Source of the DNA: Drouetiella hepatica Uher 2000/2452
GTDB lineage: Bacteria; Cyanobacteriota; Cyanobacteriia; Elainellales; Elainellaceae
DNA length: 64,000 nt
Direction of reading: 5' to 3'
NCBI GenBank assembly: GCA_019359505.1
Contig: JAHHHD010000002.1
Coordinates: 62,001-126,000, forward strand
The notes beneath the pieces are model-generated. The model worked only from the letters and a program-made list of their open reading frames with translations. It did no database searches and was not told where the DNA came from. Each line of letters begins with the position of its first letter. Positions within the stretch are counted from its first letter, which is position 1. Positions 1 through 64,000 of this stretch are shown here, one piece after another. A program made the translations under genes and the position numbers.

Positions 1-31
1 CCAGAATAGCAACTCGGTAAGGTCGGGGCAA
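1..31 (-). CDS. asd: Aspartate-semialdehyde dehydrogenase, N-terminal fragment (cut by window edge)
   Basis: Only the first ten codons lie in the window. On the minus strand GGAGG (about position 40) is followed 8 nt later by a TTG start at 31, then codons reading MPRPYRVAIL. The YRVAIL segment, which would run into the Rossmann glycine motif, is how many cyanobacterial aspartate-semialdehyde dehydrogenases begin. From family knowledge, asd often lies divergent from tig in cyanobacteria, which fits this position. The enzyme would reduce aspartyl phosphate for lysine, threonine and methionine synthesis. The call rests on ten residues, the ribosome binding site and synteny; another NAD(P)-dependent dehydrogenase is possible. 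Confidence 0.5.
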   Translation of the reverse strand, partial: MPRPYRVAIL

Positions 32-402
32 GTTAATTTCCTCCAGTCAGTCTCATATCAATATCTACTATTCTCTTGTTGCTGCTTAACTTATTGCTGC
101 TTGAACTTGCCAGTAGCTTTGAGCCTAGCTTGGCATGGAGCGATCGCCGCTAGCTCACAAAGCCTTGGATGCCTACAAGCCTATCTTATACCATGCTCTA
201 CTCTCCTTCACGTTCCGAAACATAGGGCGCTGAACCCTCAGAGGTGAGAAGTTAATGAGATTTACTGCGGTCTAGCTTTCGTTAGAGGCAGAATCGGCTA
301 ACATAACTAATTGCGGCAAAGCTGAGTTTTCTCCATGTCTATTCAGCGGTCTACCCGGATAGTTTGCTTAGCAGTCTAATACAACCTGCGACGAGAATTG
401 CG
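32..402. promoter_or_regulatory. Divergent intergenic region between asd-like gene and tig
   Basis: This 371-bp region separates the left-edge minus-strand gene from tig, so it should hold the promoters of both. It contains no convincing reading frame and no RNA gene that I can recognise. No clear promoter box could be assigned by eye. Confidence 0.4.
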
Positions 403-2004
403 ATGAAAGTTACCCAGGAAAAATTACCCGCTAGCCAAATTGGTCTAGAAATTGAGATCCCCTCTGAGATGTCGAAGCAAGCCTACGAAAAAGCCCTCAA
501 GGAGCTGACTCGATTTGCCGATATTCCTGGGTTTCGGAAGGGCAAAGTCCCCCGTCAGGTGTTGATTCAACGGTTTGGCTCTCTGCGAATTAAGGCAACA
601 GCTGTAGAAGACCTGATTCAGGATGGGATTAAGCAAGCGCTAGACCAGGAAAAAATTGAGGCGATCGGCACTCCTCAGCTGCGTTCTTCGTTTGACGAGT
701 TAGTTGTCCAGTTTGAACCTGGATCGGCACTGACTTTCTTGGCGGCAGTTGATGTGGCTCCCAATGCAACGCTGAGCCAGTACAAAGGGCTGGAAGCTAA
801 AGCTGAAGAAGTGAAATATGACCCAGAGCAGGTAGATAAGGTGCTGGAAGGTTATCGGAAGCGATCGTCTACTTTAGTGCCTGTGGAACGTCCAGCTGAG
901 GAAAACGATATGGCAACGGTGGATTTTGCCGGACGCTTGGCAGAGACAGCTGAAGGCGAGACAGAACCCGCCGAAATTCCGGGGGGCAGCGCCCAAGATT
1001 TTGAAATCGAACTGGTGGAAGGCGGCTTCATTCCAGGCTTCATTGAGGGCATCATTGGCATGGCTCTGGGTGAAACCAAGGATATTGCCGTCACATTTCC
1101 CGACCCTTATGCCCAGGAAGATTTGGCAGGTAAGCCCGCAGTTTTCACGATTACGCTGAAAGACTTGAAAGCGCGTGAGCTGCCTGAGCTAGATGACGAC
1201 TTTGCCCAAGATGTCAGCGAATTTGAGACTTTGGCAGAACTGCGAGAATCTTTGGAGAAGCGCTATCAGGACGAAGCAGCAGCTAAGACTAAGAGCAATA
1301 AACAAGAGGCTCTGCTAAATGAGCTGGTCAAATACCTGGAGGTTGATCTGCCGGAAACGCTGGTTAAACAAGAGGTAGATTACTCCATTACCCAGACCGC
1401 CATGCGCCTGAGTCAGCAGGGGCTAGATATTCGCAAAACCTTCACCGATCAGATTGTGTCGATGTTGCGCGAACAGGCAAGACCCGAAGCCATTCTGCGC
1501 CTTCAGCGGACATTGGCTCTAGGAGAGGTTGTCAAACAGGAATCTATTCAAGTTACCCCTGAGGAGGTGACGGCGAAAGTCAGTGAAGTCATGGCTGAAA
1601 TGGCGAGTCAGCCAGAAGCCGATCGCCAGGATATTGATGTCGATCGCCTTCGTCAAGCGATTGAAGATGATCTGTTACGAGACAAGATTCTCGACTGGCT
1701 TGAAGCAGAGGCAAACATCGAGCTTGTGCCTGAAGGCAGCCTGAAGCCTGCGGCTGATGAAACGGTAGATGAGCTAGCGATCGACGAAGTTTTGGAGATC
1801 GATGCAGCAGAAGCAACCCTTGATGTGAGTGCTGAGGCAATTGTAGAGGTTCCTGCAGAAGCGATCGAGACAGTTGAAGCTGAGGCTGAGGCTAAGGCTG
1901 GAGCTGAGGCTGAAGTTGAGCCTCAATCTACAGCAGTTGAGTCAACTGAGCCTCTAGAAAATCCCCCTTCTGGAAAACCGAAAGGTAAGTCAGCAAAGTC
2001 CTAA
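403..2004 (+). CDS. tig: Trigger factor (ribosome-associated chaperone, peptidyl-prolyl isomerase)
   Basis: Trigger factor binds the ribosome exit tunnel and shields nascent chains. The 533-residue product starts MKVTQEKLPASQIGLEIEIP, and the ribosome-binding signature GFRKGKVPR lies near residue 45. An FKBP-type PPIase domain follows (DFAGRL to FPDPYAQEDLAGK, roughly residues 170-255), then the helical C-terminal chaperone domain. I chose ATG 403 over the upstream in-frame TTG at 364 because family members begin at MKVT. Beyond the usual C-terminus there is an acidic Ala/Glu-rich tail of about 80 residues (AEAEAEAKAGAEAEVEP) ending in a basic GKPKGKSAKS segment, common in cyanobacterial homologues. 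clpP and clpX follow, the classic tig-clpP-clpX order. Confidence 0.97.
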   Translation: MKVTQEKLPASQIGLEIEIPSEMSKQAYEKALKELTRFADIPGFRKGKVPRQVLIQRFGSLRIKATAVEDLIQDGIKQALDQEKIEAIGTPQLRSSFDELVVQFEPGSALTFLAAVDVAPNATLSQYKGLEAKAEEVKYDPEQVDKVLEGYRKRSSTLVPVERPAEENDMATVDFAGRLAETAEGETEPAEIPGGSAQDFEIELVEGGFIPGFIEGIIGMALGETKDIAVTFPDPYAQEDLAGKPAVFTITLKDLKARELPELDDDFAQDVSEFETLAELRESLEKRYQDEAAAKTKSNKQEALLNELVKYLEVDLPETLVKQEVDYSITQTAMRLSQQGLDIRKTFTDQIVSMLREQARPEAILRLQRTLALGEVVKQESIQVTPEEVTAKVSEVMAEMASQPEADRQDIDVDRLRQAIEDDLLRDKILDWLEAEANIELVPEGSLKPAADETVDELAIDEVLEIDAAEATLDVSAEAIVEVPAEAIETVEAEAEAKAGAEAEVEPQSTAVESTEPLENPPSGKPKGKSAKS

Positions 2005-2295
2005 CCTGTCCTTTGAGGTGTGACTGCCTGATTCCATTGCCTTGATTTCACAGACAGTTCACTCCTTACAGCGCTTTGCGCTTGGTTAAATATGGCTTAT
2101 TTTTGTAGAAGCCTCGCGGAGCGAGGCTTCTACAAAAATAACTGTGGTTTGTGCAGTTGAAAATTGCTGTAAGGTGGGTTTCTTAAAGGAATGCTCTTAA
2201 TCGGGGGATTTTTCTGGATTCCCCTAGTGCCTGTGCAGTTGAGGCATAATGGTCAAATAGATCCGCTTATTTGGAGTTTATTTTTCTCCTAATTT
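2005..2295. promoter_or_regulatory. tig-clpP intergenic region with repeat element A1
   Basis: This 291-bp spacer has no gene. Its first half holds the 109-bp palindromic element A1, described separately. The remaining 120 bp upstream of clpP should contain the clpP-clpX promoter. A hairpin here could also decouple clpP expression from tig transcription, but that is inference. Confidence 0.4.
2065..2173 (+). repeat. Palindromic repeat family A, copy 1 (109 bp)
   Basis: The element is bounded by inverted CTTACAGC / GCTGTAAG ends. It has a GCGCTTTGCGC mini-palindrome near the left end and a central stem at 2098-2141, with arms TTATTTTTGTAGAAGC and reverse complement around a GC-rich core. Two more copies of exactly 109 bp lie at 43639 (opposite orientation) and 49815. 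It carries no coding capacity. Confidence 0.85.
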
Positions 2296-3018
2296 ATGGC
2301 AAATTCTCAGTCTTCTCAATTCCCCTTCTCTGATTTCAGACCTTCAGAGCGGTCTTTATCCGATCGGGTGCTAGCTCAGTCCACCTCGCGAGGGGCTGAA
2401 GCCGTTGTGCCGATGGTGGTCGAGCAATCTGGCAGAGGAGATCGGGCATTTGATATCTACTCTCGACTGCTGCGGGAGCGCATCGTCTTTTTAGGAACAC
2501 CTGTCGATGACACCGTAGCAGACTCGATTATTGCCCAGCTTCTGTTCCTAGATGCGGAAGATCCAGAGCGCGATATTCAGCTCTACATCAACTCTCCAGG
2601 CGGTTCGGTAACGGCAGGTCTAGCAATTTACGACACGATGCAGCAAGTTCGTCCTGACATCGTTACTATTTGCTACGGTCTGGCGGCTAGCATGGGCGCA
2701 TTCCTGCTGGCAGCAGGTGCAGCCGGAAAGCGGTTGTCTTTGCCCAGTTCGCGCATCATGATCCATCAGCCTTCAGGTGGGGCGCAGGGCCAGGCGGTAG
2801 ATATTGAGATTCAGGCAAAAGAAATTCTGTATCTTAAACGAACGCTAAACGAATTGTTGGCTTATCATACAGGACAGCCGTTTGAGAAAATTGAGGCTGA
2901 TACCGAACGCGATTTTTTCATGTCCGCAGAAGAAGCGAAAAACTACGGGTTGATTGACCAGGTCGTTGTTCGCCACAACCTGCCCATGCCCGGAGAGTCC
3001 ATTACCGCAGTCAAGTGA
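2296..3018 (+). CDS. clpP: ATP-dependent Clp protease proteolytic subunit ClpP
   Basis: This is the serine peptidase of the Clp system; its tetradecamer degrades substrates fed in by ClpX or ClpC. The catalytic triad is intact: Ser132 in [11 protein letters not shown], His157 in MIHQPSGG and Asp206 in TERDFF. At 240 residues it is about 40 longer than the E. coli mature form because of an N-terminal extension of low complexity (residues 1-45). The ATG at 2296 is the first start after the repeat-bearing spacer. clpX begins 9 bp after the stop, so the two genes are surely co-transcribed. Cyanobacteria carry several ClpP paralogues; the one paired with clpX is usually called ClpP2. Confidence 0.97.
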
Positions 3019-3027
3019 GGGGCGAAT

Positions 3028-4365
3028 ATGTCTAAGTATGACTCCCATCTCAAATGTTCATTCTGTGGTAAGTCGCAGGAGCAAGTTCGCAAGCTAATTG
3101 CGGGGCCTGGTGTCTATATCTGTGACGAATGCGTTGACCTCTGCAATGAAATCTTGGATGAGGAGTTGTTTGACTCTAGCGCAACGGTGCCTCAGCCCTC
3201 GGCTCGACGTGACAATCATTCAGACAAACGCCCGGTGCGATCGCCCAGTCTCTCCATGAATCAGATTCCCAAGCCAAGGGAAATCAAGAAGCATTTGGAT
3301 GAGAACGTGATTGGTCAGGATGAGGCAAAGAAGGTGCTTTCTGTTGCGGTTTACAACCACTACAAGCGGCTGAGCTTTATTCAGAGCAAGGGAGCCGCAA
3401 AGCAAGAAGATACGGTGGAGCTGCAAAAGTCCAATATTCTGTTGATCGGGCCTACAGGCTGTGGTAAGACGCTGCTGGCGCAAACCCTGGCAGAGATGCT
3501 AGATGTACCCTTTGCGGTCGCCGATGCCACGACGCTAACCGAGGCGGGCTATGTGGGCGAAGATGTGGAAAACATCCTGCTGCGGCTATTACAGGTCGCC
3601 GATCTGGATGTGGAAGTGGCTCAGCGCGGCATTATCTACATTGACGAGATCGACAAAATTGCCCGCAAGAGCGAGAATCCTTCAATTACGCGAGATGTCT
3701 CAGGCGAGGGCGTTCAACAGGCTTTGCTAAAAATGCTGGAGGGAACGATCGCCAATGTGCCTCCCCAGGGAGGACGCAAGCATCCCTATCAAGACTGCAT
3801 CCAGATTGACACCAGCAATATCCTGTTTATTTGCGGTGGGGCATTTGTGGGGCTGGACAAGGCAGTCGAGCAGCGGCTAGGCAAGAAATCGATCGGCTTT
3901 GTACAGCCAGGAGAGGGGCAGCCTAAGGAAAAACGGGCGGCGGATGTGTTAAAGCACATGGAGCCAGACGATTTAGTGAAGTTTGGCATGATTCCAGAGT
4001 TCATTGGTCGGGTGCCTGTGATGGCGGTCGTCGATCCGCTAGATGAGGATGCGCTTTCAGAAATTCTGACGGAACCTCGTAATGCTCTGGTGAAGCAATA
4101 CCAGAAGCTGATGCGAATGGATAACGTGCAGCTAGAGTTTAAGCCGGATGCGGTACGGGCGATCGCTAAAGAGGCTTACCGTCGCAAAACGGGAGCCAGA
4201 GCGCTGCGTAGCATTGTGGAAGAGCTAATGCTAGACGTGATGTATGAGCTGCCTTCCCGCAAGGATGTAACGCGCTGTGCGATTACCCGTGAGATGGTAG
4301 AGAAGCGATCGACGGCTGAGCTGTTGGTTCACCCTTCTTCACTGCCGAAACCCGAATCTGCCTAA
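3028..4365 (+). CDS. clpX: ATP-dependent Clp protease ATP-binding subunit ClpX
   Basis: This AAA+ unfoldase selects substrates for ClpP. It has an N-terminal C4 zinc-binding domain (Cys10, Cys13, Cys32, Cys35), Walker A GPTGCGKT at 141-148, pore loop GYVGED near 174 and Walker B IYIDEID near 203. The IGF loop that docks into ClpP is present as KKSIGFV. The length of 445 residues is normal; a short variable linker (about 45-75) separates the zinc domain from the AAA+ core. GAGGGGCGAAT precedes the ATG. It lies 9 bp downstream of clpP in one operon. Confidence 0.97.
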
Positions 4366-4382
4366 CTCCGACATTCCCCAAA

Positions 4383-5261
4383 ATGCCTTACATCAGTGTG
4401 CGCGGTGTTGATCACTACTACGAATGGATTACCGCCGACAATTCTCTAGATAGAAACCCGCTTTCAGACAAGCCCACCTTGGTATTTATTCACGGATGGG
4501 CAGGTTCTACACGCTATTGGGAAACCACGGCACGGGCGCTAACTGATCAGTTTGACTGTTTGCTGTACGATCTGCGGGGGTTTGGGCGATCGCTCCTCCC
4601 CCGACCGATTCCGGCAGAAGTAGAGGCTTTGGGCTATGAGCTAGAGGGCTACGCCGATGATTTGGCGCTGCTGCTAGAAGCCCTAAACCTGAAACGGATT
4701 TATCTTAACGCCCACTCTACCGGAGCCTCGATCGCCGTCCTGTTTGTCAATCGCTATCCTGAACGGGTTGAGCAGGTGATTCTGACGTGCAGCGGCATTT
4801 TTGAATATGAGGCGCGATCGTTCAAGCTTTTTCATCAGGCCAGCAAATATGTGGTGGGCTTTCGTCCAGGCTGGATGACCAAAGTTCCAGGGGCTGACCG
4901 GATGTTCATGACGCGGTTCTTGCGTCGTCCCATACCGGGAGCAGCTCGAAAAGCCTTCCTTGAAGATTTTGTCGCCGCAGACTACGAGGCCGCTCTGGGC
5001 ACTGTCTACACGGCGGTTAGCCAAAGAGCTGCCGAGGAAATGCCCCAAGAATTCGCTCAGCTGCCTGTCCCGACGCTGCTGATCTCTGGGGAATACGACC
5101 AGATTATCCCAGCAGAGCTGGGTAGACGCGCAGCTGGGTTAAACGATCGCATTCAGCAGGTGGTGATGAGCAACACAGCGCATTTTCCCATGCTGGAGGA
5201 TACAGAAACCTACCTCCAAGAACTACGGCAGTTCTTGCGTCTGCCCCAGGCGATCGGCTAA
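4383..5261 (+). CDS. Alpha/beta-fold hydrolase
   Basis: This 292-residue single-domain alpha/beta hydrolase has an oxyanion segment FIHGWAGS (35-42), a nucleophile elbow AHSTG with Ser112, and likely acid and base residues Asp239 (SGEYDQ) and His267 (NTAHFPM). The elbow begins with Ala instead of the usual Gly. The lid region (145-215) is helical. It starts 17 bp after clpX on the same strand and may be read through from the clp operon, and it converges on the plmA-like gene with 3 bp between them. The substrate cannot be told; an esterase or lipase-like role is most likely. Confidence 0.85.
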   Translation: MPYISVRGVDHYYEWITADNSLDRNPLSDKPTLVFIHGWAGSTRYWETTARALTDQFDCLLYDLRGFGRSLLPRPIPAEVEALGYELEGYADDLALLLEALNLKRIYLNAHSTGASIAVLFVNRYPERVEQVILTCSGIFEYEARSFKLFHQASKYVVGFRPGWMTKVPGADRMFMTRFLRRPIPGAARKAFLEDFVAADYEAALGTVYTAVSQRAAEEMPQEFAQLPVPTLLISGEYDQIIPAELGRRAAGLNDRIQQVVMSNTAHFPMLEDTETYLQELRQFLRLPQAIG

Positions 5262-5264
5262 AGC

Positions 5265-6260
5265 TTACTCTAGTCCCAGCTCTCGTTTGAGGAGGCTGAT
5301 TGACTTTGCGCCAATATAGTTGTCGCAGCAGATGAGATTTGGGGCACGAATCAGATCATCTCTGGCAACGCTGACTGCCGCCTTGACCGCGCTACAGCTT
5401 GCCTGATCAAAGCTAAAGACAGTCTGGGCACTTCGCACGATCGCATTCAGACGATAGGTGTCGTTAGCCTGTGCCGTCATAATCAGTAGGCTTTCACCCC
5501 GCAGGCTGTAAACAATTACCTCCGAAGCCCGCAAAATTCCGGGACTGAGGCTGACTAGCCCTAAGCAGCTATCTTTGGGCAGCTTCAGCAGCTTTTGAAT
5601 CTCTTGGGCATAGTCATAGATATCGATTGGGATGACGCGCACGGATTTGGGAGAGGCGATCGCCTCCGCTTCTCCAATGAAGTAGCGGCTGGTGACAACC
5701 GTACCCGATCGCGCTTGATCCAGCACCTGAGCCAGTTCTTCCATGGGCACGAGCTGCACTGGGATATTGAGCGCCTGCTCCAATTCCTGCACCATCAGCT
5801 CACCCACGCCGATATCTTGAGTGGGCACCGTCACTAGCACACGGGCACTGCACCGCAGCCGCCAATCAATTTCTGCCAAAAACAGCTCTCGTGCTTGGGT
5901 AAGAGAACAGCCTTGCCCCAATAGCTCATCTAGACTGCGCTGCACCAGCTTATGGGCTTCGGGGTGCTGATCCATGATGGGGGAAGGCGATCGTCCCTTA
6001 GCATTCCCGCCCTCGTCGCCCTGCGCCCGCACATAGATACCCGAACCCGCCTGAGCATCCACAATGCCATCTTCTTCAAGCTGGCGATAAACTTTGCTGA
6101 TGGTGTTGCGATGCAGCCCAGTTTCCATTGCCAGCTGTCGCGTGCTGGGCAACCGATGACCGGGCGGATATTGACGAGAGGCGATCGCAAAGCGAATTTG
6201 ACTATAAAGCTGAGAAGATGCAGGGATATCGCTATCCGGTTGAATATGAAACCGAACCAT
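5265..6260 (-). CDS. plmA: GntR-family regulator, PlmA-like
   Basis: The 331-residue protein has an N-terminal GntR winged helix (about 8-80) with the recognition segment LPSTRQLAMETGLHRNTISKVYRQLEEDGI, followed by GSGIYVRAQG and a C-terminal effector or dimerisation domain that is neither FCD nor UTRA by eye. The start MVRFHIQPDSDIPASSQL closely resembles cyanobacterial PlmA, a regulator first named for plasmid maintenance and later linked to PII-PipX signalling. That link is family knowledge; nothing here shows the targets. I chose ATG 6260 over the upstream ATG at 6272 because homologues begin MVRF. It converges with the upstream hydrolase. Confidence 0.82.
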   Translation of the reverse strand: MVRFHIQPDSDIPASSQLYSQIRFAIASRQYPPGHRLPSTRQLAMETGLHRNTISKVYRQLEEDGIVDAQAGSGIYVRAQGDEGGNAKGRSPSPIMDQHPEAHKLVQRSLDELLGQGCSLTQARELFLAEIDWRLRCSARVLVTVPTQDIGVGELMVQELEQALNIPVQLVPMEELAQVLDQARSGTVVTSRYFIGEAEAIASPKSVRVIPIDIYDYAQEIQKLLKLPKDSCLGLVSLSPGILRASEVIVYSLRGESLLIMTAQANDTYRLNAIVRSAQTVFSFDQASCSAVKAAVSVARDDLIRAPNLICCDNYIGAKSISLLKRELGLE

Positions 6261-6643
6261 CGAAGCCTCCACGACGCTCTGGCGTTTAGCTAAGCCAGAT
6301 TTTTACAGATAACGGCAATCAGGGCAGGGCTTAATCTGTATCAAGCTACTGCAATTCTACTGAAGGAAGGACTGAACCATTGATTATTTCACGCTTTGTA
6401 TGCCAATTGAGTATGCCTACTGAATCGCGATCGCCAATCTACCCAATTTTCTGGCAACGGCTGCGTCAATGATTTTATAGCTGTCACCAGTTTGCTTGGA
6501 CAGTTAGGGTGGGGCGTTTCCGCCCCACCCTAACTGTCCCCGTTCTAACCGCCATGTTTACAGGCAAGACTTGACCCAGCGATCGCTTTCCAGACGATTT
6601 CCAGAAATAGTTTTCACCGCTAATTTCAAACCAGCGATCGCTT
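6261..6643. promoter_or_regulatory. Intergenic region upstream of plmA with repeat element B1
   Basis: This 383-bp gap has no credible gene. It includes the plmA upstream region and, in its second half, palindromic element B1. B1 lies about 90 bp beyond the stop of the 1343-residue protein gene and may act as its terminator. Confidence 0.4.
6475..6555 (+). repeat. Palindromic repeat family B, copy 1
   Basis: A perfect 19-bp stem (6498-6516 pairing with 6521-6539) encloses a TTTC loop, the stem core being GGGTGGGGCG. The flanks TTATAGCTGTCACCAGTTTG on the left and CCCGTTCTAACCGCCA on the right match the other family B copies at 21941, 26348, 49950 and 57007. Confidence 0.8.
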
Positions 6644-9600
6644 CTATTCCCAGCTTGCTAATTCGCTCATCCAATACTGCAACAGCGCGTTCATTTGGCT
6701 CCGTCTCGCCTCAAATGTTGCGGCTGTCCAGATGAGCAGTAATCCTAGGACAATCCCTGATGCCCAAAGCAGCGCCGAATAGGTGTAGATGAAGAGCCAG
6801 AGCAACCGCAAAATACGCAGCATGAAGGCAGCAGTACCAATATAGAGAAATGCCCGCACTCGCAGAATGATTCCCAGGAATACTAATCCCAACCCTAGCC
6901 CCAGCGCCAAGCCACCCATGACCCAGGCGGCACCCGTTTCAATCTCGGCTTGGTAATAGGCTGTAAGGCTAATGAGTCCGGTGGCGATCGATCGCATCCA
7001 GTGTCGTTGCTGCCTTGCCGAAGCGCTTTGCAAAGCTGGATCGACTTGGGCAATGTACAGCAGTGAACCACCGAAAACAAGGCTGAATCCTAGTAAGGTC
7101 AGCCAGTCTTGCTGATTTAGGTAGCGCAAAATTGCCCAGTCGAACAGCAAAAGACTGAGATAGCTGAGGCGAATTCGGCGCGTAGCTTGAGCTAACCAAG
7201 CATAGAAAGCAGCCGTAATCAGCAGGCTTTGAAGGGTGATAGTCCCGATCGTCAAGAGAATCGCTATGCCTGGAAGGATGACGGCAGTGTTTTTCCACGG
7301 GCGCACCGACCAACCCCCTCGCTGCCAGGGCAAGCAGTACAGCCCGATCGCTAGGAGAGAGGCGATCGCCCCTGTCCAGCCCGCCCACTCTGGAACCCAG
7401 CGATAGAACATATAGCCGAGAGCCGCGATCGCTTCCCAGATTCCGGCATATGTCCAGCCTTGGGCTGTCGAGCTTTCTGAAGCCGGAGTGCCTCTACCCA
7501 TGGCTAAGGCATAGCCCGAAAGCGCACCCACTGTGCCCAACCCTAAAACAGCGCCCTGGTTACTGAGGCTAAAGGGGATGGCAAGCAGAGCTAAACCGCT
7601 GCCGATCGCCCAATGCAGATGGGCAATACTCTGAAGTTCGGCGGAGGTAAGGCGCAGGTAGGGGACCAGCCAGCGCGATAACAGCCGATTAGCGATCGCG
7701 ATGAAGGCGGCTAGTCCGGCAAGCAGGATCACCCCATCGCCTGTGCTGCCTCCTTTAGCCTGAAGGAGCTGATAGATCAGCAGTTCGTAGGCGGCTACAG
7801 AGATCAGCAGAATGGACAGAACTGAGAAGGGCTTGAGGCGAAGCGATCGCCGTCCCACCCCTATGCCAATCAACGCGGTCGCCAGAGTATATAGCCCTGT
7901 GGTTGCTGCGAAACTGGTGTGTCCCATCAGCCAGCCTAAGCCCGCATAGCCCAACGGAATCAGATGCCAGCTAAAGCGGTAGGGCTGACTAGAACGTCTC
8001 ACCCAAATATCTCCAGCAAGCTGGGTCAGTAACCCTAAACCCAGAGTGACGATCGCCATTTCCGTAATGCCGCCCTGACTGAGCTGAACTAGGGCGATCA
8101 CCAGGATCTCAGTTCCCCAAGCCATGCCGCAGAAACCGAGGTTAGTCGGCTGCTGCCAAATGCGATAGGCGATCGCTCCAATCGTTAATCCGGCAGCTGT
8201 CGCGACGCTCCAAGTTGGCTCAAATAGGCAAAGGACAGTCAGCACTAACAGAGTGAGAATACAGAGGACGATCGCCCAAATATTGACCGCAAAAGCATAA
8301 AGTTCCAGCAAGATCGGTTGCTCTGACTGGCGTTGTAGTTCGTCTTGTGACGGCAATCTGCCCCGCAACAGCCCGTCTCGCAGCAGCCAGAGCAGCCAAA
8401 GATTTGCAGCCAAAAGATTCAAGGAAACTATGTCCGTGAACTGATCCTGTAGAGCGATCGCCACCCCCTCGAAACTCAGGGCAAACCCAACCGTTAAGAA
8501 AGCGGCAAATCGGCGGCGCAAAAGGCGGGTATTAAGCAGCATCAAAACTGTTGCCACACCCAGGCTAATCAGCCAAGCGTTCAATACATTCAGCAAGAGC
8601 AGTTGAGCGATTAGCATTGCCGCGCTCAACCATGCGGCAAATCGTCTGTTGGGAGAACGGCTGGAATACGATAGTCCCGTCAATCCAATCGGAATCAGCA
8701 AGCCGACCAGATTTTCGTAAGCCGAACTCGCGCTCAGGAATAGGGCAAAATAGCCCCATCCTGCCAAAACAAGCCCCAGATGCCAAGCGCTACGCTGCCA
8801 GCGGCTAGTTCCCTGACTCAAAAACCACTCGATCGCCATGCCCACCAGCAAAATCCTGGCATTGGCTAGATCACTCAGTCCGGGGAACAGCAGCTTAATC
8901 CAGCAGAGAACTCCCACCAAAGCGATGATGTGAGTGAGATACAAAATAGGCAAAGGCGATCGCCGCTTGCGACAGGCGAAAAACAGCGTTAGGGCAGAAA
9001 GCGTCAGGTTGAGCGATCGCAACAGCAGATTCTCCCAGCTCATCAGCGTTAGACCCAGCCCCAAAATCAGCGCTAAAGCCTCTACCTGACGAGACGATCG
9101 AGAGAAGCCTGACGCTAAACTTGACGCTAAACTTGCGCCTGAAATCTCGTTTGAAACTGATCTTCGCCGTAGCCAGACTGCTGCACCCAAGGTCAGCAGA
9201 ATGTAAGGAAACCCACCCACTCCCACTAGAGCATCTGGCATCCCGCGATCGCCCCCCGTCTGAATTGCCCATTCGACAATCTGCTGTCGCAAGCCTTCCG
9301 GCACCATGCGCCACAGCAAAACATAGGTCTGTAACCCCACCCCAAAGATTGCCGCTACCGTAAATAAGCTCGATCGAGACTGCATAAGCTGAGACTGCAT
9401 CCCATCGATCAGCAGCCACAGAATCAAGCCGCTAATGGCGATCGCTTGCCAAGGCGGCTCAGCAGAGATAGACACAAGCCAGCCCAGCAACAACAGCCCA
9501 CTTCCTACCCAGCGCCAGATCTGCATCTGCTCTCGACGGTTCAGCCAGCCCAGCACCCAGCCACAAATGCTCAGCGCCAACCCAAGCTGATCAACAGGAA

Positions 9601-10675
9601 CCTGCGCCGCCAAGATAGCCCGACCAATCAGCAGTAGCACCGCCAGAATAATGACGACGTTGGGTAAAGGAGAGTCTTGAGCAGACCCATTTTTAGGCGG
9701 TACATCCGGGGCGCTTCCCAGCTCTGCGCCTCCTGCCTTTGTCTCTCCTGTTTCTAAGCCTCCTGCCTCTGCGTGCTGAGACTGATTAGGCTGAAACTGC
9801 TTAGGGTGAGACTGATGAAGCTGAGACTGTTTCCACAGCAAAACGGCTGTTCCCACCGTGCCAAGATAGGTGGCAATTAGCGGCACGCTTTCCCAGCCCC
9901 AGCCCCAGTGCAGCCAGCTTAAACCAATGCTGTTGACCGCAATCAGCCGAAAGCGATCGCCGGAAGTCAGCCCCAGGCGCGGATGCAAAAGCCGTAGCAG
10001 AATGGCAGTCAAGCTCAGAGCAGCGATCGCACAAACCACCACTCCAACAAAACTCGCCCCCACCCTCAAGCCATCCATCATCCAAAAGTTGACGGGAATA
10101 ATTAGCAGCGTGGCAAGCTGCAACATCCGTGACGTGAGGCGCAAGCGGGTCTGTCGGGCTGTCCAGAAACTCGCTAGCGCAAAGGCGATCGTGTAGGCAA
10201 ACAAAATGCCATACTGTCCGATCGCCGAAAAGTTCTGCCACTGAGTCGCCGCCAAAACGCCTGAAGAAACGACCACCATAAACACGCCCAGAATCAGCAG
10301 CCAGATAATGCTGACCTCTGCCATAAAGGATCGGAGCGATCGGGTGAAGCGGCTGGGAGGGCGAGGAGATGAGGCTAGGACAGGAGGGGGCGAAGAGTCA
10401 GGACGTTGGAGAGCATCGGCAAAATCTGTAGAAGCGGCGACAGGCTCCAAAGCCATTGCAGAAGCGGCAAGGTTCCTCTCGGCAATAGGCTCCGCGATCG
10501 CGACTGGATAAGCTGGCACCGGACAAGTCAGGTACTTTTGGCAAAACTCCACAACCTGTATGTCAGATAGCAGAGAAAGGCGCATCCACGAGTCCAATCC
10601 CACCAGCAACTCAGAACGGCTCAATTGCTCTGGAGTCAGCCGAAGAATGGCGGAGCGATCGCGTAAGGAAGCCAT
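6644..10675 (-). CDS. Very large polytopic membrane protein, function unknown
   Basis: The 1343-residue protein has a soluble N-terminal stretch of about 130 residues (Ala/Pro/Ser-rich between 70 and 120), followed by several tens of hydrophobic segments to the C-terminus, starting with the segment around IIWLLILGVFMVVVSSGVL. Short polar loops, including a Ser/Gln/Gly-rich loop near 290-340 (HPKQFQPNQSQHAEAGGLETG), separate them. I see no transporter, glycosyltransferase or protease motif. Large cyanobacterial membrane proteins of this type are annotated as hypothetical (some as DUF2157-like), but I cannot confirm a family. It lies downstream of the cytochrome b6-like gene on the same strand, beyond a terminator-like hairpin, so it is probably transcribed separately. 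Confidence 0.8.
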   Translation of the reverse strand: MASLRDRSAILRLTPEQLSRSELLVGLDSWMRLSLLSDIQVVEFCQKYLTCPVPAYPVAIAEPIAERNLAASAMALEPVAASTDFADALQRPDSSPPPVLASSPRPPSRFTRSLRSFMAEVSIIWLLILGVFMVVVSSGVLAATQWQNFSAIGQYGILFAYTIAFALASFWTARQTRLRLTSRMLQLATLLIIPVNFWMMDGLRVGASFVGVVVCAIAALSLTAILLRLLHPRLGLTSGDRFRLIAVNSIGLSWLHWGWGWESVPLIATYLGTVGTAVLLWKQSQLHQSHPKQFQPNQSQHAEAGGLETGETKAGGAELGSAPDVPPKNGSAQDSPLPNVVIILAVLLLIGRAILAAQVPVDQLGLALSICGWVLGWLNRREQMQIWRWVGSGLLLLGWLVSISAEPPWQAIAISGLILWLLIDGMQSQLMQSRSSLFTVAAIFGVGLQTYVLLWRMVPEGLRQQIVEWAIQTGGDRGMPDALVGVGGFPYILLTLGAAVWLRRRSVSNEISGASLASSLASGFSRSSRQVEALALILGLGLTLMSWENLLLRSLNLTLSALTLFFACRKRRSPLPILYLTHIIALVGVLCWIKLLFPGLSDLANARILLVGMAIEWFLSQGTSRWQRSAWHLGLVLAGWGYFALFLSASSAYENLVGLLIPIGLTGLSYSSRSPNRRFAAWLSAAMLIAQLLLLNVLNAWLISLGVATVLMLLNTRLLRRRFAAFLTVGFALSFEGVAIALQDQFTDIVSLNLLAANLWLLWLLRDGLLRGRLPSQDELQRQSEQPILLELYAFAVNIWAIVLCILTLLVLTVLCLFEPTWSVATAAGLTIGAIAYRIWQQPTNLGFCGMAWGTEILVIALVQLSQGGITEMAIVTLGLGLLTQLAGDIWVRRSSQPYRFSWHLIPLGYAGLGWLMGHTSFAATTGLYTLATALIGIGVGRRSLRLKPFSVLSILLISVAAYELLIYQLLQAKGGSTGDGVILLAGLAAFIAIANRLLSRWLVPYLRLTSAELQSIAHLHWAIGSGLALLAIPFSLSNQGAVLGLGTVGALSGYALAMGRGTPASESSTAQGWTYAGIWEAIAALGYMFYRWVPEWAGWTGAIASLLAIGLYCLPWQRGGWSVRPWKNTAVILPGIAILLTIGTITLQSLLITAAFYAWLAQATRRIRLSYLSLLLFDWAILRYLNQQDWLTLLGFSLVFGGSLLYIAQVDPALQSASARQQRHWMRSIATGLISLTAYYQAEIETGAAWVMGGLALGLGLGLVFLGIILRVRAFLYIGTAAFMLRILRLLWLFIYTYSALLWASGIVLGLLLIWTAATFEARRSQMNALLQYWMSELASWE

Positions 10676-10784
10676 AGACTTACGGGGTGCAGCCCGACGG
10701 TGAAGAATGTGTTCAGTCTAGTCTTCCCAATCTTGCTCCCATAAAGATGCCTTGCCAGAAGTCATAGGTGGCATAACGGCAAAA

Positions 10785-10820
10785 GGCTGAGCTTTGACTC
10801 TATCTAGTCAAAGCTCAGCC
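10785..10820 (-). terminator. Rho-independent terminator after the cytochrome b6-like gene
   Basis: A perfect 15-bp stem (GGCTGAGCTTTGACT at 10785-10799 pairing with 10806-10820) has a 6-nt loop. In the minus direction it is followed by TTTTGCC, a short T run. It begins about 50 bp beyond the stop of the cytochrome b6-like gene and lies about 110 bp upstream of the large membrane-protein gene. Confidence 0.75.
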
Positions 10821-10870
10821 CTCAACCCATTGTTTTGAACTCTAGATGCTAAAGCTACTGCATAGAAAAT

Positions 10871-11551
10871 TCAGACAGAGGCTTCAGCTTGTTCAGAGGC
10901 TTCCTCCTCTGTCACTGACAATCCTGCGGCTCTCGAAACTACGGTATTCAGACGGGTTCTCACCTGACGACGCTCTTGTTCCTGGTAGATCAGCGCACCT
11001 AAGTGAATGACGGAAAGCACGATCGCCACCCCAGACAGCACATAGCTGTGAAGCGTATACATATGCTGAACCGTGATGGAATTTACGCCATTGCCACCCG
11101 TAAGAATGTCACGCAGGTAAGAGCCAATGAGTGGAATAATCTCGATCGTCTTCAGCTCTACCTTGTAGCGCCAATAGCCTACCTGATCCCAGTCCAGAAT
11201 AATAGCAGTCCAGCTGAGACCGATCGCCACAAGCGCATAGAAAATTCCGCTAATCCAGGCGGCAATCCAGCTTGGGCGAAACTGCCGTCCTAAAAACATC
11301 ACGACAATTTGCAGTAGCGCAATCACGATAAGACCATTACCCGCCAAATCATGCAAGCTGCGGATTAGAACGCCGCTAGGAATCATTTCTGTGATCCGAC
11401 GAAGAGAGGTAAAAGCTCCGCCTGCGGTAGGTTCATAATAAAAAGAAAGCAAAATGCCCGTGACACCCGCCAGAATGACGAGGGAGAAGGCGGCAACTGC
11501 TAAAACGGTGGCACTGCGCTGTAGCGCAAATCGGTACTCTATGGTTCTCAT
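10871..11551 (-). CDS. Cytochrome b6-like membrane protein with altered haem ligation
   Basis: The 226-residue protein has the four-helix layout of cytochrome b6 (PetB), including LLSFYYEPT, a b6-like DWDQVGYW after helix C, and IRSLHDLAGN. Expected haem histidines are His67 (helix B), His168 and His183 (helix D, 15 apart as in b6). The second helix B ligand, 14 residues after His67, is Gln81. I see no cysteine anywhere, so the thioether attachment of haem cn (b6 Cys35) is missing. The charged C-terminal tail (RRQVRTRLNTVVSRAAG, EEEASEQAEASV) is not b6-like. It is therefore a b6 paralogue, not the main PetB. It may bind one or two haems; its partner is unknown. Its terminator follows at 10785. 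Confidence 0.82.
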   Translation of the reverse strand: MRTIEYRFALQRSATVLAVAAFSLVILAGVTGILLSFYYEPTAGGAFTSLRRITEMIPSGVLIRSLHDLAGNGLIVIALLQIVVMFLGRQFRPSWIAAWISGIFYALVAIGLSWTAIILDWDQVGYWRYKVELKTIEIIPLIGSYLRDILTGGNGVNSITVQHMYTLHSYVLSGVAIVLSVIHLGALIYQEQERRQVRTRLNTVVSRAAGLSVTEEEASEQAEASV

Positions 11552-11969
11552 ATGCGGTTTGGGGATGCGGTTTGAAGAGTCGTAGATCTAAAGCGAGTGT
11601 GAACTTCAGGCATCGCCTCTGAGCTTCAACTTAGTGACATACCTGCAAGTCATCGCCCCGGTAGAAAAATAATTAAATTATTTAGTTTTGTAACCATTAT
11701 AGTAATTTTTTCTTAATCTTTTGCAATCTTCCAATTTGGAGAGAGCCAAGAAGCTTTTTTGAGGTTGCTCGCAGTTGAATAGCGCTGCGAAATTTCTCAG
11801 GCAGGAAATCTGTAGAAATCATTGTCTCAATATAGGTTTGTCAAAGTCTTAAGATTAAATCGATAAGATGAAGAGATAACGACTTCTACTAGCGCCTTTG
11901 CCAAAACGCATCTGGCAAAAGGCTCGGTTGAGGTTGTGCTCTACTCCGAAGTTGCATATCCCCACTCTA
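11552..11969. promoter_or_regulatory. Divergent promoter region between cytochrome b6-like gene and tldD
   Basis: This 418-bp spacer between divergent genes has an AT-rich central part (about 11665-11730), with TTAAATTATTTAG and TTTTTTCTTAATC tracts, where promoters are most likely. No gene is seen. An upstream in-frame ATG at 11898 would lengthen TldD by 24 residues that lack family similarity and is not preferred. Confidence 0.4.
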
Positions 11970-13412
11970 ATGATTCCTGAATTATCAAACGCGATCGTTG
12001 CTCTAGAGGATATTCCCGCAGACTGGATCGGGCTGCGGGCAGTCAAAGAAACGGTTGGGCATCGCCATGTCCGGGACGGCAATCCCCAAACGAACGGTAA
12101 ATCCCTTAACCGTGGAATTATGGTGGAGGTGCTAGCTCAAGGGCAAATTGGCTATGGCGCGACCAATATTCTGACCTTAGACAGCATCCGATCGGCAGCT
12201 CAAACGGCGTACCGACAGGCATTAGCCGCCAGCGAGTGGTCTCTTCACCCGTTGACGACTGCCGTTCGCCCCAAGGTAGTGGGTCAATACCTTTCGCCTT
12301 TTGTGAAACCCCTAGACGCGATGACTCCCGGCGAAATTAATGATTTGCTGGTGCGGCTGTGTCAAACCCTCAAGGTGTCTGACCAGATTGTGCAGACCAA
12401 TGCCACCGCGATCGCTAATGAGACAGAATCCTGGTTTGTCAGCAGCAACGGCTCAGAGGTCTACCAAAAGTTTTTGATGCTGGAAACGCACTATGGCGCA
12501 ACGGCTCAGGACGGGGCGATCGTGCAGCAGCGGAGCAATAATGGCTATTTGGCGCACTGCTATCAGGGCGGCTGGGAGCTTTTCCCCAAAGCAGATTTGT
12601 GGCAGCGGGCACAGCAGGTTGGCGAACAGGCAGTAGAGCTGTTGACTGCTGAAGAATGTCCGGCAACTACCACCACACTGGTTCTAGCACCTGATCAGAT
12701 GATGCTGCAGATTCATGAGAGCATTGGGCATCCGTTAGAACTCGATCGCATTTTGGGTGACGAGCGCAACTATGCCGGGGGCAGCTTCGTCAAGGCTTCC
12801 GACTTTGGAGAACTAGTCTATGGCTCCAAGCTGATGAACGTCACCTTTAATCCGACGATCGCCGGAGAGTTTGCCAGCTACAGCTTTGATGACACTGGAG
12901 CACCCGCCACCCGTGAGCATGTGATTCAGGACGGCGTGTTGCTGCGGGGCTTAGGCAGTCTGGAAAGCCAGACGAGAACCGGAATTCCGGGCGTATCCTG
13001 CGCCCGTGCCTCCTCCTGGAACCGTCCGCCGATCGATCGGATGGCGAACCTCAATCTGGAGCCAGGAACAGATTCCTTTGAAGACTTGATTGGAGACATT
13101 GAGTCGGGAGTCTACATGGAGTCAAACTGCTCCTGGTCAATTGACGACCAGCGCCACAAGTTCCAGTTTGGCTGTGAGTACGCCAAGCTCATCGAAAAAG
13201 GCAAACTCACCAAGACTTTGCGCAACCCCAACTACCGCGCCACAACTCCCCAGTTTTGGCACAGCTTGACTCGCGTGGGCGACGAATCGACCTGGCAAAT
13301 GTACGGCACTCCCTACTGCGGCAAGGGCGAACCTAATCAGGCAATTCGGGTAGGGCATGGTTCTCCAGCCTGCGTATTTTCGGATGTAGAAGTGTTTGGA
13401 GGTGGGGCATGA
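11970..13412 (+). CDS. tldD: TldD family metallopeptidase
   Basis: TldD pairs with TldE/PmbA to form a zinc metalloprotease that degrades unfolded or modified peptides. The active-site motif HESIGH (HExxxH) followed by PLELDRILGDERNYAGGSFV is intact in the middle of the 480-residue chain. The C-terminal beta-rich region carries TRTGIPGVSCARASSWNRPP and ends at VFSDVEVFGGGA. I chose ATG 11970 (MIPELSNAIVALED). The stop overlaps the start of the next gene by 4 nt (ATGA), so the pair is translationally coupled. Confidence 0.92.
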   Translation: MIPELSNAIVALEDIPADWIGLRAVKETVGHRHVRDGNPQTNGKSLNRGIMVEVLAQGQIGYGATNILTLDSIRSAAQTAYRQALAASEWSLHPLTTAVRPKVVGQYLSPFVKPLDAMTPGEINDLLVRLCQTLKVSDQIVQTNATAIANETESWFVSSNGSEVYQKFLMLETHYGATAQDGAIVQQRSNNGYLAHCYQGGWELFPKADLWQRAQQVGEQAVELLTAEECPATTTTLVLAPDQMMLQIHESIGHPLELDRILGDERNYAGGSFVKASDFGELVYGSKLMNVTFNPTIAGEFASYSFDDTGAPATREHVIQDGVLLRGLGSLESQTRTGIPGVSCARASSWNRPPIDRMANLNLEPGTDSFEDLIGDIESGVYMESNCSWSIDDQRHKFQFGCEYAKLIEKGKLTKTLRNPNYRATTPQFWHSLTRVGDESTWQMYGTPYCGKGEPNQAIRVGHGSPACVFSDVEVFGGGA

Positions 13413-14776
13413 AATTAGTTGAGCAAGCAAATTTGAGCGCCGATATTGCCCATCGGGAAGCCATATTCGATCGCCTGGTGGAAGCTCTGCTGTCTGACTT
13501 ACAGTCGGGTGAGCAGGCAAAGCTAGAGCTGACGGGCGAACAGAGCCAGTTTGTCCGGTTTAACAATGCCAGAGTGCGGCAGACGGGCTGCGTCACCGAC
13601 GGCGAGATTAGCCTGACCCTGATGGACGATCGCCGCAATGCCTATCGCAGCTTTCCGTTTACGGGAGATTGGGAGGTAGATTGGCGGCAGGCTAGCATGG
13701 CACTGGCTGAATTACGGCAAGAAGTGCCTCAGTTGCCTGAAGATCCCTATTTAGTGCTGCCAGCAGGCAATGCCACCAGTAATGATATTCATACAGGCAA
13801 GCTCTTGGCTCCAGAGCAGGTCACGAGCGCTATTTTGCCTGATGTGGTGGGTCTAGACTTTACGGGAATTTACGCGGCGGGTTTGCAAGTTCGTGCCTTT
13901 GCTGACTCTGCCGGACAAAAACACTGGTTTGCCACCGAGTCTTTTGCGCTGGACTATTCTCTGTTTACGGCAGATGGACAGGCCGTGAAAGGCACCTTTG
14001 CCGGAAACGAATGGAATGCAGAGGCATACACCGCCAAGCTTGCCGACTCGAAGCAGCAGCTAGAGCGACTGGGGCGATCGCCCAAAGCTGTGCCCAGAGG
14101 ACAATATCGCACCTATCTCGCGCCCTCTGCCGTTGCCGATCTGCTAGGAATGTTTTCCTGGGGCGGCGTGAGTGAATCGGCGTTGCAGCGGGGAGACAGC
14201 GCTTTGACCATGCTGCAACGGGGCGAGAAAAAGCTTTCTCCTCACTTCACCCTGACCGAAAATTTTCGGCATGGGCTGGTGCCCCGATTTAATGACTGGG
14301 GAGAAATTGCACCCATGGAGCTACCCCTGATTGAACAGGGTGAATTGGTTAACACGCTGATCAACTCCCGTACCGCCAAAGAGTATGGCAAAACTGCCAA
14401 CGGAGCCAACGGCATCGAGTCATTGCGATCGCCCGATCTCTCTCCTGGCAATCTGCCCGCCGCAGAGATTCTACAGGCACTAGGCACAGGGCTATATCTC
14501 TCCAATCTGCACTATCTGAACTGGAGCGATCGTCCTACCGGACGTGTCACGGGCATGACTCGCTATGCCTGTTTCTGGGTAGAAAATGGCGAAATCATTG
14601 CACCGATTGAAAACTTGCGTTTTGACGAAAGCCTGTATCGCTGCTTTGGCGATAATCTGGTGGCGCTGACTACCTTCCAGGAATTCATTCCAGAGGTTGG
14701 CACTTATGATCAGCGATCGCTGGGTGGAGTTTGGGCACCGGGCATTCTTGCGGACGGATTTACTTACACGCTCTAG
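13409..14776 (+). CDS. tldE: TldE/PmbA family protein, partner of TldD
   Basis: The 455-residue homologue of TldD has the PmbA/TldE fold. It lacks HExxxH, as expected for the non-catalytic subunit. Typical segments are TGCVTDGEISLTLMDDR near 60-80 and the C-terminal GVTGMTRYACFWVENGEI. It overlaps tldD by 4 nt and must be its partner. A hairpin follows the stop at 14783-14824. Confidence 0.9.
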   Translation: MKLVEQANLSADIAHREAIFDRLVEALLSDLQSGEQAKLELTGEQSQFVRFNNARVRQTGCVTDGEISLTLMDDRRNAYRSFPFTGDWEVDWRQASMALAELRQEVPQLPEDPYLVLPAGNATSNDIHTGKLLAPEQVTSAILPDVVGLDFTGIYAAGLQVRAFADSAGQKHWFATESFALDYSLFTADGQAVKGTFAGNEWNAEAYTAKLADSKQQLERLGRSPKAVPRGQYRTYLAPSAVADLLGMFSWGGVSESALQRGDSALTMLQRGEKKLSPHFTLTENFRHGLVPRFNDWGEIAPMELPLIEQGELVNTLINSRTAKEYGKTANGANGIESLRSPDLSPGNLPAAEILQALGTGLYLSNLHYLNWSDRPTGRVTGMTRYACFWVENGEIIAPIENLRFDESLYRCFGDNLVALTTFQEFIPEVGTYDQRSLGGVWAPGILADGFTYTL

Positions 14777-14782
14777 ATGAGA

Positions 14783-14824
14783 ATTTTAGATTTTGGATTT
14801 TAGCCTCAATCCAAAATCTAAAAT
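14783..14824. terminator. Inverted repeat, likely terminator after tldE
   Basis: A perfect 17-bp stem with arms ATTTTAGATTTTGGATT (14783-14799) and 14808-14824 encloses an 8-nt loop. The right arm is followed by CGTTTTC. The AT-rich stem of this word type is common between cyanobacterial genes; part of the same word (CTAAAATCCAAAATCG) recurs near 22045. Confidence 0.6.
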
Positions 14825-14859
14825 CGTTTTCTCCTCTGCCTCCTCCGAAAAAATACATC

Positions 14860-15408
14860 ATGCCCCTTACCATTCAGGATCTCCAGCACTTTCAAGAGGA
14901 TCACCCTGACTACCGTCTAGAGCTAGTTGACGGAGAAATTATTGTTATGAGTCCATCTGGATTTGAGTCCAATGAGGTAGCCGCCGAAATCATCCGGCAG
15001 TTGGGCAACTGGGTACGTCCTCGACGTTTGGGCAGAGTTCTCGCCTCTAGTGCCGGATATATCTTGCCTAATGCTAATGAAGATGTTCGTGCCCCTGATG
15101 CTTCCTTTATCCGAGCCGATCGCCTCAAACGCACAACCAGCGAGTTTGCTCAGCTTGTCCCAGATCTCATGTTTGAAGTTGCCTCAAAGAGCGATCGACC
15201 TGAAAAACTCCGCATCAAAATCCGCACCTTCTTAGAGCTAGGAACTCAGGTTGGCATTCTGGTAGATCCCAGAATCCATGCGCTAGAAGTCCACCATGCG
15301 GAACAAGAAGCGATCGTCCTTCGAGATGGTGATGTGTTGGCTTTGCCAGAGTTGCTGCCAGAGTGGGAAATGGAAGTCTCCAGCATCTGGGCACCCGAAT
15401 TCGACTAG
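14860..15408 (+). CDS. Uma2 family (DUF820) PD-(D/E)XK nuclease-fold protein
   Basis: This 182-residue Uma2 protein, a family greatly expanded in cyanobacteria, has ELVDGEIIVMSPSG near residue 20, the DVRAPDASFI strand with the acidic residue expected at the active site, and FEVASKSDRPEKLRIK, which carries the E-x-K-like element. I chose ATG 14860 because family members start about 10 residues before the DY(R)LELVDGE motif; the longer frame from 14731 runs through the tldE terminator. The biological role is unknown; these proteins are often mobile and present in many copies. The gene converges on trpS. Confidence 0.85.
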   Translation: MPLTIQDLQHFQEDHPDYRLELVDGEIIVMSPSGFESNEVAAEIIRQLGNWVRPRRLGRVLASSAGYILPNANEDVRAPDASFIRADRLKRTTSEFAQLVPDLMFEVASKSDRPEKLRIKIRTFLELGTQVGILVDPRIHALEVHHAEQEAIVLRDGDVLALPELLPEWEMEVSSIWAPEFD

Positions 15409-15438
15409 GACGCTTTGCTGAAGCACTTTGAAGCGATT

Positions 15439-16449
15439 TTAGAGCGGAACAGAGTAGCCCAAAGCCGCTTTAACGCGGGCAAGGGTGGGGTTGGCGATCG
15501 CCTCAGCGTTTTCTCGCCCCTGCTTCAAGACGCTTTCCAGATATCCCGGCTCAGCCATAATGTCCTGATATTTGTCCTGGATGGGCTTGAGGGCGGCGAT
15601 CGTCGTCTCCATCAGCAGTGGTTTGAACTGTCCCCAGCCCATGTCAGCGCATTCTTGAGTGACAGCTTCTTTGGTCTGATTGGACAAAATCATGTAGAGC
15701 GTTAGCAGGTTGTGGCACTCTGGACGCCCTGGGTCATCAAAAGTCAGACCGCGCACCGAATCAGTTTTGCAGCGCTTAACCTTTTGCTGAATAGCCTCCG
15801 GCGGGTCGAGCAAATTAATTCGACTTAGCTCCGACGGGTCAGATTTCGACATTTTGCGGGTGCCATCTGTCAAGCTCATCACCCTTGCCCCTTCTGCACG
15901 AATCATGGGTTCCGGCAGCTTCAGCACTGGCTGCTCTTCACTGCCGTAGAGATAGTTTAGCCGCGCAGCAATGTCTCGCGTCAGCTCTAGATGCTGCTTT
16001 TGATCTTCGCCTACAGGTACCTTATCAGTGTCGTAGAGCAAAATATCTGCCGCCATCAGCACCGGGTAATCCAACAAGCCTGTCCCGACATTTTCAGCTT
16101 GCTTGATCGCTTTTTCTTTAAACTGCACCATATCTTGCAGCCAGTTCAAGGGCGTAATGCAGTTGAGCAGCCAAGTCAGTTCACTATGGGCAGAAACATG
16201 GGACTGGACAAAGACACTGGCGTGTTCTAGGTCAATGCCGCAAGCTAAGTAGAGCGCAGCCACTTTGTGCGTGTCAGTCGCTAGAGCTTTGGGATCATGG
16301 GACACTGTGATGGCGTGTAAATCGACCACGCAAAAGAAATTTTCATAATTGCTCTGTCCTTCAACCCAGTTGCGAATTGCCCCCAAATAGTTACCTAGGT
16401 GAATGTCTCCCGTTGGCTGAATTCCAGAAAAGATGCGCGGCTTGCCCAT
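15439..16449 (-). CDS. trpS: Tryptophanyl-tRNA synthetase
   Basis: This class I aminoacyl-tRNA synthetase charges tRNA-Trp. The HIGH-type signature is PTGDIHLGNYLGAI near residue 11, and the KMSKS loop is present as GTRKMSKSDPSELSRI near 195-210. The length of 336 residues is typical of bacterial TrpS. The C-terminal anticodon-binding helices end at RVKAALGYSVPL. It is monocistronic, converging with the Uma2 gene. Confidence 0.96.
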   Translation of the reverse strand: MGKPRIFSGIQPTGDIHLGNYLGAIRNWVEGQSNYENFFCVVDLHAITVSHDPKALATDTHKVAALYLACGIDLEHASVFVQSHVSAHSELTWLLNCITPLNWLQDMVQFKEKAIKQAENVGTGLLDYPVLMAADILLYDTDKVPVGEDQKQHLELTRDIAARLNYLYGSEEQPVLKLPEPMIRAEGARVMSLTDGTRKMSKSDPSELSRINLLDPPEAIQQKVKRCKTDSVRGLTFDDPGRPECHNLLTLYMILSNQTKEAVTQECADMGWGQFKPLLMETTIAALKPIQDKYQDIMAEPGYLESVLKQGRENAEAIANPTLARVKAALGYSVPL

Positions 16450-16698
16450 AGGTACGAACTCAAACTCCCACTTGACCTGTCAGTGAACACCTATCTCTCT
16501 ATTATTTCGCCATTTTGCCTGAGCGATCGCCCATTCGTCACGCCTTGCTTAAAGAATTCTGTCCGAGGAGTGAAACCCGAACATTAACCCGAACATTGCT
16601 CCGCAACACCGATTGGTCTAAATTAACTATAGTTTAAGAAATGTAACAGTTCACAAATCATGTAGGAGCGCCGTCTCCTCAAAAACAGAGGTTCCACT

Positions 16699-16998
16699 AT
16701 GGCTCTTATTTCCACCGATGCGATCGCCCAATTTCAAGCCTGTCTGGCGCTGGCACCTGACGTTACTCGACATCTCGAAGCGCACCAATTGTTTGCCGAG
16801 CTTCAGTCTAGTCTGGCGATCGAGAACCCCTTAGCGGCAGAATTGCTGGCTCTAGCCTGGAAGGATGTGATTGCAGCAAGGCGATCGGCTGCCTTCTGGG
16901 AGCAAATCTCTGATGTTGAGCGCGATATGTCTGAGCAAATGGTGGCAACTCACACGAATCTGCAACAGAACTACTTGCGGCTGATGCAGGAGTTGTAG
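16699..16998 (+). CDS. Small helical protein, function unknown
   Basis: The 99-residue protein begins MALISTDAIAQFQACLALAP. It is predicted almost wholly helical, with no cysteine cluster, signal peptide or membrane segment. Residues 5-65 are Ala/Leu-rich and the C-terminal third (EQISDVERDMSEQMVATHTNLQQNYLRLMQEL) is amphipathic. I do not recognise a named family. It is a stand-alone plus-strand gene divergent from trpS and convergent with the DUF2887-like gene. AGAGGTTCC lies just before the ATG. Confidence 0.65.
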   Translation: MALISTDAIAQFQACLALAPDVTRHLEAHQLFAELQSSLAIENPLAAELLALAWKDVIAARRSAAFWEQISDVERDMSEQMVATHTNLQQNYLRLMQEL

Positions 16999-17019
16999 AG
17001 TCATTTGCTTAGAGTGGCT

Positions 17020-17907
17020 TTATGGAGTGCGGTGCTGATCTAGCCAAGCCAGCAGATCCTCTAGTCGCTCGAAATCAACTAGGAATTCACCTAATTCCTC
17101 CAAGGTGGGTAGAGATAGACTTTTGATTTGCGATCGCACCTCTTCAGGCAATTCCTGTTTGAGCCGACGAGTCAATTGCCTCAAAATCAGGAGAACAGCT
17201 TCGTCTTTCCGTCCTTCTTGTTGTCCTTCTTGCCGTCCTTCTTGTTTGCCCTCTTCTTTGGCTTCCTGGTAAACTCTGGTTTCCTTAAGACTCAGTCCAA
17301 GCATTGCTTCTACCTCCACTCGGCTCAACTGCGTAAATTTGTAAACCATAATTGTGGTTACTAACTCCATTATGGAGCGACTTGTGCCGGGGGCTATTTC
17401 CTCCTGGCGCGATCGCTCCAATAGGTAGCGGGCTTCTTCGGGTGCCTGATTGTCTTGCACTGTAGTCAGCAGCATGAGCGCCATACCCATGGGCAACTGG
17501 CGGATGTCGCCTAATTCATTCAAGTACACCCGATGCACCTGGTCGCTGCCCAGAAGCGATCGATAGGGATGCACCTCGCTTTGTTCTGCCGATCGCCCTG
17601 GATAAATCACGACAGCTTGCCAATCTGAGAAGCGATCGCGGTTGCGGTAGAAATAGAGAAAAGCTTCGCCAAACAGCCGCTCGTAAAGCTGCTCGTCTTT
17701 TTGGAACTGCACTTCGCAGAAGTAGACGACTCCTGGATTTCCGGTGTCGGGCGGCAGAAACACGCCGTCGATTTCAAACTTGGGTTCTTTGACGGCGACA
17801 GAATCGAAGCGATAGTCTGCTGCATTGGCGGGCAAAGTTGAGAGCAGTTCAAACAGGAGTGTTGGAGATTGCTGGAACAGCCTGTAAAAGATGGAGTCTC
17901 GGCGCAT
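17020..17907 (-). CDS. DUF2887/Rpn-type PD-(D/E)XK family protein with DUF4351-like tail
   Basis: The 295-residue protein belongs to the group annotated in cyanobacteria as Rpn family nuclease or DUF2887/DUF4351. The start MRRDSIFYRLFQQSPTLLFELL is diagnostic. Asp47 (FEIDGVFLPP) and Glu65-Val-Gln67 (FCEVQFQ) form the D...ExQ pattern of a PD-(D/E)XK fold. A Glu/Gly/Gln-rich repeat, KEEGKQEGRQEGQQEGRKDE, lies near 216-235. The C-terminal segment LRQLTRRLKQELPEEVRSQI..LPTLEELGEFLVDF resembles DUF4351. Relatives promote RecA-independent recombination or occur as multicopy accessory genes; the role here is unproven. Confidence 0.82.
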   Translation of the reverse strand: MRRDSIFYRLFQQSPTLLFELLSTLPANAADYRFDSVAVKEPKFEIDGVFLPPDTGNPGVVYFCEVQFQKDEQLYERLFGEAFLYFYRNRDRFSDWQAVVIYPGRSAEQSEVHPYRSLLGSDQVHRVYLNELGDIRQLPMGMALMLLTTVQDNQAPEEARYLLERSRQEEIAPGTSRSIMELVTTIMVYKFTQLSRVEVEAMLGLSLKETRVYQEAKEEGKQEGRQEGQQEGRKDEAVLLILRQLTRRLKQELPEEVRSQIKSLSLPTLEELGEFLVDFERLEDLLAWLDQHRTP

Positions 17908-18026
17908 GGGCAGCGATCGGCAGGGGAGCTAGATGGATTGTATTAGTGTCAGTTTATGGTTGCCATCTATTCTAGAATCGCTAGTGATTGAGTACGATCG
18001 ACAAAGATAAATGCAAGGCTTTGAAT

Positions 18027-18245
18027 ATGGCTGCACTAGCGGAAATTACAGAGGCGATCGCCCAACTCCCTGACCCTGACGTTCGTAAGCTGGCTGTGTG
18101 GCTACAAGACTATCTAGAAGAAAATTGGGATCAGCAGCTTGCGGGTGACGTTGCAGCAGGACGGCTAGATGGCTTGATTCATCGGGCTGAGGCGCAGATC
18201 GCTGCGGGTCAGGTGAGGGATCTAGATGAAGTCACTTTACTCTAG
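18027..18245 (+). CDS. Antitoxin-like small protein without a visible toxin
   Basis: The 72-residue acidic, helical protein (start MAALAEITEAIAQLPDPDVR) has a core LAVWLQDYLEENWDQQLAGDVAAGRLDGL that resembles the antitoxin member of cyanobacterial RelE/ParE-type modules, where a toxin gene normally follows at once. Here the next gene is on the other strand and the two overlap tail to tail by 9 bp, so no toxin is present. ATG 18027 is preferred to the upstream TTG at 17988. It is either an orphan antitoxin or the remnant of a pair broken by the arrival or extension of the NACHT gene. Confidence 0.6.
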   Translation: MAALAEITEAIAQLPDPDVRKLAVWLQDYLEENWDQQLAGDVAAGRLDGLIHRAEAQIAAGQVRDLDEVTLL

Positions 18246-21200
18246 ATCTAACTGTTGCTTTAGCGCTTCTGGTATCCTACTCCACATCATTAATCCTCGA
18301 ACTTCATCCCACTCTGTACCCTCATCCCAGAAAATTTCTTTAAGGTTGGTATCGCTGAGATTTGCGCCACTGAGATCTGCTTTCCTAAGATTAGCACCGC
18401 CTAAATCTGCACCGCCTAAATCTGCACTACGAAGGCCAGCACTACGGAAATTTGCATTACGAAGATTAGAGCTATCAAGATTTGCCCCATCGAGACTTGC
18501 TCCATGAAGATTTGCCTTTTGTAGAATTGTGCTGCGAAGATTTGCATAATTTAAAGTCGCATCACTTAAATTTGCATGGCTTAGGTTTGAGCCATACAGC
18601 TTTGCATCATAGAGAAGTGCGCCACTGAGGTCAGCACTCTGGAGATTTGCATAGGAAAGATCTGCGCTAATCAAATTTGCGCGAAAAAGATCTGCGTGAG
18701 ATAAGTTAGCATTTGTCAGATCAGCACTGGCTAAAATTGCGCCACTGAGATTTACACTGCTAAGATTTACGCCGCTGAGATTTGCACTACTAAGATCTGC
18801 ATCGCTAAGGTTTATGTTACTCAAAAATGTCCCAGCAATTGATCTAAAAGCAGTAGTGCTAACGCAGTAACTGTACCCAATGACTTTAAGCAATCTCTCT
18901 GCTTGAAACTCTGTTGTATTGGATAAACCACAAGGATAAAAAACGATTGCCTCTTTCAAGTCCTCTCTCGATCGCCCATATCGATTCAATTCCAGCAGCA
19001 AGATCATCACGTTCAATCCGGCATACACATCCACCTGCCGCAACCCGATCGCCTTTCCTGAATCCTTCAATTGTTCCTTCAATAACCGCATCTTTTTCTG
19101 CGGCAGATTTTCTGGCGGGGCATCAATCAATTCGCCATCGCACCAGCGCAGATAGAAATTCTCCAGCCGCTTGAAGAGGCGCACGGGATTAAACTCTGGG
19201 CTGCGGGTGAGCAGCGCCATCAGGTATTCCACAATTTCTGGGGTTAGTCCGCCATAGCCCAGCAAATCGTAGATTTGCTGGGCTATGGCGCTATCAGGGA
19301 TCAAGTCCTGCTGCTGACGCTTCACCTCAATTTGAGTAGACCAATCCTCGATCGCCTCCTTCAACCGCTCTGCACAGAGAAACTCGCTGAAACTCTTGTG
19401 GGCAAACTCCACGGAGCCGCTGCCTTTGCGTCCGGGCTGCATGTAAAAGGCGGCTAGGGCATTCCGCAGCGGACTTTCGCTTAGGCGAGTTTGGGCTTGC
19501 TCCAAAAGCGATCGCGCCGTATCATCTCCCTTCAGGCGTTCTTCGATCATGGCGATCGCTGCACATTCGCCGCCAGACTGCACCACGCATAGACCCGCCT
19601 CCGCCAGAATTCGCCGCAGTCCGTCGGTTTCCAGCTCGGTCAAATCTCGGTTCAGCAGCTCAGGACGCTGCTTGGTCAGCACCCAATTCAGCGTTTTCTC
19701 ATAGATTAAGACTTTGGCGTTGGTTCCCTCCGCCGCCTCAAACATCTCGACGGACAGTTCGCCATCTCGATGCATGGCGGCAAGCAGGTACAGCAGCAGC
19801 GGCTCACGAGATAGCTCACGAACACGATCGGGCAACCGCTCATCCTGCAAAATACTGGTCAGGTAAGCCGTATTGGTGTGGACGAGCTGGCTCCACTGCC
19901 CCAGCCATTGTGCCTGAAGCTCGTCATCCATCGGTAGCAGCTCGACTCGCGCCAGATTGGGCGGCATCAGGCGCTCCACGCTTTGCAGAGAGAGCGATCG
20001 CCCCGTAATTATCACCCGATGACGCTTCTCAGAGTTTTGGGCGCAGCTTTCCTGAAATCTGCCCACCTGGCGCAAAAAGTCCTCCAAGCCGCCGCTGGTT
20101 CTGCCCTCCATCAGCAGCTCGTCGAAACCATCCAGCAGAAACACAAACCGCAGATTGCGATCGGTCAGCCAGCCCGGATCATTGTCGGCAAAGTCTCGAT
20201 CGACGGCTTTGCGCAGCGTCTCCTCAAAATCTTTGGCGAGCGATCGCACATCCCGCAGCCGAATCAGGATGGGTGTCCAGCGCGGATGCTCATGTTGCCG
20301 CACCCAGTCGGCAAACATCCGGCAAAATACGCTCTTGCCGCGCCCTGGATTGCCCTGGATGAAGAGAACTTTGTCCTGCTGGCGATCGTCGTTCAAAGCC
20401 TGCCTTGCCCAGTCTTCAATGGCGATCGGCGGAGTTTGATCCGGCTCTCCGTCTGGCTTGAGCCGCTGCGCCTTCAGCGGCACATAGATCTGGCGAAACG
20501 TAAACGACTCGTTGAAAACGGGTTCGCTTGGTCGTGGCTTAATCTGCTCTTCCAGGTAGGTGTCGATGCTGAGATACTTTTCAAACTCCTCTCGACTCTT
20601 GCCGCGATACCATTCTCGCAACCGCTGTACGTCCTCACCCATCTCAGCAAGGGCAGCATCCATGTAGCGATTCGTGTCTTGTGCCACCTGCTTGGCAAGC
20701 TTTTGGGCTGCCTCTGGCTTAGCGCCCAACTCCTGCAAGCGGGCGATCAAAATCGCGTTATATGCCTTTGCCAGGGTTGAATCCTGGAAAAACAGGAGGG
20801 CTGCTTGCGCTTGGCGATCACTCAACTCCAAATCGTCCAACCGTTGCAGTTCTTGTGTCGTTAGTGCTGAAGCAGGTTTGTTACCCTGTCGCTTCAGCCG
20901 CTCTCGGTACTGGGGAACATCCAAGAACTTGACTTTGAAGCTTTCCAGGTAAGCTGCCTGACTGACTAGGGCGATCGTCTGTGCCAAGGTCGGCTGTTTT
21001 TTCGTCACCTTTAGGGCAAATTTCAGCAGCCCTGTGGCAATCTTGACGAATGGCAGCGTCGATTCCGCCAATTCTGCCAGCGGCGAGTTCAGCACCTCTA
21101 GCAAAGAGCCACCCTGCTGAATCAGCGGCGCAAGTTTGCGAATCTCCGGCTTTTCCAGAGCATCGGCAAGTTCAAAGGTGGCTTTGGCGATTTCCGCCGA

Positions 21201-21254
21201 CCCTTCTACTGTTCCCGTCGAAAAAAGGCTTTTGAAAATCTTGCCCATCTGCAT
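18237..21254 (-). CDS. NACHT-type STAND NTPase with C-terminal pentapeptide repeats
   Basis: The 1005-residue protein has three parts: a helical N-terminal region (about 1-250), a NACHT-type P-loop NTPase with Walker A GNPGRGKS (about 301-308) and Walker B FVFLLDGFDELL (about 370-381), and a middle helical region followed by about 150 residues of pentapeptide repeats (SDADLSSANLSGVNL and onward to SGANLSDTNL). Such STAND proteins sense ligands through the repeat domain; several bacterial NACHT proteins act in phage defence, so immunity is plausible but unproven. I chose ATG 21254 because AGGAG lies 7 nt upstream. The stop of a dihaem cytochrome c gene lies 17 bp upstream, suggesting co-transcription. 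Confidence 0.88.
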   Translation of the reverse strand: MQMGKIFKSLFSTGTVEGSAEIAKATFELADALEKPEIRKLAPLIQQGGSLLEVLNSPLAELAESTLPFVKIATGLLKFALKVTKKQPTLAQTIALVSQAAYLESFKVKFLDVPQYRERLKRQGNKPASALTTQELQRLDDLELSDRQAQAALLFFQDSTLAKAYNAILIARLQELGAKPEAAQKLAKQVAQDTNRYMDAALAEMGEDVQRLREWYRGKSREEFEKYLSIDTYLEEQIKPRPSEPVFNESFTFRQIYVPLKAQRLKPDGEPDQTPPIAIEDWARQALNDDRQQDKVLFIQGNPGRGKSVFCRMFADWVRQHEHPRWTPILIRLRDVRSLAKDFEETLRKAVDRDFADNDPGWLTDRNLRFVFLLDGFDELLMEGRTSGGLEDFLRQVGRFQESCAQNSEKRHRVIITGRSLSLQSVERLMPPNLARVELLPMDDELQAQWLGQWSQLVHTNTAYLTSILQDERLPDRVRELSREPLLLYLLAAMHRDGELSVEMFEAAEGTNAKVLIYEKTLNWVLTKQRPELLNRDLTELETDGLRRILAEAGLCVVQSGGECAAIAMIEERLKGDDTARSLLEQAQTRLSESPLRNALAAFYMQPGRKGSGSVEFAHKSFSEFLCAERLKEAIEDWSTQIEVKRQQQDLIPDSAIAQQIYDLLGYGGLTPEIVEYLMALLTRSPEFNPVRLFKRLENFYLRWCDGELIDAPPENLPQKKMRLLKEQLKDSGKAIGLRQVDVYAGLNVMILLLELNRYGRSREDLKEAIVFYPCGLSNTTEFQAERLLKVIGYSYCVSTTAFRSIAGTFLSNINLSDADLSSANLSGVNLSSVNLSGAILASADLTNANLSHADLFRANLISADLSYANLQSADLSGALLYDAKLYGSNLSHANLSDATLNYANLRSTILQKANLHGASLDGANLDSSNLRNANFRSAGLRSADLGGADLGGANLRKADLSGANLSDTNLKEIFWDEGTEWDEVRGLMMWSRIPEALKQQLDLE

Positions 21255-21271
21255 GGTTTTTCTCCTGCCGC

Positions 21272-21826
21272 CTAAGGCGCGTTCTCCCACTCAGGAGTCA
21301 AGCTGCGATAGTTAAATTGTGCTGCCGCCGGATGGCAAGCGACACAGCTCTGCACATTAATGGGCTGGGAAAACTCGACTTTGGGATGCAGCGCTTTGAA
21401 ATAGCGAGACTGCCGCAGCCTATAAGGCACCTGCTCACCCTGGTTTGTAGGACGGGAATAAGTTGAAATGTATTTCCAAACAATTTCTAGCGAAGGCTGA
21501 GTTAGCACTGTAAGCTGAGCGCCGTAGTGCTGCGAGTCCGGCAAGAGCTGCGCCCAGGTCTGGAGGGGCATGACGGCAGGCGGTAAGGCGACATGACAGG
21601 TGGCACAGTTTTTTAGATAAAGCTCTTGCCCAAGCTGATAGCGAGCCGGAACGATGTCGGTTGTTTCTGTAGCCGTCTCTACGATTGCGGCAGGCATCTG
21701 GGCTTGAGCCAAACCCCAGCCCAAGAGAGCGCTCCAACAGAGAACGAGGAAGAACAGAATCACAGGGCGGCGGCGAAACTGGCGACGGGGCGGCAAAACC
21801 TTAAGTTGAGGCAGTCGAAATGGCAT
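21272..21826 (-). CDS. Exported dihaem cytochrome c
   Basis: The protein of about 184 residues has a basic N-terminus and one hydrophobic segment (VILFFLVLCWSALLGWGLA) acting as signal peptide or anchor, so it should act in the lumen or periplasm. Two CxxCH haem sites are present: CATCH near residue 74-78 and CVACH near 161-165. The pattern fits cyanobacterial dihaem cytochrome c (DHC-like) proteins. An upstream in-frame GTG at 21841 is possible, but ATG 21826 is preferred. It precedes the NACHT gene by 17 bp. The electron-transfer partner is unknown. Confidence 0.8.
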   Translation of the reverse strand: MPFRLPQLKVLPPRRQFRRRPVILFFLVLCWSALLGWGLAQAQMPAAIVETATETTDIVPARYQLGQELYLKNCATCHVALPPAVMPLQTWAQLLPDSQHYGAQLTVLTQPSLEIVWKYISTYSRPTNQGEQVPYRLRQSRYFKALHPKVEFSQPINVQSCVACHPAAAQFNYRSLTPEWENAP

Positions 21827-21940
21827 AAGTTTGCGTGCCACCTAAATCTATGGCTGAAATCTAGAAGTCTCTAGCACGATAACTCTGCAAGGTCAGTTTG
21901 TCATGAATTTCTTCCGATTGGCGATCGCATCTCTCATCAA

Positions 21941-22024
21941 TGGCAACCGCCAAGGCGGCTAGGACGGGGACATTTTGGTGGGGCGCGAAGCGCCCCACCA
22001 AAATGTCCTAAGCAAACTCATGAG
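21941..22024 (-). repeat. Palindromic repeat family B, copy 2
   Basis: A perfect 19-bp stem (21968-21986 pairing with 21990-22008; arms GGACATTTTGGTGGGGCGC) has a 3-nt loop. The left flank GGCAACCGCCAAGGCGGCTA and the right flank TAAGCAAACTCA are the reverse complement of the flanks of copies 1, 3 and 5. It lies between the divergent cytochrome c and GNAT genes. Confidence 0.82.
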
Positions 22025-22088
22025 TAGATCTCCAAAATATCGCCCTAAAATCCAAAATCGCAAATTTAAAGGGGCATAATGCAGCCGA

Positions 22089-22736
22089 ATGGCAACTTGG
22101 CTACATATTGGTTCCACAAAAAGGAGCGAAAATCAAGGTCTGTTTCTCCTGCCTCAATCAGCTTTTCTGGAGGAAGAAAGATTGACTATCACCGATTGTC
22201 GCCACGTGCAGTTTTGCATCCACGATGGAAGCATTAGTCCAATTAGCGCCAGTCAAGTTAGCGCCAGTCAAGTTAGCGCCAGCGAATCCAGTGCCCGTGA
22301 GATCGATTTTAACCAGTTGCAGGCTTTATTTCAGGTCACGGCTTTCTGGGCAAGCGATCGCTCCCTTGAAGACTGGGCAACGGCGATCGCCCACAGCAAG
22401 CCTGTCGTCACCGTGTGGGATGGCGATCGGCTAATTGGCTTTGCTCGCGCCACGTCTGATGGCATCTACCGCGCCACAATCTGGGATGTGGTCATTCATC
22501 CCGACTATCAAGGAGCCGGACTGGGGCGCAAGCTGGTAGAAACCGTCCTCATGCACCCTCACATGAATCGTGTGGAACGCGTTTATTTGATGACAACGCA
22601 TCAGCAGCATTTTTACGAGCGCATTGGGTTTGAGTGCAATTCCAGTACCACAATGGTGCTGTTTAATCGGCAGGTTTCTCAGGCAGGATTGCCTGTTGCA
22701 GAGCCGCACAGCGCCCCTCAATCAGCGTCGCCCTAA
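22089..22736 (+). CDS. GNAT family N-acetyltransferase
   Basis: This 215-residue GCN5-type acetyltransferase has the acetyl-CoA binding motif A as IWDVVIHPDYQGAGLGRKLVE (about 137-157), then RVYLMTTHQQHFYERIGF. It resembles the single-domain GNATs of cyanobacteria and plastids (Ycf52/NSI-like). The N-terminal part contains an insert-like segment, SISPISASQVSASQVSASES (about 49-68), encoded by 15-nt direct repeats; the opposite strand of this stretch reads as pentapeptide repeats. The 3' end overlaps the next convergent gene by 15 bp. The substrate is unknown. Confidence 0.85.
   Translation: MATWLHIGSTKRSENQGLFLLPQSAFLEEERLTITDCRHVQFCIHDGSISPISASQVSASQVSASESSAREIDFNQLQALFQVTAFWASDRSLEDWATAIAHSKPVVTVWDGDRLIGFARATSDGIYRATIWDVVIHPDYQGAGLGRKLVETVLMHPHMNRVERVYLMTTHQQHFYERIGFECNSSTTMVLFNRQVSQAGLPVAEPHSAPQSASP
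22239..22294. repeat. 15-nt tandem repeat inside GNAT, antisense pentapeptide code
   Basis: The unit TTAGCGCCAGTCAAG recurs about three times. The plus strand reads SASQV repeats in the GNAT frame. The minus strand reads ANLTG ANLTG ANWTN, with degenerate units on each side (IDLTG, TGFAG, ASIVD, AKLHV between about 22205 and 22310). The 15-nt period and A(N/D)LxX code match pentapeptide-repeat genes. Confidence 0.65.
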
Positions 22737-23282
22737 CCATTGCGCAACTCGGATGCGCGTCGAGACATAGAGCGGTAGCTGATAATGCTCGACCACAAGC
22801 CAGCTCACCATCAGAAAATGAATGCCAAACGTGCAGATGACCCAGACTTTTGGGAACCAAGCCCAAGTGCTGGTGGGTAAGGGCGGAAAGAGCGCTGAGG
22901 ACAGCCAGACGATCGAGCCAGGTAGCGTCACTAAAATAATGCCAATCAGCCAAACCACCAACGTCAGGCTAGGGGCATCTCGGTAGACCGATTGCCACTT
23001 TTGACCGTTCCATCGCCAAGACATCGGCTGAGAGCTATCGACCACCTGAATCGATTGGGTGGGCAAATTGGCGCTAAAAATATGCCGACAAAAGCTGCAA
23101 GCAAATGCATCCATCAGCGTCATTGCCGAAATTTGACCATGCCGACAGACCGGACAGACGTAGGAGTCCTGATAGTTGAGAGCAGACTCAGACAGCAGGG
23201 TCGATGTAGGCTGAAGCGGTGTCTTGGGCAAGGGGTTTAAAAATAGGGTTTGAGACGGCACGATCGCTAAGGTGCTGTCCAA
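22722..23282 (-). CDS. Zinc-ribbon membrane protein, function unknown
   Basis: The 186-residue protein has two CxxC pairs (CPVCRHGQ and CSFCRHIF, about residues 43-67) forming a zinc ribbon, a WRWNGQKWQ segment near 90, and two hydrophobic segments (LTLVVWLIGIILVTLPGSIVWL and VWVICTFGIHFLMVSWLVV). It ends in a basic tail, RIRVAQWLGRR. Proteins of this shape are conserved hypotheticals in cyanobacteria. The start is TTG; no better ATG exists upstream. It overlaps the GNAT gene tail to tail. Confidence 0.72.
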   Translation of the reverse strand: MDSTLAIVPSQTLFLNPLPKTPLQPTSTLLSESALNYQDSYVCPVCRHGQISAMTLMDAFACSFCRHIFSANLPTQSIQVVDSSQPMSWRWNGQKWQSVYRDAPSLTLVVWLIGIILVTLPGSIVWLSSALFPPLPTSTWAWFPKVWVICTFGIHFLMVSWLVVEHYQLPLYVSTRIRVAQWLGRR

Positions 23283-23344
23283 ATTGTAGACCTATCCTCC
23301 TATCTCAGCTACTTATCCTATCTCAGCTACTTAGTAGGTCTGAT

Positions 23345-24073
23345 CTACCCACGGGAGCCGATCGCCTTAATCACCTCTGCACCATCTTGTTCCAAAATCA
23401 CCACAGGCTCAGCGCCCATTTCGACGCGCTTCACCAGAACTCTGCCATTTGACAGACGATCGCCCACGCTGACATAGCGGCTGGTGCGCTCATCTGGAGC
23501 TTTAATAATAATGCTAGTGGTGTTTCCAGCCTGAACGACTCCGCTAACCTCGATCGCCTGAGCAGCGCTAATGGGTGGCACGGCAGGAATAGCGCTGGTA
23601 GGTGCGGTCACACTTGCCGGAGGCTGGAATGCCGGGAAGGTTCTAGGGACAGAAACCGTTGCAGTGGCTGGCGCAGAGGACGCAGGAAGGGGGATAACGC
23701 TAGGTGCGATCGGCGGGGTTTGAACGGCAGCTCTTGTGATGCTGGTCGGAGCCATTAGGAGCGGGGCGAAGGGATCAGGGCGATTCGTTACCACCTCCGG
23801 CAGACGCTCCGGGGCGGCAGTGGCCGGAATCAAGTTAGGAACAGGAACTGGCTTCAGCGCCGTCGAGGTCAAAGGCTGCTGAATAGCTGGCGGAGCCACT
23901 GCATTTTCTAGCGACACTTCGGGAGTCGATACGTTGGCAGGGCGGCTGGTGCAGCCCGCCGCTACAGATAAGAGAAAAGCTGTGCTGGCGATCGCCCCAA
24001 CTTGCCTCACCTGGCTTACTCTCATTCCCGGTCTGATCCTGATATGCCTGATTTTCATCGATTGCGCCTTCAT
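23345..24073 (-). CDS. Putative lipoprotein with PilP/GspC-like C-terminal domain
   Basis: The 242-residue protein has an N-terminal hydrophobic segment ending in the lipobox LSVAAGC, so it is probably a lipoprotein. The middle (about 45-165) is Pro/Ala/Thr/Ser-rich and probably unstructured. The C-terminal 65 residues (EVSGVVQAG.TSIIIKAPDERTSRYVSVGDRLSNGRVLVKRVEM) resemble the small beta domain of PilP and GspC, which links inner and outer membrane parts of pilus or secretion systems. This is resemblance by eye only. The leader GAGGAAGGTTAACA before the ATG is nearly the same as that of the next gene upstream. Confidence 0.65.
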   Translation of the reverse strand: MKAQSMKIRHIRIRPGMRVSQVRQVGAIASTAFLLSVAAGCTSRPANVSTPEVSLENAVAPPAIQQPLTSTALKPVPVPNLIPATAAPERLPEVVTNRPDPFAPLLMAPTSITRAAVQTPPIAPSVIPLPASSAPATATVSVPRTFPAFQPPASVTAPTSAIPAVPPISAAQAIEVSGVVQAGNTTSIIIKAPDERTSRYVSVGDRLSNGRVLVKRVEMGAEPVVILEQDGAEVIKAIGSRG

Positions 24074-24209
24074 TGTTAACCTTCCTCACCATATTTTTCA
24101 GGAGCACTTAAGGGTCGCGCCTCAAAACCCAGCAGAGATCCCTGACTTCAAATGATAGTCATCCTGGCTAAAGAAGGAACAAGAATTTCGAGAATGCCGA
24201 CAATTTCCT

Positions 24210-24905
24210 TTAATTTAGGGAAAAGTCCGAGCGGAGCCGCAGATCAATATCGGTTTCAGGCTCTACTACCACCACTTCAACCTCCTGCCGTCCGCGCAAA
24301 AGCACTTCTGCCAAAACGCCTAGTCCCGCGCCGCCAATCACTTCTAGAGGATTGATCTTGCCAAAGATTTCTGCCAAGACGGCTGCCGCACCGCCCCCGA
24401 TCGCCGCACCTCTAAGAATGTCGGGATTGCTGCGCCTGCTGATGGTTTCAGTCTTCGTGATAGGGCTAGAGGTGGCATCAATGGCGCTGCGATTGTTCTG
24501 AAGAATGACGTTTTCGGCGAAAAACTGCGTGCCGCCCTCTACGGGCTGAAATTTGCCTTCAATTTGGCTACCTGTCGGAATTAGCACGGTGCCTCTTGCG
24601 GTTAATACATCTCGCGTCACGGTCAGCGTCACAGGCAGCGTTTCATCTTTTTTCAGAATAATTCTCTCTGCTTTGTCGTAGCGTAGCGGAATCAGCGTTC
24701 CGGTGGGCACTGCCGATCGCCGCCAGGTATCTGGGAAAGTCTGCGCTGGAGAAGTTCGTGTGGGGAACGATGGCGGCGGCGGAGTTGGAATGGAGGTCTG
24801 AGCGATCGCAGCCGCCACAGGAACAAGTAGAGACGAGGCGATCGTCATTACCATAGCAGCACCCGTAAAAGCATGGGCAGACTGCCAAAATCGAAGAGAT
24901 ACCAT
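24210..24905 (-). CDS. Secreted protein with VirB10/TrbI-like beta domain
   Basis: The 231-residue protein has a signal-peptide-like N-terminus ending near AAAIAQT and a Pro/Ser/Thr-rich linker. A domain PTGTLIPLRYDKAERIIL..VTLTVTRDVLTARGTVLIPTGSQIEGKFQP (about 65-125) has the layout of the VirB10/TrbI C-terminal beta barrel. A glycine-zipper segment follows (LRGAAIGGGAAAVLAEIFG...IGGAGLGVLAEVLL). Single proteins of this type are widespread in cyanobacteria and do not prove a type IV secretion system; no other vir or tra gene lies nearby. It may form an operon with the PilP-like gene 136 bp downstream. Confidence 0.65.
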   Translation of the reverse strand: MVSLRFWQSAHAFTGAAMVMTIASSLLVPVAAAIAQTSIPTPPPPSFPTRTSPAQTFPDTWRRSAVPTGTLIPLRYDKAERIILKKDETLPVTLTVTRDVLTARGTVLIPTGSQIEGKFQPVEGGTQFFAENVILQNNRSAIDATSSPITKTETISRRSNPDILRGAAIGGGAAAVLAEIFGKINPLEVIGGAGLGVLAEVLLRGRQEVEVVVVEPETDIDLRLRSDFSLN

Positions 24906-25047
24906 TAACCTTCCTCCACTATTTGAAATCTTAGTTTTTAAAAGCGTCAGTCAACACAGCTTCTGGCTTTCGCCAAAATTCTAGCTGCGATGACCGTCGT
25001 GACCGAGATTCTGCCGAAAAGTTCCCGATGCTTGAGATAAGGTTGGC

Positions 25048-25428
25048 TCAGATTGCGTCTAAAACTAATTCTCGACAGGCTTTCAGACCCAAACTGGGAT
25101 TTTGTCGGTAGAGGGCTTCGGGTGTCCAGACTTGAAGTTGGCGATCGCTCCCAATCCAGTAAAGATATTTCACCTCTGGGTCATACTGCACCCCCACCCG
25201 CAGATTAGAGTAATCGTCCTCGCAAATCTCAAACCCAAACCTGACGACAATTTGAGCCACCAAACACTCTGGCGTATCGCAGATTTCTCCCAATGTGTCG
25301 CGCTCTTGCCAGAAGGTTTCCAAAAATTGGCTCAGCGTGGGTAGTACTTTATCCGGTGAGCCGTTGCGGCTGGCGTAAATGATGGCTGGATTGCCTTCAA
25401 CAATGATGTGGCATGAGATATGGGGCAT
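25048..25428 (-). CDS. Conserved hypothetical protein
   Basis: The 126-residue soluble protein starts MPHISCHIIVEGNPAIIYAS. It is a mixed alpha/beta chain with no signal peptide; notable segments are TFWQERDTLGEICDTPECLVAQIVVRFGFEICEDDYSNLRVG and VKYLYWIGSDRQLQVWTPEALYRQNP. I do not recognise a domain. It stands alone between the VirB10-like gene and larB on the same strand. Confidence 0.65.
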   Translation of the reverse strand: MPHISCHIIVEGNPAIIYASRNGSPDKVLPTLSQFLETFWQERDTLGEICDTPECLVAQIVVRFGFEICEDDYSNLRVGVQYDPEVKYLYWIGSDRQLQVWTPEALYRQNPSLGLKACRELVLDAI

Positions 25429-25505
25429 GGGCTAACTCCCAGGTGGCAGTAGAGATTTTGAAATAAAGATTGTAAAATTACGGCTTGAACGTATGGACGG
25501 AAGCG

Positions 25506-26306
25506 CTAAGACTTTCCAACCCTTTGTGCCGTGCGCAGAATTTGTCCGGCTAATATGGCTGCTCCGAATCCATTATCGATATTTACGACACCCACGCCCG
25601 CCGCGCAGGAGTTGAGCATGGTCAGCAGCGGCGCAAGTCCGTTGAAGCTTGCCCCATAGCCAATGCTGGTAGGAACCGCGATCACGGGGCAATCGGCTAG
25701 ACCCGCAACTACGCTAGGTAATGCCCCTTCCATCCCTGCAACCACAATTAGCACATCAGCATCATAGATCACTTGGCGGTTATCCAGCAGCCGATGGATA
25801 CCCGCCACGCCCACGTCCCAGAGCCGCTTTACCTGAAACCCTGAAAGCTCTGCCGTGATTGCCGCCTCTTCCGCCACCGCAAGATCTGCCGTTCCGGCGG
25901 ACAGCAGCGTGATGGTGCCCAGATACTTTGGCTGTAGCTCAGACGGATGCAGAGCGCAGATTTTTGCCATTTTGTAGTAGCGCAAATCTGGAATTTTTGC
26001 CTGAAGCTCGGCGTAAACCGCTGGCTCAATTCGGGTTGCCATGACGATCGGGCTACGCTGCCGCATGGTCAGGATGATCTGAATAATCTGCTCAGGCGTT
26101 TTGCCCAAGCCCCAAATTGTCTCTGGGAAACCTGTGCGCAGCGATCGATGGTGATCAACTTTGGCAAATTCGGCAACAGGCTCAAAGTCAAAGTGTTTGA
26201 GCTTATCAAGGGCTGCCTCTGGGCTAACTTCTCCCAGAGCCACGGCGTTGAGCAGATCTTGGAGAACTTCGGGTTGAGTCACAGGGAGATGGAGGATTGA
26301 GGGCAC
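25506..26306 (-). CDS. larB: LarB, nickel-pincer cofactor biosynthesis carboxylase/hydrolase
   Basis: LarB carboxylates nicotinic acid adenine dinucleotide as the first step to the nickel-pincer cofactor of lactate racemase and related LarA enzymes. The 266-residue chain contains the AIR-carboxylase-like fold: LSAGTADLAVAEEAAIT, RLWDVGVAGIHRLLD, VVAGMEGALPSVVAGL and VIAVPTSIGYGASFNGLAPLLTMLNSCAAGVGVVNIDNGFGAA, all characteristic. The start is GTG (26306), followed by MPSILHLPVTQPE. larA, larC and larE are not in the window; cyanobacteria usually carry lar genes at scattered sites. Confidence 0.9.
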   Translation of the reverse strand: MPSILHLPVTQPEVLQDLLNAVALGEVSPEAALDKLKHFDFEPVAEFAKVDHHRSLRTGFPETIWGLGKTPEQIIQIILTMRQRSPIVMATRIEPAVYAELQAKIPDLRYYKMAKICALHPSELQPKYLGTITLLSAGTADLAVAEEAAITAELSGFQVKRLWDVGVAGIHRLLDNRQVIYDADVLIVVAGMEGALPSVVAGLADCPVIAVPTSIGYGASFNGLAPLLTMLNSCAAGVGVVNIDNGFGAAILAGQILRTAQRVGKS

Positions 26307-26347
26307 TCCCTATTTTATCGAGTTCCCTTCGGGTGTAACTATTTAAG

Positions 26348-26445
26348 TTATGGCTGTCGCCAGTTTGCTTAGGACATTTTGGGTGGGGCGCTGCACTTCC
26401 CCACCCAAAATGTCCCCGTCCTAGCCGCCTTGGCGGTTGCGATAA
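26348..26445 (+). repeat. Palindromic repeat family B, copy 3 (98 bp)
   Basis: This is the most complete copy. Its ends are TTATGGCTGTCGCCAG and CTTGGCGGTTGCGATAA, which are imperfect inverted repeats of each other. The stem arms are GGACATTTTGGGTGGGG and its reverse complement (17 bp), with a degenerate loop. It fills the gap between larB and the HAD gene and may serve as a terminator. Confidence 0.85.
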
Positions 26446-26453
26446 AGGCTCAG

Positions 26454-27152
26454 CTACCCCGCGTCGGCAGTTAAATCAGCAAGGACACGAAGATTGGGGA
26501 CTTCCAGGTTGGGCTGCGCGATCGCTTCCTTTGCCGCTCCTGATCCCGTCATGCCGACTCTGCGGTTGACCCAGACATTGGCAAGCTCTAAGGCATTTGC
26601 AGGCGCAATATCGTGATATAAACTGGCGGCTACATGGAGAATCTGCGCTTTGGGTAAGCCAATGCGATCGAAAGCCACCTGAAAATTATTGAGGGACGGC
26701 TTATAGCTTTTTACCTGCTGAGCCGTAATCACCTGATCAAATTCGACCTGCAAATGCTCAGCCGTACCTGCAAACAGATCATCATCAACGTTGGAAATAA
26801 TCACCAGCTTGAATCGCTGCTTGAGCTGCTTGAGCGCCTCAACGGTGTCTGGGAAGGGTTGCCAGTGTTGGATGGAGTTCGGCAAAGCCTCTTGCTGAGC
26901 GGCAGAAGGTTGGAAGTGGAGGCGATCGCCAAACCGCCTGACTACCCCCTTCAGTACTTCACGGTAGCTCTTGTACTCCTCTTCCTCAGCGGATTCAAAT
27001 TCTGCAAACAGCTCAAGAATTTTCTCATCTTCTATTTGAATATTATGGGAGGCAAAAATGGCACGTAGAGCGGTTAATACTCCGCCTTCCCAATCAATCA
27101 GAGTCCCGTAGCAGTCAAACGTTAGAACCTGGTATTGATCAAAATTCAGCAT
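26454..27152 (-). CDS. HAD hydrolase, haloacid dehalogenase type II-like
   Basis: The 232-residue protein has the nucleophile Asp13 in LTFDCYGTLIDWEGG, the type II pattern DxYGT. ISNVDDDLFAGT corresponds to HAD motif II, and KSYKPSLNNF supplies the motif III lysine. The last motif reads HVAASLYHDIAPANAL. Substrates in this family range from 2-haloacids to small phosphate esters, so L-2-haloacid dehalogenase is a family label, not a proven activity. It is followed by repeat B3 and larB on the same strand. Confidence 0.85.
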   Translation of the reverse strand: MLNFDQYQVLTFDCYGTLIDWEGGVLTALRAIFASHNIQIEDEKILELFAEFESAEEEEYKSYREVLKGVVRRFGDRLHFQPSAAQQEALPNSIQHWQPFPDTVEALKQLKQRFKLVIISNVDDDLFAGTAEHLQVEFDQVITAQQVKSYKPSLNNFQVAFDRIGLPKAQILHVAASLYHDIAPANALELANVWVNRRVGMTGSGAAKEAIAQPNLEVPNLRVLADLTADAG

Positions 27153-27193
27153 GGGTAAAAATTAGGTAATTTAAGCGGTAGAAATGCGTTAAC

Positions 27194-27613
27194 TTAAGCT
27201 GCAAAAATACTCGACTGATCTCGAAATGATTTGAACTCTAGAGCGTTGCCGCTGGGATCTTGAATAAAGAGTGTCGCCTGTTCACCCACTTCACCTGTAA
27301 ACCGAATATGGGGTGGAATTATGAAAGTCTGATCTTTGAGGCGATCGACCAACTGATGCCAGATCTCCCACTCTAAAATGATGCCGAAATGCCGCACGGG
27401 AACAGCATCCCCGTCCACAAGATTTGTGTCAGTGGCAGCGCATAATTCGGGCTTTAGGTGCGCCGTAATTTGATGACCATAGAAGTCAAAATCAATCCAG
27501 CGATCGCTCGTTCGTCCGACTGCACATCCCAGTACGGTGCAATAAAACGATCGCGTTTGCGCTAAGTCAATCACGGGAAATGCTAGATGAAAGCGAGGAA
27601 TCGGATGAGTCAT
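27194..27613 (-). CDS. VOC family (glyoxalase-like) protein
   Basis: The 139-residue metal-binding-fold protein starts at ATG 27613 as [20 protein letters not shown]. The VOC pattern is clear: [23 protein letters not shown], then [18 protein letters not shown], and [15 protein letters not shown] at the end with the usual metal-site glutamate. A longer frame from 27709 would add 32 residues of repeated LTHPLPT, encoded by the upstream tandem repeat, and is rejected as the natural start. The substrate is unknown. Confidence 0.85.
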
Positions 27614-27775
27614 GGTGGGGAGTGGATGGGTGGGGAGTGGGTGGGTGAGGAGTGGATGGGTGAGGAGTGGATAGGTGGGGAGTGGATGAGTGAGAAGGAT
27701 ATTTATCATATTTGATATCTATTTTGACCACCCTACCCATCCACCCATCCACTCCCTTCCCCTTACCTCCCCCCC
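27614..27775. repeat. Purine-rich tandem repeat between the VOC and GntR genes
   Basis: The plus strand carries about five imperfect copies of GTGGGGAGTGGATGGGT-like units (about 17 nt) between 27614 and 27700. After a short AT-rich spacer come CCACCC and CATCCACC words in the opposite sense (27728-27775), so the two halves could pair. Both flanking minus-strand frames can read into it, giving low-complexity HPxPT peptides. Confidence 0.8.
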
Positions 27776-28443
27776 TCTTCATCGGCTTGCAGTTGATCAA
27801 TCAAGGCTTGACCTTCCGTATTGTGTTCTCGTGCAATCTGTTCGGCAAGGCTAGAATTACCGGAGCAAATGGCTTTCACTAGGTCAATGTGCTGCGCCAC
27901 AATTTCTGTCAGGTCGGCTTGCAGGGCATTACAGGAGGCAATATAGAGCCGAATTTGATGTCCGACAATCTGATACTGCTGCTGAAGACGGCGGTGTCCT
28001 GAAAGCTGAAAGATCGTGGTGTGGAGAGCAAAATCAGCGTCAGCGATCGCCTGCCAATCTGCCGTTTTTGCAGTCTGAATCAGTTCTTGCAGTGCCGCCT
28101 CTAACACTGCTGCTTTTTCGAGCGTCATGGTTTCGGCTGCTAGTCGAGCTGCCAAGCTTTCTAGAGCGTTACGCAACGTGTAAAGCTCCCAGGCATCTTG
28201 TGCCGTTAGCCCCGCCACAAGGCAGCCGCGATAGGGAAACTGCACCACTAGCCCCTCATGGGTCAACTGCTGCAAAGCCGATCGAATAGTGCCGCGACTA
28301 AGGCTGAGCCGATCGGACAAGTCAACTTCTAACAGGCGCTCACCGGGTGGCAGCACGCCGCTAAGAATTTCATTTCGCAGTAGATCTGCCACCTGCACAT
28401 CGAGGCTACGGGGAATAATGGCAGGCTTTTGTTTGGCGTTCAT
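27763..28443 (-). CDS. GntR family regulator with FCD domain
   Basis: The 226-residue regulator has an N-terminal winged helix (PRSLDVQVADLLRNEILSG..GERLLEVDLSDRLSLSRGTIRSALQQLTHEGLVV) and a helical FCD ligand domain (about 85-215) with LYTLRNALESLAARLAAE and DFALHTTIFQLSGHRRL, which supplies Asp/His metal-site residues. ATG 28443 follows GAAGG; a TTG lies 12 nt upstream. The class II aldolase gene lies just upstream on the same strand, and a 26-bp palindrome in front of that gene is a likely operator for this protein. Confidence 0.88.
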   Translation of the reverse strand: MNAKQKPAIIPRSLDVQVADLLRNEILSGVLPPGERLLEVDLSDRLSLSRGTIRSALQQLTHEGLVVQFPYRGCLVAGLTAQDAWELYTLRNALESLAARLAAETMTLEKAAVLEAALQELIQTAKTADWQAIADADFALHTTIFQLSGHRRLQQQYQIVGHQIRLYIASCNALQADLTEIVAQHIDLVKAICSGNSSLAEQIAREHNTEGQALIDQLQADEEGGR

Positions 28444-28565
28444 TGTGACCTTCAATTGTGGGGACTGGTATTCATTACACTTTTATTCATTACGCTTTAC
28501 ATTCATTACACTTTGAGGACTACCCAATTGTGCAGGGGTCTTGCGCAAAAGTATTGTGCAGGAGT

Positions 28566-29339
28566 TTAGTCTCGGTAGGAGGAATCATCGCGATCGAGCA
28601 GACGCATCAACGCCCCCCACTGGAGCTGTCCTAGATTCTCCATATCGATATCCTGTTGCTGAGCTGAGGTCTGACACACTGCCGCTGAGGGCATAACCAG
28701 CTTGCTGCCGCTGGATTGTGCCAAGATTTGAATCTCGCAGGATTTCTCTAAGTAGTACATGAGAATGAAAGCTTCAGGAATAGTGCGTCCTGCGGTGAGT
28801 AGCCGGTGATTGCGCATTATCATTGCCTTACGCTTCCCCAAATTGTTCACCAAGCGTTCTCGTTCGGCAAGATCAAGCGACACCCCTTCGTAGTCGTGAT
28901 AGGCAAGACGATCGTAAAACTGAAGCGCAAATTGGGAAACGGGCAGCAAACCGCATTCTAGTAGCGAAACGGCAGTGCCATAGCGGGAATGGGTGTGCAG
29001 CACACAAGAAATGTCGGTACGTGCCGCGTGAATAGCGCTGTGAATGACAAATCCCGCAGGGTTGACGATCTGGCTGCCAGGTTCAACAAGATTTCCCTCT
29101 AGATCCACTTTGAGCAAACTAGAAGCCGTAATCTCGTGAAACATCATGCCGTAGGGGTTCAGCAAAAAGTGATCGGTTCCGGGCAGCCGCACCGAAATGT
29201 GAGTCTCGACCAGATCAGACATGCGAAATTTGTCGATCAGCCGATAGGTGGCAGCAAGCTGAATTCGCAAAGCCTGTTCGTCTAAGGCTTTTGCGGGTGG
29301 CATACAGTTCTGGAGAGTCAGATCGATCGACTGGCGCAT
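28566..29339 (-). CDS. Class II aldolase/adducin family protein
   Basis: The 257-residue protein has the zinc-site histidines in SCVLHTHSRYGTAVS (HxH, about residue 113-115) and a later one in AMIMRNHRLLTAG (about 178). HISVRLPGTDHFLLNPYGMMFHEITASSLLKVD is the usual N-terminal phosphate/substrate region. Family members include fuculose-1-phosphate aldolase and ribulose-5-phosphate 4-epimerase; many cyanobacterial ones are unassigned. It is followed on the same strand by an FCD-type GntR regulator (122-bp gap), suggesting one regulated catabolic unit. Confidence 0.88.
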   Translation of the reverse strand: MRQSIDLTLQNCMPPAKALDEQALRIQLAATYRLIDKFRMSDLVETHISVRLPGTDHFLLNPYGMMFHEITASSLLKVDLEGNLVEPGSQIVNPAGFVIHSAIHAARTDISCVLHTHSRYGTAVSLLECGLLPVSQFALQFYDRLAYHDYEGVSLDLAERERLVNNLGKRKAMIMRNHRLLTAGRTIPEAFILMYYLEKSCEIQILAQSSGSKLVMPSAAVCQTSAQQQDIDMENLGQLQWGALMRLLDRDDSSYRD

Positions 29340-29401
29340 AAGATACTTGCCTGTAGATTACTTGCCTAGAGCAAAACCATAGAGGTCAGTCTAGAAGAAA
29401 T

Positions 29402-29427
29402 ATTGTAGATTGTCAACAATCTACAAT
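29402..29427. promoter_or_regulatory. Candidate operator: 26-bp palindrome upstream of class II aldolase
   Basis: ATTGTAGATTGT, a CA spacer and ACAATCTACAAT form a perfect inverted repeat centred about 75 bp upstream of the aldolase start. A two-base spacer and lack of a T run make a terminator unlikely. Size and symmetry suit a dimeric GntR/FCD regulator, and such a gene follows the aldolase. Confidence 0.55.
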
Positions 29428-29472
29428 CCAGATAGTTTGAAGCTATAAGCCTCGATCGCCTAAAGCTAGACT

Positions 29473-30207
29473 CTAAAGCTGGCTAAACAGTGCTAGAACT
29501 TGTGTCCAGGCATCGGCGGCGGCGGTGGGATTATAGGCAGGACGACGATCGCAGAAAAACCCATGCTCGGCTCCGGCATAGCGAAAGATTTTGTGGGGAA
29601 TCTGGTGCTGTTGCAGTGCCGCCTCAATTTGCTCCACATGGTCTGGCGGAATGCTGGCATCGTCCAGCCCAAAAAAGGCGTAAAGGATGCTCTGAATCTC
29701 TGGCGTGTGGGCGATCGTCGGTTCGCCACCACCGGGCGTAAAGGTGGGGATGCCCGCACCGTAGAACGAAGCCGTGGCTTTGATACCTGGCAGCGTCGCC
29801 GCTAGGTAGGCAACATGTCCGCCAAAGCAGAAGCCAATACAGCCGATTGCCCCTGTCACGGAAGGCAGAGTATAAAGGTAATCCACCGTACTTTGAATAT
29901 CTGAAATCAGCTCATCGGCGCGAGTCTGGTCTTTATAAATCCGTCCTTGCTTAATGGCTTCAGGGTCATACCCGCTTTCATAGCCGGGGGCAAGGCGCTG
30001 ATAGAGGGCAGGCGCGATCGCCACATACCCCGCTTTAGCAAAGCGCTCTACAACATCGCGGATGTGGGCGTTGACCCCAAAAATCTCTTGGAGGACGATA
30101 ATTGCAGGGAAGGTTGAGGTGGCGATCGGTTCTGCCAAGTAGGCAGAGATCTGCAAATCTCCGTTAGGTACCTGAGCTTGTGTGATGCGGATGGTGGTTT
30201 CAGTCAT
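29473..30207 (-). CDS. Dienelactone hydrolase family protein
   Basis: The 244-residue alpha/beta hydrolase carries the dienelactone hydrolase signature: Cys nucleophile in GCIGFCFGGHVAYLAA (about 122-135), an Asp in GLDDASIPPDHVEQ and the His in AGAEHGFFCDRRPAYNP near the C-terminus. IIVLQEIFGVNAHIRDVVERFAKAGY near the start is also typical. The family hydrolyses lactone or ester bonds; the substrate in cyanobacteria is unknown. It lies 143 bp downstream of the racemase gene, from which it is separated by a perfect 46-bp palindrome. Confidence 0.9.
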   Translation of the reverse strand: MTETTIRITQAQVPNGDLQISAYLAEPIATSTFPAIIVLQEIFGVNAHIRDVVERFAKAGYVAIAPALYQRLAPGYESGYDPEAIKQGRIYKDQTRADELISDIQSTVDYLYTLPSVTGAIGCIGFCFGGHVAYLAATLPGIKATASFYGAGIPTFTPGGGEPTIAHTPEIQSILYAFFGLDDASIPPDHVEQIEAALQQHQIPHKIFRYAGAEHGFFCDRRPAYNPTAAADAWTQVLALFSQL

Positions 30208-30310
30208 GTTTTACCTTTAGGATCTAGTTTTGGCGATCGCTGCCACTCTACCGCCTCCTGGGGGCACTGATGCTCACTTCCTCCAGATACACATACCATG
30301 CTGCTTTCAT

Positions 30311-30356
30311 GGTTAATTTTTTTTGAAAGGAGCGCTCCTTTCAAAAAAAATTAACC
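30311..30356. terminator. Perfect 46-bp palindrome, probable bidirectional terminator
   Basis: GGTTAATTTTTTTTGAAAGG begins a perfect palindrome centred on AGCGCT, with 23-bp arms and no unpaired loop. The run of eight T on one arm gives a T tract on either strand. It overlaps the stop codon of the Asp/Glu racemase gene (TAA at 30353-30351), so the gene appears to end inside the element. Confidence 0.75.
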
Positions 30357-31226
30357 ACCCTGATTTTGAGAAACTTCTAACCTTTTCAAACCTTGCAGAA
30401 ATTGAGAGGCTGGAGGACAAAATATAGAATGTTCAGTTGAGGTGCGCGGTTGGTAAACCTCTGGAAGTAACGGCAAAACGCGATCGCCCCAACACAAGTC
30501 CAGCGCTAGATCGGCGGCGACATCTAGCGGATCGATCCAGGGCAAGGACGGATCAGCAATTTGGGGTAGGGCAACGGAGAGTTCTGTGCATCCTGCGATC
30601 ACTAGCTCCGCCCCTTGGTGTTGCAGCCACTCCACCGCCTGTTTTAGATGAGCCAGCGCTCGGTTAGAGACTTGAATGCCAGAGGATTTAATCCCCCACT
30701 TCGGATGATAAATGCTCTGCATCACCTGCTGCTGAGGGGGAGAAGCGATCGCCGGACAGATGGGAATCAACCCAACATTCAGCAAGCTGCGGCTATATAA
30801 GCCTGTCTGCAACGTGCCGTCAGTGGCTAAAATGCCGATTCGTTTCACGTCATATTGTTCGGCGATGAACCGAGAGGTGCAGTGCATCAGATGCAGCCAG
30901 GGAACTTGTAGATGAGGCTGCACCTGGGCATAGAAAGCATGGGCTGTATTGCAGGGAATGATCAAAAAGTCTGCACCTGCTCGTTCTAGGATTTGCCCAT
31001 ATTGCACTAGCCAGGGGGTACAGTCGGATACCTGTCCGGCGAGGCTCTGAGTCCGATCGGGGATAGAACTCGCGCTTACCAAAATCCAGACCGGATGATC
31101 CTGATCGGCACAGGCTCCCCGCGCAACATTTTTGGCAATTAGCCGCCGCTCAAACTCAATGTGCGCCAAGGGTCCCAGCCCACCCAAAATGCCAGGGATA
31201 AGCTGCTTTTGTCCTACAATCGCCAT
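30351..31226 (-). CDS. Aspartate/glutamate racemase family protein
   Basis: The 291-residue protein has the two catalytic cysteines of the family in IIPCNTAHAFYAQV (about residue 97) and VIAGCTELSVAL (about 220), and the N-terminal GILGGLGPLAHIEFERRL. It interconverts L and D amino acids such as aspartate or glutamate without cofactor; the exact substrate is not visible. The gene begins 5 bp after the stop of the cNMP-binding protein gene and is surely co-transcribed with it. The stop codon is embedded in a perfect palindrome. Confidence 0.87.
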   Translation of the reverse strand: MAIVGQKQLIPGILGGLGPLAHIEFERRLIAKNVARGACADQDHPVWILVSASSIPDRTQSLAGQVSDCTPWLVQYGQILERAGADFLIIPCNTAHAFYAQVQPHLQVPWLHLMHCTSRFIAEQYDVKRIGILATDGTLQTGLYSRSLLNVGLIPICPAIASPPQQQVMQSIYHPKWGIKSSGIQVSNRALAHLKQAVEWLQHQGAELVIAGCTELSVALPQIADPSLPWIDPLDVAADLALDLCWGDRVLPLLPEVYQPRTSTEHSIFCPPASQFLQGLKRLEVSQNQGG

Positions 31227-31231
31227 CTGAG

Positions 31232-31795
31232 TTAATGCAGGTAAAATCGAATGCCAATGACGATCGCCACCAGCATGACAATGGGAATCGCGATCGCCGC
31301 CATGCCGTTGTGACTCTTGAACACTCTCGATTCATGGCTGACAACCGCTTTCTTGATCGTCTCATGCATCTCTTCTCGCAGCTTGGTTAGCTCTGCATCC
31401 AGGCTGTCCGTGCTGTAAAGCTGACGGAGGCGATCGAACACATCCCGCGCCATCACCAGGCTGTTTTCAGGATGGTTAAACAAGGTATCTAGAATTTCTT
31501 CATGGCTAAAGATGATCACTTTAGTCGCTTCAGCGGCTTTTGCGGTTGAGGAGCGAACTTTGCGATCGATGAGCTCAACTTCGCCAAATACTTTACCTGC
31601 ACCGATCGCTTTAGCCACCACCTGCCCCGTTTCGGGATAGGTATCAATCAGCTCAATTTTGCCGCTCTTAATCAGGTAAACAGCTTGACTTGTCTCGCCT
31701 TCAGCGTAGATGACTTCGCCCGCAGTGTAGGTGCGCTTTTCCATGAGTCCTAATATTTTTCGGATTTGCGATAGTTTTGCGGCTATTGTTCCCAT
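31232..31795 (-). CDS. Cyclic nucleotide-binding domain protein with C-terminal membrane anchor
   Basis: The 187-residue protein has a cNMP-binding (CAP-type) domain at about 20-125: YTAGEVIYAEGETSQAVYLIKSGKIELID, then GAGKVFGEVELIDRKVRSSTAKAAEATKVIIF. A helical linker (LTKLREEMHETIKKAV) and one C-terminal hydrophobic helix (AAIAIPIVMLVAIVIGIRFYL) follow, so it is probably tail-anchored in a membrane. The phosphate-binding cassette reads FGEVELIDRKVRSSTAKA, where binders usually have RxA(S/T); nucleotide binding is therefore uncertain. It has no DNA-binding domain. It is divergent from the ParA-like gene by about 70 bp. Confidence 0.8.
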   Translation of the reverse strand: MGTIAAKLSQIRKILGLMEKRTYTAGEVIYAEGETSQAVYLIKSGKIELIDTYPETGQVVAKAIGAGKVFGEVELIDRKVRSSTAKAAEATKVIIFSHEEILDTLFNHPENSLVMARDVFDRLRQLYSTDSLDAELTKLREEMHETIKKAVVSHESRVFKSHNGMAAIAIPIVMLVAIVIGIRFYLH

Positions 31796-31866
31796 ACTGT
31801 ATCCAAGTCTATCGGGCAGCACAAAAGCTAACTGATGCCGCCCACCGCGCTCTGTAGGAGTTGTTT

Positions 31867-32640
31867 ATGTCACAAATTATCTCAGTCCATTCCTTTCGAG
31901 GAGGGACTGGCAAATCAAACCTGACTGCAAACATTGCGGTTGCAGTTGCAAGTCAGGGCAAGCGAGTGGCGATCGTCGATACCGACATTCAGTCGCCGGG
32001 AATTCATATCATTTTTGGATTGGATGAAGAGACTTTTAGCTATTCGCTAAATGACTATCTTTGGGACAAGTGCAGCATTGAAAAAGCGGCTTACGATGTT
32101 ACGTCAGAACTGAAGACGGGCAATGGCTCAACGGCAGATCTGTCAGGTACGGTCTATCTTGTGCCCTCTAGCTTGAAGGCAGGAGAGATTGCCAAGATCC
32201 TGCGAGAAGGATTTGATGTGGGGTTGCTCAACGATGGTTTTCAGGAATTAACGGAGCGCCTCAATCTAGATTACCTGTTTATTGATACCCATCCTGGACT
32301 GAATGAAGAAACGCTGTTATCGATCGCCATTTCAGATGCCATGGTGATTATTCTGCGTCCCGATCGCCAAGACTTTTTGGGAACAGCAGTCACCCTAGAA
32401 GTGGCACAAAAGTTAGATGTGCCGGAGATTTTGCTGCTCGTTAATAAAACGCCGCCTGTATTCGATCGCAATACTGTCATGAGTCAAGTTTCTCACCGCT
32501 ACGGTGTTCCTGTAGGTGGCTTATTTTACGAAAATGAGGAAATGCTGGAATTGGCAAGCAGCGGCGTATTCTGGCTGCATCATCCCGATCATCCCTTTAG
32601 CCAAGAGGTTCATGCTGTCGCCAAAAAAATTATTGGGTAA
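31867..32640 (+). CDS. MinD/ParA-like ATPase with Arg in the signature-lysine position
   Basis: The 257-residue P-loop ATPase of the ParA/MinD superfamily has the deviant Walker A as FRGGTGKSN near residue 11-19, with Arg where ParA/MinD have the signature Lys (KGGxGKS). VAIVDTDIQSPGIHIIFGL is Walker A', and LDYLFIDTHPGLNEETL is Walker B. No MinD-type C-terminal amphipathic helix is evident. ATG 31867 follows GGAG with a 6-nt gap. It forms an operon with a small winged-helix protein 8 bp downstream and lies divergent from the cNMP-binding membrane protein. Cyanobacteria have many ParA-like proteins, including McdA, that lack the signature lysine; function here is open. Confidence 0.85.
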   Translation: MSQIISVHSFRGGTGKSNLTANIAVAVASQGKRVAIVDTDIQSPGIHIIFGLDEETFSYSLNDYLWDKCSIEKAAYDVTSELKTGNGSTADLSGTVYLVPSSLKAGEIAKILREGFDVGLLNDGFQELTERLNLDYLFIDTHPGLNEETLLSIAISDAMVIILRPDRQDFLGTAVTLEVAQKLDVPEILLLVNKTPPVFDRNTVMSQVSHRYGVPVGGLFYENEEMLELASSGVFWLHHPDHPFSQEVHAVAKKIIG

Positions 32641-32648
32641 CGCTGCGT

Positions 32649-32945
32649 ATGACACCTAATACGCCTCAGCCGCCTACCCGATCAATCGCCGATCTTTTGT
32701 TCTTACCTGAGGTAGAGCGATCGCTCCTGAATTGGCTGCTGCGCCAGCGGAGCGCTACGTTGTCGGAACTGGTTGCCTATCTATCACAAACTCCTGAAGC
32801 TGCTGAGCTGCTTTTAGAAGGCTTAATGGCTGAGGGCTTTATCAAATTGAGCGAAAAAAATGGCGAATTGTCCTATCAGCCTCGGTTAATTACTCGTGTC
32901 GGGCGGCAGGTTCCCAGCAAAATTTGGGATGCGCTAGAGAACTAG
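32649..32945 (+). CDS. Small winged-helix-like protein, ParA operon partner
   Basis: The 98-residue protein has PEVERSLLNWLLRQRSATLSELVAYLSQTPEAAELLLEGLMAEGFIKLSEKNGELSYQP, reading as a winged helix-turn-helix (helices about 18-70, wing about 72-82). No cysteine or membrane segment is present. It starts 8 bp after the ParA-like gene. It may be the cargo adaptor or regulator of that ATPase; this is inference from gene order. I do not recognise a named family. Confidence 0.75.
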   Translation: MTPNTPQPPTRSIADLLFLPEVERSLLNWLLRQRSATLSELVAYLSQTPEAAELLLEGLMAEGFIKLSEKNGELSYQPRLITRVGRQVPSKIWDALEN

Positions 32946-32984
32946 GTTCGAGGCTTCAAACACACGCTTTCCACAAGAAATATT

Positions 32985-33896
32985 ATGATTACTCACGATG
33001 TCGCGATCGAATCCCCTTGCCCTACCCAGTTTTGGCAGTGGCGCGGATTCTCCATTGGCTATCAGACGGCGGGCACTCAGGGAGATGCTGTACTGCTGAT
33101 CCACGGCTTGGGTGCATCTAGCGATCACTGGCGCAAAAACATTGCAGCACTCGCCCAACACCATCGGGTATATGCGATCGATCTGATTGGCTTTGGGCAG
33201 TCGGCTAAGCCAAAGCCCGGAGAGGCAATCAACTACCGTTTTGAAACCTGGGGCGAACAAATTAATGATTTTTGCCGAGAGGTGATTGGCGAATCGGTCT
33301 TTCTGGTGGGTAACTCCATCGGCTGTTTGGTGGCGCTCCAGGCAGCAGTGTTCCAGCCCAAGCAGGTGAAAGCGATCGCCTTGCTAGACTGCGCTCTACG
33401 GCTCCAGCATCAGCGTAAGCTGTCCTGGTATCGCAAGCTGACCTTTCCCTGGATACAAAAGATTCTTGCCTATCCCCCGATCGGACGTTTCTTTTTCTCT
33501 AAGTTAGCCCAACCTAAAGTCATTCGGCAGGCGTTGCTCAAAGCATACGGACGTAAGGAAGCCGTTACCGACGAGCTAGTAGAAATTTTGCTGAAACCCG
33601 CTCGTGATCCGGGTGCGGCAGATGTGTTTTTGTCCTTCATCACCTATTCTCAAGGGCCGTTGCCCGAAGACTTGCTGCCTCAGATTCAGTGTCCTGTTTT
33701 GCTGGCGTGGGGCAAAGTCGATCCCTGGGAGCCGTTTGCTCTGGGTCAAAAGCTGGCAGAATTTGCGGCAGTCGATCGCTTCATGCCGCTAGAGGGCATT
33801 GGTCATTGTCCGCAAGACGAAGCCCCAGAAGTGATCAATCCGCTGTTGCTGGAGTGGTTTAGTGAAAAGGCGATCGCCTCTCCTGTTCAAGATTAA
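32985..33896 (+). CDS. Alpha/beta-fold hydrolase
   Basis: The 303-residue alpha/beta hydrolase has LLIHGLGASSDHWRKNI (oxyanion region), nucleophile elbow GNSIG (VFLVGNSIGCLVALQAA, about residue 107-111), acid candidate in WGKVDPWEP and His in GIGHCPQDEAPE. It resembles the cyanobacterial and plastid hydrolases related to pheophytinase-like or haloalkane dehalogenase-like enzymes, but the substrate is unknown. It follows the winged-helix gene by 39 bp and may belong to the same transcript. Confidence 0.87.
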   Translation: MITHDVAIESPCPTQFWQWRGFSIGYQTAGTQGDAVLLIHGLGASSDHWRKNIAALAQHHRVYAIDLIGFGQSAKPKPGEAINYRFETWGEQINDFCREVIGESVFLVGNSIGCLVALQAAVFQPKQVKAIALLDCALRLQHQRKLSWYRKLTFPWIQKILAYPPIGRFFFSKLAQPKVIRQALLKAYGRKEAVTDELVEILLKPARDPGAADVFLSFITYSQGPLPEDLLPQIQCPVLLAWGKVDPWEPFALGQKLAEFAAVDRFMPLEGIGHCPQDEAPEVINPLLLEWFSEKAIASPVQD

Positions 33897-33919
33897 TATC
33901 CTGCATTGAGCCGCAGCTT

Positions 33920-35119
33920 TTGAAAAAACTATCGCCTCTCGTTTTCATTTTCCTCACGATTCTGATCAACCGAATCGGTATTAGTATTCTCTTTCCAGTT
34001 CTCCCTTTCCTTATCGCAGAGTTTCGATCAGATGCCTTAACCTTGGGACTACTGACCTCCTCTTTTGCGATCGCTCAGTTCCTCGCAACTCCGGCGATCG
34101 GCGCCCTTTCCGATCGCTATGGTCGTCGTCCGGTGATGCTGATTTGCGTTCTCGGCAGCGCCATTTCCTACTTCATGTTTGGCTGGGCGGGTGCATTGTG
34201 GGTGATGTTCCTCTCTCGCATCATTGATGGCATCACGGGCGGTGTTGCAGCGACGGCTCAAGCCTATATTGCCGATACTTCTGCGCCAGGAGAGCGATCG
34301 AAAAACTTTGGTCTAACGGGCGTGGCGTTTGGCTTGGGGTTTGTCCTAGGTCCCGCACTAGGGGGCGCACTTGCCGGAATTGATCTCCGACTGCCCGTGT
34401 TTTTTGCCGGAACTTTGGCGCTGATAGACGTAATTTTGGGCTACTTTACCCTACCCGAATCGCTCAGCCCTGAGAAGCGTCGCAAATGTCACCTCCAAGA
34501 CTTAAATCCGTTCAATCAAATTACCGATCTGCTGCAAAACGAAAAAATTAGGGGCTTGCTCTGGGCAACTTTTTTGTTCAATTTCGCCTTCTCTGGATTC
34601 ACCAGTATCTTTGTGCTGTTCTTGAGCGATCGCTTCGGCTTCCAAGCCTCTTCTGCGGCACTGGTATTTGTCTTCATCGGCGTAGTGTCCACCGTTGTGC
34701 AGGGCGGCTTAATTCGTAAGCTCATTCCTCGCTATGGCGAAGCGAAACTGACGATTGCGGGCTTTATCACCCTGGCGATCGGCTTTGGCTTAATTGTGCT
34801 AATTCCTGCAAACTCTGTGCTGTTCTACCCGACGCTCTACGCCAGTCAGGGCTTGCTGTCCCTGGGAGTTGGCTTGCTGCTGCCCTGCCTCCGGGGATTG
34901 ATCTCTAACCGCGTATCCGATCGCGAACAGGGCAGAACCATTGGCAGCGCTCAGGGGATTCAAAGCATTGCGACGATTCTAGGGCCTTTGTGGGCAGGCT
35001 GGAGCTTCGATCACCTAGGCGCCATCTTCCCCTTCTGTTTTGGAACGGTATTTATCTTATTAGCTCTCGTTTGTACTTTAGTTAACCTGCGCCATGCTCA
35101 CCCAGAAGCTGCAATTTAA
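33920..35119 (+). CDS. Major facilitator superfamily transporter, TetA-like
   Basis: This 399-residue 12-helix transporter has MFS motif A between helices 2 and 3 as [14 protein letters not shown], and a weaker repeat between helices 8 and 9 ([14 protein letters not shown]). The overall layout is that of the drug:H+ antiporter (TetA/Bmr) group. The start is TTG 33920 ([20 protein letters not shown]); no ATG lies in frame before helix 2. It starts 23 bp after the hydrolase, and its 3' end overlaps the next gene by 26 bp. The substrate is unknown. Confidence 0.88.
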
Positions 35120-35771
35120 TCTGCTCTCGATCGGTAAACTCATTTATTCCTTCTATACCCTGGCTCATCTGACGCTTCTAGCTTGGGGAACTTATCATTT
35201 CGCTCAATTTCCTAGCCCCAGCCTAGCAATCTTGCTGCTCGTTTTAGGCGGCTTAGTCTACGATAATTTAATTATTTTTATCGGCGGCTCGATAGGGATG
35301 GGCGATCGCCTGCTCTTCCTCCATAAAATTCGCTACTGGCTACATGGCTTGCTCTCGCCGCTGCTTCTAGTATTCGCAGTACAAGTTCTTCATACAGCTC
35401 ATGTCAGATGGGATTCTCCCTGGAGCGATCGCCTCAGTGTTGCTCTAGCGTTCACACTCATTGTTATTGAAGTGTGCGATCGGATGATCAAGCTTAATCT
35501 CAAACCTATCACCTTTGCCGGAACTTTGCGCTATAAAGAAGTGGTTCCTAGCAAAGAGATTCCGGTGATTTTAGTCATACTCTGCGTGGGGGCGATCGGT
35601 GCAGTAGTTTGGCAGCAGCTTGGCTGGTCATGGATGTTTTGGGGAGCGCTCCTCATGATGCTAGGGAGCGCAGTTCCAACTACTACAAAAGCAGGGCCTA
35701 GCGTTGGCTCTGGCGTAGAGGTTTTGCTCGGACTCAGCCTGTTGGCGACACAAATCGCTCTACTCAAGTGA
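35094..35771 (+). CDS. Integral membrane protein, function unknown
   Basis: The 225-residue protein has about six hydrophobic segments, beginning with LLSIGKLIYSFYTLAHLTLLAW. Polar features are HKIRYWLHG (about 77-86) and HTAHVRWDSPWSDR (about 100-113), where several His could be functional. I do not recognise the family. It overlaps the MFS gene by 26 bp in another frame, a strong sign of co-translation, and its stop overlaps the convergent DUF1517 gene by 8 bp. Confidence 0.75.
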   Translation: MLTQKLQFNLLSIGKLIYSFYTLAHLTLLAWGTYHFAQFPSPSLAILLLVLGGLVYDNLIIFIGGSIGMGDRLLFLHKIRYWLHGLLSPLLLVFAVQVLHTAHVRWDSPWSDRLSVALAFTLIVIEVCDRMIKLNLKPITFAGTLRYKEVVPSKEIPVILVILCVGAIGAVVWQQLGWSWMFWGALLMMLGSAVPTTTKAGPSVGSGVEVLLGLSLLATQIALLK

Positions 35772-36840
35772 TCTGCACTAGCCCTTGATACTCCGTCAGC
35801 AGCTCATCATAAGTCAGGCTATCGGCACTATTTTGTGGACTCCAGAGCAGCTCAAACACCATGAGATAGTCTGGCGAAATACCGCCAATGCGCTTCAGGG
35901 CAGCCTGCAAATCTTGGGCAGAGAGAATCTTATCCGTAAAGAGGGGGCGATCGTCGGCTGTTCCCAAAATCAGCGTGACGACAATATAGGAAGCAGGCGC
36001 ATCATCATCATTCTTGGCTGGAGCCTGACGCTGCACCCGTCCACCGACATTTGCCAGCGTTTCAGCGCTAAATTTGCTGCGCTCCTCGATGGAAATCTCC
36101 TGAAAGACTTGCCCTGCCTGTTCGCGGCTTTTGACAGTTTGAGAGTTGACGCGCACATGCGTCCAGTTTTCGGGGGCACGCAGGAGCGCCAGCACCGTTT
36201 CCTGCAAAAGCTGAGAAAGACCCGTCTGAGTGGAGGTATCTGCCTGTTCCGTCAGCTCAGTCAGGTTTTCCTGAATGTATCGGGCTTGCGCCAGCAGAGC
36301 CACCTGAAGCCGCGTCACGGTAACAATATCATTGTCGAGTTCGCCTGCCGCTGCGCCGCTGCCATAGCCGCTAGACAGACCTCTGCCGCCCGATCGCATG
36401 AAATACATCCACATGATCGGCAGAATTGCGCCACCGCCTACGATGAGCAGCAGCAAAAGGGAGCCAAAGCCACCCCCAATTCCGTAGCCATAGCCGCCGT
36501 AGCCGCCATAGCCGCCTGGAATCGGTACAGGTACTGGATAAGAGCGCGGATAGGAGTCTCTATAGGAAGGATTGTAGGGGGCAGGATTGCTGTAGGAGGG
36601 TGCAGACCGGGAAGGGGCGCTGCTGCCTCCGCCCGAAGGCCTACTAAAGGAACCGCCACCCGCTCGACCTCCAGAGCTGCGGGCTTCAGCCCGATCGCCT
36701 TCGGCGACAAGCCCCAGCGATCGATCGGGCAAGCCATATTTCACGTCAGCCCTCTGGGAAATGCCTAAGCCGAGAGAATTGACTAAGACCAAAGCCAGGG
36801 TTGCGGTTCCCAGAAGTCGGAGTTTTGCGAGGGTGCCCAT
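35764..36840 (-). CDS. DUF1517 domain-containing membrane protein
   Basis: The 358-residue protein has a signal-like N-terminus (LRLLGTATLALVLVNSLGLG), a Ser/Gly-rich stretch (SSGGRAGGGSFSRPSGGGSS), a Pro/Tyr/Gly-rich segment (SYPRSYPVPVPIPGGYGGYG), one membrane helix (FGSLLLLLIVGGGAILPIMWMYF) and the DUF1517 domain (about 160-358: VTVTRLQVALLAQARYIQENL, LLRAPENWTHVRVNSQ, VTLILGTADDRP). Plant relatives are chloroplast membrane proteins, one of them linked, from memory, to acclimation to fluctuating light. The role here is unknown. Confidence 0.88.
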   Translation of the reverse strand: MGTLAKLRLLGTATLALVLVNSLGLGISQRADVKYGLPDRSLGLVAEGDRAEARSSGGRAGGGSFSRPSGGGSSAPSRSAPSYSNPAPYNPSYRDSYPRSYPVPVPIPGGYGGYGGYGYGIGGGFGSLLLLLIVGGGAILPIMWMYFMRSGGRGLSSGYGSGAAAGELDNDIVTVTRLQVALLAQARYIQENLTELTEQADTSTQTGLSQLLQETVLALLRAPENWTHVRVNSQTVKSREQAGQVFQEISIEERSKFSAETLANVGGRVQRQAPAKNDDDAPASYIVVTLILGTADDRPLFTDKILSAQDLQAALKRIGGISPDYLMVFELLWSPQNSADSLTYDELLTEYQGLVQIT

Positions 36841-36976
36841 AATCAGCCTACTGCCTTTACCTGCGGTTATTCGCCGTTAACTTTTGCTCTTAACTTTTAC
36901 TCTTAGCTTTTGCGTGTAAAGCTCTAAACTAGACTACCTCATCTAGTCTGTAGCAATCACAACATTGCGCGATCGC

Positions 36977-37016
36977 AATCTTGAGCAATCTATCTTGAGC
37001 AATCTATCTTGAGCAA
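36977..37016. repeat. 14-bp tandem repeat
   Basis: CTTGAGCAATCTAT occurs nearly three times in tandem between the DUF1517 gene and hpnH. It is followed by a small hairpin, GCTATGGC / GCCATAGC at 37022-37043, which lies just beyond the hpnH stop and could help end that transcript. Confidence 0.65.
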
Positions 37017-37099
37017 AGTGTGCTATGGCTTGAATGCCATAGCTTGAATATAGCGCACCTGGCAATCAGGTAGAGTTTTAGATGGAGTCTCAGATGGAG

Positions 37100-38122
37100 C
37101 TAGTGAGCCATTCCCAGCATATTGCCGAGCGATCGGGCAATATTGGCAGGCTGCATGGCATCTAGAGCGGCAGTCGGTTCATAGCCGCAATGCACCATGC
37201 AGTCCGCGCAGTTGGGATTACCGCTAGCGCGACCATATTGGCTCCAGTCTGTTTTCTCAACCAGCTCCTTGAAGCTAGCGTAATAGCCTTCGCTCAGCAG
37301 ATAGCAAGGTTTTTGCCAGCCCAAGACGCTATAGCTAGGACTACCCCAGGGCGTACATTCGTAGTCTTTCTCGCCTGTCAAAAAGTCCAGAAAGAGGGGG
37401 CTATTGTTGAAGTCCCAGTTTTTTTTGCCTGCCTTGAGGGGAGCCAGAAGCGTCCGAAAAAGCTGATGGGTTTGTTCACGCTTGAGAAAATGATCCTGGT
37501 CGGGCGCTCGTTCGTAGCTATAGCCTGGAGAAATCGCCATGCCGTCGGTGCCTAAGACTTCTAGATAGTCGAAAAATTCCTGCATTTCTTCAGGATTGGT
37601 GCCCTCAAAAACGGTCGTGTTGGTCGTGACGCGAAACCCTTTGGCTTTTGCCGCACGAATGGCTTTGACTGCCGTATCAAATACCCCTTTGCGATCGACA
37701 CACTGATCGTGATGCTCCTTCAAGCCATCCAGGTGAACCGTGAAGGCAAAGTAGGGCGAGGGCTGAAATTTGTCTAGGCTTTTTTCTAGCAGCAGTCCGT
37801 TGGTGCAAAGGTAGACATACTTTTTGCGATCGATCAGCCCTTTCACGATTTCGGCAATCTGGGGATGCATCAGCGGCTCTCCACCTGGAATGGAGACGAC
37901 AGGCGCACCGCATTCTTCCACGGCAGCAAAACACTGCTCAGGGGTAAGGTTTTGCCTGAGGATGTCGGCAGGATGCTGGATTTTGCCACAGCCCGGACAG
38001 GCAAGATTACAGCGAAACAGTGGCTCCAGCATCAGGATCAGCGGAAAATGCTTACGTCCTTTTAATCGCTGCGTGACGAGGTATTTGCCAATGTCGAGAG
38101 CCTGTTTGAGTTGAATCGCCAT
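37100..38122 (-). CDS. hpnH: HpnH, radical SAM adenosylhopane synthase
   Basis: HpnH adds the adenosyl group to diploptene, the first step towards extended C35 hopanoids. The 340-residue chain has the radical SAM cluster motif C-x3-C-x2-C as CNLACPGC (Cys38, 42, 45), preceded by [31 protein letters not shown] and [13 protein letters not shown] follow, all typical of HpnH. ATG 38122 ([15 protein letters not shown]) is chosen because family members start there; the longer frame from 38161 adds 13 residues. It is the last gene of the RND-hpnA-hpnH run. Confidence 0.94.
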
Positions 38123-38252
38123 AATAACTTGGATGCTCCAGGAGTATGGTTGAGGGAACAAAAAGAATAGAAGATCTGAATCTAGAGGCTACCTGAATTT
38201 AGAAGCTAGAGATGAATCGCTCATGACAAAGGGACTCTGAATTATGGAGAGA

Positions 38253-39263
38253 CTATGATTTTGAGGCAATTTCACCCTCCTGCACGTATCCCCGTGAGGT
38301 AAACCAAGCGATCGCTTCCTGGAGAGCCTGCCGAATCGGCGTTTGGGGAAGCCCCAATTCCTGAAGCGCTTTAGCAGAATCATAGTACATCACCTGTTGC
38401 GCCATCCGCACCCCATCCAGCGGAACAGAAGGAGATTTGCCCAAGGGCGCAAGGACTTTTTCATCCACCCAGGCAACGCCAAGGGGTAGCCATGCGGGTA
38501 TCGATCGCTGAGGAGCTGGCAGATTCGTGAGCTGGGCAAGCTGATCCAGCAGGGCTTTCAGCGTCAGATTTTGGTGTCCCAGAATATAGCGATCGCCCGA
38601 CTTCCCCTGCCGCAGCGCCAGCAAATGCCCCCAGGCAACATCCTGAACATCAATAAAATTGAGACCCGTCTCCATATAAAAAGGCATTTGCCGCCGCAGA
38701 AACCGCAGGATGATATCGCCCGTGGGAGTCGGCTTAATGTCCCAAGCGCCAATTGGGCTAGTCGGATTGACAATCACCACCTCTTGCCCCGTCTGGGCTG
38801 CGTTCAGGGCTTCTTGCTCTGCCCAAAATTTGGACTTTTTGTAATGCCCCACCAGACTCTCGACCGGGCTTTGGTAGGTTTCATTGGCGATCGCCCCAGC
38901 CTGTCCGGCACCGATGGCGGCGACAGAGCTAGTGTAGACCGTTCGCTCAATTCCAGCTTGACGGGCGGCGGCTAAGACATTGCGGGTGCCCAAAACGTTG
39001 TGGCGATACAGCAAGTCCCGATCGGCTTGCCAGAGCGAATAGTGGGCGGCAACATGAAATAAAAACTGGCATCCCTGCATCTGCTGCCAGAGCTGGGGAG
39101 AATTCAAATCGCCTGTCACCCGCTCGATCTCTAATCCTTGCAGATTCTCTAGACGGCTCTCAGAGCGCACTAATGCCCTGACGCTGTAGCCCTCTTGCAG
39201 CAGCAGCCTCACTAAATTTGCGCCAATAAAACCCGTGCCGCCTGTGACAAACACCCGCGTCAC
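38253..39263 (-). CDS. hpnA: HpnA-like hopanoid-associated NAD-dependent sugar epimerase
   Basis: This 336-residue extended short-chain dehydrogenase has an NAD-binding GGTGFIGANLVRLLL at 8-22 and the typical VYTSSVAAIG segment. The catalytic YxxxK appears as YKKSK in SLVGHYKKSKFWAEQEAL. NPTSPIGAWDIKPTPTG and FIDVQDVAWGHLLA match the hopanoid-associated epimerase subgroup. It starts with a 4-nt overlap (ATGA) with the RND gene, and hpnH follows 130 bp downstream, supporting the hopanoid assignment. Confidence 0.88.
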   Translation of the reverse strand: MTRVFVTGGTGFIGANLVRLLLQEGYSVRALVRSESRLENLQGLEIERVTGDLNSPQLWQQMQGCQFLFHVAAHYSLWQADRDLLYRHNVLGTRNVLAAARQAGIERTVYTSSVAAIGAGQAGAIANETYQSPVESLVGHYKKSKFWAEQEALNAAQTGQEVVIVNPTSPIGAWDIKPTPTGDIILRFLRRQMPFYMETGLNFIDVQDVAWGHLLALRQGKSGDRYILGHQNLTLKALLDQLAQLTNLPAPQRSIPAWLPLGVAWVDEKVLAPLGKSPSVPLDGVRMAQQVMYYDSAKALQELGLPQTPIRQALQEAIAWFTSRGYVQEGEIASKS

Positions 39264-41914
39264 CGGGCAAACCTCCGTTTGAGGAATGGCACATCATCCA
39301 GCACAGCATAGATGACGGGAACAACCAGCAAACTCAGCAGAGTAGAAGCCACCAATCCGCCAATGATAGCGATCGCCATGGGTGCTCTCAACTCAGCGCC
39401 TGCTCCCCATCCCAGCGCGATCGGCAGCATTCCCAAAATTGTAGCTGCGGTCGTCATCAAAATGGGTCGAAGTCGAACTGGCGCTGCGGTCAAAATCGCT
39501 TCTGTTCGAGGCATCCCGCCCTGACGCAGTTGATTGATGTAGTCCACAATCAAAATTGCACTTTTGTTGGTCAAACCCAGCAAAAAGATGATGCCAATCA
39601 CGGAAATCATGCCAAACGGACTGCCTGTAGCCCAGATTGCCAGCATGGCACCCGCCAAGGAAAGCGGCAGGGAGAAGGCAATCACCAACGGATCAACCCA
39701 GTTGCGGAACAGGAGGAACAGCACGAGCAAGATACACCCAACCGACAAGGCAAGCGTCACGCCAAAGCTGCCAAAAATATCGCTGATTCGGGCAGAGTCG
39801 CCGCCCAGATCGATCGAGACTCCCGGCGGCAGCAGCGTTTGGGCGATCGCCACTGCCTGATCGGTCGCATCCCCAATTTCAGATTCTTGACTGAGATTAG
39901 CTCTGACATAGGCAACTCGCTGCGTGCCCAAATGCTCAACGGCGATCGGCTCACTGCCCTGCTGAGTGTCATCTCCGGTTGCCGTAATTTCCACCAACCC
40001 CGGAAGCTCTTGAATCCGGGATTTGATCGCCTGAGCCGTCTGCGTTAGGGCAGCCAGATTGCTACCTTGCAGCGTAATTTGCAGCGGCTTTTCATCGCCT
40101 GTATCCACAAATTGAATATCTTCGATGCTGGTGGTTACGCCTGCAAGCTTAGGGATCTGCTGACGAAACTGATCCTGGACTTCCGCCGTTGGCAAAGTGC
40201 GATCGCCCTTGAGCTTGACGTACAGCGTGCCTTGATTGGGCGCTCCCTGCCGTGAACCGACGATCGTGAATACCGTCTGCACTTGGGGAGATTTTCTTAC
40301 AAAAGCCTCTAGCTCTGTAGCAACCTTCAGTGAATCATTGAGTGGATTGCTGGGTGGATTGCTGGGTAGATTGCTCGGTGAACTGCCTGATGGATTGCTT
40401 GGCGAACTACTCGGTGGATTACCCCGTGAAATAGCAGCCTGTCTCGGATCGATCGTCAGCGGCGCAGTATACCGAATATTAAACTCACCCCGATCGAGCT
40501 TAGGAATAAACCCTTTAGGAATGAACGGGATTAGCCCAATTCCCAGCGCTAGACTTAAAACAGCCAAGCTGATTACCCAGCCTCGATGACGCAAAGCCCA
40601 GTCTAGCAGCCTGTAGTAGGCTTGCGTAAATTTGTTCCAAGAGTCCAATTGCGGCGGCGAAGACTGCTCGGATTGCGGCTTAAGCCAGCGCACCGCTAGC
40701 AGAGGCGACAGCGTGCGGGCAACCAGCAGTGAAACCATTACGGCAGCGGAAACGGTGATGCCAAAAGGCTTGAAGAATTGACCGATCACGCCGCCCATCA
40801 GACCTACAGGCAAAAACACCGCCACGATCGTCAGAGTTGCTGCCGTCACCGTTAGCCCAATCTCACTCGTTGCCGTAATGGCGGCATGACGCGGCGATTC
40901 TCCCGCTTCCAAGTGACGGGCAATGTTTTCCACGTCCACGATCGCATCATCGACAACAATGCCAACAATCAGCGCCAGCGCCAGCAGCGTAATAGTCTCC
41001 AGGTTAAAGCCAAATATCGCCATGACAATGAAGGTTCCCAGCAATGACGTGGGAATCGCCAGGGCAGAAATCAGCGTTGCTCTCCAGTTCCAGAGAAACG
41101 GGAAAATCACGAGAACGGATAGGACAATCGCCAGTCCTAGCGCTTCGATCGTGGCGTCGGTTGCTTCTCGGATATAGTCGGCTTGAGTAGCAGCTTGAGT
41201 CAGGGTAATCTCAGGAAAATTCTGTGCCTCTATCGTCTTTTCAACCTGGCTCACAACTTCTAAAGCGTTGGCATCCCCTCGCTTGATCACCTGAATTGCT
41301 AGAGCCTCCTGACCATTGAACCGAACAGCCACCGGACTGGTGGCAGAGGCAACCCCCAGCAGCTCAACCTTGAGTACCCCTGGGAGCTTGGCGATCGCCG
41401 GAACAATCTGCTGCTGGGCGATCGGCACGATCTCTGCCAAGGGCTGGCTACTTTCGATCGCATAGCTCACCACCGCCGACTCGTTTAGGTTGAGCGGAAT
41501 CACCTGAAATGCAGTACTCGTAGGCAGCTCTAGGCGTTTAACCTCAGATTCTACCTGCTGTCTAGATTCTTCTAAGTCAGTGCCAACCGCAAATGCCAGA
41601 CTGACTACCGTTTGCCCCGGATAGGTCGTAGAGCGAATCTCATCTAGCCCCGGCAAAGACTTCAGCTCTTGCTCAATCGGCTGAGTCAGCTGCGATTCAG
41701 TGTCCAATACTGCCGCTAGGGGCGCGGAGGCATTCACCACCACGACCGGAAACGTAATGTCTGGAAACAGCGCATACTTCAGAGAACTGAACGCCAGCAG
41801 ACCAGCAACCGTCACCGCCAGCCAAAAGCCGATCGTGAGCCAAGGATAATCGATCGCCCATCTAGAAATATTGAAGCGATCTCTAAAAGCGTTTGAGGAG
41901 TCTGACTTTCCCAT
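39260..41914 (-). CDS. RND efflux permease (HAE-type), shorter than usual
   Basis: The 884-residue RND transporter has 12 predicted helices in the two-repeat layout. The helix 4 proton-relay acids are visible in ALALIVGIVVDDAIVDVENIARHL. GGVIGQFFKPFGITV and LTNKSAILIVDYINQLRQGG are also typical. It is 130-160 residues shorter than AcrB, implying trimmed periplasmic loops. The second half begins with a low-complexity insert rich in Ser/Pro/Asn (PSNPPSNPLNDS, about 485-525). ATG 41914 is used; an in-frame TTG is 6 nt upstream. A 4-nt overlap with hpnA suggests a role with hopanoids or the outer membrane, although the family is the drug-efflux one, not HpnN. Confidence 0.87.
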   Translation of the reverse strand: MGKSDSSNAFRDRFNISRWAIDYPWLTIGFWLAVTVAGLLAFSSLKYALFPDITFPVVVVNASAPLAAVLDTESQLTQPIEQELKSLPGLDEIRSTTYPGQTVVSLAFAVGTDLEESRQQVESEVKRLELPTSTAFQVIPLNLNESAVVSYAIESSQPLAEIVPIAQQQIVPAIAKLPGVLKVELLGVASATSPVAVRFNGQEALAIQVIKRGDANALEVVSQVEKTIEAQNFPEITLTQAATQADYIREATDATIEALGLAIVLSVLVIFPFLWNWRATLISALAIPTSLLGTFIVMAIFGFNLETITLLALALIVGIVVDDAIVDVENIARHLEAGESPRHAAITATSEIGLTVTAATLTIVAVFLPVGLMGGVIGQFFKPFGITVSAAVMVSLLVARTLSPLLAVRWLKPQSEQSSPPQLDSWNKFTQAYYRLLDWALRHRGWVISLAVLSLALGIGLIPFIPKGFIPKLDRGEFNIRYTAPLTIDPRQAAISRGNPPSSSPSNPSGSSPSNLPSNPPSNPLNDSLKVATELEAFVRKSPQVQTVFTIVGSRQGAPNQGTLYVKLKGDRTLPTAEVQDQFRQQIPKLAGVTTSIEDIQFVDTGDEKPLQITLQGSNLAALTQTAQAIKSRIQELPGLVEITATGDDTQQGSEPIAVEHLGTQRVAYVRANLSQESEIGDATDQAVAIAQTLLPPGVSIDLGGDSARISDIFGSFGVTLALSVGCILLVLFLLFRNWVDPLVIAFSLPLSLAGAMLAIWATGSPFGMISVIGIIFLLGLTNKSAILIVDYINQLRQGGMPRTEAILTAAPVRLRPILMTTAATILGMLPIALGWGAGAELRAPMAIAIIGGLVASTLLSLLVVPVIYAVLDDVPFLKRRFAR

Positions 41915-41937
41915 TCTCAAGCAATCTCAATGGGCGG

Positions 41938-42175
41938 TAGTGCAACGGCATTATACCCTGCTGCAATGGCATCGTAGGCTATACAACAGAATTGTGATTC
42001 GCTGCAATGGCATTGTAACCTACCACAATAGCGCTGCGATTCGCTGCAATGGCAATGTGATGCCCTGCAATGGCAATGTGATGCCCTGCAATGGCAATGT
42101 GACGCTCTGCAATGGCACTGCAACCCTCTGCAATGGCAATGCAACCCTCTGCAATGGCAATGTAGATGAGCACGG
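41938..42175. repeat. 21-bp tandem repeat (GCAATGGCAATGTGATGCCCT type)
   Basis: About ten units, each carrying TGCAATGGCA, are spaced mostly 21 bp apart. The central three to four copies (42045-42112) are nearly identical and the edges degenerate. Because 21 is a multiple of three, frames stay open through the array on both strands. Confidence 0.85.
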
Positions 42176-42288
42176 TGTTAATGCAAGAGCTGTATGAAGG
42201 GAGAGAGGAAGAGCAGGAAACGGAGATCTATACTAAGATGTTGCACTAAGATTCTGTGTATACACAAGTTTGCTGTGCAATATCTTAA

Positions 42289-42345
42289 TCCCCTCAGCCC
42301 CCTCAATTCCCCAATTCTGGGGGACTTTGAGTTCTGGAAGTCCCT
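42289..42345. repeat. Repeat family E, half copy
   Basis: CCCTCAGCCCCCTCAATTCC, CCAATTCTGGGGGACTTTGAGTTC and GGAAGTCCC match the left half of the complete element at 49640-49711. The right arm is missing. Confidence 0.7.
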
Positions 42346-42379
42346 CTGCCATGCAGACCTTCAGCAGCACCGCATATCT

Positions 42380-43612
42380 CTACTGACCGCTAACCGACCA
42401 GGCAATAAACCGCTCTGTGTAGTACAGCGCGATCTGATTTCCCAATCCGCTAAACAGCGCATCAAAGGCATGTTCTGACCAAGGCAGCTCCACATAAACG
42501 GCAATATTGCCCGCGGTTTGAAGGCGATCGCGCAATCCTCTGCCATATTTTGCCTGCACTACATGATCACGACCGCCGTAGACGAGCAGCGTGGGCGGCG
42601 CTTTAGGCGTGATGTAGGTGTAGGGTGAAGCTTTGTCATAGAGTTCAGGTTTTTGATCGGGAGTACCGCCCAAAAATGCCTCCAACACGGCTCTTGAGTT
42701 AATGGGATCGGGCTGGGGTGGCTCGCGATAGCCGCTCGTTAAGTTTACAGGGCCATAGTAATTGACGATCGCTTTGACGGGCATGGCGGCTGAGTATGCG
42801 GCAATCATCGCCAGCTGCGCCCCTGCCGATCGTCCCATGAGCACGACGCGATCGAGATCAACTTCTAGCGACTTGGCATTTTTTTGAATGTAGGTCAAGG
42901 CTAGGCGCACATCGTCAATTTGGGCTGGAAACTGGTATTGGGGCGCATGGCGGTAGTCGATAGCTACCACGGTGTAGCCCTGTGCCGCCATGTAGCGATT
43001 GAACTCTGCATTGGCGGTGGGCTTGCCATTTTGCCAAGCGCCTCCGTAGATAGTGACGATCGTCGGGTAGATGCCGGGTTTAGGCGGCTGGTAGACTTCC
43101 AAAGATAGGGGTACGCCATCGGGTTGGGCAAATTCAATAGCCCGCTGCCGCAGATTGTTCGCCGCTGGACTGTCACGAAAGGGAATGCTGCGAAAGGGAA
43201 TGCCCCGAAATACATCTGCCAGAACAAAGGGCTGTGGACGCATCTGAGCCTGAAGTGGTGGCGGAATCTTTGCCAGATAATCAATGCCAATTGCCTGATA
43301 CATGGCGTTGCTTGCCTGTTGACTGGCGGCGGCAACCTGTGTGAGCGGATAAGCGGTCAAAACTAACCCCGCAACGCTACAGGCGATCGCCAGCGAAAAA
43401 ATCCAGCCCTTGGAATGGCTGAAGAGGAGCAGAAGGAGAGCGATCGCATTGAATCCAAACAGCCACGGACTAATCTCTGGCGCACCTACGCCCAGCGGCA
43501 GCAGGCTAAACGTCGGTGCCGGAACCACAATCCAGACACTCAAAAACAGACCGATGCCGCTGAGGAGCAATAGGAAAAGACCTATAAGGATTTGCAGTAA
43601 TTTAAATCTCAC
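42380..43612 (-). CDS. Membrane-anchored alpha/beta hydrolase (HSL/BD-FAE-like esterase)
   Basis: The 410-residue protein has three N-terminal hydrophobic segments (about 5-30, 45-65, 70-95) and an esterase domain from about 150. The oxyanion motif is IYGGAWQNG (HGG type with Tyr instead of His), followed by YRHAPQYQFPAQIDDVRLALTYI and the nucleophile elbow GRSAGAQLAM. Asp (YGGRDHVV) and His (WSEHAFDALF) complete the triad. The start is GTG (43612). The substrate is probably a carboxylic ester; the membrane part suggests action at the envelope. Confidence 0.85.
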   Translation of the reverse strand: MRFKLLQILIGLFLLLLSGIGLFLSVWIVVPAPTFSLLPLGVGAPEISPWLFGFNAIALLLLLFSHSKGWIFSLAIACSVAGLVLTAYPLTQVAAASQQASNAMYQAIGIDYLAKIPPPLQAQMRPQPFVLADVFRGIPFRSIPFRDSPAANNLRQRAIEFAQPDGVPLSLEVYQPPKPGIYPTIVTIYGGAWQNGKPTANAEFNRYMAAQGYTVVAIDYRHAPQYQFPAQIDDVRLALTYIQKNAKSLEVDLDRVVLMGRSAGAQLAMIAAYSAAMPVKAIVNYYGPVNLTSGYREPPQPDPINSRAVLEAFLGGTPDQKPELYDKASPYTYITPKAPPTLLVYGGRDHVVQAKYGRGLRDRLQTAGNIAVYVELPWSEHAFDALFSGLGNQIALYYTERFIAWSVSGQ

Positions 43613-43638
43613 GATAGTTCCAGAAGTTTCAGAATGCT

Positions 43639-43747
43639 CTTACAGCAATTTTTAATTGCAAAAACCACAGTTATTTTTGTAGAAGCCGCGCTCCGCGCGG
43701 CTTCTACAAAAATAACTCATACTTCATCAAGCGCAAAGCGCTGTGAG
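43639..43747 (-). repeat. Palindromic repeat family A, copy 2 (109 bp, inverted orientation)
   Basis: The ends are CTTACAGC and GCTGTGAG. The central stem TTATTTTTGTAGAAGCCGCG pairs with its reverse complement around CTCC (about 43671-43715). The GCGCAAAGCGC mini-palindrome is at the right end, so orientation is opposite to copies 1 and 3. Confidence 0.87.
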
Positions 43748-43789
43748 TAGGACTAGCCCCTGATCAGGATTTAGACATAAAATCTGCAC

Positions 43790-43882
43790 ATGCCAGCTAG
43801 ATCAATACTAGCTAGACCAATATTAGCTAGATCGGCACCTCTAAACCCAAGCTTAAACTCAAGCCTAAACTCAAGCCTAAAC
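43790..43882. repeat. 15-nt and 12-nt repeats upstream of the DUF1348 gene, antisense pentapeptide code
   Basis: On the minus strand three 15-nt units read [15 protein letters not shown]. They are preceded by three 12-nt units (GAGTTTAGGCTT) reading EFRL. The 15-nt units follow the A(D/N)LxX rule of pentapeptide repeats. The plus-strand sense, AAGCCTAAACTC repeats, runs up to the ATG of the DUF1348 gene. Confidence 0.6.
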
Positions 43883-43884
43883 TC

Positions 43885-44313
43885 ATGGAAACTAAGCCCC
43901 CATTGCCTCCTTTTACGATCGAAACCGCTAAAGCCAAAGTGCAAGCCGCAGAAGATGCCTGGAATACCCGCAATCCAGATAAGGTTGCCCTCGCCTACAC
44001 CGAAGACTCTCAATGGCGTAATCGTGCCGAATTCTTGAGCGGACGGGAAGAAATTCGGGAGTTCTTGAAGCGAAAATGGGCGAAGGAACTGGATTATCGA
44101 CTGAAGAAAACACTCTGGAGCTTTACTGAAAATCGGATCTCGGTCTGCTTTGAGTATGAATGGCATGACGACTCTGGCTACTGGTATCGCGCCTATGGCA
44201 ATGAACAGTGGGAGTTTGCAGAAAACGGCTTGATGCAGCGGCGGGAAGCCAGCATTAACGATATGCCGATTCTAGAAACCGATCGCAAGTTTCGCTGGGA
44301 GCGCAAAGCTTGA
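43885..44313 (+). CDS. DUF1348 / NTF2-like (SnoaL-type) protein
   Basis: This 142-residue single-domain protein of the nuclear transport factor 2 fold has the DUF1348 signature [50 protein letters not shown], with [35 protein letters not shown] and [10 protein letters not shown]. The function is unknown; the fold forms a small-molecule pocket. It is a single gene with 12-nt repeats running up to its start codon. Confidence 0.88.
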
Positions 44314-44350
44314 TCAGTGTGGCTTAATCAGTGGGCTTAATCAGTAGCAC

Positions 44351-45283
44351 TTAAACGGGATAAATGGTTTCAAGAATGTCCTGTAGATCCGCATCCCAAC
44401 GAAGCGTCGTATCCTGAGTTTTTTGACACAGTACAGCCGTTGCAAGGTACGCAGGATGGATATCCATGTCAGCCGTTACGGAATGGAGCAGGTGGGCAAC
44501 AATGGCAGCAGATTCTCCACAGGCAGTCTCTAAAATCTTGAATCCCGTTTGAGAGTTGAATAACCCATGCCAGCTTTGATCGGAAAACCGCCAAAAATCC
44601 CAAGGCACCTCGTGCAGGGGAAACGTTTGATGCGTGGCGATCATTACCCACCCACCTGGCTTTAAGACATGATTGATTTCAATAGCAGCCTTCCAAGGCA
44701 TCAACAAATGCTCAAATACAGATATGGAGAAAACGGCATCAAAACTCCCATGAGGAAATAGACCTGATAGATTATGGGCATCTCCTATGACATCCACATT
44801 TTCTCCAGCAACGATATCCATGCCAACATACTCAATGCGATCGCCCAATAGCGATCGACGAACATTTCCCGATCGATTGCGCGATCCAATTTCGAGAACT
44901 CTAAAGGGAGGCGGTTGAGAACGAATTTGCTCAAAGAAGCGCCGATGCAGCGCATGATAAGGATCGGTACTGATTTTCTGCTCAACCAATTCTGTTGCGG
45001 TGTGAGTTGAACCATCTGCAAAGCTGAAGATAAGCTGCATTTGGCTGACTTGTTTCGGGGGCAGATTAACAGCAGCATGAAATTCAAAGCGGCTGTTCAG
45101 AGCTGACGCGCCAAACTGCGGCTCTAAATCGGGGCTGGGCAATCCATACCCTTGAACGGCGATCGCCTCAGCGCCAGGAAATTGATACGCCATTGAGACA
45201 ATGGGTTGCTCTAGGCAATTAGCCCAGCCTTTGACAAACACAATTCCTCGGAAATATAGAAGCTCATCTACAAACCACTGCAT
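44351..45283 (-). CDS. SAM-dependent methyltransferase with N-terminal accessory domain
   Basis: The 310-residue protein has a beta-rich N-terminal domain (about 1-95) containing YFRGIVFVKGWA, of the type found on sugar-modifying enzymes, and a class I methyltransferase (about 120-250): VLEIGSRNRSGN (motif I), YVGMDIVAGENVDVIGDAHNL, FDAVFSISVFEHLLMPWKAAIEINHVLKPGGW. The first motif is ExGSRNRSG and not the usual ExGxGxG. It is probably involved in cell-surface glycan or small-molecule methylation. It is downstream of the lytic transglycosylase gene on the same strand (48-bp gap). Confidence 0.82.
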   Translation of the reverse strand: MQWFVDELLYFRGIVFVKGWANCLEQPIVSMAYQFPGAEAIAVQGYGLPSPDLEPQFGASALNSRFEFHAAVNLPPKQVSQMQLIFSFADGSTHTATELVEQKISTDPYHALHRRFFEQIRSQPPPFRVLEIGSRNRSGNVRRSLLGDRIEYVGMDIVAGENVDVIGDAHNLSGLFPHGSFDAVFSISVFEHLLMPWKAAIEINHVLKPGGWVMIATHQTFPLHEVPWDFWRFSDQSWHGLFNSQTGFKILETACGESAAIVAHLLHSVTADMDIHPAYLATAVLCQKTQDTTLRWDADLQDILETIYPV

Positions 45284-45331
45284 CTTTGCGCGATCGCCTC
45301 CGCCGAGTAACGGCTAAATTACGGCAGGACT

Positions 45332-47554
45332 CTAGGGTACTGAACTCGATAAAGCTGAATGCTCTGACGAATACTGAGCCAGCTTTTTGGAAACCTCTGG
45401 GTTATAGAGCCGCAGATAGTTCCAATAGTTGCCGAATACAGACTCAACGTAGCCTTTGGTTTCTGGAAACGGAATCTGCTCAATAAACTTATCGGGGTCG
45501 CTGAAGCCAAATCTGCTGATCCAGTCAGCAACGCTGCCGGGGCCAGCGTTGTAGCTAGCTACTGCAAACAGTGAGTTATTATTATATTCTCGATGGGTAT
45601 AATCTAGGTACCAGGTACCTAACTTGATGTTGTCGCTAGGGTTATCGAGCTTATAGTCTTTAATCTTCGCTTGCTTAGATACCCAGTCAGCGGTTTCTGG
45701 CATCACCTGCATCAATCCTGTTGCGCCTACTGAAGATTGAATCTTGGGTTGAAATCTCGACTCCTGACGAATCAGAGCTGTGACCAAGATTGGATTGAGC
45801 TGATTTTCCTTCGACGATCGCTTAATCATATCCTCAAACGGAAAAGAATAGAGCGCCTGCCAGTATCCAGCCTGTTCTCGAATCGTTTTGTACTGGGCTT
45901 TCTCGGCAGCAGATTCTCTAGAGGACAGGTTAGACAACATAAAAATACCGTCTAGATTATCGCCAACGCCCAGACGCATCAACCCATCCGTGAATTGCTC
46001 TGCGACCGTCGGCTGAACGCGGTTGGTGAATTCAGCCTGCCAGCGCGTCCAGGCATCCTGATCTTGCCCCAGCAGATACAGCTCTTTGGTGGCAGCCGAT
46101 CCGGCTGGCGGAGTCGATCGCCGAAAAGACCCAGCAATTTGTGGCGACTGGGTGCGTACCGTAGTGAAGTCGCCGACCTCCCAACCCAGCAAGCTTGCCG
46201 ATCGCCATGCATAGTAAGAGCTGGGATAGTTGCTCAACACATATTCAAAGGCTTGTTGGGACGCTTTTTGCTGCCCTAGCTGAGCCGCCCACTTACCGAT
46301 CCAAAAAGAGGCTTCGGGCGCGAATTCGCTGTCTGGATTTTCCTGTGCCAACTGTCGTGCCCATTCCCAGGCTGCCTTGATGTTGCCTTTTTTAACATGC
46401 TCTTCTGCCTGCTCCCAGCGCAGCTTGGCGGCTGTCTCTGATTTACTATGCTGAGTAATGACGGACTGCTGAGCTTGCAGGGCCGACTCCGCACTATTCA
46501 GCGCCAGCAAAACATCGGCTTTAGCGGCTAGGGCTTCAGGAACTTTGTCGGGGAACTGGTTGATTGCCTGATCGAGAAAAGGAACCGCTTCTTCAGGTTT
46601 ATCGACCAGTTCAGCGATTTTGATGAGCGCCTGTCCTGCCTCTTTGGTGGTGGGGTATGCCTGGAGCAACTGTTGGTATGCCGCGATCGCATCCCTGTCC
46701 CGTCCGCCAAGCTGCGCACCCCGTCCAGTGCGATACATGTTTAGCGGCGTGTTGGGGGCTTTACCGTAGGCAGCTCCCGCGCTGCCATAGTAGCCTTTTT
46801 CCCAGTAAGCAAAGGCGATCGCCTCCCAGTCTTCCGGAGTTAGCTTAGGGGCATATTCCTCCTTCAGCCGATTCAGCACATTGAGAATGCCAGGAGTGTA
46901 AATGCCGTGCCGCGCAATCTGCATCAAGAGCTGAGGTTGATCGGGCTTTTTCTCTAGCCGCGCTGAGGCAATGTCCACGGCACGGGGATGGCTAGGAAAT
47001 TGCGCAAGCACCTGATCCCAGTACTGCGGACTGGTCTTGCCGAGGGCATAGAGCGCTTCAGCGGCTGCCCAGTCTTTGGGGTACTGCTGAAGCAATTCTT
47101 TCCAGGTTTCTGTGGCTTTGGCGCTGTTGCCCGTTGAGGTGTAAGCCTGGGCGCGCTTCGCCAAAATTTGTGCCGCCAGCACCGGATAGTTTTGCTCTAA
47201 TCCTGCTAGCCAGGGCAACGCTTTGCCGCCATGATTTTGCTGAATCAAGTCAGTTGCTAACAGGTAGCGGGCACGACTCCGATCGACCGAGGGCAGTCCG
47301 TTGGCGATCGCCTCTAGTTTGGAGGCGCGATTGGCAGTCTGAGTGGCGAGGGCTAAAACCTGCGAGTTAGGGTCTGAGGTTAACTCTAAATTGGCGGGAG
47401 CAGGGGCAACCGAAAGCCATTCCTTCACCAAAGGAATCTGGAAAGGAATTTGAAACCCGCTCACAAGATTGAGCGATGAAACGCCTGCGCCCACCGTTAG
47501 CGCCGTTAGCCCAATACCCGCCAGCCAAACCTGCTTCTTGTACTGATTTACCAT
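45332..47554 (-). CDS. slt: Soluble lytic murein transglycosylase (Slt-type)
   Basis: The 740-residue protein has an N-terminal membrane or signal segment (WLAGIGLTALTVGAGVSSLNLVSG), a long TPR-like superhelix (about 60-560; repeats such as AQAYTSTGNSAKATETWKELLQQYP) and a C-terminal SLT domain. The SLT domain has ILVTALIRQESRFQPKIQSS with catalytic Glu, then GATGLMQVMPETADWV and FAVASYNAGPGSVADWI. It cleaves peptidoglycan glycan strands with 1,6-anhydro product formation and should act in the periplasm. The length is near that of E. coli Slt70 plus a longer TPR region. Confidence 0.93.
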   Translation of the reverse strand: MVNQYKKQVWLAGIGLTALTVGAGVSSLNLVSGFQIPFQIPLVKEWLSVAPAPANLELTSDPNSQVLALATQTANRASKLEAIANGLPSVDRSRARYLLATDLIQQNHGGKALPWLAGLEQNYPVLAAQILAKRAQAYTSTGNSAKATETWKELLQQYPKDWAAAEALYALGKTSPQYWDQVLAQFPSHPRAVDIASARLEKKPDQPQLLMQIARHGIYTPGILNVLNRLKEEYAPKLTPEDWEAIAFAYWEKGYYGSAGAAYGKAPNTPLNMYRTGRGAQLGGRDRDAIAAYQQLLQAYPTTKEAGQALIKIAELVDKPEEAVPFLDQAINQFPDKVPEALAAKADVLLALNSAESALQAQQSVITQHSKSETAAKLRWEQAEEHVKKGNIKAAWEWARQLAQENPDSEFAPEASFWIGKWAAQLGQQKASQQAFEYVLSNYPSSYYAWRSASLLGWEVGDFTTVRTQSPQIAGSFRRSTPPAGSAATKELYLLGQDQDAWTRWQAEFTNRVQPTVAEQFTDGLMRLGVGDNLDGIFMLSNLSSRESAAEKAQYKTIREQAGYWQALYSFPFEDMIKRSSKENQLNPILVTALIRQESRFQPKIQSSVGATGLMQVMPETADWVSKQAKIKDYKLDNPSDNIKLGTWYLDYTHREYNNNSLFAVASYNAGPGSVADWISRFGFSDPDKFIEQIPFPETKGYVESVFGNYWNYLRLYNPEVSKKLAQYSSEHSALSSSVP

Positions 47555-47739
47555 CCGTTTGCTCAGTCATCCCGCAATCTACAGCCGAGTAATCTACCTC
47601 GTAATATATACAAGGCTCTGGCTCCCCATCCTAGCGCTTCTGTTGAAAATCGATCGCTCACTGCTACACAACCGCAGATTAATTTGCGCAATACTGGAAG
47701 CACAAGTTAACCCATACGTAATTACAAGTCGCATCAATC

Positions 47740-49224
47740 ATGGATCTTCGAGGGATAGATACGCCGCGCTTAGAGTGGTCTGGAGATTGTCTGGTCATTG
47801 GTTTGTTTGAGGATGCTGTCGAGCTGACAGACGATTTGACGGATCTCGATCAAAAGCTGTCCGGCACATTAACCGAACTGATCGCTGAAGCAGAGTTTAA
47901 GGGCAAGGAGGGGAGCAGCGCCGTGACCAGGGTTGGTGGCGGCAGCAGCATTCGCAAAATTGCGATCGTGGGTCTGGGCAAAGCTGAACCCTTTAAGCTA
48001 GATGCTCTGCGTCGAGCGGCGGCGGCGGCAGCGCGGCTGGGTAAAAAGGAAAAGGTGAAAACCCTGGGCTTAAGTTTGCCAAGCTGGAATGGAGATACGG
48101 CTCTGACCATCCAGGCGATCGTTGAGGGCATCGAGCTAGCGCTACATCAGGACAGCCGCTTTAAGTCGGAGGAAGAGAAGGAGCTGAAGCTGGAGCAGAT
48201 TGAGCTTCTGGGGTTTGGTCATGAAGGTTTTGCCAATGCAGATGAGGCGATCGCCCGTGCCCGTCAGATTAGTCTAGGGGTGATTCTTGCGCGGGAGCTG
48301 GTTTCGGCTCCGGCAAATATCGTTACGCCGCTGATGATGGCAGAGGCAGCAGAGGCGATCGCCCAGGAGTACGGCTTAGAGCTACAAATTTTAGAAAAAG
48401 CGGACTGCGAGAAGCTGGGGATGGGGGCATTTTTGGGCGTGGCGCAGGCTTCGGATTTGCCGCCTAAGTTCATTCACCTCACCTACCGTCCGGCAGGAAC
48501 GCCTCGCAAGAAGTTGGCGATCGTGGGCAAAGGGGTGACTTTTGACAGCGGCGGTCTCAATATCAAGGGAGCAGGTAGCGGCATCGAGATGATGAAGACC
48601 GATATGGGGGGTGCTGCTGCGACTCTGGGGACGGCAAAGGCGATCGGGGCCATTCAGCCGGATGTGGAGGTGCACTTCATTAGCGCCGTGACGGAAAACA
48701 TGATTAGCGGTCATGCGATGCACCCAGGAGACATCTTGACGGCATCGAATGGCAAAACGATCGAGGTCAACAATACGGATGCTGAGGGTCGTCTGACTTT
48801 GGCGGATGCTCTGGTCTATGCTGACAAGCTAGGGGTGGATGCCGTGATTGACCTGGCGACGCTGACGGGAGCTTGTGTCGTGGCTTTGGGTGAAGACATT
48901 GCTGGGATCTGGACGGAAGATGAGGCGATCGCGTCTCAGTTTTCTCAGGCGGCAGATCTGGCGGGCGAGAAGTTCTGGCGGATGCCGATCGAGGAGAAAT
49001 ATTTTGAGGGGCTGAAGTCGGTGGTGGCGGACATGAAGAATACAGGACCGCGACCGGGAGGAGCAATTACGGCGACGCTGTTCCTGAAGCAGTTTGTGAA
49101 GGATACGCCCTGGGCGCATTTGGATGTTGCTGGACCAGTTTGGACGGATAAGGAGAGTGGCTATAACAATGCGGGTGGGACGGGGTATCCGGTGCGATCG
49201 CTGGTGAATTGGGTGTTGGGTTAG
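47740..49224 (+). CDS. pepA: Leucyl aminopeptidase (PepA)
   Basis: This 494-residue M17 family dizinc aminopeptidase has metal-site segments [33 protein letters not shown] and the family signature [15 protein letters not shown]. The N-terminal domain (about 1-170) is variable, as usual. It removes N-terminal residues during peptide turnover and may bind DNA as in E. coli, though that is not shown. It is a single gene divergent from slt. Confidence 0.95.
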
Positions 49225-49454
49225 GCTTAATGGCTTCGGGGAATAGCCTTGGGGAAACAGCCTTGAGGAGCCAACAGCCTTGGGGGTTTCCCCCAAACCC
49301 CCAGCAGGGGACGGGCACGTCCCCCACACCCCCTCCGCATGAGATGGTGGATGGGATGGAAAAAGCGCGTCGCATTGATAGGTAGATCGGGGAGTTTTGA
49401 AGTGCTCTTTATTCATAATCTTTGAGCAGGTGCAACTCTCTTGTCAAAATTCTC

Positions 49455-49635
49455 CTTATTGAAGATGTTTCTGGGGTGGATAGTGGGGTGTCTATCAAAG
49501 ATGCTTTCTGATTACAGGATGCTTTAGCTTCAGTCAGTTCATGAAGCCAGATTAGCTGAATTAGAGCTGACCCAAACCATCGTCGGCATTGGTGATCTCT
49601 GGGATGATTTTTTGGGCGTTGCTGAGTACAAGTAT
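49455..49635 (+). pseudogene. Possible decayed coding remnant
   Basis: The plus strand reads VKILLIEDVSGVDSGVSIKD, then a stop and DALASVSS, then after a frame change EARLAELELTQTIVGIGDLW and DDFLGVAEY. The amino acid mix is protein-like, but it is broken by stops and at least one frameshift and has no start. No family is recognised; it could be chance. Confidence 0.2.
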
Positions 49636-49639
49636 GAAA

Positions 49640-49711
49640 GCCCCCCAACCCCCAATTCTGGGGGACTTTGAATGGCTCGGAAGTCCCCCAGAATTGGGGG
49701 ATTTAGGGGGC
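49640..49711. repeat. Palindromic repeat family E, complete copy
   Basis: The left arm GCCCCCCAACCCCCAATTCT plus GGGGGACTT pairs with AAGTCCCCCAGAATTGGGGG plus ATTTAGGGGGC around TGAATGGCTCGG. Elements with these words are widespread in cyanobacterial genomes. A half copy is at 42289 and a diverged relative at 52617. Confidence 0.85.
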
Positions 49712-49760
49712 GAGAAAACTGTCAACTCAGATAGATTCATACTTCAATTCAGCAGCGCCA

Positions 49761-49803
49761 TTTTTGTTGGAGAGGAGCACGGAGTACTCCTCTCCAACAA
49801 AAA
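49761..49803. repeat. 17-bp perfect hairpin
   Basis: TTTTTGTTGGAGAGGAG (49761-49777) pairs with 49787-49803 around a 9-nt loop. T and A runs at the foot would give a terminator-like tract on either strand. It lies 12 bp before element A3 and resembles the 30311 palindrome in design (GGAG core, T/A foot). Confidence 0.8.
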
Positions 49804-49814
49804 AACATCCCTCT

Positions 49815-49923
49815 GTTACAGCGCTTTGCGCTTGGTTGAGTGTGGGTTATTTTTGTAAAAGCCGCGCGGAGCGAGGTTTCTACAAAAATAACTGTGTTTT
49901 ATGCGATTGAAAATTGCTGTAAG
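49815..49923 (+). repeat. Palindromic repeat family A, copy 3 (109 bp)
   Basis: The ends are GTTACAGC and GCTGTAAG, with the GCGCTTTGCGCTTGGTT word as in copy 1. The stem TTATTTTTGTAAAAGCC...GGTTTCTACAAAAATAA has a few mismatches, so this copy is slightly decayed. Confidence 0.87.
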
Positions 49924-49949
49924 CAATGCCCTATTGTCAAGCTTTGTAG

Positions 49950-50039
49950 CCATAATCATCGGGCTTAGGACATTTTTGAGGGCGCGCGGAGCGCGCCCTC
50001 AAAAATGTCCCCGTCCTAACTGCTGTGAATACAGCTATA
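49950..50039 (+). repeat. Palindromic repeat family B, copy 4
   Basis: A perfect 20-bp stem (49968-49987 pairing with 49991-50010; arms GGACATTTTTGAGGGCGCGC) has a 3-nt loop. GGGCTTAGGACAT on the left and TGTCCCCGTCCTAAC on the right are the family flanks; the GGCGGTTGCC end is replaced by TGCTGTGAATACAGCTATA. The stem core differs from the GGTGGGGCGC cores of other copies, yet pairing is kept. Confidence 0.8.
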
Positions 50040-50087
50040 CCAGTGAGAGGATACGGTATTTTGTCTGGAACACTTTATCTGATCTTG

Positions 50088-50333
50088 TTCCAATTAAAAA
50101 ATTAGTCTATAGTATCCGTAATGGGGCAATCTGCCTGATCATACAGTTCGATCGCTGAACGGTCGCTGCTGCTGGCGCGATCGGGGCAATTACCGGATAG
50201 ACGGCTACCGCAAGAAATTACGTGACAATCACAGAGCAAAAGCGGATTGGTGCAAAAGTGGTAATTTTTCACTAATTGGAATACAATCTTGCATAGTGTT
50301 CCAATTAAGTGGGCGAGAGGCACTTAATTGGAA
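50088..50333. promoter_or_regulatory. Cluster of TTCCAATTAA motifs with a 13-bp hairpin
   Basis: TTCCAATTAA occurs at 50088-50097 and 50299-50308. Its reverse complement is at 50273-50281 (one base shorter) and 50324-50333. The last two form a hairpin with 13-bp arms TTCCAATTAAGTG (50299-50311) and 50321-50333 and a 9-nt loop. It lies about 330 bp upstream of the kinase gene; it could be an operator array or a processed leader structure. Confidence 0.5.
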
Positions 50334-50663
50334 GTGTGACTAAAATCACATCTTCGGTGGTTTAAACTGTTATAAGTAGTATGAACAAAGCGCAGAAGAC
50401 AGGCTAGAAGCGACTCGCAGCCATTGGGTGTGGGTCTAGTGAGCCGAGCATTGCCCTCCTCCTTTCTTTAAGTAAGTTCAGCAATGTCAGTCTACTGAAC
50501 TGCTAGGCAGCATTTGGGGCATCAGAACAGATGAGGCTTTGAACGTTTTCAACTCAGTTAGCGCAATTGGGCTGTCAAAATTGCCCTTGCGAAAGGATCT
50601 ATTCAAAACACAGATGCAGAAATTAGTTCGGCATCGGGACGGCTGTACAGAGGTTTGATACAT

Positions 50664-52526
50664 ATGATTGGGCAACTTTTAGCTGAACGGTATCTCATTC
50701 TAGAGAAACTTGGGTCGGGTGGGTTTAGCGAAACCTACTTGGCACGGGATAAATATTTACCCTGTCACCCGCTTTGCGTTGTCAAGTGCTTTCAGCTATC
50801 GCCTAGCAGCACAATTTCACAGGAGACAGCTCAACAGCTCTTCGCAACCGAAGCGCAGATTTTGGATCAGTTTGGGCAAAACCATGCCCAAATTCCAATC
50901 TTGTTTGCCTACTGTCATGAACAAGAACGAATTTACCAGATTCAGGAGTATGTTGAAGGCGACAATTTGGAAGATGCGATCGCTCCAGGGCAATACCTGA
51001 ATTCAGAAGCGGCGAGCATCGTATTACAAAAAGTCTTACCTATCTTGGATTACATTCATGCCCAGCAGGTGATTCATCGGGATATTAAGCCAAGTCATCT
51101 AATTTACAGCAAAAATACGATCGTTCTTATTGATTTTGGAGCGGCTTGCTATGTGTCTGAGCCGAATGCACCTAGCGCTGATATTGCCATTGGCACTCCG
51201 GGATACATGCCAGATGAACAGCTCTTGGGCATGGCAGAGTTTGGTAGCGATATTTATGCTTTGGGCGTATCGATTATTCAGATGATGACAGGCGTTCACC
51301 CGCAAGATTTTCAGCAAAATCCGATTTCGGGTGAGCTAGATTGGCAGGTTCATTTGCAAGGGCAATCGATCGATCCTCACCTGGCTGCAATTCTAAGCCG
51401 AATGGTGCAGCGTCATCCCCGACAGCGCTACGAAAGTGCTGCCGAGGTTTTGGTAAATTTGCGATCGCGCCCGGTGAAGCAAAAACCTGTAGGGCGGTCT
51501 TTAAAGCAGAGTCTATCTATTCGGCAGCTTTGGAAACCCACGGTCGCAGCGCTGCTGCTATTGAGCGGATGGTATGGCTCTAGCCGAATTGAACAGGCGG
51601 GTGCAATGCTGTCTCAAGCAGAGCATTTTGTCTCCCGCTCAGAAAAAGACATTACTCTGGTGCATGACATGAAGCTGCCCTCGAATGTCGATCGCATGTT
51701 GATTGCGCCAGACAACCGTTTTCTAGTTACGGCAGAGGCGGATCATGCCCTGCGTCTCTGGGCTCTGCCCACCGGAGCGGCGCTGCAAACTCTGTCAGGG
51801 CACAGGGATATAGTGACAGCTTTGGATATGAGTCAGGACGGTCGTCTATTAGTCAGCGGCGGCAAAGATCAGACCCTGCGGCTTTGGGACACGACGCTCG
51901 GAACGCTGCTCTGGAGCATTGAAGCGCATCCGGGAGCCGTGGCAGCCGTGGCGATGAGTCCCGATGGAAAATCGATCGCCAGCAGCGGTGAGGATGGAAC
52001 CCTGCGAGTTTGGGATTTGCAAACTGGAGCGCCTTTGCGCAGCTTGGCTACCGACAATCCGGTAACGGCAATGACTTACGGCGGCAATTCAAACCGTTTG
52101 GTGACGGCTGGCAGTACTCGCGATTTGCAGCTTTGGGATTTGCAAACTGGGCAGCTCCGTCGCACCTTTGCCGGACATAAAGGGGCGATCGTTAGCCTCC
52201 GTATGGCAGATGATCATATGCTCTTTAGCTTTGGCGAAGATCGGACGCTGGTTTGGGATTTGCAGCAAGAAGGTCTGATGCGGGCATTCCCTCAGAATTC
52301 TGCCCAGCTTGTGACAACGCTGCTAGGAAAACAGCACGCGGTCACCGTTCACAATGACGGCAACATCCGCGTCTGGAGTCCCCAAGGCAGTTTGATGACC
52401 ACGTTGCCTAGCAAGTGCGGTCAAGATGTTGCGGTTGCCCTCGGCCCTAATCATCGCTATCTCGTGGGAGTGAACCGAGAGAATCAACTGCGAATCTGGC
52501 AGATTAGTTCCCGTGCTATCCCTTAA
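50664..52526 (+). CDS. Ser/Thr protein kinase with WD40 repeats and altered catalytic loop
   Basis: The 620-residue protein has a Hanks-type kinase domain at 1-275, one membrane helix (about 287-303, WKPTVAALLLLSGWYG) and a WD40 beta-propeller (about 325-620) with units such as LSGHRDIVTALDMSQDGRLLVSG. The glycine loop GSGGFS (17-22), Lys41 (VVKCF), Glu63, HRD (138-140) and DFG (157-159) are present. The catalytic loop reads HRDIKPSHLI, so residue 145 is His where kinases have the metal-binding Asn. ATG 50664 is chosen (AGAGG about 10 nt upstream) over TTG 50655. It is followed by the membrane Fe-S and FHA-reductase genes on the same strand; the FHA domain is a natural reader of its phosphorylation. 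Confidence 0.9.
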   Translation: MIGQLLAERYLILEKLGSGGFSETYLARDKYLPCHPLCVVKCFQLSPSSTISQETAQQLFATEAQILDQFGQNHAQIPILFAYCHEQERIYQIQEYVEGDNLEDAIAPGQYLNSEAASIVLQKVLPILDYIHAQQVIHRDIKPSHLIYSKNTIVLIDFGAACYVSEPNAPSADIAIGTPGYMPDEQLLGMAEFGSDIYALGVSIIQMMTGVHPQDFQQNPISGELDWQVHLQGQSIDPHLAAILSRMVQRHPRQRYESAAEVLVNLRSRPVKQKPVGRSLKQSLSIRQLWKPTVAALLLLSGWYGSSRIEQAGAMLSQAEHFVSRSEKDITLVHDMKLPSNVDRMLIAPDNRFLVTAEADHALRLWALPTGAALQTLSGHRDIVTALDMSQDGRLLVSGGKDQTLRLWDTTLGTLLWSIEAHPGAVAAVAMSPDGKSIASSGEDGTLRVWDLQTGAPLRSLATDNPVTAMTYGGNSNRLVTAGSTRDLQLWDLQTGQLRRTFAGHKGAIVSLRMADDHMLFSFGEDRTLVWDLQQEGLMRAFPQNSAQLVTTLLGKQHAVTVHNDGNIRVWSPQGSLMTTLPSKCGQDVAVALGPNHRYLVGVNRENQLRIWQISSRAIP

Positions 52527-52535
52527 AAGTGGCAG

Positions 52536-52589
52536 AGTTAGAGATTTGAAAAGTTAGAGGTTTGAAAAGTTAGAGGATGTTTGAAAAGT
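52536..52589. repeat. 16-bp tandem repeat after the kinase gene
   Basis: AGTTAGAGATTTGAAA, AGTTAGAGGTTTGAAA and AGTTAGAGGATGTTTGAAA follow each other, with TAGAGATTTG recurring near 52757. Confidence 0.75.
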
Positions 52590-52616
52590 GGTCGGCTGTG
52601 ATTTTAGGCACCTGTT

Positions 52617-52711
52617 GATCCCCCTGCCCCCCTTAAAAAGGGGCGAAATGAATTCAAAGTTCCCCTTTTTTCTAGCGCAGCGGCGCGATAGCACGGGGAT
52701 TGAGGGGGATC
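52617..52711. repeat. Diverged palindromic repeat of the GATCCCCCT...AGGGGGATC type
   Basis: The arms GATCCCCCTGCCCCCCTTAA and ATTGAGGGGGATC flank an inner pair, AAAAAGGGG / CCCCTTTTTT. The right side is interrupted by about 28 bp, CTAGCGCAGCGGCGCGATAG plus CACGGGG. It looks like an old copy of a common cyanobacterial palindrome that has taken an insertion. Confidence 0.7.
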
Positions 52712-52837
52712 TGAAACGTTTCGCTACCCATAGTTAAACTTTTCAACCATCCGCTTAGAGATTTGCAAAATCCATAAAAGCATCCACTGATGCTGATTTC
52801 CAAGTAACGAGAAGCTTACCCGTAGAGAGACATCCAG

Positions 52838-54562
52838 ATGCTAAACAAAGTTCCAGAAACCACAATGCACCGAGTCCGGTGGCTCCTGACGCTGGGCTGG
52901 CTGCTGCTAATTGCATCCTTGTTTTATGACCCCATTACGCCGCACTTTACCCATCCTGATAACTTAGCTAGCCCCTTTCACATCAATCTCGATCAGTGCG
53001 TCAAGATTCGAGAAACCTGTTTACCGCAGGAATCTTACTCGATGAGTGTTTTGATGTGGTGGGCAATGATTGTGCCCGCAGGCATCTTTATTCTGCTGGT
53101 ATTTGGACATGAGTTTTGGCGAAGAATTTGCCCGCTCTCCTTTTTATCTCAGATTCCGCGCGCTTTGGGGATGCAGCGTAAGCGCAAGGTTATTGATCCA
53201 GTCACCCAGGCAGTGCGGTACGAATTGGTAACAATTGGCGAGAATTCCTGGCTAGGAAAGAATCATCTGTATGTGCAGTCTGGGCTGTTTTTTCTGGGGC
53301 TGGGGCTACGAATTCTGTTTGTCAACGGCGATCGCACCGCTCTAGCCTATTTTTTAATCGGGACGATCGCTTCTGCTATGCTCATTGGCTATCTCTACGC
53401 AGGGAAAAGCTGGTGCAATTACTTTTGTCCGATGGCTCCTGTACAAATGATTTACACGGGTCCGCGATCGCTGATGGGCAGCAAGGCGCACACTACGCCA
53501 AAGCCCAGTATTACCCAATCAATGTGCCGCACAGTAGACCCCAAAACTGGGAAAGAACAGAGTGCTTGCGTCGGCTGCAAGTTGCCCTGTATCGACATTG
53601 ATGCTGAAAAAACCTACTGGCAAGAGCTGCAAAAACCGGGTCGGCGACTGGTGCAGTATGGTTATCTAGGTATGGTCATTGGCTTTTATCTGTACTATTA
53701 CCTGTACTCTGGAAATTGGGATTACTACTTCACAGGTATGTGGACGCATGAGCGAGATTTACTGAGCAGAGTATTTGATCCAGGCTTTTACATTCAGGGT
53801 CACTCTATCGGTATTCCCAAGTTTATTGCCGTATTCATCACCTATGCCATTCTGCTTTCCATAACTTTTGTCTGGGGATTGATTTTAGAAAAGCTTTATC
53901 GTCGATATACGGTATGGCGAAAGAAACCTGCTTCAGCTGAACAGGCTCAGCACGTTATTTTTACACTATTCACTGCCATATCCTTCTGGACGTTCTTTTC
54001 CTATGGTGCGCGTCCATCCCTCAATCGCTTGCCAACCTATCTCCTGCTGGGGTTCAATGCGCTGGTTGTTTTGGTGGGCGCAATCTGGCTTTACCGAACG
54101 CTGAGCCGGACTCATGCTCAATACAATCGGGAGAGTATGTCTACCAGCCTAAGAAAGCAGCTCCAGCAGTTCCCGATCGATCCAAAGCTGTTGGATGGGC
54201 GTTCTCTCGAAGAATTAACCTCAAATGAGGTGTATACACTGGCAAAAGTCTTGTTGGCTGTCTCGCAGCAGCTCCAGTTGCAGACCTACACAGGCGTGGT
54301 GCAAGACTTGCTGGAACAGCGCGTCACCGATCCTTCCCAAAGTTTTGAGTTCTGCAAAAAACTGCGTCAAGATCTCCAGATTCAAGACTCTGATCACTTT
54401 ACGGCCATCCAGACGATCGCCACCACTCGTCCAGAGCTATTGGTCGCTTCTACCGAGCGATCGGCTACGGATGGAGATTCGGAAACTCTGGCAAGAACCG
54501 TTGCTAAACCTGCCAACCGAACGATTGCTCGCTCTGTTCCCCCTCAAAAACGGCGACGTTAG
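52838..54562 (+). CDS. NapH/NosR-like membrane Fe-S protein
   Basis: The 574-residue protein has about eight to nine hydrophobic helices. It carries the Cys-Pro motifs of the NosR/NapH/CcoG group: RRICPLSF (Cys98) and SWCNYFCPMAPVQ (Cys193, Cys197). A further cluster motif has Cys230 and CVGCKLPC (Cys244, 247, 251). These can hold one or two 4Fe-4S clusters next to the membrane. The C-terminal about 170 residues (from QYNRESMSTSL) are soluble, helical and unlike NapH. Family members pass electrons across or along the membrane. The FHA-reductase-ferredoxin gene follows 67 bp downstream and is the obvious electron donor or acceptor. Confidence 0.87.
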   Translation: MLNKVPETTMHRVRWLLTLGWLLLIASLFYDPITPHFTHPDNLASPFHINLDQCVKIRETCLPQESYSMSVLMWWAMIVPAGIFILLVFGHEFWRRICPLSFLSQIPRALGMQRKRKVIDPVTQAVRYELVTIGENSWLGKNHLYVQSGLFFLGLGLRILFVNGDRTALAYFLIGTIASAMLIGYLYAGKSWCNYFCPMAPVQMIYTGPRSLMGSKAHTTPKPSITQSMCRTVDPKTGKEQSACVGCKLPCIDIDAEKTYWQELQKPGRRLVQYGYLGMVIGFYLYYYLYSGNWDYYFTGMWTHERDLLSRVFDPGFYIQGHSIGIPKFIAVFITYAILLSITFVWGLILEKLYRRYTVWRKKPASAEQAQHVIFTLFTAISFWTFFSYGARPSLNRLPTYLLLGFNALVVLVGAIWLYRTLSRTHAQYNRESMSTSLRKQLQQFPIDPKLLDGRSLEELTSNEVYTLAKVLLAVSQQLQLQTYTGVVQDLLEQRVTDPSQSFEFCKKLRQDLQIQDSDHFTAIQTIATTRPELLVASTERSATDGDSETLARTVAKPANRTIARSVPPQKRRR

Positions 54563-54629
54563 CTTGCATCTCCTTTAAGAGTTCTGCTTCGGCACCGCCA
54601 TCCTACACAAACTATCTGGGAGACTACAT

Positions 54630-56213
54630 ATGTTAAAACTCAAATCGGTGAACTTCGAGCAGCAAGAATTTGGAACTCATATTCTGACCCAGTCTCGTCC
54701 CGGACAGCTAGAGTGGGTAATCGGAAGATATGCAACTTGCGACTTGGTTCTGTCTGCTCAAGAGGTTAGCCGAGTGCATGGAAAAATTATTTATCAGGAT
54801 GGCACCTATTACTTTATGGATGATGGCAGCACCTCCGGCTCATCGCTAAATGGAGAGCTAGTTGAGGAGAACGATAAGCGATCGCTGCGAGTAGGAGACT
54901 TGCTCCAAATTGGGGAGACTTATATTCACATTGAAGAGATGGAGCCGCCATCGCCTGCTGCTGCAGAGGGAGACTTATCGCTTACCGCAATGGAACCCCA
55001 GTGGACATCAGGTGATTTGCAGGTACGATGCTGCCGAATCATTGACGAAACGCCCGATGTCAAAACGTTTTGCTTTGTTGCCGAGCCGCCCGTGACGTTT
55101 AACTATAAGCCCGGACAGTTTGTTAACTTAGAGGTTGAGATTGACGGCAAGCCTATTCTTCGCCCCTACTCAATTTCTTCCTCTCCAACCCGTCCCCATG
55201 CAATTCATATTACCGTGAAGCGTGAAGTCTCTGGTCATCCAGAAGTGCGACCGGGATTGGTTTCTAGCTGGCTGCATAACTCGTTTAAGGTGGGCGATCG
55301 CGTCAAATTTGTGGGTACCCCGCTCGGTCACTTTAGCTGTCTACCCGATCTACCACCCAAGATCCTGCTGATTTCGGCAGGCAGCGGTATCACGCCGATG
55401 ATGTCAATGGCGCGGTGGGTACAGGATACCTTGGCAGATTGCGACGTTGTATTTCTGCACAGCGCCCGCAAGCCTGAGGACATTGTTTTTCGAGATGAGC
55501 TGGCGATGATGTCGGCTCAAATGTCAAATTTCCGTTTGGCAATCACCACGACTCAGCCTTCTGCGAGATATCCCTGGCTGGGACTAACGGGACGGATCTC
55601 CAAATCTATGCTGCATGTGGTTGTGCCCGATTTGCTCGATCGCGCAGTCTATGCCTGTGGCCCTGATGGCTTTGTCCAGACCTTCAAATCTTTGCTGGAG
55701 TCCGTCAACTTTCCGATGCAGCAATACAAGCAAGAAAGCTTTGGAGGCAAGCCAGCCGCAAAAACTGCTCCTGCCGTCTCTGCTCAGGATACATCTACTA
55801 TCAGCGCTGCCAATTTGTCTAAAGTCAGCAAAACAGCTCCTTCTAAAACTGCGCCTGCTCAGAGTTCGATCGCGCCCAGCCGCAATGGTCAAAGCAAGTC
55901 ACCCGATCTACTGCCCAGTCCTTTAGGGGGGAATACCTCGGTTAAAGTTGCGCCCTTGGTTAAGTTTGCCAACTCCGATCGCAGCGTTCCAGCCGATGGC
56001 AATACTTCTGTTCTAGAGCTTGCAGAACAGGAAGGCATCCCGATTCGTAACGCCTGCCGGGTGGGTTCCTGCGGTGCCTGCAAGGTTATGGCGCGTGAAG
56101 GTCAGGTGCAGTATGCGGGTCAGCCTATTGCCCTCAGCGCAGCGGATCAGGAAGCGGGCTACATCCTGTCTTGCATTGCCCGCCCAGTCGATCGGTTAGT
56201 GGTGGAAGCATAG
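54630..56213 (+). CDS. FHA domain / ferredoxin reductase / 2Fe-2S ferredoxin fusion
   Basis: The 527-residue protein has three domains. An N-terminal FHA phosphothreonine-binding domain (about 5-102) contains IGRYATCD, VSRVHGKI and STSGSSLNG. A flavin reductase of the ferredoxin-NADP reductase type (about 128-370) has RPYSISSSP (178-186) for FAD, SAGSGITPMM (249-258) and CGPDGF (343-348) for NAD(P)H. A Ser/Ala/Pro/Lys-rich linker (about 374-440) leads to a C-terminal ferredoxin with Cys476, 481, 484 and 515. The reductase-ferredoxin part resembles Hcr/HmpX-type reductases; an FHA module in front is unusual. GGGAG precedes the ATG. Likely role: NAD(P)H-driven electron supply to the neighbouring membrane Fe-S protein, under kinase control. 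Confidence 0.92.
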   Translation: MLKLKSVNFEQQEFGTHILTQSRPGQLEWVIGRYATCDLVLSAQEVSRVHGKIIYQDGTYYFMDDGSTSGSSLNGELVEENDKRSLRVGDLLQIGETYIHIEEMEPPSPAAAEGDLSLTAMEPQWTSGDLQVRCCRIIDETPDVKTFCFVAEPPVTFNYKPGQFVNLEVEIDGKPILRPYSISSSPTRPHAIHITVKREVSGHPEVRPGLVSSWLHNSFKVGDRVKFVGTPLGHFSCLPDLPPKILLISAGSGITPMMSMARWVQDTLADCDVVFLHSARKPEDIVFRDELAMMSAQMSNFRLAITTTQPSARYPWLGLTGRISKSMLHVVVPDLLDRAVYACGPDGFVQTFKSLLESVNFPMQQYKQESFGGKPAAKTAPAVSAQDTSTISAANLSKVSKTAPSKTAPAQSSIAPSRNGQSKSPDLLPSPLGGNTSVKVAPLVKFANSDRSVPADGNTSVLELAEQEGIPIRNACRVGSCGACKVMAREGQVQYAGQPIALSAADQEAGYILSCIARPVDRLVVEA

Positions 56214-56222
56214 GATGCCAAT

Positions 56223-56259
56223 AGTTTCGGCACGTTCGCAGTGCGAACGTGCCGAAACT
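56223..56259. terminator. 37-bp near-perfect palindrome after the FHA fusion gene
   Basis: AGTTTCGGCACGTTCGCA (56223-56240) pairs fully with 56242-56259 around a single G. It lies 9 bp after the stop codon of the FHA-reductase gene. No long T tract follows, so it may be a terminator, an mRNA-stabilising hairpin or one more member of the interspersed palindromes. Confidence 0.65.
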
Positions 56260-56272
56260 TCAGCAGATTCAG

Positions 56273-56400
56273 GGGATGATTAGCTGGTGTAGCGTTACGC
56301 GCTTAGATCCAATGAGTTATTTTTTGAGAGCCGCGCTCCGCGCGGCTCTCAAAAAATAACTCGTCCTAACTCAATTACGTAGGGCTATGCTAATCATCCC
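56273..56400. repeat. 128-bp element with 12-bp terminal inverted repeats and central hairpin (family C)
   Basis: The ends are GGGATGATTAGC (56273-56284) and its exact reverse complement (56389-56400). The centre is a long stem with arms GTTATTTTTTGAGAGCCGCG and reverse complement around CTCC. The layout (TIR, spacer, GC-core hairpin, spacer, TIR) is that of family A with different sequence. It has no coding capacity and suits a miniature inverted-repeat element. Confidence 0.8.
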
Positions 56401-56420
56401 TTGAATGAGTTAGCCAAAGC

Positions 56421-56801
56421 TTACCGCCCTAGATCATTGTCTTCGATCCATTGCAAGACCTCAGACTCAGACTCTGCATAAAGCGTTTTGCCTGTGCGTG
56501 GATCGTAAGCGCGCCATAGAACAGTGCCAGAATCGCTCATAATTTGGTCAATTGAAAGCATGGAGTGATGGGCGATCGCATCCATCCAAGAATTCCAGAC
56601 CTGCTTGACTTTGGCAACAAGAGCCAAGCCATGCTGTTTTTTGACTAGCCCTAGCTGTTGCTGTTCTTGCTCTAACAGCGCAATGAGCTGAAAATTCTGA
56701 GCCGCTTTAGCGACTTCTAGACGACGGGTCAAGGAAGCCGCGATCGCTGCCCGATGCTGAGCGTCGATTTCGTCCAGGTTGAAATGAAGTGCAGTAGCCA
56801 T
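56421..56801 (-). CDS. Small conserved hypothetical protein
   Basis: The 126-residue protein has an N-terminal two-helix part (LDEIDAQHRAAIAASLTRRLEVAKAAQNFQLIALLEQEQQQL, likely coiled coil) and a C-terminal alpha/beta part (MSDSGTVLWRAYDPRTGKTLYAESESEVLQWIEDNDLGR) where a substrate or protein contact might lie. There is no signal peptide or membrane helix. I recognise the shape from cyanobacterial hypotheticals only. It is a lone minus-strand gene between the FHA operon and menE. Confidence 0.65.
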   Translation of the reverse strand: MATALHFNLDEIDAQHRAAIAASLTRRLEVAKAAQNFQLIALLEQEQQQLGLVKKQHGLALVAKVKQVWNSWMDAIAHHSMLSIDQIMSDSGTVLWRAYDPRTGKTLYAESESEVLQWIEDNDLGR

Positions 56802-57120
56802 AGTTCTCGTACCAAACGCTAAATTCTTAGAAGAATATTTTTTGTTAATATAATCCTAATATATTTCTGTAGCTAAAAGCACAAAAATTAGCCTATCTTA
56901 AGAATTTCTTCTTTTTCCCTGAAGCTAAATGAGAGCTAAAAGCCGACAAATTGCTGGGTTGATACCAGGTTGATTGCTCAGGATTAATTGCTATGGGGTT
57001 GAGTTAACGTAGCTGTCGCCAGTTTACTTAGGATATGTTCGGTGGGGCGCTGCGCGCCCCACCGAAAATGTTTCCGTCCTAACAGCCTTGGCGGTTGCCA
57101 TACATGGTTTAATAGCAGCC
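56802..57120. promoter_or_regulatory. Divergent region upstream of menE with element B5
   Basis: These 319 bp hold an AT-rich part (56818-56920, with AATATTTTTTGTTAATATAA) suited to promoters for the minus-strand small gene, then element B5. The element ends about 16 bp before the menE start, so any menE transcript starting upstream carries the hairpin in its leader. Confidence 0.45.
57007..57104 (+). repeat. Palindromic repeat family B, copy 5
   Basis: GTAGCTGTCGCCAGTTTACTTAGG on the left and TCCGTCCTAACAGCCTTGGCGGTTGCCATA on the right match the family flanks. The stem GTTCGGTGGGGCGC / GCGCCCCACCGAA has TGC as loop, and the outer arms have drifted (GGATATG against AATGTTTCC). It lies directly in front of menE. 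Confidence 0.82.
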
Positions 57121-58476
57121 ATGACTTCTCCGATCGCACTTCTACGGCAGCGTTCTCGCGATTCCTGGCTGATTGGACTTGACTGCCACAGCCTGACAAA
57201 ACGGGCAGAAGATCAGTTGCAGACCTTGATGCAGGAAGGCGATCGCAAACCTCCGACTGTGCTGCTGGCTGAACCCGATCCGGCGGATTTTGTGGCAGGC
57301 TTTATTGCTGCCTGTGCTGCGCAGTGCCCGATTTTTTTGGGTAATCCTCATTGGGTTGAAGCGGAGTGGCAGCAAGTGTTTGAGCAGATTCAGCCAGATG
57401 TAATTCTGGGAGAGGTAAAAGAATTTCAGGGGGTAAGGTCGAAGAAGGGGAAACTCCCAGAACCTGGCTGGATCATGATTCCTACAGGTGGGTCTTCTGG
57501 ACAGGTGCGCTTTGCCGTCCACACCTGGCAAACGCTAACGGCTTCCGTGATGGGATTTCAACAACACTTTGAGTCTGATACCATCAACTCCTGCTGCACG
57601 CTGCCGCTCTATCATGTCAGCGGATTAATGCAGATGCTGCGATCGCTCCTCACAGGTGGCAAGCTAGCGATCGTGCCGTTCAAGCAGCTAGATTTCAAAC
57701 AGCCGCCTGAATTTGACCCAACCGACTTCTTTATCTCCCTCGTGCCTACCCAGCTCCAGCGCCTATTACAAGACCCAGAGGCGATCGCGTGGCTGTCTCA
57801 ATTTCGCACAGTGCTATTGGGCGGTGCGCCTGCCTGGGATGACCTGTTAGCGGCAGCAAGGCGGCATCAGATTCAGCTAGCGCCGACCTATGGCATGACG
57901 GAAACCGCCTCGCAGGTAGCAACGCTGAAGCCTGTAGACTTCCTGGCAGGAAAAACAGGCAGCGGCAGGGCTTTACCCCATGCCAAAATTCAAATTGTCG
58001 ATCCGCAAAATCAGCCTATGGAGCGGGGACAGGTAGGAGCGATCGCCATTCAGTCTGCATCCTTAGCGTTGGGCTATTACGGCAATTGGGGCGCACTTCC
58101 CCAAACGACATTTCAAACCGATGATGTAGGCTACCTTGATGCAGAAGGCTATCTGCATATCGTGGGGCGCGCCAGCCGGAAGATCATCACAGGCGGCGAA
58201 AATGTTTTTCCCGACGAAGTTGAAGCTGCCATTCGGGCAACGGGTCTGGTCGCCGATGTCTGTGTAGTGGGTTTGCCCGATCGCCAGTGGGGAGAAGGAG
58301 TAACGGCTGTTTATGTGCCTTGCCATCCAGAAGTGGAGGTAGCTCAGATTCAAGGAGCGATCGCTTCGCGTCTTAGTCGGTTCAAGCAGCCAAAACGCTG
58401 GGTTATCGTTGAAGCGTTGCCACGGAACGCGCAAGGGAAAATTAGCTACGAGTCCGTTAAAACTTTGGGAGATTGA
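57121..58476 (+). CDS. menE: 2-succinylbenzoate-CoA ligase (MenE)
   Basis: MenE activates o-succinylbenzoate with ATP and CoA for phylloquinone synthesis, the photosystem I quinone in cyanobacteria. The 451-residue ANL enzyme has the P-loop-like IPTGGSSGQVRFAVHTW, the A5 motif TYGMTETASQVA, and the C-terminal FQTDDVGYLDAEGYLHIVGRASRKIITGGENVFPDEVE with catalytic Lys near the end in NAQGKISYESVK. ATG 57121 is used; the longer TTG frame begins inside repeat B5. Other men genes are not in the window. The 3' end overlaps the convergent DUF3153 gene by 31 bp. Confidence 0.88.
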   Translation: MTSPIALLRQRSRDSWLIGLDCHSLTKRAEDQLQTLMQEGDRKPPTVLLAEPDPADFVAGFIAACAAQCPIFLGNPHWVEAEWQQVFEQIQPDVILGEVKEFQGVRSKKGKLPEPGWIMIPTGGSSGQVRFAVHTWQTLTASVMGFQQHFESDTINSCCTLPLYHVSGLMQMLRSLLTGGKLAIVPFKQLDFKQPPEFDPTDFFISLVPTQLQRLLQDPEAIAWLSQFRTVLLGGAPAWDDLLAAARRHQIQLAPTYGMTETASQVATLKPVDFLAGKTGSGRALPHAKIQIVDPQNQPMERGQVGAIAIQSASLALGYYGNWGALPQTTFQTDDVGYLDAEGYLHIVGRASRKIITGGENVFPDEVEAAIRATGLVADVCVVGLPDRQWGEGVTAVYVPCHPEVEVAQIQGAIASRLSRFKQPKRWVIVEALPRNAQGKISYESVKTLGD

Positions 58477-59288
58477 GCCTTGATGTATAGTCCGATCAGC
58501 ATCAAAAAGACAATCAGCATTGCACCAGTGCCGATTGGGCTGGGTACCCAAAAGATGGCGGCAATATGATTCATTTCTCCTGGCTCTAGCTTCCAGATGA
58601 GCTGCCGTCCCTGACTGCGCCGCGCCGGGGTATGAGCCGTCTCCAGCGCCCGCGCACCCCAAGGCGTACTGAGGCGAAACTCCAAACTCAAGATTTGGCG
58701 CGGATCGATCGCCACCTTTGCCATCCCCGAACTCGCGCCAGGTTCTGAAACGCCTCTCACAAAGATCTCATTGAGCGATCGCAGATCTAGCTCGCAGTCC
58801 AAAACCATTCGCTGCCAGAAAATCCAGTTACCCGATCGCATTTTGAGATGAGAGGCGATCGTCGGCAAGGCTTCACGCTCATTATCTTTAAACTTGTTAT
58901 TTTTGAGCTTTCCCATGTCAAACCCAGTCTCAAACTCTGATGCAAATAGCTGATTAAACTTGGTTTCTAGATCTTTGACATTGAAGAAAGGAAGGGTCAG
59001 GATGCTCTCCTGGCTACCAGGATGCTGTACCCATCCGCCCAGGCTTTCGGTCTGGTGTTCCAGCCGCTCTAGCCAAGCGATCGCCATCACGCCTTCCAAT
59101 TCTGTAACAGGCTGAGCAATGCGAATCTGCTGCACAAATCTTCCATGATTGGCATCGCTAAATCGAATGCTGATATCATCACGAACGCAGCCTGAGAGCA
59201 AGAAAAACGCAACTAGAATCAGCCACAGCAGCCGAAACTTAATTAAGATCTGGGCAATCGTTTTTCGCTTAGAGAGGGTTCTACTCAT
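58446..59288 (-). CDS. DUF3153 lipoprotein
   Basis: The 280-residue protein has a signal sequence ending in the lipobox FLLSGC (about 29-34) and one hydrophobic helix near the C-terminus (SPIGTGAMLIVFLMLIGLYI). The domain between (DDISIRFSDANHGRFVQQIRI, WLERLEHQTESLGGWV, LDCELDLRSL) matches DUF3153, a cyanobacterial family of unknown function. Two anchors suggest it sits on a membrane with its bulk outside the cytoplasm. It overlaps menE tail to tail by 31 bp. Confidence 0.87.
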   Translation of the reverse strand: MSRTLSKRKTIAQILIKFRLLWLILVAFFLLSGCVRDDISIRFSDANHGRFVQQIRIAQPVTELEGVMAIAWLERLEHQTESLGGWVQHPGSQESILTLPFFNVKDLETKFNQLFASEFETGFDMGKLKNNKFKDNEREALPTIASHLKMRSGNWIFWQRMVLDCELDLRSLNEIFVRGVSEPGASSGMAKVAIDPRQILSLEFRLSTPWGARALETAHTPARRSQGRQLIWKLEPGEMNHIAAIFWVPSPIGTGAMLIVFLMLIGLYIKAQSPKVLTDS

Positions 59289-59488
59289 AGAAAAGAATGA
59301 TACAACCTACGCAGGGTTACGCGATCGGCTCTGCTAAATTAGACCGCTGAATTAGACCGCAAGAATCAGATGGCAGTTGGCTCCCCCAATCCGTAACATC
59401 AGGATTGAAGGCGGACTGAGCTTGGTTTTTCGGGTAGAGGCAGACTATTTTTTAGCCGATTTTTAGCCGATTTCTAGGAGAGCGTATC

Positions 59489-60595
59489 ATGCAAAGCGCG
59501 ACAGGTGAACTCTTTTCGACAGACGAACTGCGTTGGGAGGCATTAGCAAACCGCGATCGTCAGGCGGATGGAGCCTTTGTCTATGCCGTCAAAACAACAG
59601 GCGTTTACTGCCGTCCAGCTTGTTCTTCGCGATTGCCAAGTCGCCATAATGTCTACTTTTTTCAAACCTGTAGCGAAGCCGAACAGGCAGGCTTTCGTCC
59701 TTGTAAGCGGTGTCAACCCAACACCACATCGCCACGCGCGGAGCAGGTGCAGTTAATCGCTAAAATCTGCAAAAAGATTGAAGCCTCAGAAATCTCGCTT
59801 TCATTGAGCGAATTGGCGGCAGTTGCAGGACTAAGCCAATATCACTTTCAACGGCTGTTTAAGGAAATTGTGGGAGTCACGCCCAAGGCCTATGGGATCG
59901 CCCAGCGACAAAAGCGAGTGCGTGACGGTCTACAACAGGGGAGATCCGTGACTCAAACCCTCTATGATGCAGGGTTTGGCACCAATAGCCATTTTTATGA
60001 AGGAGCGATCGATATGTTAGGTATGGTACCCAGTCAATATAAGGCAGGGGCAGCAGATGTTGAAATTCAGTTTGCGATCGAGCGATCGTTTTTGGGCTGG
60101 GTTTTAGTTGCAGCCACAGAAAAGGGCATTTGCGCGATCGATTTTGGCGATACCCCCAAGGCTTTGACTGAGCAATTGCAGAGTCGATTTCCTAACGCCC
60201 AGATTCGTGAATCAGACGCGATCTTTTCCGGTTGGGTAGCGCAGGTGATGGCGTTGATTGAAACCCCCGATCGTGGGCTGGATTTGCCGCTAGATGTCCA
60301 GGGCACTGCCTTTCAGCAGCGAGTTTGGAAAGCGTTGCAGACCATCCCACCCGGAACAACTGTAAGCTACACAGAAGTTGCCCAACAGATTGACAGTCCC
60401 ACAGCCGTAAGAGCCGTTGCGACGGCCTGTGCCGCAAACAAACTCGCAGTCGCTATCCCCTGTCACCGTGTGGTTCGCAGTAATGGAGAGCTGAGCGGAT
60501 ACCGATGGGGGGTTGAGCGCAAGCGCGCATTACTAGACCGAGAATCATCACCGAACAACGATCGGAATCCCCATGCACTTCGTCTGGTTGAATAG
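59489..60595 (+). CDS. ada: Ada, bifunctional transcription activator / O6-alkylguanine-DNA alkyltransferase
   Basis: The 368-residue protein has all Ada parts. The N-terminal zinc domain has the methyl-acceptor and ligand cysteines Cys41, Cys45 (YCRPACSSR), Cys72 and Cys75 (FRPCKRC). An AraC-type helix-turn-helix follows (about 90-180; LSLSELAAVAGLSQYHFQRLFKEIVGVTPKAY), then the C-terminal alkyltransferase with active-site PCHRV (AVAIPCHRVVRSNGELSGYRWG). It repairs O6-methylguanine and phosphotriesters and would activate its own gene once methylated. AGGAGAG lies 7 nt before the ATG. alkB or alkA are not adjacent. Confidence 0.95.
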   Translation: MQSATGELFSTDELRWEALANRDRQADGAFVYAVKTTGVYCRPACSSRLPSRHNVYFFQTCSEAEQAGFRPCKRCQPNTTSPRAEQVQLIAKICKKIEASEISLSLSELAAVAGLSQYHFQRLFKEIVGVTPKAYGIAQRQKRVRDGLQQGRSVTQTLYDAGFGTNSHFYEGAIDMLGMVPSQYKAGAADVEIQFAIERSFLGWVLVAATEKGICAIDFGDTPKALTEQLQSRFPNAQIRESDAIFSGWVAQVMALIETPDRGLDLPLDVQGTAFQQRVWKALQTIPPGTTVSYTEVAQQIDSPTAVRAVATACAANKLAVAIPCHRVVRSNGELSGYRWGVERKRALLDRESSPNNDRNPHALRLVE

Positions 60596-60625
60596 TAGGC
60601 ATAGCCTCATGAAAAGAAATACGCG

Positions 60626-61618
60626 ATGACCGCTCCAAAGCCCTCCAAAAAGACAAAGAGTACAAAACCCCTTGCGCCTATTTCGGAGGAAGCCATTCGA
60701 GAGAGGGCACATGAGCTATGGCGATCGCGTAGCAGACGCAGCACATCAGAGGAAGACTGGAATGAAGCCAAGCTCCAATTAGAGAAAGAACAGGCGGCAA
60801 GATTAAAGGGCTGGCGCTGGGTTGCCTCCCTCCTGAATCAACCGTTCCTTATGTTGGAGAAGCGGGTTTGGGAGCCTGGGGCTAATCTGGTTGAACGCGC
60901 AGCCTTCTTCCAAATTGTCGAGAGGCTTAGCCCAGTCTTTGAGGCGATCGGGGTTCTGTTAATTCCCGTGGTGGTGTGGTACGCAACCCAGTCTTACCAG
61001 GAGCAAAAGGATAAACAGGATCAAGCGGTTCGACAGCAAGAGGCGATTAAGACCTATTTGAGCCAGCTCACAACTGTTTTCCTAGACGGCAAAATCAAAG
61101 AGGATAAGGACTTACAGAGTGTGACGAGAGCATCCACGCTAGCGCTGCTGAAAGACCCTAGCTTAGACGGAAACGGAAAGGGGCAAGTGATTGGATTTTT
61201 ATCAGAGTTAAAGCTAATTGCGATCGAGCCTAAGAAGGGAGAAGCTAAAACGCAGATTGTAATTTCCCTGGCAAGAGCCGACCTCAGCGGTGCAGACCTC
61301 AGAAGTGCAGACCTCAGAAGTGCAGACCTCAGCGATGTTAACCTTAGCAGTGCCAACCTCAGAGGTTCCAACCTTAGCCGTGCCAACCTTAGCGATGTTA
61401 ACCTCAGCGCTGCAGACCTTAGCGCTGCAGACCTCAGCAGTGCTAACCTCAGAGGTGCCGACCTCAGCAATACCAACATCAGCCGTGCTAACATCAGCCG
61501 TGCTGACCTCAGAGGTACCAAGCTCAGATTTGTCAAGCTTTGCAAAACCAAATTACCACCAAGCGCAAAAGTCAACCCCGATCGCGACTGCAAAGAATTA
61601 GGAATCCCAACACAGTAA
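60626..61618 (+). CDS. Membrane-anchored pentapeptide-repeat protein
   Basis: The 330-residue protein has a basic N-terminus (about 1-20, APKPSKKTKSTKPLAP), a helical cytoplasmic part, one hydrophobic helix (AIGVLLIPVVVWYATQSY, about 111-128), a helical spacer (about 130-210) and about 18 pentapeptide repeats (about 212-305; SGADLRSADLRSADLSDVNL). It ends with LCKTKLPPSAKVNPDRDCKEL. The repeats form a right-handed quadrilateral beta helix by family knowledge; partners are unknown. It follows ada by 30 bp and may be read through from it. Confidence 0.87.
   Translation: MTAPKPSKKTKSTKPLAPISEEAIRERAHELWRSRSRRSTSEEDWNEAKLQLEKEQAARLKGWRWVASLLNQPFLMLEKRVWEPGANLVERAAFFQIVERLSPVFEAIGVLLIPVVVWYATQSYQEQKDKQDQAVRQQEAIKTYLSQLTTVFLDGKIKEDKDLQSVTRASTLALLKDPSLDGNGKGQVIGFLSELKLIAIEPKKGEAKTQIVISLARADLSGADLRSADLRSADLSDVNLSSANLRGSNLSRANLSDVNLSAADLSAADLSSANLRGADLSNTNISRANISRADLRGTKLRFVKLCKTKLPPSAKVNPDRDCKELGIPTQ
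61275..61530 (+). repeat. 15-nt repeat array coding the pentapeptide domain
   Basis: Units of the type GCAGACCTCAGCAGT recur about 17 times with few changes; runs such as AGAAGTGCAGACCTC are repeated exactly. The low divergence between units suggests recent expansion. Translated units are A(D/N)L(R/S)x. Confidence 0.85.
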
Positions 61619-61678
61619 GCCGATCGATCGATCTTATCCCCTTGAACTATCCCTATCTCCAGCGCCAAACTAAATAAG

Positions 61679-61822
61679 ATGCAGCGCCCCCGGATGCAGT
61701 CGCAAGCAGAAATTGTCTCATTACGTCAGGGGGAAGCCGTGATCTTTGCCGTTAGCCACAGACCTGTCCGGGGCGATCGGCTTGCGACGAAATTAATTCA
61801 GAGCGCACTGCTTGAGAGTTGA
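61679..61822 (+). CDS. Possible 47-residue small protein
   Basis: An ATG frame reads MQRPRMQSQAEIVSLRQGEA and continues to LATKLIQSALLES before TGA. Composition is protein-like and HIP1-type words are present, but no ribosome binding site is clear and its end overlaps the convergent FAD oxidoreductase gene by 25 bp. It may be a gene remnant or chance. Confidence 0.25.
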   Translation: MQRPRMQSQAEIVSLRQGEAVIFAVSHRPVRGDRLATKLIQSALLES

Positions 61823-63438
61823 GCGACAGCACCCCCCGAAATCTTGAGGGCAACTGCCTCGGCAACCTTGATACCGTCAATCCCCGCCGAAAGGATGCCG
61901 CCCGCATATCCGGCTCCTTCTCCCGCTGGGTAAAGCCCTGCTGTGTTTAAGCTCTGGTAATCTTCTCCGCGCTTGATGCGAATCGGCGATGAGGTGCGGG
62001 TTTCAACCCCAGTCAAGACGGCATCCGCCATGGCAAATCCTTTGATTTGCTGCTCAAAGGCAGGCAGCGCCTCCCGAATGGCAGCGATCGCGTACTCTGG
62101 CAAACTCTCGTTTAGGTCGCCCAAATGCACGCCAGGAGTGTAGGAGGGCGTAACGGTACCTAGCGCCTGAGAGGGACGATTGGCGATAAAGTCACCTACG
62201 AGCTGTCCTGGAGCTTCATAAGTGCCGCCGCCCAACTCAAAGGCGCGTTCTTCTAGCTGCCGCTGTAGGGCAATCCCTGCCAGAGGATGACCGGGATAAT
62301 CTTCTGGGGTGATGCCCACGACGATCGCGCTATTTGCATTTTGCTCGTTGCGGGAATATTGGCTCATGCCGTTGGTGACGACTCGCCCCGGCTCTGATGC
62401 CGCAGCCACCACCATGCCCCCCGGACACATACAAAAGCTGTAGACCGATCGCCCGTTGGAGCAGTGGTGGACTAGCCGATAGTCAGCAGCGCCCAGCAGC
62501 GGATGTCCGGCATGGGTGCCAAACCGACAGCGATCGATCAAGGACTGGGGATGCTCGACCCGAAAGCCAATAGAGAACGGCTTGGCTTCGATATAGACAC
62601 CGCGATCGAACAGCATTTGAAAGGTGTCCCTGGCGCTGTGCCCCACTGCCAGAACGACGTAATCGCTGCGAATATATTCTCCGCTGGCTAGCGTCACGCC
62701 GCGAACTTGCCCCTCCTCAATGTCCAAGTCTTCCACACGACTCTGAAAGCGAATTTCGCCGCCTAGAGAGACGATCGTGTTGCGGATATTCTCAACAATT
62801 TTGACCAGCTTGAAGGTGCCGATGTGGGGCTTGTTGATGTACAGAATTTCTGGAGAGGCTCCAGCATTGACGAGTTCGGTCAGCACCTTGCGTCCGTAGT
62901 GCTGGGAATCTCTTACCTGACTGTAGAGTTTGCCGTCAGAAAAGGTGCCCGCGCCGCCTTCCCCAAACTGCGCATTTGACTCAGGGTTCAGCCCTTTTTT
63001 CCGCCAAAATCCAAAGGTGTCGGCAGTCCGTTCTTTCACTGCTTTACCGCGTTCTAGGATGAGGGGACGAAAACCCATTTGCGCCAGCATCAAACCCGCA
63101 AACATACCGCAAGGCCCTGTGCCAATGACGATCGGGCGCATTGCCTCACTGATTGCGTCCCTGGGGGCTTGCACCTCAAAGTGGTAGCTCATGTCAGGTG
63201 TGGCGACCACATGCTGATCTTTCCTGAGTCGCTGAAGGATCTGCTTTTCCTGAGTCGTTTCTACATCCAGAATGTAGACCAGAATAATGTCTTCTCGCTT
63301 CCGGGCATCGTAGCTACGCTTGAAAATTGAGTAGCGAATTAGCGCTTCTGGAGCAATTTGCAGCTTCTTGAGGATGGCGGATTCGATCGCCCCTTCAGGA
63401 TGATCCAACGGCAGCTTTATTTCTGTCAGTCTCAACAT
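61798..63438 (-). CDS. FAD/NAD(P)-dependent oxidoreductase, uncharacterised family
   Basis: The 546-residue flavoprotein has an N-terminal about 100-residue domain (KLQIAPEALIRYSIFKRSYDARKR) and the FAD-binding motif IVIGTGPCGMFAGLMLAQMGFRPLILERG near 103-131. FGFWRKKGLNPESNAQFGEGGAGTFSDGKLYSQ follows and is diagnostic of this family, with VLAVGHSARDTF and NTAGLYPAGEGAGYAGGILSAGIDGIKVAEAV near the C-terminus. Family members are widespread in bacteria and plastids and annotated as FAD-dependent dehydrogenases without known substrate. It is monocistronic. Confidence 0.88.
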   Translation of the reverse strand: MLRLTEIKLPLDHPEGAIESAILKKLQIAPEALIRYSIFKRSYDARKREDIILVYILDVETTQEKQILQRLRKDQHVVATPDMSYHFEVQAPRDAISEAMRPIVIGTGPCGMFAGLMLAQMGFRPLILERGKAVKERTADTFGFWRKKGLNPESNAQFGEGGAGTFSDGKLYSQVRDSQHYGRKVLTELVNAGASPEILYINKPHIGTFKLVKIVENIRNTIVSLGGEIRFQSRVEDLDIEEGQVRGVTLASGEYIRSDYVVLAVGHSARDTFQMLFDRGVYIEAKPFSIGFRVEHPQSLIDRCRFGTHAGHPLLGAADYRLVHHCSNGRSVYSFCMCPGGMVVAAASEPGRVVTNGMSQYSRNEQNANSAIVVGITPEDYPGHPLAGIALQRQLEERAFELGGGTYEAPGQLVGDFIANRPSQALGTVTPSYTPGVHLGDLNESLPEYAIAAIREALPAFEQQIKGFAMADAVLTGVETRTSSPIRIKRGEDYQSLNTAGLYPAGEGAGYAGGILSAGIDGIKVAEAVALKISGGAVAQLSSSAL

Positions 63439-63488
63439 AGCAAGGTCTAGGCATAGCTCAGGCTCACCATTTTAGAACAATTCTTGCT

Positions 63489-64000
63489 TCAGGGGTGGAG
63501 AGTGGGGTATTTGTCGGCATGTTCTTTATGGAGCTTGCGGTAAGCCAGGATCATGGCATCTGAGGCGACTAACAGCTCGCGGTTTGTGCCGATCGCCTGG
63601 AGCACCTGTGTTTTCACGATCGCCTCATCTTCTCGGAGCAGCTTGCGTCCAAACTGGTTGGTGCTGCGATCGAATAATCGGCACTTGAAGAAGTTTCGCA
63701 GAATAATTGATTTGGTAACGGTAACGGTTTCAGAGACAGGAACATGCGCCATTAAAAACGCAAGTTTAAACTTGCCAAAATTGAGTTCCAAGGTGGTGAA
63801 GTTGGGGAGATAGAAGCTATGACGACGCGTGGAGCCAAATTCCTCCTGCTGTGCCACCAGCATTTGCCAAAAGCCTTTGAGCTTAGCGAGTTTGGCAGTT
63901 AGCGTCACGCTGGCTCCCCCCTGAACTGGCTCGACCTGCAAAAGCTGAATCGTGGCATCTTGATTGACCCGCTGACCCAATTTTCGATGAATAAAGGGAG
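63489..64000 (-). CDS. Probable Rieske-type oxygenase, C-terminal fragment (cut by window edge)
   Basis: The minus-strand frame is open to the window end; about 170 residues are visible, starting PFIHRKLGQRVNQDATIQLL. The H in PFIHRK would be the second His of the mononuclear-iron motif (DxxHxxxxH), with the rest beyond the edge. FFKCRLFDRSTNQFGRKLLREDEAIVKTQ resembles the C-terminal part of cyanobacterial PaO-like Rieske oxygenases, including the late Asp/Glu region. The identification is by eye and only moderate. The stop lies 50 bp from the FAD oxidoreductase start, so the two may share a transcript. Confidence 0.5.
   Translation of the reverse strand, partial: PFIHRKLGQRVNQDATIQLLQVEPVQGGASVTLTAKLAKLKGFWQMLVAQQEEFGSTRRHSFYLPNFTTLELNFGKFKLAFLMAHVPVSETVTVTKSIILRNFFKCRLFDRSTNQFGRKLLREDEAIVKTQVLQAIGTNRELLVASDAMILAYRKLHKEHADKYPTLHP

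Follow-up and report, generated by a model that had tools for sequence, protein, structure and literature searches.

In the mycobacterial PknB–MviN–FhaA system, as in that of PknF and Rv1747, a kinase phosphorylates the cytosolic segment of a membrane protein and an FHA protein is recruited, while another FHA regulator, GarA, acts by a switch mechanism. NADPH oxidases such as NOX5 and the phospho-regulated NOX2 move NAD(P)H electrons into a membrane under the control of Ca2+ or phosphorylation, and reductases of the Hcr, GbcB, and PaaE types use NAD(P)H to reduce a partner. To our knowledge, bacterial protein phosphorylation has seldom been tied to a defined redox reaction. FhaA, MviN, and an Rv1747 homologue are named in passages on PknB/PstP signaling (PMC6554272), and the two CX3CP motifs of NapH, NosR, and RdhC are defined in PMC5928378. 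The window analyzed here, a 64,000-nucleotide stretch of the Drouetiella hepatica Uher 2000/2452 genome, contains three consecutive plus-strand genes, an arrangement reported in the first-pass annotation and confirmed by the list of open reading frames: a kinase-WD40 protein (gene 1), a membrane Fe-S protein (gene 2), and a fusion of FHA, reductase, and ferredoxin domains (gene 3). The same three-gene set is conserved across many filamentous cyanobacteria, well above chance. Literature searches of open-access sources, in which absence is weak evidence, returned no description of it, and the module reads as undescribed.

Features of the three-gene locus in the window. Residues of gene 1 are numbered from the ATG at 50664; numbers based on the open reading frame run 3 higher.
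Feature	Coordinates	Strand	Details
Gene 1, Ser/Thr kinase, hydrophobic segment, and WD40 propeller	50664..52526	+	620 aa from ATG; ORF opens with TTG at 50655
Protein kinase domain, catalytic residues intact	50697..51434	+	residues 12-257; Pkinase match
Candidate membrane segment	51513..51563	+	residues 284-300 from ATG; weakly hydrophobic in the window, more so in most homologues
C-terminal WD40 region	51675..52523	+	from residue 338; domain match; predicted on far side of membrane from kinase
Gap with dispersed repeat (52617-52643)	52527..52837	+	311 bp
Gene 2, 8-helix membrane Fe-S protein, NapH/CcoG-like	52838..54562	+	574 aa
C54 and C61, predicted non-cytoplasmic cysteine pair	52997..53020	+	82/82 and 81/82 sequences; alignment
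C98-P99, degenerate first CX3CP (W94-x3-C98-P99)	53129..53134	+	
Second CX3CP motif, C193-x3-C197-P198	53414..53431	+	
Cluster ligands C230-x13-C244-x2-C247-x3-C251	53525..53590	+	
Tail motif TLARTVAKPANRTIAR with T550, T554, T562	54485..54532	+	candidate phosphoacceptor and FHA docking sites
Gene 3, FHA, FAD/NAD(P)H reductase, and [2Fe-2S] ferredoxin	54630..56213	+	527 aa
FHA domain with R33, S47, H50, N74	54714..54914	+	residues 29-95
FAD-binding and NAD(P)-binding reductase domains	55050..55685	+	FAD_binding_6 141-235, NAD_binding_1 247-352
[2Fe-2S] domain with C476, C481, C484, C515	55974..56186	+	Fer2 449-519

The adjacency on which a common function had been proposed recurs across genomes whichever of the three genes is taken as the starting point. 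Among 36 genomes of the order, a membrane-protein gene lies within 1 kb of 32 of the 40 FHA-reductase places, and three of the other eight are at contig ends; starting from the kinase, a membrane-protein gene was found within 3 kb in 11 of 12 cases. In a tree of the membrane protein, the set is carried by two clades, here called A and B (support of 100/100 and 100/99). An FHA-reductase gene occurs within 7 kb at all clade A (35/35) and clade B (17/17) loci and a WD40 kinase gene at 29/35 and 12/17, compared with 5/63 and 0/63 in a control group of 63 loci outside these clades, from which L129 was left out as a duplicate of L032. When only loci flanked by >4 kb on each side are counted, the values for reductase and kinase are 25/25 and 23/25 in clade A, 10/10 and 8/10 in clade B, and 2/38 and 0/38 elsewhere. 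There are exceptions to this linkage: no WD40 kinase is near the five FHA-reductases found beyond clades A and B, FHA-reductases standing alone include those of loci L094, L096, and L097, and two genomes (G321 and G322) returned no kinase match although the clade A pair is present. Since kinase and WD40 proteins are abundant (24 to 199 first-look candidates per genome), the three genes might be neighbors by chance, without a functional link. However, the probability that a random place lies <3 kb from the membrane-protein gene is ~0.0015 per genome, against the 32 of 40 observed, no control locus (0/63) has the kinase nearby, and the same neighborhood in two separate clades already contradicts coincidence, to which we give hardly any credence.

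Gaps of 311 bp and 67 bp separate genes 1 and 2 and genes 2 and 3, respectively. In other members, the spacing between genes 1 and 2 ranges from −20 to 456 bp, with a single outlier of 1,886 bp, and the genes overlap or almost touch in several genomes. The three genes of Leptolyngbya boryana, a laboratory cyanobacterium, are on plasmids, with gaps of 2 and 18 bp; its membrane-protein gene occurs once in the IAM M-101 record, once in dg5, and twice in each of NIES-2135 and IU 594. The set of IAM M-101 and dg5 is LBWT_RS30320, 30315, and 30310, and NIES-2135 has a second set (NIES2135_60740-60720) on a different plasmid. No terminator-like site is listed inside the 311-bp gap of the window, and the repeat within it has six near-copies genome-wide, compared with none for a reversed control. 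No terminal respiratory reductase was found in the part of the recurring neighbors that was scanned. An RTX calcium-binding neighbor, considered as a fourth part, was omitted from the core set because such ORFs are no denser close to clade A loci than far from them (6 in 294 kb near, compared with 10 in 245 kb far). In clade B, the RTX neighbor is divergent and frequent (8/16 loci).

The kinase has the residues expected of a Hanks-type Ser/Thr kinase, with K41, D140, D157, and the activation-loop T178 each present in 27/27 distinct close homologues; the catalytic-loop K142 is kept in 20/27 and replaced by Thr in the other seven. WD40 matches extend from residue 338 to at least 572 in the domain scan. 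The 17-residue mean hydrophobicity of the intervening segment is 1.13 in the window and 0.91 in L004, and it ranges from 1.35 to 2.31 in the remaining 26 of the 28 rows compared, which include two duplicate pairs. The kinase also matches PADLOC PD-T4-6 models (best E value of 1.5e-76), as would be expected if the locus were an anti-phage island of a kinase and its effector. Yet PADLOC finds nothing in genes 2 and 3, and of the best 25 of its 35 matches, the WD40 part has one and the kinase domain the other 24; in addition, the set is conserved in the two well-supported clades. We thus reject a defense function, which would be very surprising for a locus in which PADLOC matches the kinase gene only.

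The predicted structure of the gene 2 protein (pLDDT of 86.6) has eight long helices and a disordered tail, and seven cysteines (C98, C193, C197, C230, C244, C247, and C251) are present in 82/82 aligned sequences. No Pfam or NCBIfam model matches it at an E value of ≤0.001. The Fer4_5 membrane domain (PF12801) matches 60/60 relatives at an E value of ≤1 (best, 5.5e-8) and the window copy with 23.3 bits in a genome search (cutoff, 22) and 17.7 bits in the Pfam scan; at the same E value, the CcoG and napH_ models match 40/60 and 20/60 relatives. The window protein scores 15.8 bits against the CcoG equivalog TIGR02745, whose cutoff is 316.7. The earlier description of the protein as NapH/NosR-like holds only as a distant kinship: of the two CX3CP motifs, the first is degenerate and only C193-x3-C197-P198 is complete, and a single set of 4Fe-4S cysteines stands where NapH and NosR have two C-terminal motifs, the only other cysteine in the C-terminal half (C506) being found in 22/82 sequences. 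The extracytoplasmic FMN-binding domain of NosR and RdhC is also absent, both from the window protein's two Pfam matches at an E value of ≤1 and from the best 25 of 46 Pfam families for the 60 members. The pair C54/C61 is weakened as an obligatory acceptor because the L123 and R. indigoferae proteins keep the Fe-S cysteines without it. A Foldseek search of the model against solved structures gave no match at an E value of ≤0.001, and a PDB profile search reached E values of only 0.46 and 0.55. The best VIA matches, on the tail helices (Z of 5.2, rmsd of 2.3, 49 aligned) and with the core alone (Z of 3.1, rmsd of 10.4, 154 aligned), are short or loose helical overlaps, and therefore we draw no conclusion on the fold and found no useful relative among solved structures. 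The membrane family is wider than could be seen from the window, with cyclic-nucleotide (cNMP), EF-hand, or FHA domains fused to the same membrane core in relatives, and its members are annotated as "hypothetical protein," "4Fe-4S binding protein," "FHA domain-containing protein," or "cyclic nucleotide-binding domain-containing protein."

In gene 3, the Arg/Ser/His/Asn surface of the FHA domain, on which the proposed docking depends, is intact: among 63 distinct proteins, R33, S47, and H50 are each kept in 60 and N74 in 62. Loss of adjacency and a degraded FHA surface were two of the three grounds on which the first-pass reading could have failed; neither was observed, and the reading is supported. 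The window protein has the domain set of an Hcr-type reductase, with an RxYS FAD motif, a GxGxxP NAD site, and a CX4CX2C..C [2Fe-2S] motif. FAD residues (R178, Y180, and S181) and NAD residues (G251, G253, and P256) are kept in 52 to 55 of 55 reductases, and the Fer2 cysteines are kept in 49 to 50, the remainder being gaps. Its best NCBIfam match is GbcB at 333 bits (cutoff of 500, below equivalog level), the NADH oxidoreductase PRK10684 scores 180 bits against a cutoff of 383, and none of the best 25 of 33 NCBIfam matches exceeds its own cutoff.

Two arrangements bear on the pairing of the reductase with the membrane protein. In one genome (G118), Fer2 is naturally fused to the membrane core, and on Rhizobium and Agrobacterium plasmids, in another phylum, an FNR-Fer2 reductase gene adjoins the gene for the core; this fusion and adjacency lend support to the idea of a reductase supplying electrons to the membrane protein. 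Electron flow could instead be reversed, with the membrane protein oxidizing quinol or a lumenal donor and the module reporting redox state to the kinase or reducing NAD(P)+, much as Wolinella NapH is proposed to oxidize quinol in part of PMC5928378. We consider this improbable, since the models that share the domain order of gene 3 (Hcr, GbcB, and PaaE) belong to reductases that pass NAD(P)H electrons to a partner and since transfer from quinol to NAD(P)+ is thermodynamically disfavored without coupling.

The membrane protein has a disordered tail, variable apart from a conserved threonine motif. This motif, T-[VIL]-x-[RK], occurs 65 times in 46 FHA-adjacent tails (shuffle mean of 6.1, maximum of 13), about tenfold over shuffles; in the window protein, its segment has a pLDDT of <50. 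The pattern was derived from these same data, two parent patterns having been noted before it was coded, and the tails of L091 to L110 had been partly viewed by then, so that the strict out-of-sample set is 7 loci. With the window excluded, it is found in 12/19 tails of loci L091 and up (shuffle mean of 2.5, maximum of 7); of the seven tails without it, four (L103, L121, L131, and L136) show other Thr-basic repeats on visual inspection. In the small set of tails read after coding, 4/7 have the motif and 3/7 do not (shuffle mean of 0.9, maximum of 4; 6 of 2,000 shuffles reach 4). Nonadjacent tails also contain 11 copies at one cut, above most shuffles (mean of 4.3, maximum of 11), but show no such excess at the other (22, compared with 19.7 in shuffles). 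When phylogeny was taken into account, the tree offered three independent pairs for comparing the motif with FHA adjacency, too few for the link to be claimed as significant. The classic FHA preference at +3 is Asp or Ile, from which Arg or Lys differs. The proposed phosphorylation of the tail gains comparative support from a conserved Thr motif that appears enriched beside the FHA-reductase.

The redox couple might also be kept while the FHA domain reads an autophosphorylated site of the kinase or works as a GarA-like switch, leaving the tail motif for membrane or partner binding or another role. FHA-reductases found away from a WD40 kinase or from the membrane-protein gene would fit such an arrangement, as would the existence of GarA, a known FHA regulator named in PMC6554272. 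Against an autophosphorylated site, the Thr motif enriched in FHA-adjacent tails is at chance level in kinase linkers (7/27; shuffle mean of 3.1, maximum of 9), and we regard this alternative as rather unlikely, though the most serious of those considered.

Together, the sequences show the three parts and their conserved neighborhood; the catalytic, FHA, and Fe-S residues are intact, and the tail of the membrane protein bears a conserved threonine motif. From these sequence features, we think it probable that the genes encode a signal-gated module for electron transfer from NAD(P)H to the membrane. The WD40 domain of the kinase would sense something on the non-cytoplasmic side, and the active kinase would phosphorylate the membrane Fe-S protein on at least one threonine of its cytoplasmic tail (candidates here are T550, T554, and T562). 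The FHA domain would then bind the phosphothreonine and keep the reductase at the membrane. Electrons would pass from NAD(P)H to FAD, to the [2Fe-2S] cluster, and on to the membrane protein's [4Fe-4S]/CP cysteines, from which a membrane or lumenal/periplasmic acceptor, perhaps quinone, a cytochrome, or a metal, would receive them. The three-gene set suggests that phosphorylation would decide the timing of this electron feed. If so, phosphorylation would directly recruit an electron-donating enzyme to a redox protein in the membrane, and sister systems would respond to cyclic nucleotides or calcium. Substrates would then be assigned to a number of WD40 kinases in cyanobacteria, and the membrane family would gain a redox role. 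Whether the whole membrane Fe-S family acts as a gated valve for electrons, plugged into different signals, seems to us evenly balanced; the inputs would be phosphothreonine through a WD40 kinase and FHA-reductase (as in the window, where phosphorylation would recruit the electron-supplying enzyme), cyclic nucleotides through a C-terminal cNMP domain, Ca2+ through an EF-hand pair, and an FHA domain on the valve itself.

Compared with known systems, gene 2 resembles NapH, NosR, RdhC, and CcoG (PF12801) in its polytopic form, CX3CP motif, and 4Fe-4S cysteines, with weak but repeated matches, and differs from them in its degenerate first motif, single cysteine set, lack of an FMN domain, and long regulatory tail. 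Gene 3 shares the order FAD, NAD, Fer2 with Hcr, HmpX, GbcB, and PaaE reductases; unlike these, it has an N-terminal FHA domain, and its partner would be a membrane Fe-S protein. The NADPH oxidases would be alike in working, although their membrane core is unrelated, with b-heme there and Fe-S here. The proposed recruitment follows the logic of PknB, MviN, and FhaA and of PknF and Rv1747, but their output is cell wall synthesis or transport, whereas here the recruited chain would be a redox enzyme.

The first-pass annotation had read three consecutive genes as a kinase, an Fe-S membrane protein, and an FHA-reductase, and this plus-strand set was confirmed (see table). Every part proposed for the third gene was recovered as a Pfam domain (FHA, FAD_binding_6, NAD_binding_1, and Fer2). 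In residue numbering of the window proteins, K41, D140, D157, and T178 of the kinase are each retained in 27/27 homologues, with K142 replaced by Thr in 7 of them. The Fer2 cysteines are retained in 49 to 50 of 55 reductases, the remainder being gaps, and the FHA pocket residues R33, S47, H50, and N74 in 60, 60, 60, and 62 of 63 distinct proteins. Spacing across the family is typical of an operon, with -20 to 456 bp between kinase and membrane genes (single outlier, 1886 bp) and 3 to 447 bp between membrane and reductase genes. In L. boryana, the gaps on pLBX are 2 and 18 bp, and the first two genes of a second set overlap by 4 bp. The 311-bp gap after the window kinase holds a dispersed repeat with 6 genome sites within 3 mismatches (reversed control, 0), which may account for its length.

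Window features and related loci (L, locus with relatives of the set)
Feature	Coordinates	Strand	Remark
Kinase-TM-WD40	50664-52526	+	first of three
Membrane Fe-S protein	52838-54562	+	second of three
FHA-FAD-NAD-[2Fe-2S] reductase	54630-56213	+	third of three
Dispersed repeat	52617-52643		in kinase-membrane gene gap
L111	C25:93000-112000		second set, window genome, clade B
L099	8274-9449		FHA-reductase without Fer2 match
L100	8376-9482		FHA-reductase without Fer2 match
L123	6478-8346		core-Fer2 fusion, genome G118
L091	8141-11449		core-FHA-cNMP
L092	6487-9774		core-FHA-cNMP
L032	10001-12172		core-EF-hand pair, Microcystis
L134	8001-9305		short core, R. indigoferae plasmid

Adjacency of the three genes, suggested earlier as a check, proved to be conserved across genomes. 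A genome-contig search from the membrane protein returned 103 relatives, the best 80 of which were kept, and in a local domain scan most of the close ones showed the kinase first, then the membrane protein, then the FHA-reductase. Searches of 36 genomes of the window organism's order, started from the FHA-reductase or from the kinase, agree on adjacency to the membrane gene, which lies within 1 kb of 32/40 FHA-reductase places and within 3 kb of 11/12 kinase homologues (E ≤ 1e-110). Among the eight FHA misses, three are at contig ends (G308:C591, G322:C58, and G318:C287), two match by the reductase part only (G299:C15 and G308:C377), one has a membrane gene 4.2 kb away, and two are FHA-FNR proteins lacking Fer2 (G309:C63, locus L099, and G305:C199, locus L100), neither with a membrane gene nearby. 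Conversely, an FHA-reductase lies within 3 kb of 32/57 membrane-protein places in the order; 18 of the other 25 places have open frames of at least 878 aa, which by size alone corresponds to the cNMP type. Among 291 genomes drawn from across the phylum, the FHA-reductase (E ≤ 1e-40) occurred in at least 9 and the membrane protein (E ≤ 1e-20) in at least 36; these counts are lower bounds because no more than 4 or 5 candidates were scored in each genome. The FHA form thus makes up the smaller part of a wider family.

The membrane Fe-S protein matched nothing in Pfam or NCBIfam at E ≤ 0.001, and at E ≤ 1 its relatives gave weak matches to PF12801 (60/60), the CcoG model (40/60), and the napH_ model (20/60). 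Judged by sequence, it is a distant member of the Fer4_5 (NapH/CcoG) group. The earlier description "NapH/NosR-like" stands as distant kinship only; the protein is not NapH, NosR, or CcoG proper, since it lacks the first CX3CP and the second ferredoxin motif, shows no FMN domain, and scores far under the equivalog cutoffs of those models (defining features as given in excerpts of PMC5928378 and PMC8238504). Structure comparisons and a PDB profile search found no solved structure resembling its core. The AlphaFold model is confident (pLDDT 86.6); it shows 8 long helices, helical structure in a C-terminal segment, and disorder in the last ~34 residues. Seven cysteines (C98, C193, C197, C230, C244, C247, and C251) are kept in 82/82 sequences; by the positive-inside rule, all seven would face the cytoplasm, as would the tail, kinase domain, and reductase.

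In a tree of 76 membrane cores, FHA-adjacent members fall chiefly into clade A, to which the window belongs (27 rows, support 100/100), and clade B (14 rows, support 100/99), and the adjacency label changes 4 times versus a shuffled mean of 24. Within 7 kb, counting distinct loci, the reductase and a one-ORF WD40 kinase occur in 35/35 and 29/35 clade A loci, 17/17 and 12/17 clade B loci, and 5/63 and 0/63 loci outside both. Restricting the count to loci flanked by over 4 kb of DNA on each side gives corresponding values of 25/25 and 23/25, 10/10 and 8/10, and 2/38 and 0/38. Three of the kinase-less clade A loci (L003, L011, and L021) start at a contig end, one has a kinase split over two ORFs (L024), one has a kinase 7.2 kb away (L101), and one has none (L012). 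The clade B kinase matches the window kinase weakly and is often in a divergent group. The window genome carries one copy of each clade; its clade B copy lies between a sigma-70 region 4 protein (upstream) and a DUF1822 protein (downstream), with RTX-like, WD40, and kinase ORFs oriented divergently. In 8/16 clade B loci (L070, L075, L106, L107, L108, L111, L112, and L114), the membrane gene has a divergent RTX-repeat ORF at a distance of 0.1 to 1.8 kb. Copies on three MAG contigs labeled Gracilibacteria or Chloroflexaceae (L026, L062, and L081) fall among cyanobacterial ones, and these contigs are probably misbinned.

Two tail patterns were noted after the first tails were read, and T-[VIL]-x-[RK] was coded later; the motif is data derived. 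Among 94 distinct membrane proteins, it occurs in the tails of 42/47 FHA-adjacent members (81 copies versus 8.6 in shuffles; sd 2.9, max 18) and 18/47 others (22 copies versus 19.7). When tails were trimmed at residue 540 and limited to 120 aa, it was found in 37/46 FHA-adjacent tails (65 copies; shuffle mean 6.1, max 13) and 9/30 nonadjacent tails (11 copies; shuffle mean 4.3, max 11). It is present in 12/19 tails at locus numbers of L091 or higher (shuffle mean 2.5, max 7) and in 4 of the 7 tails that were read only once the pattern had been coded (shuffle mean 0.9, max 4; 4 reached in 6/2000 shuffles). In kinase linkers its frequency is within the range of chance (7/27; shuffle mean 3.1, max 9). 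Because the tree offers only 3 independent pairs, no phylogenetic significance can be claimed for the link between motif and FHA adjacency. In clade A the motif forms an island, approximately D-x-x-T-[LV]-A-[RK]-T-[IV]-A-[KR], and the rest of the tail drifts; in clade B, tails hold [DE]-x-T-[VIL]-x-[RK]-P, in some cases several times. A phospho-docking site would be expected to look like this: conserved Thr residues forming an island in a disordered tail, with genes for a kinase and an FHA protein alongside. The island may be such a site.

Hcr/GbcB-type enzymes are the best-scoring matches of the reductase; in these, electrons from NAD(P)H reach a partner by way of FAD and [2Fe-2S]. Adjacency, a natural fusion, and two plasmid arrangements point to the membrane Fe-S protein as that partner. 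The 622-aa fusion, in 1/9 genomes of the G118 family, joins the membrane core to a C-terminal [2Fe-2S] domain; it lacks the C54/C61 pair. On plasmids of Rhizobium etli 8C-3 (pRsp8C3a, L132) and Agrobacterium fabrum (pAt3, L133), both typed conjugative, the membrane protein itself ends in an FHA domain and precedes an FNR-Fer2 reductase without a recognized FHA. A gene annotated cytochrome c peroxidase lies divergently beside each pair (that of R. etli matches CCP_MauG) and hints at a periplasmic acceptor for these pairs. Genes annotated ATP-binding protein and response regulator are also divergent from both pairs.

The Fe-S core appears to be coupled to several signal readers. It carries a C-terminal cNMP-binding domain at four loci (L035, L093, L124, and L125) and an EF-hand pair in Microcystis (L032); no FHA-reductase was found at L032, L035, L124, or L125. 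Two further cores (L091 and L092) end in FHA plus cNMP-binding domains, and a separate FHA-reductase comes after each. The family also includes L135, a plasmid copy from PCC 6714 whose annotation names a cyclic nucleotide-binding domain. Synechocystis slr0593, listed as "cAMP binding membrane protein" with negative values in the excerpted part of an iron-deprivation study (PMC3516471), may be a cNMP-type member. The 434-aa R. indigoferae core has neither a regulatory tail nor C54/C61 and lies near nodL, fabD, and fabG.

Sequence comparisons support the original interpretation, that the kinase phosphorylates itself or the tail and so recruits the FHA-reductase, letting NAD(P)H electrons enter the membrane; its biochemical part is a proposal. 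We found no description of this set in the open-access literature searched. The three genes would act like a phospho-recruitment system, such as PknB-MviN-FhaA, joined to a membrane Fe-S conduit.
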